From Candidatus Altimarinota bacterium (GTDB lineage: Bacteria; Patescibacteriota; Gracilibacteria; BD1-5; UBA6164), in NCBI GenBank assembly GCA_013368515.1, contig JABWCI010000003.1:1-64000 (forward strand): DNA of 64,000 nucleotides. Direction: 5' to 3'. The position numbers and the translations under genes were made by a program. Every line of letters begins with the position of its first letter. Position 1 is the stretch's first letter. The notes beneath the pieces were generated by a model. It saw nothing but the letters and a program-made list of their open reading frames with translations, had not been told where the DNA came from and did no database searches. Positions 1-64,000 of this stretch are shown here, piece by piece.

Positions 1-2
1 TA

Positions 3-1268
3 TATGTAACAAATAAACTTTATAAGAAACAATCATCTGAAAAAACTAGTGAAAGTAAAGTTTTAAATGAAATAGAATTGCCATTGATGATGGTTTTGAA
101 AAAAATAGAAGTTAAGTGAGTAAAAATATCGAGAGATAAATTAAAAGAAATTTGAATCATACTAGAAAATGAAATTAAAAGATTAGAAAAAGTAATATAT
201 AGTCTAGCTGAAACAGAGTTCAACATCAATTCACCAAAACAAGTTTGAGAAGTTTTATTTGAAAAACTTGCATTACCAAAATGAAAAAAAACAAAAACAT
301 GATATAGTGTAAGTGCTGAAGTTTTATCTGAACTAGCACACGAATTTGAAATAGCACAATTGATTGTTGATTATAGACACTATTCAAAATTATTATCAAC
401 ATATATAGAATGATTGTCAGATTTATTGGATGAAAATGATTTTTTACATACAAATTATAATCAAACAATAGCGAGTACTTGAAGATTATCAAGCACAAAT
501 CCAAACCTTCAAAACATACCTTCTTCAAATTGAATAGCTTGAACTATAAGAGAAGCTTTTATATCTAGATTTGAAAACGGAAAAATACTAGCTATAGATT
601 ATTCTCAAGTTGAAGTTAGAATATTGGCTATATTATCATGAGATGAAAATCTACTTAATGCCTTTAAAAACAATATAGATATCCATCATAAAACAGCAGA
701 ATTTTTATTTCCAAACAAAACCATAACAAGTAGCGAAAGAAAGATAGCAAAAGCTGTAAATTTTTGAGTTATATATGGGATAAGTTCATTTTGATTATCT
801 AAGATGATTGGTATATCAATGTGAGATGCAAAAACATACATAAACAAATTTTTTGAATCATATCCAAAAGTTAGGTTATTTTTAGATGAAACTATAAAAT
901 TTTGTGAAGAGAACAATTATGTAGAAACTATTTTTTGAAGAAAGAGATATATTAATGGAATAAATGATTTAAATAAAATAGTAAAACAAGCATCAGAAAG
1001 GGAGGCAACTAATATGCCGATTCAATGAACAAGTGCAGATATAATAAAAATAGCGATGATTAGAATAGAGGATTTTATAGAAAAAAATAATCTAAAAAGC
1101 TTGATGATTATGCAAGTGCATGATGAACTTGTTTTTGATATATATCCTTGAGAAGAACAAATAATACAAGATGAAGTTTGTAATATAATGGAAAATGTTT
1201 TAGAAAACAAACCTATAAAACTTAAAACTGATGCAAAAATAGGAACAAATTGGAGAGAAGCTAAATAA
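3..1268 (+). CDS. polA: DNA polymerase I, C-terminal part (5' end outside window)
   Basis: Replicative and repair DNA polymerase, family A; about 421 residues are visible, covering the thumb, fingers and palm. Motif A reads AIDYSQVEVR near visible residue 198, the O-helix region reads KAVNFGVIYG near 250 and motif C reads VHDEL near 372, so the catalytic aspartates, lysine and tyrosine are present. The gene enters from outside the window, so the start and any 5'-nuclease or proofreading domain cannot be seen. About 16 of 20 glycines are UGA, including the one in the O-helix region, which supports UGA = Gly. It stops at TAA and is followed after 10 bases by a small membrane protein gene. Confidence 0.97.
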
Positions 1269-1278
1269 TTTTAAAAAT

Positions 1279-1542
1279 ATGGAAAATAGAGAATTAACAA
1301 CTCAAGAGAAAATAGACTATATATATGATAGTATAAAAAAACAAGAAAAAAAGGAGAAAATAAAAAATATATTCAAATGGTGATTTAGAGTTTTTATAAT
1401 AATATATATGTTGTATTTTTATCTTTTCTGATATGAAATACTTATAAATAAAATAAAACAATCTATTAAAATAAATATAAATTCTGAAAATTTTATAGAT
1501 GAATTAAAAAACAAAATAAATTTAGAAAATAATAATTATTAA
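1279..1542 (+). CDS. small single-pass membrane protein, unknown function
   Basis: An 87-residue protein starting at ATG ten bases after polA. A charged lysine/glutamate-rich N-terminal stretch (about residues 1-33) is followed by one hydrophobic segment (about 35-56) and a polar Asn-rich tail, which suggests a tail facing out of the cytoplasm or an anchor for a partner. It contains UGA codons read as glycine and ends at TAA two bases before the next start, so the two are probably co-transcribed. No family recognised. Confidence 0.7.
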
Positions 1543-1544
1543 AA

Positions 1545-1775
1545 ATGGATATATTTGTAAAGCTATTTTACTCAATTTTTTTTATATGAATATGATACTT
1601 TATCATAAGATATAGAAAACAATTACATTGATGGACATGAAATTTTGTATGGGCAGAGCACTATCTAGGTAGATGATGAACATATTTTATACTAATATTA
1701 ATATGATTAATATTAGTATTTTATGGTGCAATGTATCCATTTTGATGAACTGAGTTAATATTTAAAGAACAATAA
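1545..1775 (+). CDS. small two-pass membrane protein, unknown function
   Basis: A 76-residue protein beginning two bases after the preceding stop. Two hydrophobic segments (about residues 3-20 and 44-62) flank a polar, aromatic stretch with Trp and His, and the C-terminal side holds the string FYGAMYPFGG. Many of its glycines are UGA, so it would look like several tiny fragments in the standard code. Tight spacing with its upstream neighbour suggests a shared transcript. No family recognised; membrane location is inferred from hydrophobicity only. Confidence 0.65.
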
Positions 1776-1868
1776 AACAAAAAATCAAGTCTTAATTTAT
1801 CTTTAAATTAGATATAAAATAAAAATAAATACAATTAAAAAGACAATTTTAAAAAAATAATAATATAT

Positions 1869-3464
1869 ATGAATAAATTAAATAAATTTTTAAGCTTAGT
1901 TTTATTACTAATAATAACTTGAATAAGTAATACAAGTGCAAATGAAACAAAAATAAAAGCAGCTATAGAAACTACTAGCCCTAGTATAACAATAATAGAA
2001 AATAAAGAAACTGAAAAAGAAGCTGAGGTAGAAGTTGTTACTCTAAAAAATGAAGATATTTTTATATATTTTTCTTCTTTTTTCAAAGATATACCAAAAT
2101 CATATAAACATATAGGTTTAAAATACAAATTTATAAAAGAAAAAAGTGAAATAGAAACAGCTCTAAAAAAATTGGTTTATCTTAATAAATTGGATAATAG
2201 AGAAATAAATCTAAATTTAAATAAAGAAATGAATGCTTATGTCTTTTTTACATTAGCAAAAGAGATTTTAGAGCTTGATATAATAATTGATCCCGCATAT
2301 CTAACAAATAGAAATGTAGTATTGAATGATTTAAATATTATTACTAATACATTTAATAACAAAAAAAGATACGAACATTCAAAATCAACAAACAATATTT
2401 TATGAGATAAACAAGAGATTTTTAGTGAAGTTTATAATACTTTAGTAAACGAACATTATGATTACGAAACACTAAAAAAAGAAGATATAGTTTATGGTGC
2501 TATAGAATGACTTGCTAGATGAACTCATGATATACATACTGTTTATTTTCCTCCTGTTGAAAGCAAAAGTTTTGAAGATAGTTTATCTTGAGAATATGAA
2601 TGAATATGATCATATGTAGAGATGACATCTCCTTGAGAAGTAAAAATAACTTCACCTATTCCTTGATGACCTGCTGAAAGATATGGATTAAAATGATGAG
2701 ATATCATAATAAAAGTTGACTCTAAAGAAGTAAAAAGAGAAAATTCATTAGTAGAAGTAGTTTCATGGATAAAATGACCTGCTTGAACTTATGTGAAATT
2801 AACTATTTATAGAAATTGAGAAGAATTTGAAATTGAGGTGAAAAGAGAAAAAATTATAGTAAAAAATCTAGAAGTTAAAACTCCAAATACAAATACATAC
2901 AATATTCAAATAAGAACTTTTTGAGTATGAGTTTCAAGTGAATTTAGAGAAGTACTAACAAAAATTAAAAATGATTATAGAGTAAATAAAATAATTATAG
3001 ATTTAAGAAATAATTGAGGAGGTTACTTAAATGAAGCTACAGATATGTTATCTATGTTAATAAAAGAGTGAGAAAAAACTGCAACAATTAGATATAACTG
3101 AGTTAATAATTATTATTTTTCTAGTTGAGAATGAATACTAGATTTAAATAAATATAAAGTAATAATATTACAAAACTCAGGGACTGCATCAGCATCAGAA
3201 ATAATGATTTGAACACTTAAAGATTATTTCCCTAATATAGTTACTATTTGAGAAAATACTTATTGAAAATGATCAGTTCAAGCATTGAAAGAGTTTCAAG
3301 ATTGATCTAGTTTAAAATATACAGTTGCTAGATGGTATACTTGAAAAACTATGACATGAATTGATTGAATATGATTTAAACCAGATTTAGAATTAGAGCT
3401 TGATATAGAAAAATATAAAAATGATTTGAGTGATAATCAATTACAAAAAGCAATTAATTATTAA
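1869..3464 (+). CDS. ctpA: C-terminal processing protease (S41 family)
   Basis: Exported serine protease of the CtpA/Prc type, 531 residues. The N-terminus is a signal peptide or anchor (about residues 1-24). A PDZ domain sits near 250-335 (ITSPIPGGPAERYGLKGGDI) and the S41 catalytic domain follows. The nucleophile serine is in NSGTASASEI (about residue 440) and the lysine in GENTYGKGSVQ (about 463), the Ser-Lys dyad of this family. Such proteases trim or degrade periplasmic and surface proteins. The next gene, an exported transglutaminase-like protein, starts 10 bases after the stop, so they are likely one operon. Confidence 0.93.
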
Positions 3465-3474
3465 AAAATAAAAA

Positions 3475-4956
3475 ATGAAATTATTAATATCTTTAATAAT
3501 TTTGTTTTTTGTTTCTAATCTATATCAAGCAAATGCTTGATATCAAGATATAGATTCAAAAACAAAGTTAGTTTATGAAAATTTTTATTCAAAAATAAAG
3601 ATAAAACATAAAAATGATAATTGATTATCATTTTTAAAAATACTAGATACAGCCCTGGAATCTTCAAAATACAATTGAAAAATAGACAAAAATAATAATA
3701 AGCTTTTTTTTGATTTACAAAAATTAAATAATGAAAAAATATTTATTCTAGAACTTGAAAATAAAGAAAAAATAAACAAACAAAAAATTGAAAAATATAG
3801 TATATTTAACAACTATAATTTATTTTCATATAATAATGATTTATTAATAAAAGAAAACTGAGTATGGTATACATACACATTTTCAAAAAAATACTATTTT
3901 GAAAATGCAGAAAATTTAAATAAAGAAAGTTTGATATATAATTGATTATACGATAAAAACATAATCATATATCATGATGGAACTAATGTAAATTTTATAA
4001 AAGAATATAAAAAAGTAAAACTAGTAAGTGATGATATAATTTACTGATTTCCAGATAAATATGAATTACTAAAAAATATTAGAAATAATAAAATGCTTGA
4101 TAATTCAAGAGATGACGATATATATATAAAAAATTTAGAAATCATTTCTAGACAACTAACAAAAGACATATATAAGGAAGAGGAAAAAATTAAAATAATA
4201 TATGACTATATATTAAAAAATATTAGCTATTCTAGTAACTTTACTATGCAAGATTATGAGATATTTTCATGAATAGAAACATATATAAATAAATCTTGAG
4301 TTTGTGAATGATATGTAGAATTATTTAATTTAATGCTATGATTCAATAATATAAAATCTGAAATAATTATTTGAGATGTAATAGATGCTGCTGACTTTCC
4401 ACAAATATGACATGCTTGGGTAAAAATATGAGACTATTACTATGACATAACTTTTGATGATCCAGTTTGAGCTGAAAATACAAAAAAATTTGAAGAATAT
4501 AATTATTATAAATTACCTAGAGATTTATTTTATACAAATAGATATGATAAATGATTAACTCCTGAGACTCTTAAAACAGCTAATCTAGAATATAGAAAAA
4601 ATCTAATAAAAACAAATTTATCAAAATTAACAACAAAATACAAAAATAATAATTATAATTTACTTGAGTCTTTTAAATTTAAAGAAAGTTATAATTTAGA
4701 TCCAATAAAATCTATAAAAGCAAATGATTTAATAAATGCAATTGGATATAGAGATATGAAAAATTATGAAATAATTATAAATTGAACTAAAAAAAGTGTA
4801 AAAAATTTAAATTATATAGTACTTGAAGATGAAACAATAGAAGTATTTTTAGAACAAATAAATTACAATTTAGATTGATATATGATATTAAAATGGTTCA
4901 AAGATAATTGAGAAACTCAATTTATAATCGCTAATAATATAACTTATCACAATTAA
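3475..4956 (+). CDS. exported transglutaminase-like protein
   Basis: A 493-residue protein with an N-terminal signal peptide (about 1-21). The middle carries a transglutaminase/protease-like core: Cys in SGVCEGYVELFNLM (about residue 283), His in GHAWVKIGDYYYDIT (about 321) and the following Asp, the Cys-His-Asp arrangement of the superfamily. The flanking regions are Asn/Lys-rich and not recognised. In bacteria such proteins often act as peptidases or cross-linkers in the envelope; the substrate cannot be told here. It lies 10 bases after the C-terminal protease and ends at a strong terminator. Confidence 0.8.
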
Positions 4957-4967
4957 AATTTGATTTT

Positions 4968-5007
4968 AAATTCCTTGCAAATATACTTTGCAAGGAATTT
5001 TATTTTT
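4968..5007 (+). terminator. rho-independent terminator after the protease operon
   Basis: Fourteen-base arms (AAATTCCTTGCAAA paired with TTTGCAAGGAATTT) around a five-base loop, followed by TATTTTT. Confidence 0.9.
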
Positions 5008-5020
5008 AAAATAATAAAAA

Positions 5021-6412
5021 GTGAGAAAACAAGTAAATTTTTCAGCAATAAATTTAGGTTGTAATAAAAATATGGTAGATACAGAATTTACTATATGAGA
5101 AATACTAAAATTAAACAGTAGTGAAGTAGAGATAAATTTTTATCCAGATCCAGAAGATGAAGAAGTAGAATATGTAATAATAAATACATGTTGATTTTTA
5201 TCTAGTTCTCGTGATGAAGCAGAAGAAACAATTTGGTATTATGACAATATGTGAAAAAAAGTTATTTTAATTGGTTGTTATGTGCCAGTAAAAGATGACT
5301 CTTTTTTATCTAGTCTAAAAAACTTAGAAGCAGTAATTCCTTATGAAGAAGTAAAAAACACTAGTAGTATACTTTTAAATAATACAAGTCTGACTAAACT
5401 ACAAAGTGGTTTAGCAAAACTTAAAAAAGATAAATTAAAAGCTTATTTATCAAGTATAGGTTGAGACCAAATCGGTACAAAAGCACATATTTATGGAACA
5501 GAATCAGTTAGAGCATTTTTACATAGTTATAAATGATATGAATACTTAAAAATAGCTGAATGATGTAATAACAAATGTAGTTTTTGTATCATACCAAATA
5601 TCAGATGAAAACAAAGATCAAGAAGCATAGAAGATATTCTTGAAGAAGTAAAAATTATGGTGAATAGTGGTATAAAAGAAATAGAAATTATTTCTCAAGA
5701 TACAACTAGATATTGAGTTGATTTATATAAAGCTCCTTATTTACTTGAATTACTTGAAAAAATAGATGAAATAGAATGAGATTTCAAAATCAGATTATTT
5801 TATATGTATCCAGATATACTTAGCATGACTCATATAGATAGACTAGCAAATCTGAAAAAACTTCTACCATATTTTGATTTTCCATTTCAACACATAAGTC
5901 CAAATGTACTTAAAAACATGAATAGATTTTATGATGATAGTCATATAAATAAAATCATAGATTATATAAAAGAAAAATTTCCAAACAATTTTTTTCATAC
6001 AAATTTTATAATAGGTTTTCCATGAGAGACTGAAAGTGATTTCAATATGTTACTTGATTTTGCAAAAAAATATGAATTTGATAGTGTATCAGTTTTTGGT
6101 TATCACGATGAGCCACTAGCTGATAGTAATAAACTAGAAAACAAAATTGATGCAAAAACTATTAAAACAAGAGTAAAAACAATAAAAACTCTATTAAATG
6201 AAATATACGATAAAAAAGATAAAGCTAGATTAAATACAAAACAAATTTGATTTATAGAAGAATTATATGATGATTATGCTATAATTAGACCAGAAATAAA
6301 AGCTCCTGAAATAGATGATTTAGACAAAGTAGACTTTAGAGATATAGACTGAGATTTTGACTTAGATTTAGGTATGAAAGTAAGTTATACTTTTAAATGA
6401 GAGTTGAAATAG
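5021..6412 (+). CDS. rimO: ribosomal protein S12 methylthiotransferase RimO
   Basis: Radical-SAM enzyme that adds a methylthio group to an aspartate of ribosomal protein S12; 463 residues, the usual length. N-terminal UPF0004 domain with the cysteine motifs NLGCNKNMVDTE and INTCGF, then the radical-SAM triad CNNKCSFC (about residue 185), then a C-terminal TRAM-like region. The strings SRDEAEETI and YFDFPFQHIS fit RimO better than MiaB. The start is taken as GTG because stops lie just upstream and no ATG is near; there is no clear ribosome binding site. It ends at TAG. Confidence 0.9.
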
Positions 6413-6472
6413 TATATAATTTGTATATAATTTTGACATTATAAAATAAAAATATAAAATGGATTTAGTTTA

Positions 6473-9400
6473 ATGACTAAATCTTTTTTTATGAAAAATA
6501 GTAGTTTTTTGGAAGAGTACAATAAATTGAATACAGAACAACAAAAAGCAGTTGATAGTATATATGGACAAATCATGGTAGTAGCTGGGCCTGGTAGTTG
6601 AAAAACTCAAATAATCTGACTTAGAACTGCAAATATCATAGAAAAAACAGGTGTAAATCCAGAAAATATCTTGATTACTACTTTTACTGATGCTTGAGTT
6701 ATAGCCATCAAAAAAAGACTTGTAAAATTTCTTTGAAATACAGGATATAAAGTAACAGTTTCTACAATCCACTCATTTTCTCAAGATGTAATCAAAACAT
6801 TTCCAGAAAAATTTATAGAATACAAAGCTAGTACAGCAATAGACGAAGTAGAATCTTTGGAGATAATTAAACAGATTATTGATGAATTAGTAGCTGAAAA
6901 ATCACTAGTAGAACTGACAAATGATTTTGATAAATACCTATATTTGAGAGATATAAAAAGTCGTATTTCTACACTTAAAACAGAAGCAATAAATAAACAA
7001 GCATTTGATATAATCATAAAAAAACAAGAGGATATTTATGCTGAAGAATTGAGTGAGATAAAACCAACTCTTAAAAAATACGAAACTACAAAATTATCTC
7101 AAGAAAAACATATAAACAAACTTAGGGAATTGAACTTAATTTATGAAAAATACAACCATTATCTAAGAAATAACAGTTTGTATGATTTCAATGATATGAT
7201 TAATTTTGTATATGAAAAATTACAAAACGATAGGGAGCTTAGGCTTTTTTATGCTGAAACTTTTCAATTTATTATGCTTGATGAATATCAAGATACAAAC
7301 AACGCTCAAAATAAAATCATGGATTTGATTTTGAGTGAAGCTATAGAACCAAATATAATGGTAGTTTGAGATGATGATCAATCAATCTATCGTTTTCAAG
7401 GTGCAAATATAGAAAATATGCTTGATTTTTCTCAAAAATATCCTGAAACAAATTTCATAGTTTTGGATAAAAACTATCGTTCAAATCAACATATACTGGA
7501 TCTAGCTTGAGCTTTGATAGAAAATAATACTGAAAGATTATCAAACAAAATCAAATCAATAAACAAAACTCTTACTAGTGCTTGAAATCTGAAAGATTCT
7601 CAAAATAAACCTAGTATTTTTAAGGCTGTAAATGATTTAGAAGAACAAACTTTTATAGTTAACAAGATAAAAGACTTGATAGCAAATGGTATATCAAAAG
7701 AAGAAATAGCAGTAATAGTTAGATCAAACAAAGAAGTAGAATTATGGAGTGAATTACTTCAAAAAAATGAAGTAGAAGTAGAATCAAAACTAAAATCAAA
7801 CATACTTAATTCTCCATATGTAGATTATATATTATCATATCTTGAATTGATAGAAAATCCATATAGCAATGAAGAAAAACTTATCAATCTAGTTAGAAAT
7901 AGCATAACTTGATTAAATTCTATAGATATACTTAAAATAAATAGAAAACTATATGAACTAAACTATACGAGAAAATACAAACTTTCTTTTATAGATTTTT
8001 TAACGGATAACAAATTATTTGAAGAACTTGAATTACAAGATAAAAAATGATTTAGCGATTTTATAGAAAATCTATTATCATTTAACAAAGATATAGTTAG
8101 TAAAAACATAGGTGAATTTATTTGAGAATTCATATCGAAAACTGGTATTTTGTTATATATAGAAACTCACTCAGATTTCAGCGACTTAGAAGATATTTTT
8201 ACACTACTAAACAAGATAAAAGATTGGAATCAAAATGATAAAACTCTAAATATAAAGAAATTATTAAGCAAAATAGAATTATATAAAAAATATAATTTCC
8301 CAATTACTAGACAAATATTAACAGAGAAAAAATGATGAGTACAAATACTTACTTCTCATTGATCAAAATGACTTGAATATGATGCTGTTTTTATACCATG
8401 ACTTTATACTTGAAATTGGGATAACAAGAGAACAATAGATAAACTGAAACTTCCAAATTTAATAGTTTGAGAATGATTACAAGATGTAAAAGAAAAAACA
8501 AGCGAAGAAGATAGGAGACTTTTCTTTGTTGCACTGACAAGAGCAAAAGATTTACTATTTTTAAGTTATAGTGCTTGAAGTGGTTCAAAAATACTTTTAG
8601 AATCACCATTTATCTGAGAAATAAGTGAATTTTTAGAAATAAACAATATTCAATCTACTCAAAATGAAATAAGACAGATATCAGAAAATATGATTAAAAA
8701 TAGTCTTATAAAACACTCTGATTTAGAATTAGAATATATTAAAAATTTTCTAGAAACATACAAGATTTCTCCTAGTGATTTAAACACATTTTTAGAAAAT
8801 CCTATAGATTTTTTAAACAGAGTAGTATTTAAGTATCCTTTTATAGACAATAAATATACTATTTTTGGTAAAGTATATCATAGGACTTTAGAATTATTTT
8901 ATTTGAAGTTTAAAAATGAGCAAAAATTGCCAGAAAAATCATACTTAACTAGTACTTTTAGATTACTTATAGAAAAAGAAATTCTTACTCCTGAAGAGCT
9001 AGAAAATGCATTAGAAAAAGGTATTTCATGATTAGAAGGTTATTATGATACATATAGCAAAAAATCAGAAGTTCCACTAGTACTAGAATATAGTTTCAGA
9101 AGAAAAAATCTAATTTTTGAAAACATACCATTGACTTGAACAGTTGATAAGATAGAAAAAATAGGTGAATCAAATTCTCTTGATACTCAAGCATGACAAC
9201 TTGCTTTTTTCAAAGACAAAGTTGCTCTTGTAGATTACAAAACAGGTAAAGCTAAATCTATCTGAGAAATAAAATGAATAGATAAATTTGGAAACAAAAA
9301 ACCAGGAGAAGGTAAATATTTCAGACAACTTATGTTTTATAAACTGCTTTGTGAAGTAGATTTTGAGTTTAATTCAAAATTTAGTGTTTGAAGTCTCGCT

Positions 9401-9550
9401 CTTGATTTCGTAGAGGGGAAAGACTGAGTTTATAAATATGTAGAAGTAGATTATTCAGATGAAGAATACAATGAATTTAAAGATGAATTAAAAGATGCTT
9501 GGAATAAGATAAATGATATAGAGTTTTGGAGAGAAGTGTTGACAAAATAA
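6473..9550 (+). CDS. UvrD/PcrA-type helicase fused to a PD-(D/E)XK nuclease
   Basis: Superfamily 1 DNA helicase of 1025 residues. Walker A is AGPGSGKT (about residue 38), motif II LDEYQDT (about 268), motif III GDDDQSIYRFQGAN (about 298), motif V TSHGSKGLEYD (about 626), motif VI VALTRAKD (about 685). After about residue 760 comes a nuclease-like domain with VDYKTGK (about 920) and QLMFYKLL, the EXK and QxxxY motifs of RecB/AddB-type nucleases. One chain thus seems to combine unwinding and end resection, as in AddA-like proteins. ATG at 6473 is chosen; an in-frame ATG at 6491 is possible. Strong terminator follows. Confidence 0.92.
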
Positions 9551-9594
9551 ATAATAAAATTAATATAATTTTACTTAAATCAAGTAAAAAACAT

Positions 9595-9646
9595 AACTCC
9601 TAAAAATAATAGCTAAGAAATTAGTTATTGTTTTTAGGAGTTTTTT
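9595..9646 (+). terminator. terminator after the helicase-nuclease gene
   Basis: AACTCCTAAAAA (9595-9606) pairs with TTTTTAGGAGTT (9631-9642), with a further partly paired loop, and runs into TTTT. Confidence 0.85.
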
Positions 9647-9664
9647 AATAAAAAATTAAAAAAT

Positions 9665-10189
9665 ATGTCTAATAAAATACAAGAAAAAAATATCACATTC
9701 ATAGATTGACAAAATCTCCACCTTTGAACTAGTTCTGAAAAATGGAAGATAGATTTTAAAAAATTTAGAGTATATTTAAAAGATAAATTTAAAGAGATGA
9801 AGCTTATATTTTTTTATGATTTATAAATGATGACCATCAAGATATGTATAGAAAAATGCAAAAAGCTGGATTTATACTAGAGTTTAGAGAACATCACTCT
9901 GCTATGTCATGAAAAAAGAAGTGAAATGTAGATGTAGATATAGTTTTTCAAATAATGCGCAGATTAATAGAAGAAGATGATTTTGATAAAATAGTTTTAG
10001 TGACTTGAGATGGTGATTATATAAAATTGGTAAAATATTTGATTGAAAAAGCAAGATTAAAGAAAATACTTTTTCCAAATAAAATGTTTTCCTCACTTTA
10101 TAGAAAGATACAGAAAGATACAGCCTGAATATTGATTAAATTTAAGCTTGAAGGATGTTAGAAAAAAATTTGAATATATAAAAAAATAA
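9665..10189 (+). pseudogene. NYN-domain (LabA/PIN-like) protein, two frameshifts
   Basis: The three reading frames together give one NYN-domain protein of about 170 residues: FIDGQNLHLG at the start, then DDHQDMYRKMQKAG, KKKGNVDVDI and VTGDGDYIKL, the acidic residues of this RNase-like fold. Two lesions break it. A T7 run at 9810-9816 is one T short of the frame needed to continue (8 T would restore it). A ten-base unit AAAGATACAG is present twice in tandem (10104-10113, 10114-10123); deleting one copy restores an ending DVRKKFEYIKK and TAA at 10187. The first lesion could be a sequencing error; the duplication is harder to explain that way. Confidence 0.8.
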
Positions 10190-10195
10190 ACAATA

Positions 10196-10255
10196 AAAAA
10201 AGAGATGCCCTTAGGTATTTCTCCGTTTGGTCCCTCTTTCGTCATGAACATATAT
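10196..10255 (-). ncRNA. GC-richer intergenic block, possible small RNA
   Basis: A block distinctly richer in G and C than its surroundings lies between the NYN pseudogene and the next gene. On the minus strand its end forms an imperfect hairpin (GAGA..TACC/GGCA..TCTC) followed directly by seven T, as in a terminator, and AT-rich promoter-like sequence lies beyond it. A short minus-strand reading with GGA/GGC glycines also exists but merges into the antisense of the NYN gene. No known RNA family recognised. Confidence 0.3.
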
Positions 10256-10413
10256 ATATTACACTATTTATAAAAAAATGCAAAACTTTTTATTAATTTT
10301 CAATAACTATTTTTTAACATAAAAAATTATGTTTTATTGATTATTGTAGTAAAAATATTATATTTAGAATATAAAAACCATAGTTTTTGGAAAATTAATA
10401 GAAAATATAACTT

Positions 10414-10557
10414 ATGAATAAAAAGGAATTTTGAAAATTGTTAATAGTATCGTCTATTGATGCATATATTTCTTGATTCTGAAAAATAAAAAACAAAAAT
10501 GATGAACTTAAATTAAGTGATTTTATCAAAAAAGTAGAAAGAAAATATAATACATAA
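10414..10557 (+). CDS. small hypothetical protein upstream of Dam-type methylase
   Basis: A 47-residue reading from ATG to TAA with UGA at three glycine positions (e.g. YISGFGKI). It is lysine-rich and ends 19 bases before the methylase start, so it may be a leader gene of the same transcript. No family recognised; the short length keeps confidence modest. Confidence 0.45.
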
Positions 10558-10576
10558 ATATATAATTTTATAAAAA

Positions 10577-11539
10577 ATGACATCTATAGCTATAAATAGT
10601 CTGAGATTATCAATAGAGTTTTGACTAGATTTTCATATAGTGAAATCTTGGTGGGAACATATGAATTTTGCAAATATAAATGATGCAAAAGTATTTTTTA
10701 GTACAAACAAAGAAATCATAAATGCAAAACCTTTTGTAAAATGGGTATGATGAAAAAGACAATTAATTAAACAATTTGATAAATTATTCCCTCTAGAATT
10801 TAATAATTATTTTGAGCCTTTCTTGGGTTGATGAGCAGTTTTTTTTAATTTACAAAAGAAAAAAAGCTTTTTATCAGATGTAAATTCTGAACTTGTAAAT
10901 ACATATCAAATAATTAAAACAAAACCAAAAGAACTTATCAGTTTTTTAGAAACTTGTGAATATAGTAAAAGCTTTTATGAAGAAATAAGAGCTTGGGATA
11001 GAGAAGAAAACTGGCAAAAAAATTATAGTACTATAGAAAGAGCAGGGAGATTTATATATCTAAATAGAACTTGTTTCAACTGACTATATAGAGTAAATAG
11101 TAAATGACAATTCAATGTTCCAATGTGAGCATATAACAATCCAGATATAATTCAAAGAGAAAATATATTAAATGTTTCAAAACTATTAAACAAAACAAAA
11201 GCAGAAATCAAATTACAAAGTTTTGAAAAGGTGGTAGAAAAAGCAAAAGCTTGAGATTTCGTGTATTTTGATCCACCATATGATGTATTAACTACAAGTG
11301 CGAACTTTACAAGTTACAATGAAAGCTGATTCTGAAGAGATATGCAAATAAAACTAAGAGATGTATTTTTAAAACTAGATAAAAAATGATGTAAAGTTAT
11401 GCTTAGTAATCATAATACAGAGTTTATAAGAGAAATATATAGTTGATTTAGATTTGAGATAGTAAAAGCAAAGAGAAATGTAAATAGTAAAGCAAGTGGG
11501 AGAGGTGAAGTTGAAGAAATTGTGGTGATGAATTATTAA
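10577..11539 (+). CDS. Dam-type DNA adenine methyltransferase
   Basis: N6-adenine DNA methyltransferase of the D12/Dam class, 320 residues. Motif I-type FVKWVGGKRQL is near residue 54 and EPFLGGGAVFF near 80; the catalytic DPPYD lies near 231. An N-terminal extension of about 50 residues precedes motif I (LSIEFGLDFHIVKSWWEHMN), possibly a helix-turn-helix recognition segment. Dam relatives usually methylate GATC, but specificity cannot be read here. It opens the accessory island and could be solitary or the partner of a nuclease downstream. A hairpin terminator follows. Confidence 0.9.
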
Positions 11540-11544
11540 ATAAA

Positions 11545-11570
11545 AAACTCTACCTAAAGCAGTAGAGTTT
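11545..11570. terminator. hairpin terminator after Dam-type methylase
   Basis: AAACTCTAC pairs with GTAGAGTTT across an eight-base loop; only a short T tract. Confidence 0.7.
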
Positions 11571-11661
11571 AAAACATTTTTTCAAATGTATTTAAATGTG
11601 GTTGTATAAATTTTTATTACTTATAGAACCTACATGTTTATATTATATTATTTTATACATA

Positions 11662-13572
11662 ATGTCAAAAAAAAATATAGTTAATTATAGAAAAATTTTC
11701 ATTTCTTTATTATGGGAGCAACTAAATACGGATTGTAATCCATACTACAGATGAATATGAAATAACAATATGTATTCTCTTATTAAAGATTTTATATACT
11801 ACTTAAATTTAGAAAAATCTTTAATAAGACAACCTCAAATCAATATTTTATTAGAGGAATTTTTAAATTTAATTGATTGAGATATTGTTTTTAATTCAAA
11901 TTTTAGAAAAAACTCTAATGAAATAATTTATGATATAAAAGAAAATAAAAATGATTTAGATATTATTAAATTAAAAAAGAATTTAATAATTATTTTTAAA
12001 TATTTTAATAATGATGATAAATATATAAAAGCATTATTAGGTATAATTAATTGATATCTAAACGAGGAATTATATCTAGAAGAATATGAAAATAATTATG
12101 ATAAAAATGTTACTAAACTTAAAAAATTAACTTTTATTTTTATTTCATTCTTAAGAGATGAGATTTGAATTTCTAGAAAATATTTAGAATTTTTAAGAGA
12201 AAATAATTTAAACAACATTGATGCTTCAAACTCAATACAATTTAATCATTGATTTTCACAATTCACAAAATTATTTTTTTGAGACAAACAAGAATATAAA
12301 GTTTACTTTAAAATACAAATTTGAAGTATTCAAGCAAATAAAAGAAAAATAGAAAAAAAGAATATAAAATATGTGATTGAAAAAATAGAAGATGATAAAA
12401 TAGAATATATTAGTGATATAAATAATGAAATAAGCTGAAAAGAAATAAAAGATTCTTTTAAAGAAAGAAAAAATGATTTTATTAAAGAAGATGATAGTAT
12501 ATTTTTTATTTGTATAAGAATAAATTGAAAAGATATACACTCAATTTATAAAAAAGCTAAAGAACATATAAATAGAATATTAGATACTTTTTTATATGAA
12601 TTTAATGCATTAAAATTAAATATATCTCCAATTTCATTATTATCAAATAATGAAAGAATTTTCATTGTAGATGATTGATATTCTGAATATGTAAATAGAA
12701 AAAAGTGAAATGAACATAATATAATTTCATTAAATAAAATACTAAATAGTGAAAGTTATGATTTTGACACAAGAAGTAAAATTTCAAATAGTATAAAATA
12801 TTATAAACTATTTTTAGCAAGTGAAAATTCTGAAGTTAAATTGCTAAATTTATGGATAGCTTTAGAATCATTATTTTCATGAATAGATTCAAGCGATGGA
12901 TCATTTGAAAAATTAAAATCTTTTATTCCAAAATTAATATCAATGAATCTTATGAAAAATTATTTTGATGAATTTCAAAATTTTATTTTACATAGAATTG
13001 AAATGGAAAATGAAAATGAAAGTAAATATAAAAATCATAATAAAATAAAAAATATAATAAGTCGTTCTAATAAAGTGAAGGATAATTTTTGAGAAGATAA
13101 TGAGAAGTTTAATAACGTATGAATATTTAAATATTTTATAACTAATGACTTTACTGAGATTGAAACTTTACTACATAATCCCTATTTTATACAAAAATAC
13201 AAAAGATTAAAAAATCTAATAGAGATAGATAAGGATTGAACATATAAAAGACTTCATATTTTTTTAAAAAGATATGAAAATGAAGTAAAATGGATATTAA
13301 CTAAAATCTATAGATATAGAAATTATATTGTTCATTGATGAAAAAAAATTGATACAAATATAATTATAAATGATTTAGAATTTTTTTATTTGGAATTAGT
13401 TGATGATATTTTAGATAAAATTTGATGCAATTATTTATATATAAATTCTCTTGATGAATATTTTTCTAGAGTAAATAGATCTTATAACTTATATGATAAA
13501 TGAATTAATAATAGATTAAAAGACCATAATATTTCTTATAAAAATACTGTATTACCTTATATTGTCTATTAA
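11662..13572 (+). CDS. large HEPN-like protein, probable defence factor
   Basis: A 636-residue protein rich in Asn, Lys and Ile. The C-terminal third has LNLWIALESLFSG (about residue 394) and RNYIVHGG (about 552), which resemble the conserved helix and the R-X4-H catalytic motif of HEPN (Apea-like) ribonuclease domains. The N-terminal two thirds are not recognised. HEPN proteins are common toxins or effectors in anti-phage systems, and it lies between a Dam-type methylase and a DUF262-HNH protein, which suggests a defence role. The assignment rests on two motifs seen by eye. Confidence 0.6.
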
Positions 13573-13667
13573 TTATATAAAATATATTATAATGATTTTT
13601 ATATTTTATCTATGGCTTATATACTTAAATCTAATGAAAGAAGGTTTTAACTTTTTAATATAAAACT

Positions 13668-15053
13668 ATGAAAGAGATAAATGAAGAATTAATAAAAGAA
13701 AAAATAGTAGCTGAAATAGAAGAAGAAAACTATGAGGAAGAAATTGAACAAGACAATGAATCAACTGAAATGGATGAAAATAATAGAAATATTATATGGC
13801 AACCAAAAGATATAACTATCAGAGAATTTTTATCAATGAAACAAGATTGAGATTTAATACTACAACCAGATTATCAAAGAAATTTCGTAATGAATCAAAA
13901 ACAATCTAGTAGATTAATTGAATCAATATTGATGGATGTACCTCTTCCTGTTATATACTTAAATGAAGAAAAAGATTGAAGATATAGTGTTATTGATTGA
14001 CAACAAAGATTAACCTCATTTTTAACTTTCATTGAAGAAAAAGTTTTTTGAACTAATAAACAATTTAAATTAGTTTGATTAAATATATTAAAAGAATTAA
14101 ACTGAAAAGCTTTTTCTCAATTAGAAAAAGAAAGTCAAAATAAAATTAAAACAACAACTCTTCATACAATAATAATAAAAAAAGAATCTAATGAGGATAT
14201 TAAATTTGAAATTTTTGAAAGACTAAATACTTGATCAATCAAATTAAATGAAGATGAAATAAGAAATACAGTTTATAGATGAAAATATATGGACTTATTA
14301 TCAGAATTAGAAGATAACGAAATTTTTCATAAGCTTGTTAGAAAAGATAATTATAAAAATAGAATGATTTATAGATGAATGATTTTAAGATTCTTTGCTT
14401 TATATGAAAAATCATACTTAAACTACAAGCCTAGCATTAAACAATTTTCAAATAAACACTTAAGAGAATTTAGAAATCTTTCAGATGAAAAAATTAAGGA
14501 ATATAGAGAAGTTTTCAAAAATACTACAGAATTAGTTTATAGTATTTTTTGAGAAAATGCTTTTAGAAGATATATTCCTTGAGATAATGATAATATAAAT
14601 TGATATTGGGCACTAACTAGAATAAATATGGCTATTTATGATATTCAAATGTGTTGTTTTGCTAAATATACAAAAAATCAAATTATACAAAAAGTAGATA
14701 TTATTAGAGAAGAATTTATAAAATTAATGTGTAATAATCAAAAATTTATAGATTGCATATTAAATCAAACAAGTAATAAAGAACAATTACAAACAAGGTT
14801 TAAAATATGGTTTGAGAAATTAGAAGAAATTATTTGATTACCTAAAGAAGAAAATAGGATATTTCCTTATAATATTAAAAAATCACTATTTGAATTAGAT
14901 AAAACTTGTAAAATTTGCTGACAACAAATATCATCAATTGATGACTCTGAAGTAGATCATATAATACCATTTTCAAAATGATGAAAAACAGATATAAATA
15001 ATGCACAATTAGCTCATAGGTATTGTAATAGACAAAAAAATAATAATATTTAA
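13668..15053 (+). CDS. DUF262 + HNH endonuclease (GmrSD-like)
   Basis: A 461-residue protein. An acidic N-terminal tail (about 1-40) is followed by a DUF262 domain with LQPDYQRNFV and the signature DGQQRL (about residue 110), whose glycine is encoded by UGA. The C-terminus carries an HNH nuclease: CKICGQQI (about 414), EVDHIIPFSKGG, then HRYCNRQKNN. This layout matches GmrSD-type type IV restriction enzymes, where DUF262 is thought to bind or hydrolyse nucleotide and HNH cuts modified DNA. It stops 11 bases before the next nuclease gene. A second DUF262-HNH gene lies at 31983. Confidence 0.9.
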
Positions 15054-15064
15054 TAATTTAAATT

Positions 15065-15613
15065 ATGATAGAATGATGAACTTGATGATGAAATACTAAA
15101 ACTTGATTACATTTTGAAAGTAAAGTTTCTTTTGAACAACTTTTAGAAAATCTAGATTGATATGAGGTTAAAAATAAAAAATGAGTTAATGACTCTTTTG
15201 AGGTATTTTTTGATTGAAATAAAGTAGCTGAAACATATAAAAAACATGCATTATACAAATGACTATTAGAACCTAAATGAATAGAATATAAAAAAATAAT
15301 TTCAAAAAAACTTCTACCAGATAATGCAATCTATGTTATATCAAATGATACTTTATTTATTATTGAAATAAAATATCAACAAGTAGCTTGATCAGTTGAT
15401 GAAAAATTACAAACTTGTGATTTTAAAAATAAACAATATAGAAGATTATTTAAACCTTTATGAATTGATGTAAGATATTGTTATGTTTTAAGTGAATGGT
15501 TTATGAAGTCAGAATATAAAGATGTTTTAAATTATATTCAAGCAATGGATTGTCATTATTTTTTTTGAGAATTACCATTAGAATTTTTATGATTACCAAT
15601 AAAAAATAATTAA
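15065..15613 (+). CDS. PD-(D/E)XK restriction endonuclease-like protein
   Basis: A 182-residue protein with an N-terminal GGTGGGNTKTGLHFE stretch and the core DTLFIIEIKYQQ (about residues 94-105), a clear (D)-EXK motif, followed by AGSVDEKLQTCDFK. This pattern is typical of type II restriction endonucleases of the PD-(D/E)XK fold. It lies 11 bases after the DUF262-HNH gene and close to a methyltransferase that could protect the host site. UGA is used five times in the first 30 residues, so the start would be missed under the standard code. Recognition sequence unknown. Confidence 0.72.
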
Positions 15614-15687
15614 ATTTTCTTCTTGCATTAAAATAATATTTGTATATAATTTGTATATATAAATATTATTTTTTTATTATATATTTT

Positions 15688-15939
15688 ATGGAAAATAAAT
15701 TTAAAAAATTATACTATTTAGAAAATATAGATAGTGATGATTTTACTCCTGAAATGGAAAGAAATTTTATTTTTTGTGGTAGAAATTGGTGATTTTATTT
15801 TACTAAAAAAGTCTCTTCTGATTGTGAAAAATTGGAAAATGTAGAATTGGTAAAATGAGATTTTTCTAAAAAAGATACTTCTTGGATTGATTATGATAAT
15901 GAATTAGATTTAAATTTAATATATTCTACAAATGTCTAA
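15688..15939 (+). CDS. 83-residue protein overlapping the methyltransferase start
   Basis: A short acidic protein from ATG to TAA whose last eight bases overlap the next gene, so the two are translationally linked. Aromatic-rich middle (FCGRNWGFYF) and acidic C-terminal half. No family recognised. A possible promoter with TATAAT-like boxes lies in the AT-rich stretch before it. It might be a control or accessory protein of the restriction-modification pair, but this rests only on position. Confidence 0.6.
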
Positions 15940-16732
15940 AAAATTAAAAACTCCTCCTATAGATTTCGAACAAGAGTGTTCAACAGTTTGGTCTTTTCCT
16001 AGGAGAGGAAATTGGCTTACTCATAATAGTAAATGGAGATGAAATTGGTCGCCAGAAGTAGTTAGAAACCTTATTTTGAGATATTCAAAACAAGGCGATA
16101 CTATTTTGGATCCGATGATTTGATGAGGTACAACAGCTATAGAATCAAAAATATTAAATAGAGATTTAATATGCTATGATATAAATCCAGAAGCAATAGA
16201 GTTAACAAAAAGTTTACTTGATTTTGAAGATGTATGATTAGAAAGAATAAATGAATGTCTGAAAGAACATCATGAAAAAACTAAAAAATGGTGAAAAGTA
16301 GAAATACTAAATCACAATGCAACTATTAAAAATGACAATATAAAAGATGAAAGCATAGATTTTATACTTATGCATCCACCATATGCAGATATAATAAAAT
16401 ATAGCAATTGAATAGAGTGAGATTTATCTCAAATACATAATATAGATAAATTTTGTGATGAAATAGAAAAAGTAGCAAATGAGAGTTTTAGAGTATTAAA
16501 ACCTTGAAAATATTGTGCTATTCTTATGTGAGATACTAGAAGAGAAAAGATGTATATACCTCTAGCATTTAAAGTAATGGATAGATTTCTGAAATCATGA
16601 TTTGCTCTAAAAGAAGATATAATCAAAGTACAACATAATTGTAAAGCAACTTGATTTTGGGTAAAAAAAAGTAAAGAAGCCAATTTTTTACTTATCATGC
16701 ATGAACATTTATTTATTTTCAAAAAAATATAA
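15932..16732 (+). CDS. site-specific DNA methyltransferase (type II)
   Basis: SAM-dependent DNA methyltransferase, 266 residues. N-terminal TVWSFPRRGNWLTHNSKWRG and SPEVVRNLIL are typical of a common N4-cytosine/N6-adenine methylase group. Motif I reads LDPMIGGGTT (about residue 53, where the family usually has CGSGTT), and the catalytic motif reads MHPPYADIIKYS (about 148). It starts inside the preceding 83-residue gene and is probably the protecting enzyme for the nuclease at 15065. A symmetric terminator follows. Confidence 0.88.
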
Positions 16733-16734
16733 AC

Positions 16735-16767
16735 TAAAAAACTTCCTTATAAATAAGGAAGTTTTTT
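16735..16767. terminator. bidirectional terminator after the methyltransferase
   Basis: AAAAAACTTCCTTAT and ATAAGGAAGTTTTTT form a hairpin with A and T tracts on its two sides, so it can act in either direction. Confidence 0.88.
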
Positions 16768-16779
16768 CTTTTTAAAAAG

Positions 16780-16940
16780 TTGAACCCCAGCCGAAGCTGG
16801 GGTGGTTGGAGCTTTCGCTCAAATCTCTTGGTCAGATTTCGACCGGCCTCTTTGGATCAGTTACCTAACCAAATTCCGCACCATTTCCGGCACAGAGAAG
16901 CCTTTGCGTTCTTGTCGACGGAACGAAATCTTTCCAAAAA
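16780..16940 (-). ncRNA. candidate structured RNA, GC-rich
   Basis: About 150 bases with far higher GC than the flanks. Read on the minus strand it folds into several hairpins: CCCCAGC-TTCG-GCTGGGG (UUCG loop, followed by TTCAACTTTTT, terminator-like), GAGC-GAAA-GCTC (GNRA loop), GGTC..GACC, TTTGG..CCAAA, GTTC..GAAC, plus a pairing of GGC-CTCT with AGAG-GCC. Stable tetraloops occur only on this strand, which sets orientation. I could not match it to tmRNA, RNase P, SRP, 6S or a known riboswitch. It may instead be the remnant of foreign DNA. Confidence 0.5.
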
Positions 16941-16983
16941 ACTTTTTTTTGTTTTTACTATAAAAAATATACAATTATTTCTT

Positions 16984-17009
16984 GCATATCTTTACAAAAT
17001 ATTTACAAT
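16984..17009 (+). promoter_or_regulatory. possible promoter abutting the 17010 start
   Basis: TTGCAT followed after 16 bases by TACAAT, which touches the ATG at 17010. If real, the transcript would be leaderless or translation would start further in. Confidence 0.4.
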
Positions 17010-17519
17010 ATGGATAATTTAAAGTATCTCCTAACTTTAGAATATATGTGAAAAATTTTATGACAATGAAGATTTCCTAAACATAACCACACAACACCTC
17101 AAAATATTGATTTTACAGTATTATGACAAAATATAGTATTATTAAAAAAATGAGTCTATCCTGAAAAAATAAATAGTTTTGTAGAAGAAATAATAGAAAG
17201 AATTAATATAGTTATAAAATGAGCTATAAATGATTTTACACAACAATTTAATGAATCTTGAACTAAGTTTAATTGATTATCAACAAAAGAAGAACTATCA
17301 TTATCAGAAGAAATGACTAAATTATTCAATGAGATGCTTTTAAGTGCTCTATTATTCAGTGAAGAGTTTTGATCAAAAATGAAAAGCAAAAATATAACTA
17401 TTACAAATGATGTTAAATTAATGTATATTTATGATTCTTTACAGCCATACAAAGAAAGAATAACTCAATTATTAAATAATACATTTACTCAAAAAAAATA
17501 TAGTTTCTTAAAATATTAA
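17010..17519 (+). CDS. unknown protein, 169 residues
   Basis: Mostly helical-looking, with an N-terminal segment GKILGQGRFPKHNH and an acidic middle. It ends three bases before the next gene, which carries a similar early string (IGIGRFPEK), so the two may be related or act together. No family recognised. It sits just downstream of the candidate RNA and of the accessory island. Confidence 0.65.
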
Positions 17520-17522
17520 AAT

Positions 17523-18005
17523 ATGACAAACATAATTTGAATAGGTAGATTTCCTGAAAAAGTGATCGAAAATACTAGAGAAGCTAGTGATGAAGAATTG
17601 AAATGAAAAGTAATAAAAATACCAACAAGATTTAATAAAGAAAGAGAAATAGAATGAAAAATAAATGAATTACAAGACTTAATTATAGAAATAATTGATA
17701 GAATAATAGATGATTGAATAGATGATTTCTTGATGTATTCAAGAGAAAAAATTGATGATAATGTAGAATTGGATTTAAGAAAAAGAGAATTACTTAAACA
17801 CACTACAAAAATCTGGGATCAAATGTTTTTAAAATCTCAATGAATTGAAGAAGCAATTGACCTTGTATGAAATGATGAAGAAGTCTGAGTTGAATTTAAA
17901 CCAGAATATATACTGTGAGCTGTAGAATGATTATTAAATAATTATAGGGATAGAGTTTTTAAAGAACTTATTAGAAATGAAAACAAATTTAAAAATAATA
18001 GATAA
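17523..18005 (+). CDS. unknown protein, 160 residues
   Basis: Charged, helix-rich protein starting three bases after the previous stop and ending two bases before the CoA-binding gene, so the three genes form a tight unit. The opening IGIGRFPEKV resembles the GQGRFPKH of the upstream protein. Long glutamate/lysine/isoleucine stretches (about 45-75) suggest a coiled helix. No family recognised. Confidence 0.65.
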
Positions 18006-18007
18006 TT

Positions 18008-18370
18008 ATGAAAATAGCACTAGTTTGAGCATCAAATGATACTGAAAAATATGGAAATAAGATACTGAAAGATTTAATTAAAAAAGGACATACAGTATAT
18101 CCTATTAATACAAAAGAAGATTATATAGAAAATATAAAAGCTTATAAATCTTTATCTGAAGTAAATGATGATTTTGAAATAGTAAATTTTGTAGTAAAAC
18201 CTGAAATAACACTACAAATATTAGAAAAAAATATAGAAATACTGAGGAATAAAACTATTTGGTGTCAGCCAGGTGCAAGTGACGATTTAGTAATTGATTT
18301 TCTAAAAAATAATTTTACTCATTATATAACAGATAGTTGTATAATAATACAAGATATAAAAAAGAGCTAG
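18008..18370 (+). CDS. CoA-binding domain protein (YccU-like)
   Basis: A 120-residue Rossmann-like protein. The N-terminus KIALVGASNDTEKYGNKI matches the nucleotide-binding loop of the CoA_binding_2 family, and VYPINTK and WCQPGASDD match later conserved parts. Such small proteins bind CoA or a nucleotide; their cellular role is poorly known. It ends at TAG inside the left arm of a strong terminator and is the last gene of a three-gene unit. Confidence 0.85.
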
Positions 18371-18391
18371 ATAAAATAGCTCTTTTTTGAT
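18362..18391 (+). terminator. terminator after the CoA-binding gene
   Basis: AAGAGCTA and TAGCTCTTTTTT pair around a short loop; the stop codon lies within the left arm. Confidence 0.9.
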
Positions 18392-18442
18392 ATATTTTAA
18401 ATTTTATGTTAATATCTTATAAATAAATATAATAAAACAAAA

Positions 18443-19189
18443 ATGAACAAAGAACAACTTATAAAATTAACTAAAGAACTTATCTTTATCGCTGCAACTT
18501 ATGATAAAGAAGATAAGTCAGAACTATCAAATGTGAGTAAAAAACTAGAAGCTTACAAACAAAAAATAAACTCGAATGAAAAATATTCTCAAGTAGCTAT
18601 CAGTTTTATAGATGATATCGTCGATGATATAAAAAATAATAGGGAAATAAGACTAGACAATACAAAAAGCGATGATTATTTAGAAAATTATTTTATTACA
18701 AAAAATGAAGTAGATATATACAATGAGTTAATTGATATAAATCTTTACAATAAAATAATTGAAGAAAAGGATTTAGAAACTATAAAAAAACTAATATCTG
18801 AAATAGAACAAAATTATTATAAAAATATAATAAAATTGAGTACAAAAAATATATCGAAAAATCTTCTTATTTTTACATTATTTAAAAGAAATATAGTAAC
18901 AGAGCTTATAATTAGATTGTATAACAAGATAGAAAAAAATAGTCAATTATATGAAGAAAAAAAGAAGCTAGCAAATATATCTAAAAATTATAAATTATTC
19001 TTAAAAGAGATCTATAATTATGCTAATATATATTTAAAAAAATGAAAATTTAATACTCATTTTCTAGAATATAAATTTAATAATTGAGCTTTAGAACTAA
19101 AAGATAGCTATACAGATGCATCAAAGGTATGAATAAGAAATTGAAATAGATTTTTTGAATATGCTATGATTTTAAAAAATATAAAATAA
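18443..19189 (+). CDS. unknown helical protein, 248 residues
   Basis: Rich in Lys, Glu, Asn and Ile, with long predicted helices across residues 1-200 and only a few UGA codons, all in the last 50 residues. No signal peptide or clear membrane segment. I recognise no family. It is a single gene bounded by the terminators at 18362 and 19183. Confidence 0.75.
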
Positions 19190-19221
19190 GACTAACTTTT
19201 TTAAAAAGTTAGTCTTATTTT
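19183..19221. terminator. bidirectional terminator between 18443 gene and folA
   Basis: A near-perfect palindrome, AAAATAAGACTAACTTTTT mirrored by AAAAAGTTAGTCTTATTTT, shared by two convergent genes; it overlaps the stop of the plus-strand gene. Confidence 0.9.
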
Positions 19222-19222
19222 A

Positions 19223-19786
19223 TTAAGCATAAACATAATTTATCTTTTTATATACTTGAAAACTATATTCTATACCATTTTCAGTTTCATAATCAGTATA
19301 ACTTTCTAAAACAAAACTTTTTGGTACTCATGCAAAATGCACATCACAATTAAAATCTCATTTTACTCTTGTGATATAGATTCTTTCAAGAAGATCACTA
19401 TTTAAAGCATAATTATAAAGGTGTGCTCATCATATAATAAATATATTTTCTACATTTTCTTTTCATTCTAACTCACTTAAACAATGTTCTAAACTATTAA
19501 AGTATAAAACAAAGTTATCTATACTAGAACCAATATTATCTTTTTCTAAATCACTACTCAATATACAGTTAATTCTATCAGGTAGAGGTCTATATTTACT
19601 AGGAATTGATTTCCAAGTATTTTTTCACATTATTACAGCATTCATCTTTGCTAAATCATGAGTTTGTGTTGTGATTTTTTTAAAATATTTTAAATCGCTT
19701 GGTAGATTCCAAGCCAATTCTCAAGATTTTCCTATACCATTTTTTTCATCAACAGCCAAAATCATACTAAAACTTATATTTTCCAT
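19223..19786 (-). CDS. folA: dihydrofolate reductase
   Basis: Reduces dihydrofolate to tetrahydrofolate with NADPH; 187 residues. Seen are MILAVDEKNGIGKSGELAWNLP at the N-terminus (given in parts: MILAVDEKNGIGKS, ELAWNLPSD), MGKNTWKSIP for the NADPH loop and FIIGGAHLYN for the later glycine pair. It lies 19 bases downstream of thyA on the same strand, and the pair recycles the dihydrofolate that thymidylate synthase makes. Ends inside the region of a bidirectional terminator. Confidence 0.95.
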
Positions 19787-19805
19787 AATATATATTATTT
19801 AAAAA

Positions 19806-20732
19806 TTATACAGCAACAGGAGCAACTATCCTATCATGACTTTTATAATTTAAAAGTTCAAAATCTTCCCATTCTAATTTTTCTAAATCTTCTAAAGTTT
19901 TTATATCTTTTTTGATTTTTAATTCAGGAAGAGGAAAAGGTTCACGAGATAATTGAAGATTTACTTGATCTATATGATTATTGTAAATATGAGCATCTCA
20001 TAAAGTATGAGTAAAAACTCATGGAGTCAGTCAAGTTATTTTTGAGATAAGCAAAAGTAGAGTAGAATATGAGGCTATATTAAAAGGGACTCAGAGAAAC
20101 ATATCTGCACTTCTTTGATATAATTGAAGATTTAAAACATTGTTAGTTGTATCGACATTGAACTGAAAAAATGCATGACATGGAGGTAATAACATCTTGT
20201 CTATTTGAGGTGGATTCCAAGCTGAAACTATTATTCTTCTATTTGTTGGATTTATTTTTATTTGCTCTATTGCATTTTTTAATTGATCAACTCACTCTCA
20301 ATTAAAATTTCTCCATTGATGTCAGTAAACTGGTCATAAATCTCAATATTCTACAACAAAAGGATCATTTTCACTCAAAGATTTTATTTTTTCTATAAAT
20401 AATTTTTTCTCTTCATGCCAAGAATCACTATATTTTGGAAATTTTTTACCAAGTCAATTTGATTCAAGATAATTTTGAAATGGCCATTCATCCCAGATAT
20501 GTACATCTCTATCAACTAGATATTTTATATTTGTTTCTCATCTGATAAGCCAAATAAGCTCTACAACTATACCTCTTAAAAATGTTTTTTTAGTTGTAAC
20601 AAGAGGAAAACCCGCTCTTAAATCATATTTTGCTTGCATACCAAAAAGACCTCTAACTCAAGTACCAGTTCTATCATCTTTTCAGATACCATTATCTCTA
20701 ATATCTTTTAGTAAATCTAAATATTGTTTCAT
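19806..20732 (-). CDS. thyA: thymidylate synthase
   Basis: Makes dTMP from dUMP using methylene-tetrahydrofolate; 308 residues. Seen are DRTGTGVRGLFG near residue 20, the Arg-binding LIWLIRGETN, the active-site [11 protein letters not shown] with its cysteine (about residue 186), and [12 protein letters not shown] near the C-terminus. First gene of a thyA-folA pair; the divergent ftsH starts 157 bases away, so the gap must hold both promoters. Confidence 0.96.
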
Positions 20733-20889
20733 AAGAAAAATATAAAATAATAATTTATAACAATATAATCAAAATAATATAAAAGTAAATTAGTAAATAA
20801 TAAAATATATAAAAAACTCTGACTTTCTTTTGCAAAATACCATATTTTAAATAGAATAATTCTCGCAATATTAATAATTAATTTTGATA

Positions 20890-22764
<1,875 letters not shown>

Positions 22765-22765
22765 T

Positions 22766-22797
22766 AAAAAGCTAGCAAAAACTAGCTTTTTATATTT
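22766..22797 (+). terminator. terminator after ftsH
   Basis: AAAAAGCTAG and CTAGCTTTTT around a six-base A-rich loop, then T-rich sequence. Confidence 0.9.
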
Positions 22798-22841
22798 TTT
22801 TATATAGAATATTAAAAATTATATAATAATTATATTTTAAA

Positions 22842-23456
22842 ATGCATGAAATTATAGACGCAATAGTAAAAGTAGTATGAGATATGTGATATACTGGTAT
22901 ATTTTTAATGATGGTTTTAGAGTCTAGCTTTTTTCCATTTCCAAGTGAAGTAGCCATGATACCTGCTTGATATCTATCAAGTACTTGAGTTATGATTTTT
23001 TATATTGCTCTTATAGTATGAACTATATGAGCGTTGGTTTGAGCTAGTATAAATTATGTATTAGGTTATTATTTGTGAGAAAAAGCTATAAAAAAACTTA
23101 TAAATAAATACTGAAAATACTTGTTCATAAAATTAGAACACTACGAGAGATCAGAAAAATATTTCAAAGAGCATTGAGTAATAACAACATTTCTAGCTAG
23201 ATTTATAACAGTTGTAAGACAATTAATAAGTTTACCAGCCTGAGTATTTAAAATGAATATACCAAAATTTTTATTTTATACATGATTGTGAGCATGATTA
23301 TGGAATCTTATGCTTATGATAATAGGTTATATAGCTTGAGAAAATAGGGAATTAATAGCAAAATATAGTAAAGAATTACTTATTTCTTGAATATTATTTG
23401 TAATAATAATATGAATAATTTACTACTACATACATAAGAATAAAAAATGAAAATAA
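22842..23456 (+). CDS. DedA/VTT-family membrane protein
   Basis: A 204-residue integral membrane protein. The N-terminal half has FLMMVLESSFFPFPSEV and IPAGYLSSTG, and later FLARFITVVRQLISLPAG, the conserved helices of DedA proteins, which are linked to lipid-carrier recycling and membrane homeostasis. About five hydrophobic segments are visible. Its last 10 bases overlap the start of murD, so the two are co-translated. If it moves undecaprenyl phosphate it would fit with a peptidoglycan gene next door; that link is an inference. Confidence 0.92.
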
Positions 23457-24835
23457 ATAATTTAAATCAATTCAAAGATAAAAAAGTAGCCATTTTATGA
23501 TTTTGACTAGAAGGGAAGTCTTCCCTAAGTTTTTTAGAAAAAATATGAGTTTTAGATATAACTATATTGGATAAAAACGATATAGAAAATAAAAAAGAAA
23601 ACATAAAATATATAACTTGAGACTCTTATTTAGAAAACTTGAGTACTTTTGATATAATAATAAAAGCACCTTGAATATCTCCATATCAAAATAATTTATT
23701 ATGACTATCTAATAAAATAACAACTCAAACAGAGATTTTTACAAGTTTATATAGCTGAAAAATTATCTGAATCACAGGTACAAAATGAAAATCAACATTA
23801 TCAACTATAACATATCTTGCACTAAAAAATGCATGATATAAAGTAAAATTGGTATGAAACATATGAGCTCCAGTATTGGATGAAATAGATATAATAAACT
23901 GAGAAAAATATGATTATATAGTATATGAAATGTCATCATATATGCTTGAATGACTAAAACCAAAATTGTATATATGATTGGTAAACAATATATATGATTG
24001 TCATCTAGAATGGCATAATTGAATGAAAAATTATACATATTCTAAATTAAACATATTAAAAAACTCAAAACATAAAATTGCAAATATAGAGATCAAGGAT
24101 TTAATAAAAGATATAGACTGAGTTGAATATTTTTGAGAAGGTACAAATTATTTATACAAGGAAAAACAATTCTATATAGATTGAGCTTCTATATTAAAAG
24201 ACCAATGATTTCTGATAAATTGAGAACATAATAGATTAAATATAGTTTGAATTTTAGCTATTTTAAAACAAATTAAAAAAGATAAGTTTTGCTCATTATG
24301 GATATTATCTAGACTGGTAAATTGACTAAAACAAGCTCTGGAAAACTTTAAATGATTACCTCATAGGCTGGAAGAAATATGATTTTATAATAATATATTA
24401 TTTATAGATGATGGTATCGCAACAACACCTGAATCAACTATAGCTGCAATAAATACATATGAACAAAAAATTTGAACATTGTTTTTATGATGATATGATT
24501 ATGGTTTTGATTTTAAAAATCTAGTTGAAATTATTATAAAAAACAAAATTGAAAATATTGTATTATTTCCAGACAGCTGAGAAAAAATCTTTTGAGATGT
24601 AAGTCAATATGAATATGATAATGAATTTAAATTAAATATTAAATGATTAGATATAAATTTTATAAAAACTAGATCTATGGAATCCGCAGTTAAATTTGCA
24701 TACAAAAATACAAAACCTTGAATGATATGTTTATTATCAAATGCATCTGCAAGTTATGGTTTATGGTCATGATTTATAGAAAAATGAACTCAGTTTCAAA
24801 AATATATTAAACAATATTGAAACAAAACGATTTAG
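23447..24835 (+). CDS. murD: UDP-N-acetylmuramoylalanine-D-glutamate ligase
   Basis: Mur ligase that adds D-glutamate to UDP-MurNAc-L-Ala; 462 residues. The N-terminal Rossmann part opens with VAILGFGLEGKSS, the ATP loop is GITGTKGKST (about residue 107), then EMSSYMLEGL, NGEHNRLN and DDGIATTPES for the later conserved blocks. It overlaps the DedA gene by 10 bases. Its presence indicates that the cell makes its own peptidoglycan precursor at least in part. Ends at TAG. Confidence 0.93.
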
Positions 24836-25199
24836 TTATAGTAAATAATATTAAAATCTCTTAAAACTCAAAATTTTAAGTTTCACCTTATAAATGGCTT
24901 ATCTAAGCCATTTATTTTTGCATAATTTTTAAGATATATCTAATAATAGAAATAAATGTTTTTAAAATTAAAAATTGAAAGGAAAAGTAATATTGTAAAT
25001 ATATAAGATTTTTAAAATATAAAAATCTTATATATATATTGAAAAATATTTTTAAAAAATCTTAAATAAAAATAATTTTATGAAATAAATATTTTTAAAA
25101 AGTTAGAGAAGTATATTACGATATATTTATTATATCACATAATGTAACTTATGTGTATTTAAATATAATAAAAATATAAGAAGTCTTATTTTTGACTTC
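24836..25199. other. gap with terminator and AT-rich palindromes, no gene seen
   Basis: A hairpin at 24892-24919 (AAATGGCTTA / TAAGCCATTT then ATTTTTG) ends the murD transcript. Further on, an AT palindrome around 24995-25040 (ATATATAAGATTTTT / AAAAATCTTATATAT) and CACATAA / TTATGTG at about 25136-25155 are visible. I see no coding sequence or RNA gene. Confidence 0.6.
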
Positions 25200-25208
25200 T
25201 TATATTTT
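25171..25208 (-). terminator. terminator of pilT
   Basis: AAAATATAAGAAGTC and GACTTCTTATATTTT pair around a short loop; the pilT stop codon sits in one arm. Confidence 0.85.
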
Positions 25209-26195
25209 TCAAGCATCTTTTAGTTTATCTAAACTCATTTTCATTGTATACATTCAGTCTGACACTCAAGTTTCAATTGCTCAGTCTATCTGATGAATAA
25301 CTCATTTTCTAATCATATTTGATATACCTACATTATTTACAAGCAATTCAGTAGCTAAAACTCTTCATTTTCAATCTTTAGTTTTTAATAAATCTTGCCA
25401 TATAATTCATATAAGTGAATCTGATAATTGTGATCTTATATGTTCTTTTTCATCTCAAGAAAACATATCTATTATTCTTGAAACAGTTCTAGCTGCACCT
25501 GATGTATGCAATGTAGCTATAACTAAATTTCATGTTTCAGCTGCTCTAAGTGCCAATCTAAATGTTTCTAAATCTCTCATTTCTCAAATCATAATAACAT
25601 CGCTTGCCTGTCTTAATGCGTATTTTAAACCATTTTCAAAGCTTAAAGTATTTATACCTACTTCCCTTTGTTCTATCAAAGATTTATTATTATTAAAAAC
25701 ATATTCTATAGGATCCTCAACTGTTATTATATGTTTTTGCATATTAGCAGAAATAGTATCAATCAATGCTGACATTGTAGTAGATTTACCAGATCATACA
25801 GATCAAGTAACTAAAAGTAATCCGTTTTTTCTTTTAATAAGCTCTAATAACTTATCTGGTAATCATAATTCCCTAAAGCTAGGTAATTTAGTTTTAATAG
25901 GTCTAAATACAGCTCATATTCATGATTTTGAAAAGAAAACATTTGCTCTAAATCTAGAATATCACTTTAAATCTATTGGAAAATCAAGCTCTAATTTCTC
26001 TTTTAAAGTTTGTTTTTGTTTTTCATTCATTATAGATATAATTTGATTACTTAATTCTGATTGAGAGATTATATCATATTCTTCCAAGTAAGTAACTTCC
26101 CCATATATTTTAAGTGCTGGCCTTGCTCAAGAAGAAAGTATAATATCTGAAGCATCTCTTTCTAATGATAATTTAAGTATTTCTACGATATTCAT
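25200..26195 (-). CDS. pilT: type IV pilus retraction ATPase PilT
   Basis: Hexameric secretion-type ATPase, 331 residues. Walker A is TGSVGSGKST (about residue 130), the Asp box VEDPIEY, Walker B region IMIGEMRDLET, and the PilT-type AATGNLVIATLHT-like stretch (here ETGNLVIATLHTSGAA). The family powers pilus retraction, twitching and DNA uptake. A pseudopilin gene lies divergently 75 bases away. In an episymbiotic or predatory candidate-phylum cell, pili would serve attachment to the host; that is inference. Confidence 0.94.
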
Positions 26196-26270
26196 ATGTA
26201 TTTATAAATAAAAATATATTTAAAATATAATAACATAAATATCTAATTATTCAAAATAAATAATAAATAT

Positions 26271-26660
26271 ATGGAAAAAAAAGCTTTTTCACTAATGGAG
26301 GTTATCGTTGCAACAAGTATATTATCTATATCTGTTTTTTGAGTATACAAAATGATATGAGAAAATAATAAAATAATAAACAATTCGAATAATTATTTAA
26401 ATAAAACATTACTATTCCCTATAATAGAAACTTGTATAGAAAAAAGCTGAATAACTTCTTGAGTAAACTATATATATTTATGAAATGACTTAAAATTATG
26501 TGATACTCAAGCTACTGAGATATCAAATAACATAGATAATATAAATTATACATTAATAGCTAGTTTAAGAACCAATTTACCTAGTAGTAAAATATGGGAT
26601 ATAAGTATAGAAGATGATTTTTCATGAACAAGTTCATGAATATATGTACAAAAACAATAG
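26271..26660 (+). CDS. type IV pseudopilin/prepilin-like protein
   Basis: A 129-residue protein whose N-terminus MEKKAFSLMEVIV is a prepilin signal: short basic leader, then a hydrophobic helix with Glu at mature position 5. Cleavage would fall between Ala5 and Phe6; most prepilins have glycine before the cut. The rest is a small soluble head domain with two cysteines (TCIEKS, LKLCDT) that could pair. Likely a minor pilin or pseudopilin of the pilus powered by the adjacent PilT. Ends at TAG. Confidence 0.85.
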
Positions 26661-26686
26661 AGAAGAGCTGCATTCTCTTCCCTATC

Positions 26687-26836
26687 TTATATAATCTCTA
26701 CTAATTCTTTTTGTTCTGAATTAGTCATATATCAGACATATTTCATAAAACTAAGTTTTTCTGATTCTGTCATGATTTCTGATGATGCTATTTTATCTAA
26801 AACTTTACCATCAACTTTTATTTGTTGTTTTCACAT
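26687..26836 (-). CDS. small hypothetical protein, 49 residues
   Basis: Reading ATG to TAA with UGA at two glycine positions. Sequence is amphipathic (KVDGKVLDKIASSEIMTE then KLSFMKYVGYMTN) with no recognised family. It is convergent with the pseudopilin gene, with a weak GAAGAG/CTCTTC hairpin between the two. Its length limits confidence. Confidence 0.5.
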
Positions 26837-26979
26837 ATTTTTTTATATTACGAATATAATATTTATTATTAGGGTTTGCGAATCCCTAGAAAGTAATTTA
26901 AGTATACATTTATATTATTCCATATATTTATTAATATGTCAAATATTATCTTTACTTTTTGTAATTATTATTTTTAATT

Positions 26980-27468
26980 ATGATTATTTTATGAATAGAT
27001 CCTGGTACAACAACAATAGGTTATTGTATAGTTAAAAAAAATAAATCTAAAATTGAACTATTAGATTATGGTATATTTAAAACAACTCCTAAGATTTGAT
27101 TAGAATATAAGATATTGGAGATATGAAAAGATATAGATTATATCATAGAAAAATATAATCCTGAGCTTTTAAGTATAGAAAAATTATTCTTTCAAACAAA
27201 TACTAAAACTGCAATAGATGTAGCGCAAGCAAGATGAGTAATAATTTATGAAGCTATTAAAAAGTGATTAAAAATAAAAGAATATACTCCTTTACAAGTA
27301 AAAAAAGCTATAACAGGAAATTGAAATGCAAATAAAACGCAATTACAAAATGCTATAAAAATATTATTTTGACTTGATAATATACCTAAGCCAGATGATG
27401 CCGCAGATGCAATATGACTTGCATATATCTGAGCACTAAACTCAAATCTAATAAATAATTGATTTTAA
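26980..27468 (+). CDS. ruvC: Holliday junction resolvase RuvC
   Basis: Crossover junction endonuclease, 162 residues, the family's usual length. The N-terminus [15 protein letters not shown] holds the first catalytic Asp, SIEKLFFQ the catalytic Glu and PDDAADAIG the C-terminal acidic pair. It cuts Holliday junctions during recombination. The gene stands alone upstream of a tRNA gene. Confidence 0.95.
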
Positions 27469-27499
27469 TATTTTTTAATTATAATAAAAACAATTATTT

Positions 27500-27576
27500 A
27501 TGGACCTAGCTTAATTAGAAGAGTGCTCAGATTCCGACCCTGAGAGGCATACGTGCAATTCGTATGGTCCATGCCA
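27500..27576 (+). tRNA. tRNA with anticodon CCG (Arg by table, Trp-like acceptor)
   Basis: Cloverleaf of 77 bases with encoded CCA. The acceptor stem ATGGACC pairs fully with GGTCCAT, so pair 1-72 is A-U, and the discriminator is G73. The anticodon arm CTCAGA..CCTGAG has one A-C mismatch and loop TTCCGAC, giving anticodon CCG, which reads CGG. A1-U72 with G73 and a C34-C35 anticodon start match bacterial tRNA-Trp identity rather than typical tRNA-Arg (G1-C72). The D-loop has AG in place of G18G19 and the T-loop has TGC in place of TTC. It may therefore decode CGG as tryptophan; charging is not shown by sequence alone. Confidence 0.72.
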
Positions 27577-27596
27577 TAAAATATAAAATAAATAAT

Positions 27597-27914
27597 ATGG
27601 GTTTTTTAAAAAAAGAATTTAAATTGTATTGATTTCAAATAATACTAATTATTATTTGAACTTTTAGTATATCATTAATATTAACAAATAATATTAATAT
27701 TAAAAATTGATACGACTCAAAAAATATAACAAAAGATAGTACAAATAATAATTTTGAGGCGCAATATATAACTGCAAAATCTTGATGAAATCAATTAGAT
27801 ATATGTACTATGGCTAAAATAGTAAATATATCTTACCTTCAAATAAATGATAATGAAAATTATAAAAAATGGATGTGAATAGAAAAAGAAGAGTGTGATA
27901 AATTAATAAAATAA
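27597..27914 (+). CDS. small anchored protein, unknown function
   Basis: A 105-residue protein with one N-terminal membrane segment (about residues 12-32) and a soluble tail that holds two cysteines (LDICTMAK, EECDKL). It starts 20 bases after the tRNA and ends in a strong bidirectional terminator. Gly codons are mostly UGA. No family recognised; the topology suggests a cell-surface or periplasm-facing tail. Confidence 0.65.
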
Positions 27915-27947
27915 GAAGTTAGATAAAATTATCTAACTTCTTATTTT
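27908..27947. terminator. bidirectional terminator
   Basis: AAAATAAGAAGTTAGAT and ATCTAACTTCTTATTTT flank a short loop, between convergent genes; it overlaps the plus-strand stop. Confidence 0.9.
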
Positions 27948-27948
27948 A

Positions 27949-28185
27949 TTAATGCATGCTATGCATATGTTCAACAGATACATGTATACTTCAATGTTCA
28001 GTAGAAACCGGAAAAAAGAAATTTTCTCATCATATTCTTCTTACTCAGCTTTTTATTCATTCTATTTCTCTCAAAACATCTCAAGAAAATGAAACAACAA
28101 AATCTCAAGTCGATAAAAGTTGTCTGCCATCTAAGTAAACAGGGGTTCACTCTAGAATTAAAAAGTCTCTTTTATTAAGCCTCAT
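27949..28185 (-). CDS. hypothetical protein with His/Met-rich tail, 78 residues
   Basis: Reading ATG to TAA, with eight or more UGA glycines, so invisible in the standard code. The sequence looks beta-rich (PVYLDGRQLLSTGDFVVSFS) and ends in VEHMHSMH, a possible metal-binding tail. No family recognised. Single gene with an AT-rich upstream gap. Confidence 0.6.
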
Positions 28186-28527
28186 AATATATAATATAAA
28201 AATATATTTTTAAAATATTAAGTAGATTATAAAATAAATTTATATTTAGTCAAAAAAAATAATACAAAATTAAATATATAATAATTGAAAATAAATCAAA
28301 TAATCTAGCATAATATAAAAAATACTCTAAAATATTAAGAAATTAAATAATATTGAAAATACAATAAATTTAATAAAATAATGTAAGTATTGTTTTTATC
28401 AGTGTTTACCTAGAAAACAAAGCCTATGAAAAAGTTTGAAGTTTATGAAAATATAGTTCTTTAATTTCTTCTTTTATTATTTTAATAATAAGTATAATAC
28501 TATTGTATAACTTAATCTAATAAATAT
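28186..28527. other. AT-rich gap, no gene seen
   Basis: Low-complexity AT sequence holding a weak hairpin (GTAAGTATTG / CAGTGTTTAC, about 28383-28408) and a TATAAT box near 28494 that could serve the RelA/SpoT gene. I see no coding sequence. Confidence 0.5.
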
Positions 28528-29595
28528 ATGAACGATATAATAATCAAAAATCCTGTTCAGAAAGCCAGATTTGAAATACTTTATAATGAAAATAAAGATT
28601 GTATCTCAAATGATTTAGAGTTGCTTATAAAAAATGTTATTTTGATTTTCAAAAGACATAGCAACAATGAAGAGCTTATAGTTCTAGCTTTGATTTATTG
28701 ATTATTGTATTTTTCTATCATAGAAAAAAATCATGAAATAATAACAAAAAAAGATTTAGAAAATCTTAAGATACTTAAAAATAGTTTTAAATTAGAAACG
28801 AAATGAGAATTTAAAAGTTTTTTAGATGAAGTTTTGGTTATGGATAAAGATTTATTCTTACTTAAAACTATTATAAAATATAACATATTATCTTTTGAAA
28901 AAAAATTTATAAATATAGTTCCTAACCTAAATAATTATTATAAATCTATATGATACTTGATTCCCTATCTAACATATATAGAATCACCTTTTTTAAGCTT
29001 TTTCCAAGATGTATATTTTAAAAAAATATATCCTCACAAATTTGAAAAAACAAGAAAATACTATATAGAAAAAATAAGCAAAGTAGAATTTCCTTGAGAA
29101 CATATGTTTACAATAGTAAACAATATATGAGAATTGATGACAGAATCTGAAGTTATATGAAAAACAAAAGTAAGAAGAAAAACATATTTTAGTATATACA
29201 ATAAACTAGTTAGAAAAAAATGAGCCTGAGTACTGGATACTATATGAATAAGACTAGTATTTTGAACAATAGATGATTTAAAAATATTTGCATGAAACTT
29301 TGAAAATAGATATGTATATATAGATAAAAAAGACTATATAAATAATCCAAAAGAAAACGGATATAGAAGTTTGCATTACAAATATATAAGTCCATATAGA
29401 GATACTCAAATACTTGTAGAAATACAAATTAGAACACTAGAAATGGATAAAGAAATAAGTGATACTAACTCTATCTCTCATTTTAGTTATACAGTAAAAC
29501 AAAATAAATGGCATAAGATTTTTAAAGAAATCCATGCTGGGTACAATTATATAAATAAAAAATTACATCGTGAAACATCTGAAAATCAAAATTAA
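28528..29595 (+). CDS. RelA/SpoT-type (p)ppGpp synthetase with decayed HD domain
   Basis: A 355-residue protein. The C-terminal half matches the alarmone synthetase domain: KTKVRRKTYFSIYNKL, LDTIGIRLVF, KENGYRSLHYKY (about 276) and VEIQIRTLEMDKEIS. The N-terminal part lines up in position with the HD hydrolase domain, but the His-Asp metal pair is missing (LALIYGLL where LL-HD is expected). TGS and ACT domains are absent. It probably makes but does not hydrolyse alarmone. Its last 26 bases overlap the ABC-F gene, so stress signalling and ribosome rescue are translationally coupled. Confidence 0.82.
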
Positions 29596-31291
29596 TAACC
29601 TAGAATTTGACTGAGAAACAGTATTGAAAGACATAGATTTTGTACTAAATAAAACCGATAGAGTAGCTATAGTTTGAGCAAATGGAGCTTGAAAAACTAC
29701 TCTATTAAAAGTGCTAACTTGAGAAATAACAAATTATGATTGATCAATTGATAATGTATGAAATCTAAGCTTATGATATCTTAAACAAATTCATTCATCT
29801 GATGAAACTAAACTAGTTAGACAAGAACTTAAAGAAGCTTTTACACAAATAATAGAAACTGAAAAAGCTCTAGACGAAATAGAAAAAAAGATGGCCGAAA
29901 ATCCTCATGATTTAGAAATCATAGAACAATACTCTTCCCTTTTAGAGATATTTAACAACATAGGTTGAAACGACTATAACAACAAAATCCATAATGTGGC
30001 AAGTGGTATATGAATACTTGAACTATTAGATAAAAAATTAAATGAAGTTAGTTGATGACAAAGAACCAAAATAGCACTAGCAAAAGTACTCCTAGAATCA
30101 CCAGATATACTTTTCCTTGATGAACCTACAAACTTTATAGATATGTGAAGTGTAGAATGGCTTGAAAGTTTTTTGCAAAACAAATGGAAAAGTGGTTATG
30201 TAATTATATCGCATGATAGAGAGTTTTTAGACAGAACTTGTGACTTAACTTATGAAGTACAACCAAAAAGAGGTATTACATTTTATCACACAAACTATAC
30301 TTGATACCTGGAAGAAAGAGATAGGATAGAAAAGAAAAAAATGGAAAACTTCAAAAGAGAACAAGAGTTTATAGAAAAAGAAGAAAAGCTTATAGATAGA
30401 TTTAGAGCTTGAAGTCGTGCATGATGGGCAAAATCTAGAGAAAAAGCACTTGATAGAAGAGATATAATTGAACCACCTTATATACCAAAAAAACCAAAGT
30501 TTTTCTTCAATTTTACTTGAGAATTACCAGAAAAAGTACTTAGTTTTAAAGAGTGTTTTGTTGGTAGAAAAGAACCATTATTTTTTATAAATGAAGTTCA
30601 TCTTTATAAAAAACAAAGGATTTGAATAGTTTGAGAAAACGGAGTTTGAAAATCTACATTTTTAAAAACTATCATGAGAGAATTAGATGTTCTTGATGGT
30701 ATGTATAACAGATGAAAAGGTATTCAAATATGATATTATTCTCAATTACATGAAGAACTAAGAAAAGATAAAACAGTTAGAGAAAACTTTGAATTGGCAG
30801 GAATAAATTATCCAGAACAAAACTTGATATGACTTATAAAACACTATCTTTTTGAAAAAGAAGATTTAGATAAAAAAGTAAGTGATTTATCTGGATGACA
30901 AACTTCTAAATTGCTTTTTGCTATACTATGACAAAAAGAATACAATCTACTTATACTTGATGAACCTACAAATCATCTAGATTATGACACTAGAGAAAGT
31001 TTAGAACAAGCATTAAAAGAATTTGAATGATCTATACTTTTTATATCGCATGATAGATATTTTGTAAATAAACTAGCTACAAATATATGGTTTATCACAA
31101 ACAATGAATTATCTGTTTCATACTGAAATTATGAAGATTATAGATACAAGATAGAACACAATCTAGATATGGATATGAGTTTGTTTGATGAAGAAGCAGA
31201 GCTTAATTTAGTATTAGAAGAAAAACTATGAGAAAAAGAATTTAAAAGACTAAAAGAAAAATTTAGTGGAAAGAAACATAGGAGGAAATAA
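29570..31291 (+). CDS. ABC-F family ATPase (ribosome-associated)
   Basis: Two ABC domains in one chain of 573 residues and no membrane segment. First Walker A GANGAGKT (about 38) with signature VSGGQRTK (about 160); second Walker A GENGVGKST (about 354) with signature LSGGQTSK (about 439). Both Walker B regions read LFLDEPTN and LILDEPTN. The linker between domains is long and charged ([20 protein letters not shown]), as in EttA/Uup-type factors that act on the ribosome. GTG at 29570 is chosen, because no ATG precedes the first domain; it overlaps the preceding gene by 26 bases. Confidence 0.92.
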
Positions 31292-31322
31292 AAAGATATA
31301 CAACTTCGTTGTATATCTTTTT
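31290..31322. terminator. terminator after the ABC-F gene
   Basis: AAAAAGATATACAAC and GTTGTATATCTTTTT around a TTC loop, in the gap between convergent genes. Confidence 0.9.
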
Positions 31323-31329
31323 ATTTCAA

Positions 31330-31680
31330 TTAGAAATCATCATCTAAATCTAGAGTTATTTTAATAGCATTTTTAACTTCTTTGTAATATATTTTTTCTA
31401 ATTCTCAAATTTTTTCTACTATAAAATCTTTATCAATAGTTATAATTTGAGTTCAAAGAAATCTAGAATCTTCTTTTAATCAATTTTCTTTACTCGATTT
31501 AATTATAAATTCAGAAGGAAAAGGTTTTTTAAGATTTGAAGTCAATGGAATAACTACTAAAGTAGCTGATTTAGAATTAAATAAATTATTTTGAATAACT
31601 ACACAAGGTCTAATTCATGCTTGTGTATGTCATTTTTTGGGATTTAGATTTACATAAACCAAATCATATTTTTGAAACAT
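31330..31680 (-). CDS. mazF: MazF/PemK-type toxin endoribonuclease
   Basis: A 116-residue toxin: QKYDLVYVNLNPKKG at the N-terminus, GIRPCVVIQNN with the family's RP-hydrophobic core, and TLVVIPLTSN for the conserved strand with Ser/Thr. MazF proteins cut mRNA when not held by antitoxin. The small gene just upstream (31682-31912) ends one base before this start, the standard toxin-antitoxin arrangement. Part of the second accessory island. Confidence 0.9.
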
Positions 31681-31681
31681 A

Positions 31682-31912
31682 TTATATCTTTATAGAATTA
31701 AGTTGAACTTCTGAAAAATCTTTATTTATAGTTTTAAATTCTCAATATCTTTCATCAAGTCAAACTTCTATTTGAGCTTTTAATTGATTTTTTTGATATA
31801 ACTTTAATGCTTCTTCTATAATATATTTTTTAGGTTTTTTTAATACTTTTGATTGTTCATCTAAAAAAGTATAAATTGAGTGTTCCATTGTTGTTGTTAT
31901 AGTATGATTCAT
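31682..31912 (-). CDS. antitoxin of the MazF-type toxin (RHH-like)
   Basis: A 76-residue protein. The N-terminal TITTTMEHSIYTFLDEQSK and KKPKKYIIEEALKLYQ look like the strand and helix of a ribbon-helix-helix DNA-binding antitoxin, and the acidic C-terminal part would bind the toxin. It ends one base before the toxin gene. It would repress its own promoter; a palindrome ATTTATATTATATAAAT lies just upstream. Confidence 0.8.
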
Positions 31913-31936
31913 ATTTGTATAATTATTTATAATATC

Positions 31937-31953
31937 ATTTATATTATATAAAT
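31937..31953 (-). promoter_or_regulatory. possible antitoxin operator palindrome
   Basis: A 17-base palindrome, ATTTATATTATATAAAT, in the promoter region of the toxin-antitoxin pair, where autorepression is expected. The AT richness lowers its value as evidence. Confidence 0.4.
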
Positions 31954-31982
31954 ATTTTTATAAATATCAAAATAAAGTTTTT

Positions 31983-33065
31983 TTATTTCCCACTCTTAAC
32001 TCTATTACAATTTTTACAAAGCATCTGACAATTATCACTTGTTGTTTTTCATCACTCGTGCCAAGGTGTGATATGGTCAGCTTCCATTTCATTTAAATTA
32101 AAATGTTTTTTACAATGTGTACAAATACCAGCTTGTTTTTCATAAACTTCCCTTTTTTGTTTTTCTGTGAAAGCTCTTATACTCAAAAACCTTTCTTTTC
32201 TTGTTAATACATACTCATAAATTCAAGATTTTTTTGTTACATCTTCATCTTGCATAAGTTTCAAAACTTCTTGTTCCAATTTATTTGAATCAAAAAAAGT
32301 GTTTTTGTACTGATTATAAAGTGGTCAAAAAGCAACTCATTTCATCTCTTTGCGATAATTTGGAAATATTATTTTTACCCAATTTATCACACTTTGAAAA
32401 TATTGCCACAACTCACTAGCATTTACATTGTGTTGATTTTCTGACATATATTTTTCTATATTATTACCAGAAATCCAAGAAATAGTAGTTTCTAAATAAT
32501 CTTGTCTTATAGGCGAACCATTCATATAATCACTAGCGATATTGTATGCTGGACAATTTGTTTTGGAAAAATACTTTTTTGCATCTGTCAGCCAAGTACC
32601 AGTATAAATTGCATTTCTAAGTTCTTGTTCTGTAAGTTTTTCTCAAGCTATATTTATAGTTTTAAACCAATCTAGTTTTTCTTTATCTGTTCACTCACAA
32701 AAATAAACCATAAGCTTATAATCAAGAATTTGTTCTTGTTCTTCTTTTTCTAGATTATGAAAATATCTATAATTTATAGAATATTTTCAAGCAACATATT
32801 CACAAATACTTATAGTTCTTTGTTGTCAATCAAGCACTTCAAAAGTTTCGTCATTATTTTTTACAAAATACATGACATTTAAAGGAAAATTTTTTGTAAC
32901 AGTTTCTATTACACTATCTCTTTGTTTGTCTTTGTAAACAAATTCTCTTTGATATTTTGGTCTGATATTTAATTTACCACCTAATCAAACAACTCATTCT
33001 TCATCATTATTTAAATATCAAGATGAAACTTCTCTAATAGTGATTTCTTTTAATTGTATTTTCAT
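31983..33065 (-). CDS. DUF262 + HNH protein, second copy in window
   Basis: A 360-residue protein. DUF262 part: IREVSSGYL, RPKYQREFVYKD and the signature VLDGQQRTI (about residue 78), with the glycine as UGA. The C-terminal HNH: GICTHCKKHF, EADHITPWHEGGK, CKNCNRVKSG. It is shorter than the copy at 13668 and lacks the acidic N-terminal tail. It starts nine bases after the EcoRI-family methylase stop, a pairing that suggests a restriction-modification-like module in which HNH cuts and the methylase protects. Confidence 0.9.
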
Positions 33066-33074
33066 AATATGATT

Positions 33075-34118
33075 TTAAGGATTAACTTTTTTGTTTTTGA
33101 TGATTATTCTCATATATGGAACAATAGGTTTATTATTTTTATCATAATAGCATAAATCTGGATGTCATTCACTAATCGCACCAGTTTGACCAGATTTATA
33201 ATATGCATCTACAAATTCTTGAGACATTCATTTTGTTTCCAAATATCTACTTAAATCTAAAATTTCAAATTGTTCTGGATTATATACACCTAAAAATGTT
33301 ATTGGGACTCATATATTTCAACAATAATCAAAAGGAATTTCTTTAACTTTATCTACATTTATTCAGTCATAATTATCATATTTAGGATATTCAGTTTCAT
33401 TATAAGATTTATAAAGAATTAAATCTTCATGTCTTTTTTGTATTTCTAAATTTGTAAACCAACTTATAGCAGGAGTTTTTATGTAATTTTTTCAAAAATA
33501 TCATTTTTGCTCACAAAATTTCAAATTTGCTTCCAAGCTATTTTCATAAGGTGATTTAAAAACTAAACTAAGATTAAATCAATATCAAGACCAAAGTTTA
33601 TTTTCTTTTATAAGCTTAAAGATCTCTTTATAAGTTATAGCATTCATGTTTCAAAGAGTTATAAATTTCTTATCATATTCCATAAGTTGTGCTACATATT
33701 CTCTAAAAAGTGAAAATGGTGGATTTGTTATAACTATATCTGACTCTTTTAGTATCTCTATACATTCTGGACTTCTGAAATCTCAATTTTGTTTAAGTGG
33801 AGTTTTTACTATATCTAGTTTATTTATTTTTCCATCATGATTTCTATCTCAAATTATCTCTAACTTATAACTTGGTTTTTCATCTTCAAAGTGAGTTGAA
33901 ACAAGTTTTTTTATTCATAAGTACTCAAAATTGAGTTCAAAATATTTCCAAAAATTACTCTCTTCTGGATCATCACAATTACAAAAAATAGTTTTTCATT
34001 TAAAATGCTGCTTGTAATGACCAAGTTCTTTTTCTATATCTGATAATTGAGTATAAAACTCATCATTTTTAGCCTTATTAGCTTTTCTAAGATTTCAATT
34101 TCAAGATTTTTTTTCCAT
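33075..34118 (-). CDS. EcoRI-family adenine-specific DNA methyltransferase
   Basis: A 347-residue adenine methylase. The N-terminus KANKAKNDEFYTQLSDIEKE, then IFCNCDDPEESNFWKYF, is characteristic of the EcoRI methylase family, and the catalytic motif reads IVITNPPFSLFREY (about residue 131). It should modify adenine at a specific site. It is first in a methylase-DUF262 operon and its promoter must lie within the inverted-repeat cluster at 34119-34429. Confidence 0.9.
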
Positions 34119-34429
34119 AATAAAAAGCATATTAAAAAATTAATATGCCAAAATAGACTACTTAAAAGTAGTTTTTCAAAAAAATAATGGTGTTTTAGCA
34201 AACAAAAAAGGGTAACTTAGACTCTTAAAATGTTTGCCAAAACACCACTTTTTGAAGCAAAAAAGCTAACAAAGAAGGGAGAGTAACTAAGTTACCCTTC
34301 TTTATTTATTAAATTTTTCACTTCGTATAATGTGGTATTTTGGCTTTTTTAGTTTATGGAAATTGTGGAAATTTGCAAGTTTTAAGAAATTAGTTATATT
34401 TAAACCATTTAGTAGTAAATAATCTTTTT
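34119..34429. repeat. cluster of nested inverted repeats between divergent genes
   Basis: At least five hairpins in about 220 bases: CATATTAA/TTAATATG, ACTACTT/AGTAGT, GGTGTTTTAGCAAACA/TGTTTGCCAAAACACC, AAGAAGGG..CCCTTCTT enclosing GTAACT/AGTTAC, and a long-range GCCAAAATA/TATTTTGGC. GGGTAACTTAG in the middle of the third hairpin is the reverse complement of CTAAGTTACCC in the fourth. The methylase and the KAP gene diverge from it, so it may be a control region. No gene seen in it. Confidence 0.6.
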
Positions 34430-36412
34430 ATGTTTTCTTGAATAATAAGAATAATAGTATTGTGAAACATCTTGTATATATCAAAATATATTCTTACTGA
34501 GAATATTAGTTATTTGTGTTTTATTTTAAGCTTAACATGAATAATTTTATTATTTTTATTATTATTTTTTATTGGTTACATCAATAATTTATTAAGAACA
34601 TTTTATCAATTTATTAAATCGTTTTATTTAGTTAAAAATACTGATTCGATTTTTTTTCTTAATGATAAACCTATAGATAAAAAAGAAGACGATATTTATT
34701 CATTATTTAGTGAAAAAACAAAAATTAATATATTAAAAATATTAAAACAAGATATAAATGCTTTTCATATAAATTGAAAATGGTGAGAATGAAAAACATC
34801 ATTATATAATTTATTAAAAGAAGAATTAAATAAAACTTTTGAGATTTATGAATTTAATCCCTGGTATATATCAATTGAAAAAAATATTATTTCATCATTT
34901 TTAGAGTGATTAAGTAAAAATTTTTCATATATAAATAATCAAGTTGAGGATTTAAAAAAATTATTGGTAAAAAATGAAAAAACATTCTGGTTTATCGAAC
35001 TGTTTTTTCATAATAAATCTATAGAACAATTAAAAAATAATATAAATAATAAATTTAAGTATAAAAAACTATTAATAATTATAGATGATTTAGATAGATT
35101 AACTAAAGCAGAAGAAATTATGGAAGTATTAAAGATTATTTGAGAATTTGAAAGATATAATAATATTAAATTTTTATTATTATTTGATAAACCTTTATTA
35201 GAAGAAAAAATAAGAGATGTTGTAAAAGACAATAATTACTTAAAAAAAATCATTCAATACTCATATAATTTAAAGATTAAAGAAAAAGATTTAAAAAAAT
35301 ATTTTGAAGATAAAATTCAAGAATTAACTAATAATAATTTATCAAATAATATATATAGTAGACATAATACTGATGAGTGAAGTTTGTCATATTTTGGTAT
35401 AAATTATCATATAAAAAATTGATTTTTCAAATACTCTATTAAAAATTTAAGAGATTGTAAATTGTACTTAAACAGGTTTTACATTAAATATGATTTATTA
35501 AATAATGAAGTAAACATTTCAGATTTATTTGAACTAACAATATTAGATGTTTTTTATGAAGAAATTTATAAAGATATAATAGAAAATTGAAAATTTGCAT
35601 ATGTTAGTAAATTTTATTCTTCATGATCAGATAATAAAAATTACTGATTTATAAAAGAAAATATAGAAATGTTAATAAAAAGATATAATACAAATGAACA
35701 AACTTACATTAAAGAAATTCTTTTTAATCTTTTCCCAGAAATTAAATGAGCTTTTGGAGCAAATATACCTAGAAAATATTGAAATAGTTATGATTGGAAT
35801 AATACAATGAAAATAGAATTACCAGACTATTTTAATAAATATTTTTTAGAAGATATTCCTGAAGAAATATCAGATAAACTTTTATTTTACAAATTAGAAA
35901 ATTTTAATAGTTCAACTGAACTAGAAAAAGTGAATTTTATGAATGAACAATCTCAATTTAAAAGAGTAATTAGTCATTGTAATTATATAAAAAATCATAA
36001 TGAATTTATAGAATGGAACATAAATTATATAAATAATTATTGTTTTATTGGAGATAATATATCATTATTTACAAATATTTCTACATTAATTCAAAAAATA
36101 ATAGATATAAAAAATGATAGAAAAAAATCTGATTATAAATTAGAATTATATAAAAATATAATTTATAATTGTAAAAATATATTATTTTTATTAATTTTTG
36201 TTAATTGTTATATATCAAAAGATAGTTGGAATGAAAGAAATTATGAAGAATTTTATAATAATTTAAAGGAAATATTAAAAAACAAAATAAATGAAATTAT
36301 TAATTCTTGATGAAATATTTATCAATGAATTAAAAAAGAAAATATAAATGTTTTTGAATATGAAGATATGTGACTACCTGCTATTTTATGAAAAGACTAT
36401 AAAAAAATATAG
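34430..36412 (+). CDS. KAP-family P-loop NTPase, membrane-anchored
   Basis: A 660-residue protein. Two N-terminal hydrophobic segments (about 5-20 and 30-50) are followed by a P-loop domain with GKWGEGKTS (about residue 117) and Walker B KLLIIIDDLDRL (about 215). The remaining C-terminal 400 residues are Asn/Ile-rich and unrecognised. KAP NTPases are found with defence and toxin modules and in membrane-associated systems. It is divergent from a methylase-DUF262 operon. ATG chosen because it precedes the membrane segments. Ends at TAG. Confidence 0.82.
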
Positions 36413-36414
36413 AA

Positions 36415-36455
36415 TTGAATTTTACTTTTTTTCTATAAAATGCTCAAAATATTTT
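36415..36455 (+). repeat. direct repeat with promoter-like sequence, copy 1
   Basis: A stretch of about 41 bases beginning TTGAATTTTACTT and ending CTCAAAATATTTT; copy 2 is at 36699-36740. It contains a TTGAAT box and a TATAAA box. A terminator begins only 13 bases further on. Confidence 0.75.
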
Positions 36456-36467
36456 GAATTAATCAAT

Positions 36468-36500
36468 AAAAAAAGTCTACATTTAATTTAGACTTTTTTT
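36468..36500. terminator. terminator between KAP gene and small minus gene
   Basis: AAAAAAAGTCTA and TAGACTTTTTTT around a short loop. Confidence 0.88.
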
Positions 36501-36510
36501 AGTTATATTT

Positions 36511-36660
36511 TTATTTTATACTTAGCAAAGTAATATATTCTCATTTTTCATATTCTTTTAATGCATTATCTAAACTTTTTTGAACAGACGATAAAGCATT
36601 TTCTTTATCTACTAGTATAGGATGCATAATATTATAATTATGAAATATTAATAAACTCAT
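36511..36660 (-). CDS. small antitoxin-like protein, 49 residues
   Basis: Reading ATG to TAA. The C-terminal part LSSVQKSLDNALKEYEKGEYITL looks like a helix of small antitoxins or relatives, and a second in-frame ATG (MHPILVDK) is possible. No toxin gene is seen beside it. It lies between two copies of a direct repeat, which suggests a small inserted or duplicated unit. Confidence 0.5.
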
Positions 36661-36698
36661 TATATTAAAATTTTAAAAAAAGTAAACATAAAAAAATC

Positions 36699-36740
36699 TT
36701 GAATTTTCCCTTTTTTTCTATAAAATGCTCAAAATATTTT
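36699..36740 (+). repeat. direct repeat with promoter-like sequence, copy 2
   Basis: Nearly the same as 36415-36455 (one extra base and few changes). It ends 20 bases before the ppaC start, so it is a plausible ppaC promoter with TTGAAT and TATAAA boxes, at a short spacing of about 14 bases. Confidence 0.7.
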
Positions 36741-36760
36741 AAACTTAATAAGATAAAAAC

Positions 36761-37696
36761 ATGATAGAAATAAAAGTTGTATGACATAAAATTCCTGACA
36801 CTGATTGTACTTTGGCTGCTATTATTTTTGCAGATTATTTAAACAAAAAAAAGATATATTCAGCAACTCCATACATCCAATGAAAATTAAATAAAGAAAC
36901 TGAGTATTTACTAGAATTACTAAATATAGCAACTCCAGAAATCAAAAACAGCTTCCCTGCTTGAACAAAAGTTGCTCTAGTTGACCACAATGAAGATTTT
37001 CAAACTCTAGAAAATATAAAAGAACTAGAAGTAGAATACATAATCGATCACCACAAAATAGATTTTGCAAGCTCTGCTCCACTAAATATCAGAATGGAAC
37101 CTATTTGTTCTACTTGCTCTATTTTGTACAAGATGTATATAGAAGCTTGATTTGAAATAGACAAAAAAATCGGAACTATGATGCTAGCTTGAATCTTATC
37201 AGATAGTTTATTGTTTAAATCTGCAACTACTACAAAAGTAGATGTAGAAATAGCTGAAAAACTAAAAGAAATCACTGGAATTTCAGATTTAGAAGCATTT
37301 GCAATGCCTATGTTTGACGCAAAATCAGACCTATGAGATATAGATCCTATTGATTTAATAAAGTATGATTACAAAGAATTTGATTTCAACTGAACAAAAG
37401 CTTGAGTTTGAACACTAGAAACTACAAACCCAAACTATGCACTTGGTAGAAAAGATGAAATACTTAAAGCTATGCAAACTATAAGAGACAATGATAAACT
37501 AGATTTTATATTTTTATCAATTGTAGATATTATCTGAGAAAAAAATATATCTATAGTTCTTGATTGAGCTGATTCAAAAGTTGCAAGTGAAGTTTTTGAT
37601 GCAGAAGTAAAAGATAATCTTATAGATTTAAAAAGAAGATTATCTAGAAAAAAACAAGTAGTACCTGATTTGACTGAGTATTTTTTAAATAAATAA
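36761..37696 (+). CDS. ppaC: manganese-dependent inorganic pyrophosphatase
   Basis: Family II pyrophosphatase (DHH superfamily), 311 residues. Seen are VVGHKIPDTDC at the N-terminus (metal-binding His, Asp, Asp), KVALVDHNE (about 72), IDHHKIDF (the DHH motif, about 93) and the C-terminal DHHA2 substrate part with RRLSRKKQVVP. It hydrolyses pyrophosphate from polymerisation reactions. The next gene starts four bases after its stop. Confidence 0.95.
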
Positions 37697-37700
37697 AAAT

Positions 37701-37880
37701 ATGGCTATACCACTACAACAATATCTAGCTAATTCTAAAATTAGAGATGAAATTTATATAGCACATCAAGAAATAGCAAACTCAAGGATAGAAGAAACAA
37801 GATGACAAATCGATGATTTATTAGATAATTGAGTCGGTAGAATTATACCAACTCAAAAATGATATCATGATTTTGATTAA
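37701..37880 (+). CDS. small hypothetical protein, 59 residues
   Basis: Reading ATG to TAA, starting four bases after ppaC, so likely co-transcribed. Acidic, helical-looking protein with IAHQEIANSRIEETRGQIDDLLDN. No family recognised. It ends in a terminator. Confidence 0.6.
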
Positions 37881-37908
37881 AAAAACAAGTCATACTTGTT
37901 TTTTTTGT
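37880..37908 (+). terminator. terminator after the ppaC operon
   Basis: AAAAACAAG and CTTGTTTTT around a TCATA loop, followed by a T tract. Confidence 0.88.
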
Positions 37909-37927
37909 TTTGTAAATTTAAAAAAAC

Positions 37928-37954
37928 TTGCTATATATTTTTTTTAGATATAAT
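37928..37954 (+). promoter_or_regulatory. possible promoter of the RRM gene
   Basis: TTGCTA and TATAAT separated by 15 bases (shorter than the usual 16-18), about 100 bases before the RRM start; it would give a long untranslated leader. Confidence 0.45.
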
Positions 37955-38050
37955 AGTGAGGAATAAATAAATTTTCCTTGTTAATTATCTTCTCCTGATA
38001 TCATATAAGTAGTTTATTTTTCTATTGTTTATTATTATTACCTAGTGTCT

Positions 38051-38311
38051 ATGGAAACTAAAAAATTATTCATTGGTGGTTTATCTTGGGATTTAGATTG
38101 GCAAGAAGTTAAAGATGTATTTAAAGAATACGGAGAAGTAACTTTTGTTAAAGTTATTAAAAATAGAGAAACAGGAAAATCAAAAGGTTTTGGTTTTGTT
38201 GAATTCGCTAACTTAGAAGATGCAGTTAAAGCTAAAGAAGCTATGGACTGAGCTGAAGTTAATGGAAGAGCTATTAAAGTTGACTTTGCAATTGAAAAAC
38301 AAGAAGCATAA
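38051..38311 (+). CDS. RNA-binding protein, single RRM
   Basis: An 86-residue RNA recognition motif protein, related to the cold-response RNA-binding proteins of cyanobacteria and others. RNP2 is LFIGGL (about residue 6) and RNP1 is KGFGFVEF (about 43), with the aromatic residues that stack on RNA. ATG at 38051 is preferred over an in-frame GTG six bases earlier. Seven of its eight glycines are GGT or GGA and only one is UGA, the reverse of its neighbours, as expected for a highly expressed gene. Terminator follows. Confidence 0.92.
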
Positions 38312-38315
38312 TTTC

Positions 38316-38348
38316 AAAAAAAATGAGGTATAATTACCTCATTTTTTT
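38316..38348 (+). terminator. terminator after the RRM gene
   Basis: AATGAGGTA and TACCTCATT around a short loop, flanked by A and T tracts. Confidence 0.88.
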
Positions 38349-38410
38349 GTTTTTATTTGAAAAATATTTTTTTTTACTATAATCAATAATATTATACATA
38401 AAATATTATT

Positions 38411-38728
38411 ATGAAAGATAATGAAAAAATGTTTTGTCCTTTTATAGACTTTATGTCATTTTTATCAAAAAAATGGGTTCTTGTTATCATAAAATCAATA
38501 AGTGAATGATGCAAAAGTTACACAGATATAGAAAAAAACTTAACATGAGTAAATCCTAGAATACTTTCAAATAGACTTAAAGAACTACAAGAAAAATGAT
38601 TTGTAGAAAAAAAAGTCCTTTCAGAAGTACCATATAGAGCTATATATTGTCTGACAACAAAATGAGAATGACTTTCTCACCATATAGAAGCACTTAGTAA
38701 ATGGGTAAATAAAAACTTAGATAGTTAA
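38411..38728 (+). CDS. HxlR-family transcription regulator
   Basis: A 105-residue winged-helix regulator. The N-terminus FCPFIDFMSFLSKKWVLVII holds the conserved Cys and the KKW motif of the HxlR/MarR-like family, and the wing is near RILSNRLKELQEKGFVEKK. Family members respond to aldehydes, oxidants or quinones through the Cys. The target is unknown. The stop lies in a terminator arm. Confidence 0.9.
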
Positions 38729-38746
38729 TATCTAAGTTTTTATTTT
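38712..38746 (+). terminator. terminator at the end of the HxlR gene
   Basis: AAAACTTAGATA and TATCTAAGTTTT around a short loop, then TATTTTT. Coding end and hairpin overlap. Confidence 0.85.
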
Positions 38747-38961
38747 TATACCAAATCTTCTAATTCATAATCATTTATAAATATAATTACCAATCAAATA
38801 ACTATACTAAGTATATTTGACAACATAAAATAATCTGGGAAGAAATAACGATCAAATATATTCCAGATTCATCTCCATATAACAACAACAGCAAGTAATA
38901 ATAAAAATACTCTTATGTTATATATCAGTGTTTTTTTATTTTTCTTTGATTTAAATATCAT
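38746..38961 (-). CDS. small two-pass membrane protein, unknown
   Basis: A 71-residue protein with a basic N-terminus (KSKKNKKT), two hydrophobic segments (about 13-32 and 46-65) joined by RGIWNIFDRYFFPDYF, and an acidic tail. Convergent with the HxlR gene. No family recognised. Confidence 0.65.
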
Positions 38962-39028
38962 AAATATTTTTATATCATATAATTATTTATATTATATCAC
39001 ATAAAAACAATTATTGTCAAATAAATAA

Positions 39029-40252
39029 CTAAAATTTTATACTAAATTTTGTTCAAATATTTTCTTCGCTATCGACTGATGTTTTCCAGTTATATATATC
39101 TCCTATTTTTTTAACAAGTGACAATCATATACCAAAACCGGGAGTGTTTCTAGAGTTATCAGATTTATAAAATCTATCCCAAATCTTGTTTATATCATCT
39201 TTTTTTATCCCTATTCAAGTATCTTTTATGATTAGAGAATTATTTTTGTATTTTATATCTATCTTTCACATTATCTTATTGTATTTTATAGCATTTCAGA
39301 TTATATTTGAGATAAATATATAAGCATAGCTTTTATTTGCCGTTAGTGTTATATCTTGTTTTATTTGTTTTGTAATAGTAATCTTTTTTTCATCTATCTT
39401 GGATTTAAAATCATTTAATATCTCTCAAACTAAATCATCTAAATTGATTTCTTGAGTTTCTTTAAATAAATCTATATCACTAAGCTTTATAAGTGAATCG
39501 ATGAGAGAATTTAGTTTTATAACTTCATCTTTGAGTTCATCTATCATAGACTCATCATAAGTTTTCATGTCTTTTATAAGCTGAATATTTGAATCTATAA
39601 CTGAAAGTGGAGTTTTAAGCTCATGACCAGCATTGTGAATAAAATCACTCATATCTTTTATATTATTTTCAACTGGGATAAAAATCTTATCAACAAAACT
39701 TGTTCAGATAAGATAAATCAAAAATGAAAAAAGAAAAGAAATCAATATAAAATAAGATACATCTTCTATATAATCAATTAGATCATATCTGAGTTTTTTA
39801 AATATGATAAATTGTGATTCATCTTCTAGTATTATTTTTTTAACAAAATATCATTTATGTTGTGTCAGTTTTAGGAAACTATTATTTTGTAGTATGTTTA
39901 TGATAAAATCTTCTGTTACATTTTCCCTTATATCGGCTATTTTTACAACATTACTTTTATCTACAAGGATGAAATTTAAAAAATCCTTTTCTTCGAAATT
40001 TCATTTTATAGCTTTTCTTTCTCATGGTGAAAACTTATCAAATTTTGGTAGTTGATTAAGTAATGCATTGTAATTGTTTCCTGAGTTTTGTATAACAGAA
40101 GTACGGATAGTAAAATCTTTTTCTTCAAAAGTAATTTCTTTAAAGTATTTAACACTAAAAAATGTAATACCTAAAATCAAAACTACAACAAAAACTATTG
40201 TTGCAAAAACAATAGATAGATGTTTTTTTGTTTTATTTATATTAGCATTCAT
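39029..40252 (-). CDS. sensor histidine kinase
   Basis: Membrane sensor kinase of 407 residues. Two membrane segments (about 13-35 and 165-188) bracket an external sensor domain of about 130 residues. The H box is HNAGHELKTPLS (about residue 204), then an N box NIIGNAIKYN (about 317), and glycine-rich IKDTGIGIKKD and GFGIGLSLVKK. It pairs with the OmpR-type regulator directly upstream (four bases between the regulator stop and this start). Ends at TAG. Confidence 0.93.
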
Positions 40253-40256
40253 ATTT

Positions 40257-40919
40257 TTATTTAATTAAAAATCAAAATCATTTTTTAGTTTCTATAAGAT
40301 CTTTTCACAATTTTTTTCTAAGATAACCTATATATACATCTATTGTTTTACTAAACATAAAATCTCCATCAAATTCTCACCAAACTTTTTCATATATATC
40401 TTGTCTAGACAATGTAAGTCATCTATTTTGAGCTAGATATTTTAATAACTCAAATTCTAGTTTTGATAATGGTATAATTATATCTTCTTTCTTTACTTCT
40501 TGGTTTTGTAAGTTTATCTCTAAATCTCAGATATGTATAATAGTAGTACTTTTATTTATATTTTTCCTTCTTGTTATAGCATTTATCCTAGCTAAAAGTT
40601 CACTATAATCAAAAGGTTTTACTAGATAATCATCAGCTCCAGAATCAAGTCCGTATACTATATCGTCATTTTTTCACATAGAAGTAAGCATGATTATAGC
40701 AACATCTTTTTCTTTTTCTCTCAGAGCTTTACATATATCTATACCATTCATAGAAGGCAGATTTAAATCCAAAATAACAGCATCATAATACTTTGTAGAT
40801 GCCTTATATAATCAATCTCTACCATCAAGAGCTATTTCTGCAAATATATCTCTACTTGAAAAATATCTAACTATATTTCTTGATAATATTTCATTGTCTT
40901 CTATTACTAGTATTCTCAT
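40257..40919 (-). CDS. OmpR/PhoB-type response regulator
   Basis: A 220-residue DNA-binding regulator. The receiver domain has IEDNE (acidic pair), AVILDLNLP (phosphorylated Asp about 52), IIMLTSMG and DYLVKPF (conserved Lys), then a winged-helix domain with [14 protein letters not shown] and [12 protein letters not shown]. It starts the operon and lies directly before its kinase. A promoter element at 40959-40996 is shared with the downstream exported-protein promoter, suggesting autoregulation. Confidence 0.94.
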
Positions 40920-40958
40920 TTTTATTTTTTAATAAATATAACTTATTATATACAATAT

Positions 40959-40996
40959 ATTATATTTTAAAAGAGTAAGAAGTAATTAAGAAAAAA
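40959..40996 (-). promoter_or_regulatory. promoter of the two-component operon with a conserved upstream element
   Basis: On the minus strand a TATAAT box (40959-40964) is preceded, after exactly 11 bases, by the element TTTTTTCTTAATTACTTCTTA (40976-40996; split here as TTTTTTCTTAA-TTA-CTTCTTA). The same arrangement, with one base change, stands upstream of the 41089 gene. Two CTT-A half-motifs in it could be the direct repeats that OmpR-type regulators bind. Confidence 0.7.
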
Positions 40997-41027
40997 CTAG
41001 ATTTCTAAAATGAAATCTAGTTTTTTT
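40993..41027 (-). terminator. terminator of the 41089 g gene
   Basis: AAAAAACTAGATTTC and GAAATCTAGTTTTTT flank a short loop, downstream of the stop of the minus-strand 41089 gene. Confidence 0.85.
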
Positions 41028-41088
41028 GTTTATGAAAAAATTTTTACTTTAAATTTATTTTTACTATTTTATTATTTATTTTTATATA

Positions 41089-41652
41089 TTATTCTTCGAT
41101 TTGAGTTATTTTAGTTTTCATTTCAGCTCTATGTTTAATAATTTCAGCTCTTATAACTTCTTCATCAGCTGTCAATTTTTCTCAAGCAAGTAATTTATCA
41201 ATTACAGCTTCATGAGATTGCATTTTAGATTTCATTTCAGCTTTTTTTGTATCAAAAAATGCTTTTTTTTCATCATCAGTCATTGATTCTAACACAGTCT
41301 TTTCTTCTTCAGTTAAATGATTCATAAATCATCATTTTCACATTTTATCAAATCATTTTCACATTCATTTCCCTTTTCCTTCTCTTCACATTTTAGGGTT
41401 GTTAGCTTTAAATTCTTCAAGTTTAGCAGATTCTTCTGCTGTTAGAGTTTCTCATGATTTTTGTTTATCAAAAATTGATTTTATTTCATCCATTTCAGCT
41501 TTTTGCTCTACTGTAAGTTCAACTCTTTGTTTTACTTTATTAAGTAATCATGTTTGAGTCTGTGTTTCTTCATTTGCAAAAGTCATTCAAACAGAAGTAG
41601 CAGTTATAGCAGTAATTAATGCACCAGCAAGTATTTTAACATTATTTTTCAT
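41089..41652 (-). CDS. exported LTxxQ/E-repeat protein (Spy/CpxP-like)
   Basis: A 187-residue exported protein with a signal peptide (about 1-26). The mature part is helical, basic and Met-rich, with three similar starts of a helix: LTVEQKAEMDEI, LTEEEKTVLESM and LTADEEVIRAEI. LTxxQ motifs mark the Spy/CpxP periplasmic chaperone family, which is usually induced by envelope stress through CpxRA-type systems. It lies next to a two-component operon and carries the same promoter element, so it may be a regulon member. The family assignment rests on the motif spacing. Confidence 0.68.
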
Positions 41653-41821
41653 AGGCAAATAAGGTAAAAAATTAAATTATTTGTTACCATTTTTACTTAT
41701 ATATCATCTTTAGAACCTAAATATAGAAAATATTTTTCTTTACATTTTTAGATAAAAGAATATTATTTATAAGCAAAGGTAACTTTGTGTGGTAAGTGTA
41801 ATTCTCCGGGATTACACTTTT

Positions 41822-41859
41822 ATTATACTTTATTAAATTAAGAAGTAGTTAAGAAAAAA
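41822..41859 (-). promoter_or_regulatory. promoter upstream of the Spy/CpxP-like gene, shared element
   Basis: On the minus strand TATAAT (41822-41827) is preceded after 11 bases by TTTTTTCTTAA-CTA-CTTCTTA (41839-41859), the same element and spacing as in front of the response regulator. The transcript would have a leader of about 165 bases with a hairpin AAGTGTAAT..ATTACACTT (about 41797-41820). Confidence 0.7.
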
Positions 41860-41887
41860 ACCTTTCTTTAAAAAGAAAGGTTTTTTT
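41854..41887 (-). terminator. terminator of the lysozyme-like gene
   Basis: AAAAAAACCTTTCTTT and AAAGAAAGGTTTTTTT form a perfect hairpin; its arm runs to the stop of the 41886 gene. Confidence 0.88.
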
Positions 41888-42785
41888 ATCTATTTATTCT
41901 CCAATTTAATACTTTTAAAAATCTAGTTACTATTCAATCACTATTTGAAGTTACACTACTATTTAGATTTGAGTTCGCAAAAGTATTTCAATCAAGAGTT
42001 GTATTATTACTTACTCAGTTATACAAAATAGCTGTAAGTTTCAGATCTCTTATAGTATAATTATCATAAGTTATAGCTATATTTTCATTTCAAAATCTAG
42101 TTTTATAGTTATGATATTTATTATTATTAAAATAATCCCACTTCCCTTTTGTAAAATCTATATATTTTTGAACACTTTCTCAAAATTGCTCCAAACTTAT
42201 ATCTCAAGGAGCATAATACTGACTTGTTATTTGAAATGGTCACCAACCATTTGCAGGATTTCATAAAGTACAATTATACTCTCTTCACCAAGTTGCTATC
42301 ACAAGCTCCGTTGGAAAATCATTTTTCTTTGCTATCTCATCTATAAAATCAAAATACTTAGTACATTTTTCATTTATAGACAAAGAAGTAGTTATTTGTG
42401 AACCATACAAATCAAAAAATGCTTTTGCTTTTGTATTATAATCTTGTATTTGCTTAAATTCCTCGGCTTTTTGTTTTTCTATTGCAGCTAATTGTTCTTG
42501 AAGTTTTAATTCATTTTTTTCTTTAATTTTAATATGAATATCATTTAAATCATTTAAAATATGAGAAACTAAATATAATTTTCTCTCATCTAATATATTT
42601 TTTTTTGAAAACTCAAAAATATTTATCTGTCTTTTTAACCAAAGCTCTCATTTTTTTTCTACTTGTTTTTCAAACAAAACTTTTAAACGAGAAAGTGTTT
42701 TTTCTTCTATTTCAGTAGGGTTATAAGCAGATATGATATCCAATGAAAATAAGAATAAAACTAAAAATAATACAATTTTTTTCAT
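41886..42785 (-). CDS. exported lysozyme-like (lytic transglycosylase-type) protein
   Basis: A 299-residue protein with signal peptide (about 1-20), a coiled-coil of about 100 residues (EKQVEKKWELWLKRQ to QEQLAAIEKQKAEEFKQ), then a lysozyme-like block: ATWGREYNCTLGNPANGWGPF (in parts: ATWGREYNC, then ANGWGPFQIT) with the candidate catalytic Glu168. This is the layout of lytic transglycosylases (E then a G-PFQ/GLMQI motif). It could remodel the cell's own wall or attack a host or prey wall; which one is inference. Function call is moderate because the rest of the fold is divergent. Confidence 0.65.
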
Positions 42786-42861
42786 AGTTTAAATTAAGAT
42801 ATATTTATAAAATATTAATAATAAAATCCTATTTGTAAAATATATAAGGCTTTACAAAACA

Positions 42862-42890
42862 AAAAAATAAGCAATAATTTGCTTATTTTT
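42862..42890 (-). terminator. terminator at the end of the 42883 gene
   Basis: AAAAAATAAGCAA and TTGCTTATTTTTT around a short loop; the stop of the next minus gene lies in the arm. Confidence 0.85.
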
Positions 42891-43332
42891 TATCTATTAT
42901 TTTTTCTACACTAGAAACAACACTAGCATCTCTACCTATTTCTTTTAATTGCTCTTTAGTTAATTTGATATATTTTATAATTATTTGAGGATTTTCGTTT
43001 GTTTCATCAAATTCTAGTTCTATCTTAAATCAATCTATAATTAATCAATTTATTGGTTTTATTTGAGAATAAAGTTCACTTAATTCTCCTATTTTATAAT
43101 CAGCTTTAGATATTTTCGCAACTGATTTTTGAGTTCATACAATACCACTCCAAACAATTTCAGGAAGTATATCACTCAATCTAAGTAAATTTCTATTAAA
43201 TCATTTTGGAAAATATGTTTTAATTTGCTCCCAAATAGCTTTTCAAAATTGTTTTTCAAGTCATGTATAATTTTTATATATACTGTCCAAATTTCATGGA
43301 ATATATTGTACTCAATCAATACCTTTATTCAT
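42883..43332 (-). CDS. unknown protein, 149 residues
   Basis: Reading ATG to TAA. N-terminal half hydrophobic-aromatic (YIPGNLDSIYKNYTGLEKQFG) with the conserved-looking GFNRNLLRLSDIL; C-terminal half mixed with lysine-rich helix (KLTKEQLKEIGRDAS). No signal peptide. No family recognised. Single gene. Confidence 0.65.
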
Positions 43333-43471
43333 AATAGATTTTTATAATATAAAACTACTATTTTATACAATATTTTTGATTAAAAGCAAATTTATTTATT
43401 AATAATATGAAAATTAAAATAGGAAAAATAAAATAAATAAATATAATATTTAAAATATCTTTTTATAAAAT

Positions 43472-43744
43472 ATGGAAAAAGTAAAAAATATAAAATTATT
43501 TTTGATTCTATCAATACTACTCGTTATATTATCAATTATAATAACATACTTATCAAATTTTCTATTTACAAATTCTTGCCAAGATTTTTTATCAATAATA
43601 CCATTGCAAAAATGTATAAATATGAGATTTGATGCAAGTTATATATGAGAATTATATATAATAACTTCTTTTAGTATTTTTATATTATTTGTAAAAATTG
43701 TGTCTTATGGGATTATAAATTGGATAAATAAAAAACCAAAATAA
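43472..43744 (+). CDS. small two-pass membrane protein, unknown
   Basis: A 90-residue protein with hydrophobic segments at about 8-30 and 61-80 and two cysteines in the loop between (NSCQDF, LQKCINM) that could form a disulfide. Divergent from 42883. No family recognised. Confidence 0.65.
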
Positions 43745-43799
43745 TCAAAATAATTATTATGGGGTAGTAAATATATTTTAATTTTTTTAACATAATATT

Positions 43800-44255
43800 A
43801 TGAAAAAATTACAATTCAAAATAGAAATTGATGCACCTATAAGTCATGTTTACGACAAAATGCTTGGAGTAACTTCAAAAGAAACATATGAAGAATGGAC
43901 TTATTTATTCAATCCTACATCTACTTTTGAAGGTAGTTGGGATAAATGAGAAAAAATCTTGTTTATTTGAGTTGATGAAAAATGAGAGAAAGGTGGAATG
44001 GTATCAAAAATAGTTGAAAATATTCAAAATAAATTTGTTTCGATTCAGCACTATGGACTTTTAAAATGAGATGAAGAAATAACACAAGGTCCTGATGTAG
44101 AAAAATGGGCAAACTGATTTGAAAACTACACATTTGATGAAAATGGTGTAAAAACAATAGTTACAGTAGATTTAGAAACAGCTGATGATTTTGTAGATTA
44201 TATGAACGATGCCTACCCTAAAGCATTAGAAAAATTGAAAGAAATTTGTGAGTAA
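43800..44255 (+). CDS. SRPBCC/AHSA1-like protein
   Basis: A 151-residue protein whose KLQFKIEIDAPISHVYDKML start and WTYLFNPTSTFEGSWDKGEKI, then KILFIGVDEKGEKGGM, fit the beta-barrel START-like (SRPBCC, AHSA1) fold. These proteins bind small ligands or lipids, or stimulate chaperones. No partner gene is seen. Terminator follows. Confidence 0.8.
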
Positions 44256-44275
44256 GAGTATTTATATAAAAAATA

Positions 44276-44306
44276 AAGCAATAAGTTAAATTACTTATTG
44301 CTTTTT
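44276..44306 (+). terminator. terminator after the SRPBCC gene
   Basis: AAGCAATAAGT and ACTTATTGCTT around a short loop, then TTTT. Confidence 0.88.
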
Positions 44307-44315
44307 AATTTTAAA

Positions 44316-44391
44316 TGGTGGATCCTCCGGGGATCGAACCCGGGACCTTCGCCTTAAGAGGGCGCTGCTCTACCAACTGAGCTAAGAATCC
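44316..44391 (-). tRNA. tRNA-Lys (anticodon CTT)
   Basis: A 76-base tRNA on the minus strand with a complete cloverleaf: acceptor GGATTCT pairs with AGGATCC (one G-U), D-loop with GG, anticodon stem GCGCC.. and loop CTCTTAA giving anticodon CTT (Lys, AAG), T-loop TTCGATC, discriminator A and encoded CCA. All usual invariant bases are present, in contrast with the tRNA at 27500. Confidence 0.95.
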
Positions 44392-44434
44392 AAAAATGCT
44401 TGGATATTCTAAGATTTTTAATCAAAAAAGCAAG

Positions 44435-44467
44435 AAAAAAATGACTTAATTAATTAAGTCATTTTTT
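44435..44467 (-). terminator. terminator at the end of the surface protein gene
   Basis: AAAAAATGACTTAATT and AATTAAGTCATTTTTT form a near-perfect palindrome; the stop codon is in the arm. Confidence 0.88.
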
Positions 44468-47400
44468 AATAATTAAATATTGTCCTAAAAGATATATTCA
44501 TAGTATAATTTCAAGCTGCTTGCTCTTCTCATACTAGTGATTTTATTTTCAATCTATGTGTATAAATATTTAATTCTCATGCAGTGTTTATCAAACTAGC
44601 TCTTGTAGCAACAACAGGATTTGTTGTTATATCTTTTTTTGGTCAACTATATGGACTATTATCATATCATACTCAGGTATTTCAATCCCAATTTATGATT
44701 ATATTTCATCTGCTATCTATCAAATTTGAATCTTTTAACAATTCTAGATTATAAGCTGCTCAAACAGTTCTGACAGTTATTATTATCTCATCAATTCAAT
44801 AAGTAGTTCATACATTTGAATTATAATTTGAAGTACTTACATTGAAACTTGGTTCATCCATATAAAATATTTTTGATATGGTTCAAGTATTTCCATTATT
44901 GTCATCTATAGTAAATATATAATTATATCTACCATATGGTAATCAAACCAAAGAAAAATTTGAATTTAAAGAGTTTATACTACTTGAAGAAAGATAAGTA
45001 GGAGAAATATCGCTTCACCAACTAGTTCAATTCCATCTAAAAAGTGAAAAGTTTCAAGTTGATAAATCTATACCAGTTCCATCTATACCATCGTTATAAT
45101 TTAAAGTTATATTTAAATCTTTTCAAGGTATAAGAGCAGAATCTATAACAGGAGTAGAATAAGTAAATACTGGGGCAATGTTATCTGTAGTAACACAATT
45201 TCAAACATGTCATACATTTGATTGAGTTATATTTGAATATACAGTATCTCAAGGTCTAAGCCAATCTAGTTGTATAAGTGCTCTTCAAGTATTTTCATAA
45301 AATTCTAACCTTATATTGTAACTAGTTCAAGCAGTCAATGTGTAGTTTCAATAATCATAAGTTGGTCAGTGATTTGTCCAATTATCTATAATTAAGTTTC
45401 AATCGATATATAATCTAACTCAATCATCACTATTTGTTCTAAATGTATGAATACCAGTTGTACTTGTTTGTATATATCATTCATAACTAGATGTAAAATA
45501 ATCAGCTGGTACACTAGAGTCAGGACTTAATGTTCCCCAGTTAAAATTTACACTATTAGTTGAAGTTTTATACAAAAGTAAGCTAGGAGAAAACGGAGGA
45601 GCTAAAACTCAATTATAATAACTAGAACAAAATCAAGGATTAAGAGTAGATAAATTTACAACAAACATAGAAAAAACTTTTTCATATAAACCTCACTCTC
45701 AATCATCAGTTCTAACTCTTATAGAATACACATCTTGGGAAAAAGAGTCTGCTATCTCATTTAAATAAAGAGTATTTCAAGTTATATAAAAAGAAGAGTT
45801 ATCTTCACTTCCTATTCAAGAAATTAAGCTATAAGTAAAAGTTTTTCAAGGATTTAAATCAATACTAGTAAAATCTCCTACACTTGTTCAAACTCAGTCT
45901 AAATGAAAAACTGTATTATTAGATAATGAAATATCGCTAGGAGTTGTATATGATGTATTATTTATTATATAATCTCAACTTACAAATGAATATGCTGTAT
46001 CTCATGGTCTCATCCAATCAAATTGCATAACAGCTCATCATCCATTTTCATAATATTCTAATACTATATCATAATAGTTTCAAGCAGTCAGAGAAAATGT
46101 TCAAGTACGATAAGTTGGGGCTTGATCAACCCAACCATTTATAACCAATGTACCATTTATATACAATCTAACTCAATCATCACTATTTGTTCTAAATGTA
46201 TGAGTTCCCGTTATATCTGTAGTTATTTTTCATGTCCATCTAGCAGTAAAACCATCAGCAGGTAAATTTGGATGAGGAATTCAAGTTCACCAGTTAAAAT
46301 TTATAGAAGTATCATTTCTAATAAGTCTAAGATTACTTTCTACAAAAGGACTTCAAGCCGTTCAAATATAATATCTTCAATTAAATCAAAATATAAATTG
46401 ATTAGATGAAGTTTGAAGAGATAGACTATCAATTCAAACTTGCTCTTGTCAATTTGAAACAAAAAATGCTTTAAACCTAAAAACTCATACTCATCAAAAT
46501 AAAGTATTAAGTGAAGATAAATTTGTATTTATAACAGATATACTATTTGAGTTAGCAACTCCTCAAGTTGTTGTAACCCAAGAAGTTCAATTAAAGTAAT
46601 ACCAAGTAGTTCAATTATTATTTGAAATTTGATATGTTATATCTCAAGTAGTTGTTGGAGTCAATATATGACTGATAGAAGTTATATCTTCTTCAAAATA
46701 AATTCAATTATTTGATACTACAAATGGATTTGTAGCATCATAATCAAATCTTATTATCTCAAGAGCATCACTTATATATGAAGATATATATAAATAATTT
46801 CATACTTTAAAAATACCATTTGCTCAATCAAGTAATTGTGCAGCAGCATTATGTAATATCTTTGTTATATAAACTGGTGTTGTTGGATCAGTTATATCTA
46901 CTACATTAACTGCATCATTTCAATAAGATGTAATAAATAATTTATTTCAATCTACAATCAAATCTCTTGGATTTGTTAAACTATAATTTCATCAAGTTAT
47001 ATTAGTAACTTCTACAGGAGTTAATGGATTACTTATATCTATAACCATTACTGAAGCATTTAAATATGCTGAAACATAAGCATAATTTCAACTTATTTCA
47101 ACATGATGTGCTCAATTTAACCTAGTTGTTTGACGAAGTTCTGTTACAAATGTAGGATTTACAGGGTTAGATATATCTATAACAGCTAGAGAATCTCTAT
47201 CATATGTAGCAACATAAGCATAATTCCCTACTACTTTTACATCTCTAGCTCAATTTAGGTTTCAATTTGCAACATAGTATTTTCAAGTATAAGTAGGAGT
47301 ATTTGGATTATTTACATTTATTACAGTCAATGAATCATCAACATTTGATGCAATATATACATAATCTCAAACTTTATATATTCATCTTGCTCAATTAAGT

Positions 47401-47903
47401 CTTGTAGTTGTTGTATTAAGTACTTGTCAAACTGCAAGTGGAGAAGCTGGATTTGTTACATCTATTATTTGTAGTGCATCAGAAACATTTGAAGCAACAT
47501 AAAGATAATTTCAATCTTTTACTATACCTGCTGCTCAGTCTAATCTAATAGTTCATCAATTATTTAATATTTGTGAAACAAAAACAGGGGCTGTCGGGTT
47601 ACTTATATCCAAAATAGTTACTCTGTCTCATAAAAAACTTGTCATATATGCATAATCTCAATCTACAACTATATCATATGCTCAGTTATATATTGTTGCA
47701 TTATTTATTCTTCATTGATGAGTTAAAGTATTTTGTTTTAACTCTATACTACTTGTATAAAAATCAAAACTATTAGTGTTTGATAATGTATAATCTCATG
47801 GATTATTAAAATCCCATGTATTTGTTGCAGCAAATACAAATGATGATTGAAAAAATAAAACTAAAAAAATGAATTTCAGAAACGAAAATATTTGTTTTTT
47901 CAT
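44466..47903 (-). CDS. large exported LVIVD-repeat and PA14-domain surface protein
   Basis: A 1145-residue exported protein with signal peptide (about 1-26). Residues about 60-360 hold about seven LVIVD beta-propeller-type repeats (e.g. NYAYVATYDRDSLAVIDISN). Two PA14 carbohydrate-binding domains follow, each with FRTNSDDGVRLYI and a nearby aromatic-rich end (about 510-640 and 755-890), with a cadherin-like stretch between. The C-terminal part is beta-rich. The protein probably binds glycans on another cell, which would fit host or prey attachment; that role is inference. UGA glycine is used throughout. Terminator overlaps the stop. Confidence 0.88.
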
Positions 47904-48017
47904 AAATTATAAATAATCCTTATAAAGTCTATATAAAATATACTTAAAAAAGTTAGAAAATCAAAAAATGAATTTATTTTATATTGCAAAAAATAGCTTT
48001 TTATTTAAAAGCAAAAT

Positions 48018-48045
48018 AAGAGAGATTTTTATATAAAAATCTCTC

Positions 48046-48047
<2 letters not shown>
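48018..48047 (-). terminator. terminator of ligA
   Basis: AAGAGAGATTTTTA and TAAAAATCTCTCTT palindrome; the ligA stop lies in its arm. Confidence 0.85.
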
Positions 48048-50163
<2,116 letters not shown>

Positions 50164-50477
50164 ACCCCTTTTTGTTAAAAAATAAATAAATAAAATATAA
50201 TATATAGTTAAAAATAATTGTTTTTAGGCTTATATAAGATAAAAAATAGTGTTTTTACTAGTTTTTAACATTATAAAAAAGAGTTATTTTTTGTATACAA
50301 AAATGATACAAAAGCCCTATTTTTAGCTAATATTTTTATATAATAATGTATACTTTTTTTATACAAAAATACAAGTTTTTTTAAAAAAATGTTTTTTATT
50401 TTTTAGTTACTTTTAACCTATTTTAAGCCAATACATTGAGTTAAGAAAAGTTTTTTTAAAAAAATGTTTTATTTTTT

Positions 50478-50506
50478 TTGAGTTAATTTTCAAAACCTGA
50501 TATAAT
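50478..50506 (+). promoter_or_regulatory. consensus-like promoter of the candidate RNA
   Basis: TTGAGT at 50478-50483 and TATAAT at 50501-50506 are separated by 17 bases, close to the ideal sigma-70 promoter. It lies within the second copy of a local repeat. Confidence 0.65.
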
Positions 50507-50931
50507 AGATATGTAAGTTAGTTCAAAGGACTACATCTTACAATCCTTAAAATTAATTTTTTCTCTGTTAGAATGGTACTTGCAAAAATCCAGCAAAATA
50601 CCTCACACTTTGATTTAGTTTACTAAATCACAAAAATAAAAACAAAAAGCGGATGATTAGTTATATTCATTTAATTATTAATAATAAATTAATAGTTGGA
50701 TGAATATAACTAACACCCTAAACAAAAAAATCGCAAAAAAATTTTGCAAAAATAAAAACAAAAGAGCATGGTGAATAGCTCTATAATAATTACCTAAACA
50801 GGGTTAAAATTAGGTGTGCAAATCACTACGAAAATCAAGGATTAGTTTTTCAAAACCGATCTTTATTCCCCTAAATTAGACTACAAAAAACTTTTTTTAT
50901 CATTTAGGAAGTGAATTTAGACAATTAATAG

Positions 50932-50969
50932 CTTGAGTCACTATTACCAAATATACTCAAGTTTTTTTT
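50932..50969 (+). terminator. terminator of the candidate RNA
   Basis: CTTGAGT and ACTCAAG arms, followed by TTTTTTTT; no plus-strand gene precedes it, so it marks an RNA end. Confidence 0.75.
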
Positions 50970-50982
50970 ATGCCTAAAAATC

Positions 50983-51010
50983 AAAAAAAGAGATTTAAAT
51001 CTCTTTTTTT
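50983..51010. terminator. bidirectional terminator at the SDR end
   Basis: AAAAAAAGAGATTTAAATCTCTTTTTTT, a near-perfect palindrome given here in two halves: AAAAAAAGAGATTT and AAATCTCTTTTTTT. Confidence 0.85.
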
Positions 51011-51012
51011 TA

Positions 51013-51795
51013 TTACCTATATCATCAATCAACCATATGATCCCTTCAAGAATTGTATGGGAGAGTAAGTAATGCCAATATATTTTGAGCTATTTCATCA
51101 GGTTTAGCCATTCTAGCAGACCATACTTTTTCAAGCTCTTTTCTCATCTCATCTTCTGGAACTGTTTTATTCATATCAGTGGCAATCCAACCTGGTCAGA
51201 TACCATTTATATGTATTTGATGATTTTTATGAAAATCTTCTCATATATTTCTAACCATATTTATCATTGCAGCTTTTGAAGCATCGTATGGAGCTGAAAA
51301 TATACCATAACTATCGACTCAATTTGTAGAAGTAATAAGAACTATTTTTCATCTAACTTCATCTATTATATCTTGATTAGACATTATATTTTTTGCATTT
51401 TTAAGTGCTAGAAAAGTTCAAGTAACATTTGTAGATAATACATGATTCCATAAATCAGCATCTTGTTCATCAAATGGAGTATCTGGACTTATTCAAATAG
51501 CATGAACAAGATAATCAACTCTTTTAAAAACTTTCTTAACTTCATCAAAAAAATCTTTTACTGATTCTTGATTAGCAGCATCATAAGGAAAAGATAATAC
51601 TGTATTATTTCCAGAGCCGCTTGTTTTTATCAAATCAAGTGCTTTTTTAGTTTTTTCTTCACTTCTACTACTTGTAACTACAACATTTCAACCAGATTTA
51701 GATATAAGTTGAGCTGTAGCTAGTCATATACCACTTGATCATCAAGTAACTACAGTAGTTGTTCAAGATAGATCAAAAGAAATCCTAGAATTCAT
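51013..51795 (-). CDS. short-chain dehydrogenase/reductase (FabG-like)
   Basis: A 260-residue oxidoreductase with a Rossmann fold. The cofactor loop is VTGGSSGIGLATA (about residue 16), the conserved IVLITSTNGVDSYGIFSAPYD holds the Ser and the YxxxK catalytic pair is YDASKAA (about 168). Such enzymes reduce 3-oxoacyl-ACP or other ketones. The substrate is not shown. It sits next to the foreign nhaA gene, both on the minus strand. Confidence 0.9.
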
Positions 51796-51872
51796 TTTAA
51801 AATAATTAAAAAAATAAATTACTATATATTATATAGTAATAAAATAAAAGTTCAAGTATTTTTAAAAAGAAA

Positions 51873-51895
51873 AAACCAGGCCGAAGCCTGGTTTT
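51873..51895 (-). terminator. foreign-looking terminator of nhaA
   Basis: AAACCAGGC-TTCG-GCCTGGTTT hairpin with a UUCG loop and following T run. This loop is typical of proteobacterial terminators, unlike the AT-rich A/T-tract hairpins elsewhere in the window. Confidence 0.85.
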
Positions 51896-51910
51896 CAGTT
51901 GAGAAAGCCC

Positions 51911-53101
51911 TCAGTTCACTTTTTTGACACCAAGAAGTCTTGCCAAAGCAAATGACAAAACAGCAGAGCCAAAGGAAAAAAGAGCACCCATTTTTGCAGC
52001 ATCTTGAACTGGTCCTGCAGGAAGAGCCACACCAGTGACAAACAAAGCCACCGTGAACCCAATACCAGCAATTTGACCAACAACAATAGTATCCTTTATA
52101 GTCATCCCTTTTGGCAACTGCAAACCGAGAATCCGGACTGCAAGTAATGCGAAAAGGAAAATCCCCAAAGGTTTGCCAATCAGTAATGCGAATGTAACTG
52201 CGTATGTCGCATCACCTACTGCTGAAAGTAGTACTCCAGCATTGAACAAACCAAAGAAGAAAAGGACAACCTCGACGAAAGGTTTTACTCGATGTTCAAA
52301 CTGGTTAAGTGTATCTTGTCTATGTCTTTCTCCTTCAGCAAAGAAGCCAAGGTCAGTTTCTGCATGTGGCATAGCCGGGATGATTGGAAGTAATCCAAGT
52401 GCTGGATGAATACCTGCCTCCTGAAAACCATACCACCCCAAAGCACCAAATGCAAGATAAGGCCAAAAACTTCTAACTTTAAACTTGCGATTCAATACAA
52501 GATAAGCAGTAAAGCTCATCAAGAAAGAAAATGCAAGCCATTCAAGCTTTATCTCACCTTGCGGGTAAAACAAAGCAAGAATTGTTAAACCAAGTGCATC
52601 ATCAGCAACTGCAAGCAAAAGCAAAAATGCAACAGCTGGATGACCTGAACCAAAAATCAACCTCCCTACAAGGTAAGAAAATGCAATATCGGTTGAAGTT
52701 GAGATAGCCCAGCCATTTTTCAAGGTATCAAGCGAGCCAAGAAAAACAGCAATCAGCAGATAAACAACTACCGGGCTGATAATGCCTCCCAGGGTAGCAA
52801 CCAAAGGAGTCAAGGCTTTTGTACCTTTTAAGGAACCATTTTTTAATATAATCCCTTCCCAGATTTCCTTTCCTGGAATTGCAAAGAAAAAAGCCATCAA
52901 AACATCATTGATGAGGTAATGGAGAGTCAAGACTCTTTGTCCATCAATCATCTGTCCGACATATGAATTGCTCAAGAGCACCATATGTCCTACATGATGA
53001 TAGTCATCATATGACAGGTTAGCCCAAAACAGGGCAATCAGAGCACCTAAAACTAATAGTAATGAATACTCCTCCAAAAATTTCCAAACTCGAACATACA
53101 T
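51911..53101 (-). CDS. nhaA: Na+/H+ antiporter NhaA, foreign gene
   Basis: Sodium/proton antiporter of 396 residues, the usual length. The ion-binding AVADDALGLTI (Asp pair), STSTDIAFSYL and IGKPLGIFL with its lysine are present. It differs from every neighbour: higher GC, glycines all GGN, arginine by CGA (twice) and CGG (once), a strong ribosome site (GAAAGGGG) and a UGA stop. Under the host code UGA would read as Gly and translation would run about 35 residues further through its own terminator to TAA near 51806. This is a recently acquired gene, probably from a standard-code bacterium. Confidence 0.95.
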   Translation of the reverse strand: MYVRVWKFLEEYSLLLVLGALIALFWANLSYDDYHHVGHMVLLSNSYVGQMIDGQRVLTLHYLINDVLMAFFFAIPGKEIWEGIILKNGSLKGTKALTPLVATLGGIISPVVVYLLIAVFLGSLDTLKNGWAISTSTDIAFSYLVGRLIFGSGHPAVAFLLLLAVADDALGLTILALFYPQGEIKLEWLAFSFLMSFTAYLVLNRKFKVRSFWPYLAFGALGWYGFQEAGIHPALGLLPIIPAMPHAETDLGFFAEGERHRQDTLNQFEHRVKPFVEVVLFFFGLFNAGVLLSAVGDATYAVTFALLIGKPLGIFLFALLAVRILGLQLPKGMTIKDTIVVGQIAGIGFTVALFVTGVALPAGPVQDAAKMGALFSFGSAVLSFALARLLGVKKVN

Positions 53102-53225
53102 ATAAAACCCCTTTCAAAAATCGAGACCTATATTATGTATAATATTATTTTTTTAGTTTTAGTAATCTTGATAAAAATAAAAACAAGAGTATATTTAAAA
53201 ATAAATAAATCGTAAAATTAAAAAA

Positions 53226-54200
53226 ATGAACAAAAAAATAGAAAAATTTTGAAAACTAATAAAAAAAGCTGAAAAAATACTTCTTATAAATCATATAAGA
53301 ATGGATCCTGATGCCTTTGGTAGTCTATGAGCATTTTATTATATACTTAAAAAAATATGAAAAGATGTAAAAGCTACTAATGATTTTTTACCACCTGAAA
53401 ATTTCTCGTTTTTAGAATCAAGCGATATTATAGAAACTGGTATAGATATAGCTGAATTTAATCCAGATTTAATAATCAGTTTTGATGCTGCAAGTATATG
53501 ACAGCTATGAGAAACATATATAAAATATGAAAATATATTTAAACAAAAAGATTTCGTTGTTATAGATCATCATATGACTAATTCTTGATTTGGAAGTATA
53601 AATATAATAGATGACAAATATTCTTCTACTTGTGAACTTGCTTTTGATATAATAGAAAAATTAGATCTTGATAAATATATAACAAAAAAAATAGCTACTT
53701 TATTAACAGCTTGAATTCATACTGATACCAATATATTTTATAACCAAAATACTTCAAGTCACACATTAAGAATTGCTGCAAAATTGATGGATTTCTGAGC
53801 TGATTTCAGATCTACAATGTATAATTTTTTTCAAAAGTCTAGTTGGGAAAGAACTAAGTTATTTTGATTTGTATTTGATAAAATGAAAAAAAGTGAAGAT
53901 GGTAAAATAATCTGGGCAATTATAACAAAAAAAGATTTTAAAAAAACTAAAACTTGAGATGAAGACACTTCTGGAATAATAAATAGACTCATAAATATAG
54001 ATTGAGTTGAAATAGCTTTTTTACTTCATGAATTATGAGATGAAGTAAAAGCAAGCTTTAGATCAAAAGAATTTAGTGTATGAGATTTTTGTGCTAGCTT
54101 TTGATGATGATGACATATGTTAGCAGCTTGATTTAGAAGTAAGAAAAATATAATAGAAGTAGAAAAAGAAATACTTGACAAATTATGAAAAAAGAATTAA
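53226..54200 (+). CDS. DHH-family phosphoesterase (NrnA-like)
   Basis: A 324-residue DHH/DHHA1 protein. Metal-binding motifs HIRMDPDAFGS (about residue 23), IISFDAAS, FVVIDHHMTN (DHH, about 115), and a C-terminal glycine-rich FGGGGHMLAAGF. Related to NrnA nano-RNase/pAp phosphatases and bifunctional oligoribonucleases, which clear short RNAs and pAp. The exact substrate is uncertain. The next gene follows after 34 bases. Confidence 0.88.
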
Positions 54201-54234
54201 AATATATTTAGTAATTAATTATTAAGTATATTCA

Positions 54235-54921
54235 ATGACAAATTTAAGTAGTATTAGAGATCATATAAGTTCTTCTCAAAAGAATGAATCAGTTGATATA
54301 ATATTGGCTGATGATATAATGAAATTAACATGATTAGGTGTTGACTCAATAGTATGATTAACTAAAAGATTATCAAAATTACCTATAAAAAAAGATATTG
54401 TACTTAATGTTCTAGATTTTGATGATACTTTATATTCTAGATTTAATCAGCTGCAAGAACCAATTTTTCAAGATAATAGATGAAGTGAATGAAATAGAGT
54501 AATAAGACAAATATGAATAGATAATTTTGTAAATAAGTTCTATAAAAAAACATGAGCTGTAATAAAATTATTAAGGATTTTAGAAAATCAAAACCATAAT
54601 CATAGATCTATCATACTTACAGCATGAGAAATGGATCTACAAAAACTTAAATGTGAAGCTGTTTGAATAGCTTGAAATAAGCCAAAAGTTGTTGTAGTAA
54701 AAGAAAGTAAAAGTAAACCAATGAAAATGCTACTTGAAATATTAGAATCTTGATATATTCCAGGTAAAATAATAGTATATGAAGATAGACCTGAATTTTT
54801 CTTATGAAGCAACTGAAAAACTCTTGCTAAAATGCTTGGCATAGAAATAGTTGTAGATCATATATTTTTAGAACAAGATGACACAACAAAAATAGCTAGA
54901 ATAGACCAAAATATATTTTAA
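54235..54921 (+). CDS. HAD-like hydrolase, uncertain substrate
   Basis: A 228-residue protein. The phosphatase-type motif NVLDFDDTLYSRF (about residue 58) has the DxDxT nucleophile pattern of the HAD superfamily, and ILTAGEM and IIVYEDRPEFF provide plausible later motifs. The N-terminal 50 residues are not recognised. It follows the DHH gene, and a terminator comes next. Substrate unknown. Confidence 0.72.
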
Positions 54922-54952
54922 AAAAGACTTAATTTTATTAAAGTCTTTTTTA
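54920..54952 (+). terminator. terminator after the HAD gene
   Basis: AAAAAGACTT and AAGTCTTTTT around an AT loop. Confidence 0.85.
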
Positions 54953-55013
54953 ATTGACAATTTTTTTCTATTTAATATAGTTAATCAGTTTTAAAATATA
55001 ATTTTTCTATAAT

Positions 55014-56432
55014 ATGAAAAAAACAAAAATCATAGCTACATTATGACCTGCAACTGATACAAAAGATAAAATAAAAGCTCTTTATGAAGCTTGAGTAAAT
55101 GTAGTAAGATTTAATTATTCCCATACAAATTATGAATATTTTACTTGAATTATAAACATAGTAAAACAATTGAATAATTCATGAGAAACAAATCTAGGTA
55201 TAATGGCAGATACAAAATGACCTGAGATTAGAACAAAAAAGATAGAAGAAAAAATAGTTATTTCAAAAGATGAAATAATATATCTTACAACTCTAAATTT
55301 AGAAGAAAAAACAAAAACAGACAGACAAAAAATAGTTTGTGATTATGAATATATAGTTTCAGATTTAAATATATGAGATACAATTGATATAGATACTTGA
55401 TTATTAAAAGTAAAAGTTATAGAAAAATATGAATTTAGTTTAACTTGCCAAGCATTAAATAATCATGTAATTTGATCAAAAAGACACTTAAATTTACCGT
55501 GAGTAAAATTAAAATTACCATGAGTAACTCAAAATGATAAAGAAGACTTAAAATTTGCAGTTTCTATGTGAGTAAACTTTATAGCTATGAGTTTTGTTAG
55601 AAATAGAGAAAATATACTAGAAATGAAAGAATTTTTAAAAGAAATAAATGCTCCTAGATGAATACAAATAATATCAAAAATAGAAAATAAAGAAGCACTT
55701 GATAACATAGATCAGATAATAGATGAGAGTCATGGTATCATGATTGCAAGATGAGATTTATGAGCAGAAGTTGCATTTGAAACACTTCCAATAATTCAAA
55801 GAGAAATAGCTACAAAATGTAAAAAAGAAGGTAAGTTTTTTATAGTTGCAACTCAAATGCTTGAAACTATGATAACAAATCCTATCCCTACTAGAGCAGA
55901 AATTACAGATATATTTAATGCAGCAATGCAAAAAGCAGATTGTACTATGCTTTCATGAGAAACTGCAGCTTGAAACTATCCTATTGAGGCTGTAAAAACT
56001 ATGTCAAATGTACTAGAATACACTGAAAGTCAAATAAAATACAAGCATGATTATTTTGAAAAAAATATTTGAAATGATGAAGATTTAAAAATGATTATTA
56101 AAAATGCAGTTATAACAGCTGAAAATATAGATGCAAAAAATATAATAATTTTTACAAATTCAGGTTTTATGGCAAAAGCTGTAGCAGCTTTTAGACCAAA
56201 TATGCATGTTTTTGCATTTACATATGATGATAAAATAAGAAAAAAAATGACTATATTATTTTGATTAAAGACATTTTTAATTGAAAAATCAAGCAATGAT
56301 AAAAACTTAGAAATAGCAATTAATACTTTACAAGATAAAAAATTACTGAAAACTTGAGATAAAATAGTTACAATTTATGATATAGAAAAAAATGGTAAAT
56401 TTATACCAAGTATACAAATAATAACAATATAA
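55014..56432 (+). CDS. pyk: pyruvate kinase
   Basis: Transfers phosphate from phosphoenolpyruvate to ADP; 472 residues, the usual length. Seen are KIIATLGPATD at the N-terminus, FNYSHTNYEY, IMADTKGPEIR, FIAMSFVRNRENI, IQIISKIENKEAL, IMIARGDLGAEV (catalytic block, about 237-250) and ATQMLETMI. A C-terminal domain ending at residue 472 completes it. Symbionts of this lineage often have partial glycolysis, and this enzyme can feed ATP from host-derived phosphoenolpyruvate; that last link is inference. Confidence 0.96.
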
Positions 56433-56459
56433 AAAAGAAGACTTAAAAGTCTTCTTTTT
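56431..56459. terminator. terminator between pyk and the RND gene
   Basis: AAAAAGAAGACTT and AAGTCTTCTTTTT around a three-base loop; both stop codons touch its arms, so it serves convergent genes. Confidence 0.9.
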
Positions 56460-59400
56460 CTGTTTCTTTTCAATCAAGAAACCAACTATAATAAAGCGAT
56501 GGTATAACAAAAAGTGTCATAGTAGATCAAGCAAAAAGTCAAAATACTATAGTAAATCAAAGTCATGCCCAAAATTCATCTTGTAAAGCAAGAGGTAAAA
56601 CTCAAAAAACTGTAGTTAAAGTAGTAACTATAATTGGTTGAAGTCTAGTCTTCCCTGCTGAAATAACACTATGTACATTATCAATTCACTTTGCTAGATT
56701 TTTATTTATCCTATCTATCAATATAATAGCATCATTAACTACTACTCAAGTAAGAGCAATAAATCAAATCATAAATGGCATACTATAAGGATTTCAAGTT
56801 ATAAATAATCAGATATTTACTCAAAGTAAAGCAAGTATAACAGAATAAAGAATAACTAAAGGTTGTCTAAAACTATTAAATTGAAATACAAGTATTGCAA
56901 ATATAAGAAATATAGCTATAAAAAGAGATCTAAAAGTTGAAATAATTAAATCAGAATTTTCTTGATTTTCTCATCATTTTTCATAGAAAATACCTTCAGG
57001 AAAAATAAACTTCTCTGCTATTTCATCAATTTTAGGTTGTACTTTTGTAGTAACTTCTCATGGGAGTAAATCAGCTTCAACTGTTATAGATATTTTACCA
57101 TTTTCTCTAGATATAGAAGATATTGATTTAGCAAATTCTACATTTACAAAATCACCTACTCTTATTTTTCAGATTTGAGTATTTATAAATAAATTATTTA
57201 TATCATCTGGACTCAAATTATTTTCAAATTGAGATATTTTTAGAACTATATCATTATCTTCATAAATTGATTTTATACTTCAAGCCTTAAGTCAGTTAGT
57301 ATAAAAATATAACTCATTTAATATATCATTTGGATTTAATCAAACTTGAGCTAATTTATCTCTATCAAATTTAAATATAAATTGTCATGGTGATTCACTA
57401 CTTGTAGTAGTTATATTTTTTAATTCATCAATTTTTCTAAATTCATCTTTAATTTTATTTGCAACTTCCTTAAGCTCATCTATTTTAGAAGAACTTGAAG
57501 CTACAATTTTAAGTCATATAGCTTTACCTGCTGGAGGACCATTTGAAAGAGTTTTTATTCAAACAGTTAATCAATAAGACTCTAAAACCTTTAAATCATT
57601 ACTTATTTTTTCTTCTAACTCAAAGACATTCATAAGTCATAATTCTTTTCTTATATTTTTATTTTTAAGCTCTATATAAACATTTATAGTATTTCATTTT
57701 ATAGTAACATTATAAACTTTTAACTCTTCATATTTGTAAATTGACTCATCTATTATATCTAAATATTTAACAAGTGAATCCTCATTTGTTCACTCTTTTG
57801 TTTCTATATCTATTTGAATTACTCAATTATCAGTATTTGGGAAAAGAATAAAACCTATTCTTGGAGATAAAAAAACAAAAGTTAATACTAAAGCTATTAT
57901 TGGAGAAATAATAAAAAATCTTCTAGAACTTTTACTTAATATAACTTTTTTAAGTAAATTATAATAAAATAATGACATTTTTCTCAAAAATCTATCTCTG
58001 ATACTAGACTTAGTTTCTGATTCTGGAGTCTTTCATTCTCTTTCAAAATCTAAAAATTCTTTTTGAGCTGGAGTAAATGTAGCTTCTAGCTTTTCATCTA
58101 TATGATAAGTTTTACTATCTTTAACCATTTTAACAAAAAGAGTTGAACTTACAGTCAAAGCTAAAATCAATGCAGCAACAAGTGTAGAAAAAACAGTGAT
58201 TGGAATATAAGCCAAGAATTTTCACATAACTCATGGTAAAAACATCAAAGGTAAAAATGCCACCAATGTTGTCAAAGTACCAGAAATAAGAGGAGCTTTA
58301 TAATCTCTAACAGCAAGTAATACTGCTGATTTTTTATTGTATCACATCTTCATTTTTTCACTTGCAGCTTCTACAATAACAATAACTGTATCTATAGCTA
58401 TTCATAGTGTCAAAACAAGAGAAAAGTTAGTAAGAAAATTTAGAGAGTATCAAAGTGTATCTAATACTAAAAATGTAACCAAAAAAGACAATGGTATAAG
58501 TATAGAAGCAATCAAAGATTCTCTTAATCAAACAAAAAGTAATATAGTTATAAATACTAATATAACTGTTTGAATAGCTGTAGATGATAAACTTGAATAA
58601 TCTTCAACTATAAGTTCAGATAAGTCATTTATATAAAATATATCTAATCATTCAAATTCTTTGTTATTTTTTATATAATTTTCAAGTTCTTTTTTTGCTA
58701 CTCAAGATATATCAAAAACATTAGTTCACTCATTTTTATTAAAAGAAAGTGATGTATAATTTAATGCTTTATTATCTTTAAATCATAATTTTTTTATAGA
58801 GTCATCATTATATTTTTTTTCAATTGTAGCAATATCAGACAAAAGTATATTTGAACCTTGAGTTGATCTAATAACTACATTTTTTAATTCTTCAATATCT
58901 TTCAATTCTCAATCAAATCTAAAATCATAATTTAAATCTCAAATAGTATAATTTCAAATTGGTGTATTTTTATTGTAACTTTTTATTATATTTGATATTT
59001 GAATAAGTGATAGATTTAATTGTTCTATTTTATTTTTATCAAGTAAAACCATTATCTCATAATCTGAAGATGAATCTCAGAATCACATATTTACATTTGC
59101 TCAAACCAAATCTATTCCAGATAATCATGGTATTTTTCACTCTAGATTAGATTTTATTAATTGAGCTTTTTGCATTAAATCAAATTTTGAAAACTTTTTA
59201 TCATCTCAAAAAAGTAAAACTTCAAACATAAGCTCATTACTAGTTGAAAGCTCAATAACAACAGGGTCATTTGCATCCTCTGGTAAAGAAACTTTATCAA
59301 CAGCATCTTTTATATCAGTTAAAGCATCTCTTACATCTGCATCGTTAGTAAGTTCAACTGTAACAGAAGAGCTTCAAACAGAGGAAGTAGATGTTATTTT

Positions 59401-59673
59401 TTTAATTCAATCAATATCTTTGATTTCTTTTTCTATTTTATCAGTTATAAGTGAATCCATATCTTGTGGATTCACTCATGGATAACTAGTTATAATTCAA
59501 ATTATACCAAATTTTATATCTGGACTTGATTCTTTTGGTATAGTAAACATTGAAAATATTCAAGAAACTAATAATAAAAATATTATTAGATATGAAACTC
59601 TATATCTTCTTACCCAAAATCATAAAAATCATTTTTCCAAATTTGAATTTATTTTATTTATTGCGCTATTCAT
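56443..59673 (-). CDS. RND-family efflux transporter (AcrB/MdtBC-like)
   Basis: Inner membrane proton-driven efflux pump, 1076 residues. Twelve-helix RND layout: TM1 near 25-45, a large external loop, a block of helices (FITILLFVGLRESLIASIL), a second external loop, then the last helix block. The acidic residue in GIAIDTVIVIVEA (about residue 420) matches the proton-relay position. It starts two bases after the stop of the membrane fusion partner, so both are one transcript. No outer-membrane channel gene is seen, fitting a cell with a single membrane or an unusual envelope. Confidence 0.92.
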
Positions 59674-59675
59674 TA

Positions 59676-61565
59676 TTATTCTTTAACTTTTAAAATAAAT
59701 TTTTCACTATCGAAATTATCAACATAATTCAAAATAACACTTATTTCATTATCATTTTCTCAAAGTAATTCAATTTCATCTCCATAAACTTTTCAAACTT
59801 TTACATCTGTTTTTTCAATAGTTCATCAAGTAGAATAATAATTTATACTTCAAACTCAAAAACTATTTATTTTAACTAAATTAACTGGTAATAATTTATG
59901 TTCTAAAGTTATAGGAATGCTTAAATTTAATATATTTCATATATTTGAAGCATCATTTGGCATAGTAACTTTAGCTTGATATTTTAAATTTTCATCTGCA
60001 CTTTTTGCAATAGAATAAATAGTTCATGTAAATGTTTTTCATTCAGCTTTATAATATGCTTTAGTTCATTCTGAGACATAATCAAGTTCATCTTTGTTAA
60101 ATGAAATTGTTACTTCTTTAGATCACTCACTAAGTATATTGAAAGCTGGAGTTCAAGAAAATATTTCTTGTCATCTATCAACTAATATATTTCATATAAT
60201 TCATGAAATAGGTGATTTTATAAATAATTTTTCAACCTCATTTAAAGCTTTTTTATAATTTATTTCAGCATCTCTAACTCTTATTTCAGCATCTCTAACT
60301 CTAGTTTGAGAATCAGTTATAGCCGTTTGAGCATCTTTTATAACTAAATCTAAGTTTTTTAATGTTAACTCTCTATTTGATATAGCTTCATCCAAAGTTG
60401 ATTTAGAAGTTGTTTTGTTTAAATCAAGAGATTTTAAATATATATTTTTATCTTTTTCTAGATTTTCAATTTGTTTTAAAAGAGAATTTTGTGTATTTTT
60501 ATAAGTTTCTAAAAAACTGTAAATAGAATTTGATAATCACAAAAATGAACTTTTATATCAATTATAAGTAGATTTATATCATGAAATTTGAGCTTTATAT
60601 CATGAAATTTGAGTTTCACTGATAGCTCAAACACTTGGTACAGTATTTGAAAGAGTATTATCAAAACTAATTAAAAATTCATTTATTAAATTGTAATTTT
60701 CTTCTATTATTTTAATATATTTTTTATAATCATCTTCTGTTGTAATTTCTATTTTTAAGTTAGATAATTTTGTATCTTTTTCTAAAATAAGATTTTTAAG
60801 TAAAGTTTCTGATTGTAATTTTTGAGAAGAATTTTTTGCTCATAAATAAATCTCATACGAATTATTTTTATTCTTATTTAATTCAGTTACTCAAAGAATC
60901 TCATCTGAAAAATAAATTATATCAGACAAATAATTATTTAAAACAGTAACTTCTTTTTCTAGTGATCTTTTAAAAGAAGACAGAGTTTCATTGTTTGAGA
61001 TAACAAGATTATCGTATTCTATTTTGATTCTTGAAATAGAGTTATCTATTTTATTTATTTCTATAGCTGTACTAGTACTATCGTCTTCAGTATTTAAATT
61101 ATTTAAACTTCTTTCTATGTCTCATATAGATTTATCAAGCTTCAATTTAGTTGATTCATAATTTAACTTTGCTTTTTCTAAATTATTTTCACTAACTGAT
61201 AAATTATTTTTAGTAACATCTAAGGCATTTTTTGAAGCATCAAGAGAATTTAAAGCAACCTCTAAATTTAGATTATAATTTGCTATATTGTCTTCTAAAA
61301 TAGCAAGAAGTTGTCACTCTGAAACAGCTTCTCAGTTTTTTACCAAAATAGATTTAACTCTACCATTAGCATTTGAATTTAAAGTTATATTTTGTGTAGA
61401 ATCAATTTTTCAAGTTTTACTTAAATAAGCTATATTATCAAAGTCTCAGATTTTTTTTACATCAATGAAAAAGTCTTTTTTTTCTGAAGTAACAACTTCT
61501 TGTTCTTTAGAACATGAAGATAAAACTAAAAAAGATAAAATCATTATAAAAATTATTTTTTTCAT
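59676..61565 (-). CDS. lipoprotein membrane fusion protein with long coiled coil
   Basis: A 629-residue periplasmic adaptor, much longer than the usual 350-400. Lipobox LVLSSC places the lipid-anchored Cys at residue 18. The biotinyl-lipoyl halves are near KTGKIDSTQNITLNSN and EKLFIKSPISGIIGN, and a coiled-coil hairpin of about 350 residues lies between, with an internal short repeat RVRDAEI. HlyD/AcrA-type adaptors link an inner pump to its exit; the longer hairpin may span a thick envelope. First gene of the pair; the RND pump follows directly. Confidence 0.88.
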
Positions 61566-61678
61566 ATATTAAATTATTAAATTAAATTGTTAAATTAGTA
61601 TCAATTTAAGATTTTATTTTATTACCATAAAGTAAATATTAGTTTCAAAAAAATCAAATCTTAAAGTATTTTATTATA

Positions 61679-61891
61679 TTATTTACTATCGTTTTGTATA
61701 AATTCCATAAGTTCTTTTACATCATTATTTCTTATAAGTCATAAAAACTTATCGTCTTTTGTTATAACTGTCAAAGTATCTCATGGATTTAATCATAATA
61801 GATCTCTGGCATCTTTTGGTATAACTATTTGACCTTTTGGTCATATATTAGTTATACCATGGAGTTTCATTTCACATTTTTTTCACTTCAT
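61679..61891 (-). CDS. AbrB-like regulator, small
   Basis: A 70-residue protein. MKLHGITNIGPKGQIVIPKDARDLLGL is the swapped-hairpin AbrB/MazE start (given here in parts: MKLHGITNIGPKGQ, IVIPKDARDLLGL). An N-terminal basic stretch MKGKKCE precedes it. It is a DNA-binding regulator or antitoxin; no toxin partner is seen. It stands 113 bases upstream of the efflux adaptor on the same strand and could control it. Confidence 0.85.
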
Positions 61892-62057
61892 TATTATACT
61901 AGTTAGAAAAGTAAGAAAAGTTATACTTTTATTATATTGTATTTTTTAAAAAATCAATAAAAATATATGTTTAAAATACTAAATTTTTTATATTAAGCTA
62001 TTGACTTTATATATTTTTAGATTATTATTTAAAAACTTAATTATATAATAGAAAAAT

Positions 62058-62543
62058 ATGAGACTAGCAAATGCTATCGTATTGAGTTCAATGCTGGCAG
62101 TGTGACAAAGTAGTGCAAATATAAATCCAACACAAAATTACTGATTAGATATAACAAAAATAAATTATAATCCTGTCGTAAAAAGAGAAATACAAACTGT
62201 AAATACATCAATAGATGAACTTATTTGAGAACTTGATTACTTAAAAAGAAATTGTTCTTTAATTGCACAAGAATCAAAAGATACAAAAAATTGAAGAGTA
62301 GCAAATGAAAAATTTGATTGTAATGAAGAATGAAGCTGAGAAATATCAACTGAAATGATAAATGATTGAGTAGTTAAGATAAAATGAAAAATATATGCTT
62401 GTCTAAATTTAAGTACAACATTAACTTATAATTGAGAAGAAAAAACACTTATATTAAAATCAAATTGAGCAGTTTTAGAAAATAAAAAAAGTAGTTTTTT
62501 AATGTCTGAAAATTGTGGTGAACTTAGAGTACTTAATAAATAA
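62058..62543 (+). CDS. exported protein of unknown function, 161 residues
   Basis: Signal peptide at the N-terminus (about 1-20, cleavage near SSA-NIN). The mature part holds four cysteines (KRNCSLI, EKFDCNE, IYACLNL, SENCGEL) that could form two disulfides. Beta-rich tail. No family recognised. Single gene; terminator follows. Confidence 0.7.
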
Positions 62544-62546
62544 AAT

Positions 62547-62573
62547 ATAAAAGCACAAAAGTGCTTTTTATTT
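62547..62573 (+). terminator. terminator after the 62058 gene
   Basis: AAAAGCAC and GTGCTTTT around a four-base A loop, then TATTTTT. Confidence 0.85.
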
Positions 62574-62642
62574 TTCTAAAATTTTGATATTTTTTTATTA
62601 TTTTATATAATCTAAACTAAACCCTTAAATATTAAAATAAAT

Positions 62643-64000
62643 ATGAACAACACAGAAATAATTGATGAAATAATAAAGCTTGGTATTGCAGAAGTAAAGA
62701 TAAAATTATGAGAATATAACAAAGATGATTTTCATAAATTAAAAAATAAAGTTTATTCTAAATATAAGCTAGCAAAACCAATTTCAAGCATAGAAATAAT
62801 AGAAAGATATAATGAATTAACTCATTCTTGAGAGATAGAAGAAAATCTTTTTTTTCAAAAACTTATAAGAAAAAGATGAGTTAGAAGCCAATCTGGTGTT
62901 ACTGTTATTTCACTACTTACAAAATTTTGGTGATGCCCTGGTAAGTGTGTTTATTGTCCAACATTTGAATGATTACCAAAAAGTTATATCCCAAATGAAC
63001 CAGCTGTTCAAAGAGCAGAATTAAATAAATTTGACCCTATTATGCAAATACATAATAGACTTAGAGCTCTTGAAATCACATGACACAAGATAGATAAAAA
63101 TGATATAAGAATCATAGGTTGAACTTGGTCAGTTTATCCATTACAATATCAACAGGATTTTATTAAAGGTATCTATGATGCTTTTAATACATATGATGAT
63201 ATGAAAGAATACATAGAAAAAACAGAACTTAGTTGAGATAAATTTGCTAGTTTCAAGATAAAAGAGACATACAAAGCAAAAATAAGTTCTAGTTTAGAAG
63301 AAGCAAAAAAATTAAATGAATCTGCTAGATGTAGAATTATTTGAATTGCTATTGAAACTCGTCCAGATTGGATAACACCGGAAGAAATTAAAAGACTTAG
63401 AGATTATTGAGTAACAAGAGTGGAAATAGGTTATCAAACAACTTTTGATGAAATAAATGAACTAAATAAAAGATGACACTGAAATGCAGAATCAATTGCA
63501 GCAACTAAGATGCTAAAAGATGCTTGATTCAAAGTAGTTGCACACATGATGCCAAATCTACTTTGATCAACTCCAGAAAAAGATGTAGAAGCTCTAGCAA
63601 AAGTTTTTGATGAACAATGATTTAGACCTGACGAATTAAAAATATACCCTATGGTAGTTACAGATAAATCAGAATTAACTGAAATCTGGAAAGCAGGATG
63701 ATTTAAGGCATATGACGATGAAACTCTTATAAATCTGACTGCAAAACTAGAATCTATGATCCCTGAATATGTGAGACTTAATAGAACATATAGAGATATA
63801 CCTGCAAGCGAAATACTAGAATGAAGTCATCTTGCAAACCTGAGACAAATAGTAGAAGATAAATTGAAAGCAGAGTGAGTAAAACTAGTAGATATAAGAC
63901 ATAGAGAAATAAAATTTGGTAAAAATGATCCTAAAAAAGCTATTCTAAATGATTTTAAATATGAAGCATCTGATTGAATAGAACACTTTTTAACTTTTGA
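62643..64000 (+). CDS. elp3: Elp3-type tRNA-modifying radical-SAM protein (3' end outside window)
   Basis: Radical-SAM and acetyltransferase enzyme that adds the carboxymethyl group to wobble uridine 34 of tRNAs; about 452 residues are visible. The radical-SAM cluster motif is WGCPGKCVYCPTF (about residues 96-108), followed by IIGGTWSVYPLQYQ, IAIETRPDWITPEEI, VEIGYQTTFDEINELNKRGH and MMPNLLGSTPEKD. The C-terminal GNAT domain would begin near the window edge. Elp3 is common in archaea and some candidate-phylum bacteria. The gene runs off the end. Confidence 0.93.

What the first reader, a model, noticed from the sequence alone, without database searches (positions are those of the whole stretch)
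27500..27576. tRNA with CCG anticodon and tryptophan-type identity elements
It has A1-U72, discriminator G73 and CCA, as in bacterial tRNA-Trp, but its anticodon is CCG, which reads CGG. I found no in-frame CGG or CGA in the host-like genes I translated; arginine is mostly AGA with some CGT. The only CGA/CGG codons I noticed are in the foreign nhaA. It also lacks the usual G18G19 and TTC of the D- and T-loops. It may decode CGG as Trp, or be a decaying or unusual tRNA-Arg. From memory, CGA/CGG to Trp has been proposed for some Absconditabacteria; I cannot check this.
Basis: partly seen in the sequence, partly recalled or inferred. Interest (0 to 1): 0.9.

Follow-up and report, generated by a model that had tools for sequence, protein, structure and literature searches.

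The report
Odd-shaped tRNA reads CGG as tryptophan
This bacterium, which already reads the stop codon TGA as glycine, almost certainly also reads the arginine codon CGG as tryptophan, using an oddly shaped but well-conserved transfer RNA; a related genus lacks that tRNA and reads CGG the ordinary way.

Summary
The tRNA at 27500-27576 is real: 77 nt, anticodon CCG, encoded CCA. It is not decaying: 33 of 48 genomes in its family carry it, and its helices are supported by compensatory changes. In this genome and three relatives that carry the tRNA, CGG falls where homologues have Trp (log10 likelihood ratio, Trp over Arg: +24, +25, +29, +14). In a family member that lacks it, CGG is Arg (-94). 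CGA stays Arg in carriers (clear in one, supported in others), unlike published Absconditabacteria, where CGA and CGG both became Trp. CGG=Trp was already predicted for some Gracilibacteria, so the codon change itself is not new. What looks new is the tRNA: an anticodon helix one pair longer, a UGC T-loop in most members, no G18G19, and an invariant A20 (Arg-type) beside A1-U72 and G73 (Trp-type). Also new is a family in which CGG has two meanings, probably because one genus lost the tRNA. Charging with Trp is inferred, one site (GalU residue 252) does not fit, and the family could not be named.

The parts
27500..27576 (+). tRNA with anticodon CCG and encoded CCA, inferred to insert Trp at CGG
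   Evidence: ARAGORN, Rfam RF00005 40.5 bits, 27-sequence alignment and pair counts
27500..27506 (+). acceptor stem 5' side; A1 pairs with U72 (27572); pairs with 27566-27572
   Evidence: 7 of 7 pairs kept in all rows, 4 with double changes
27513..27520 (+). D-loop AATTAGAA: A at 18, G19 and A20 kept
   Evidence: positions 18-19 are AG, CG or GA in the family, never GG
27526..27544 (+). anticodon arm with one extra outer pair (27526 with 27544) and an inner A.C mismatch (27531, 27539)
   Evidence: outer pair: 26 of 26 rows paired, 14 double changes; inner pair not standard in 18 of 26
27534..27536 (+). anticodon CCG
   Evidence: invariant
27554..27560 (+). T-loop TGCAATT (G at 55 instead of T)
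   Evidence: invariant in the 27 aligned rows; TTCAATT in four further members
27573..27576 (+). discriminator G73 and encoded CCA
   Evidence: invariant
26980..27468 (+). ruvC, the conserved neighbour of the tRNA
   Evidence: Pfam PF02075 E 8.6e-46; found beside or near the tRNA in 12 other loci

Best explanation
The gene makes a working tRNA that is charged with tryptophan and inserts it at CGG. The organism thus uses code 25 (TGA=Gly) plus CGG=Trp, while CGA keeps its Arg meaning in carrier relatives and has almost vanished in this genome. Shown: the tRNA is conserved and structured; CGG codons sit at Trp positions in genomes that carry it and at Arg positions in one that lacks it. Inferred: charging by the single TrpRS through G73, A1-U72 and C34-C35, with G36 tolerated; sole reading of CGG by this tRNA, since no tRNA(UCG) was found; an altered but working elbow; presence in the family ancestor near ruvC, with later loss in one genus.
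For: Codon inference, log10 Trp over Arg: this genome +23.9, G051 +24.8, G032 +28.9, G064 +13.7, against -93.8 in non-carrier G041. By site the carriers give 23 Trp, 1 Arg and 5 other. valS: CGG at a column with 28 of 28 Trp in carriers G032 and G033; CGG at Arg columns (29 of 29, 28 of 28) in non-carriers G042 and G048. Solved structures show Trp at the K+ channel, RelA and CBM2 sites. The same CGG is shared by different genera where G041 has TGG, so it is not sequencing error. Covariation; distribution; no UCG or ACG tRNA found. G73 is a major and A1-U72 a minor Trp determinant in bacteria (PMC9976931).
Against: No charging or peptide data. A20, an Arg element, is invariant. GalU residue 252 is CGG where homologues have Arg. 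The tRNA does not resemble this genome's own tRNA-Trp(CCA). This genome's aligned sample is small (8 informative sites). The search for a UCG tRNA was not exhaustive.
Confidence: 0.9

Rival explanations
1. It is an unusual tRNA-Arg(CCG), and CGG still means Arg.
For: A20, C35 and G73 satisfy the Arg rule used in PMC8629427 (A20 invariant). GalU residue 252 fits Arg.
Against: Aligned residues at CGG favour Trp by 14 to 29 log10 units in four carrier genomes; only 1 of 29 informative sites is Arg. The Arg tRNAs of this genome that I read have G1-C72 and A73, this one A1-U72 and G73.
Confidence: 0.03
2. CGG is read ambiguously, as Trp and partly as Arg, because the tRNA carries both kinds of identity marks and ArgRS charges a share of it.
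For: Invariant A20 with G73; one Arg site in GalU.
Against: No second Arg site among 29 informative CGG sites in carriers. Alignments cannot measure a minor fraction.
Confidence: 0.1
3. It is a tRNA withdrawn from translation, like the Staphylococcus aureus peptidoglycan tRNAs-Gly that lost G18G19.
For: Altered positions 18 and 55; S. aureus non-proteinogenic tRNAs-Gly have UU or CU at 18-19 and weak EF-Tu binding (PMC4052509).
Against: No other CCG or UCG tRNA was found in this genome, yet CGG is used in rpoC, relA and other genes at Trp sites; the CCG anticodon is invariant.
Confidence: 0.02
4. It is a decaying tRNA or a chance fold.
For: Folding energy alone is not exceptional (z -0.94); GC-poor arms and odd loops.
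Against: 41 of 77 columns invariant in 27 sequences; 76 double changes against 17.7 in shuffles; conserved neighbour ruvC.
Confidence: 0.01

Closest known systems
CGA and CGG to Trp in Absconditabacteria (Shulgina and Eddy 2021, PMC8629427)
   Same: UGA=Gly, CGG=Trp, low GC, rare CGG, a CCG tRNA with G73
   Different: Here CGA stays Arg; no UCG tRNA found; the tRNA has A20 and a different shape
CGG to Trp predicted for some Gracilibacteria (same paper)
   Same: CGG=Trp in some members and Arg in others, UGA=Gly; probably the same phenomenon
   Different: That paper gives no tRNA account in its text; here the tRNA, its structure and its tie to codon meaning are shown. I could not check whether these genomes were among theirs
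CGG to Trp in Anaerococcus and in an RFN20 clade of Bacilli (same paper)
   Same: CGG=Trp with CGA=Arg, CCG tRNA with Trp-type features, UCG tRNA missing
   Different: Those read CGA with a tRNA(ICG) and use UGA as stop; here no ACG tRNA was found and UGA is Gly
tRNAs with 4-bp anticodon stems (PMC13092985)
   Same: Innermost anticodon-stem pair is broken (A.C) in about half of the members
   Different: Here an extra outer pair brings the helix back to 5 pairs with a 9-nt loop, or 6 pairs in the rest
Non-proteinogenic tRNA-Gly of Staphylococcus aureus (PMC4052509)
   Same: Loss of the G18G19 pair of bases
   Different: G19 is kept in most members here, and codon use requires it in translation

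Membership tests
Absconditabacteria-type code (UGA=Gly, CGA and CGG=Trp) | UGA read as Gly | tested here: met
   Full-length ORFs only under code 25; tRNA(UCA) with G1-C72, C2-G71, G3-C70, U73
Absconditabacteria-type code (UGA=Gly, CGA and CGG=Trp) | CGG read as Trp | tested here: met
   log10 Trp over Arg +23.9 in this genome
Absconditabacteria-type code (UGA=Gly, CGA and CGG=Trp) | CGA read as Trp | tested here: not met
   Arg in carrier G064 (-29.1) and Trp disfavoured in G032 (-8.3); CGA at conserved Arg in trpS of carriers G056 and G039. No aligned CGA in this genome itself
CGG-to-Trp reassignment (general kind) | CGG codons at Trp positions | tested here: met
CGG-to-Trp reassignment (general kind) | tRNA(CCG) with G73 and without A20 (rule of PMC8629427) | tested here: inconclusive
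   G73 met, but A20 present in all members; D-loop is unusual so N20 is open to argument
CGG-to-Trp reassignment (general kind) | tRNA charged with Trp | not testable with these tools
   Needs a charging assay; TrpRS shows no residue separating carriers from non-carriers at 80%
tRNA-Arg(CCG) | CGG at Arg positions | tested here: not met
   1 of 29 informative sites in carriers
4-bp anticodon-stem tRNA | Only four pairs in the anticodon stem | tested here: not met
   Outer pair 27-45 holds in 26 of 26 rows with 14 double changes, giving 5 or 6 pairs
Gracilibacteria or Absconditabacteria by taxonomy | Placement in the named group | not tested

The most novel reading that the evidence does not exclude
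A sense-codon reassignment was reversed: the family ancestor read CGG as Trp through this odd tRNA, and one genus (eight genomes without it) lost the tRNA and returned CGG to Arg. In carriers the altered elbow and longer anticodon helix may be adaptations that confine the tRNA to CGG and leave CGA as Arg.
Probability: 0.4. Interest if true: 0.8.

Novelty: new variant of a known kind. Interest (0 to 1): 0.62.

Why it matters
PMC8629427 argued that in these bacteria CGA and CGG are hard to split, because a tRNA(UCG) reads both. Here they are split. One family holds both meanings of CGG, so gain and loss of a sense-codon reassignment can be followed gene by gene. Annotation with code 25 alone writes Arg for Trp at every CGG in these genomes. 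The tRNA joins Arg-type and Trp-type identity marks with an unusual elbow, which makes a clean test of how TrpRS and EF-Tu accept a new substrate.

Tried and rejected
Decay or a chance fold: rejected. A recent copy of this genome's tRNA-Trp: not supported, since that tRNA is not among the model's hits, although in G041 and some other families tRNA-Trp(CCA) is the best ordinary match. A second TrpRS: one copy here, two in a few relatives, no carrier signature. Virus origin: no exact match in the viral contigs. A relic of the tRNA beside ruvC in non-carrier G041: none found. My first idea that Rfam misses this tRNA was wrong: the fast genome search did not list it, cmscan does. CGA in PgsA (residue 87) lies outside the part aligned to solved structures. 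The first trpS alignment used wrong frames and was redone.

Full report
The feature. ARAGORN finds a tRNA at 27500-27576 on the + strand with anticodon CCG. Its 7-bp acceptor stem starts with A1-U72 and is followed by G73 and an encoded CCA. Rfam's tRNA model matches it at 40.5 bits, below the 43.8 to 76.2 bits of the 31 tRNAs listed for the genome. The window is contig C27 of a 1.15 Mb, 28-contig assembly; the window is 23.8% GC. Full-length genes appear only under code 25, with TGA as Gly, and the genome has a tRNA(UCA) with the Gly-type marks used in PMC8629427.

Conservation. A DNA search of 77 genomes of the order found homologues. Twenty-seven align without gaps, with 41 of 77 columns invariant. 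Pair counting gives 95.6% standard pairs and 76 cells with double changes, against 17.7 in shuffles and 3 to 7 when partners are slid. A covariance model run over 353 genomes of the class shows a sharp gap. At 89 bits or more it hits 32 genomes of the family plus G019 of another family with two copies; G054 has a copy cut by a contig end, so 33 of 48 family members carry it. Next is G137 of a different family at 72.6 bits: also CCG, A1-U72, A20 and G73, but with ordinary GG and TTC loops. Ordinary tRNAs follow at 62 bits or less; the highest-scoring one that I read is tRNA-Trp(CCA).

Anatomy. Columns 27 and 45 pair in all 26 distinct rows with 14 double changes, so the anticodon helix is one pair longer than usual at its outer end. 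The innermost pair is an A.C mismatch in 18 of 34 members, leaving 5 pairs and a 9-base loop; in the others it is C-G, U.G or C.A. The T-loop is UGCAAUU in 30 of 34 and UUCAAUU in four. Positions 18-19 are AG, CG or GA, never GG. A20, G73 and A1-U72 never vary.

Codon meaning. In about 793 kb of this genome CGG is used 1.5 times and CGA 0.6 times per 10,000 codons. I aligned ORFs of five genomes with CGG and CGA masked, kept positions with at least 40% identity in the flanking residues, and scored each codon against residue exchange rates from the other codons. CGG comes out as Trp in the four carriers (log10 Trp over Arg +23.9, +24.8, +28.9, +13.7) and as Arg in G041, a family member without the tRNA (-93.8). 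CGA is Arg in G064 (-29.1) and G041 (-1396); Trp is disfavoured for CGA in G032 (-8.3); in this genome no CGA could be aligned. valS shows the same split for CGG, and trpS shows CGA at conserved Arg in two further carriers. In the valS run G071 was still labelled as lacking the tRNA; the model later found it, and its one CGG lies in a Leu/Trp column. Solved structures have Trp at three CGG sites: the K+ channel pore helix, RelA just after the TGS domain, and a CBM2 module. One site disagrees: GalU residue 252, where homologues have Arg. Pairs are not independent events; counted by site the carriers give 23 Trp, 1 Arg and 5 others, and some sites are shared between genomes.

What else could read CGG. 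The RF00005 list and ARAGORN over the stretches read give Arg anticodons UCU, CCU and GCG besides CCG, and no UCG or ACG. The fast search had missed the CCG tRNA itself, so an equally odd UCG tRNA in the unread third of the genome is not excluded. Genus g6, whose eight genomes have no match at the family's scores, has a tRNA-Arg(UCG) in the one genome where I read it (G045).

History. ruvC lies beside or within about 1.4 kb of the tRNA here and in 12 other loci from several genera, so the tRNA is largely inherited vertically. In G041 the stretch after ruvC holds no relic. In a valS tree g6 falls among the carriers, which suggests loss and return of CGG to Arg. The root is a midpoint and one gene was used, so this is a lead, not a result.

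Charging. Inferred only. In bacteria G73 is the major Trp determinant, with A1-U72 minor and G3-C70 and G4-C69 strong in B. subtilis; C34 and C35 matter in yeast and in an archaeon (PMC9976931). All of these are kept here, and the anticodon differs from CCA only at base 36. A20 is an Arg element under the rule of PMC8629427, so a rule-based classifier would call this Arg or decline.

Against the literature. CGG to Trp is a known kind of change: reported for Absconditabacteria (with CGA), Anaerococcus and an RFN20 clade, and predicted for some Gracilibacteria (PMC8629427). PMC13092985 states that Absconditabacterales CCG tRNAs all have 5-bp anticodon stems. I could not name this family, so I cannot say whether these genomes were in those sets. 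The papers I searched do not describe this tRNA's shape.

Noticed in passing
window 51806-53101 (-): A foreign nhaA at 40% GC in a 24% GC genome. It has two CGG and two CGA codons, one CGG at an Arg of E. coli NhaA, ends with TGA (Gly here) and is followed by a terminator-like hairpin; it would be misread in this host, or it marks a recent arrival or an assembly join.
   Followed up: partly
L024:1498-1575 (-): This genome's tRNA-Arg(GCG) is 78 nt and, as I read its anticodon loop (CCGCGAA), has C instead of U at position 33.
   Followed up: no
L177:17188-18150 (-), genome G032: The TrpRS gene of a carrier relative itself has a CGG at residue 91, where this genome and G051 have TGG-encoded Trp, so TrpRS would need the reassigned codon for its own synthesis.
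   Followed up: no
L055, genome G019: Two copies of the odd tRNA about 700 bases apart in a genome of another family whose other members lack it: horizontal transfer or a misplaced contig.
   Followed up: no
L232:527-603, genome G137: A CCG tRNA with the same A1-U72, A20, G73 and outer anticodon-stem pair but ordinary GG and TTC loops, in another family: a possible intermediate form.
   Followed up: partly
genomes G039 and G049: Two full-length TrpRS matches each in these carriers, against one in most genomes of the family.
   Followed up: no
L030:1501-1600: An RF00005 hit of 100 bases that ARAGORN does not call as a tRNA; its identity was not worked out.
   Followed up: no
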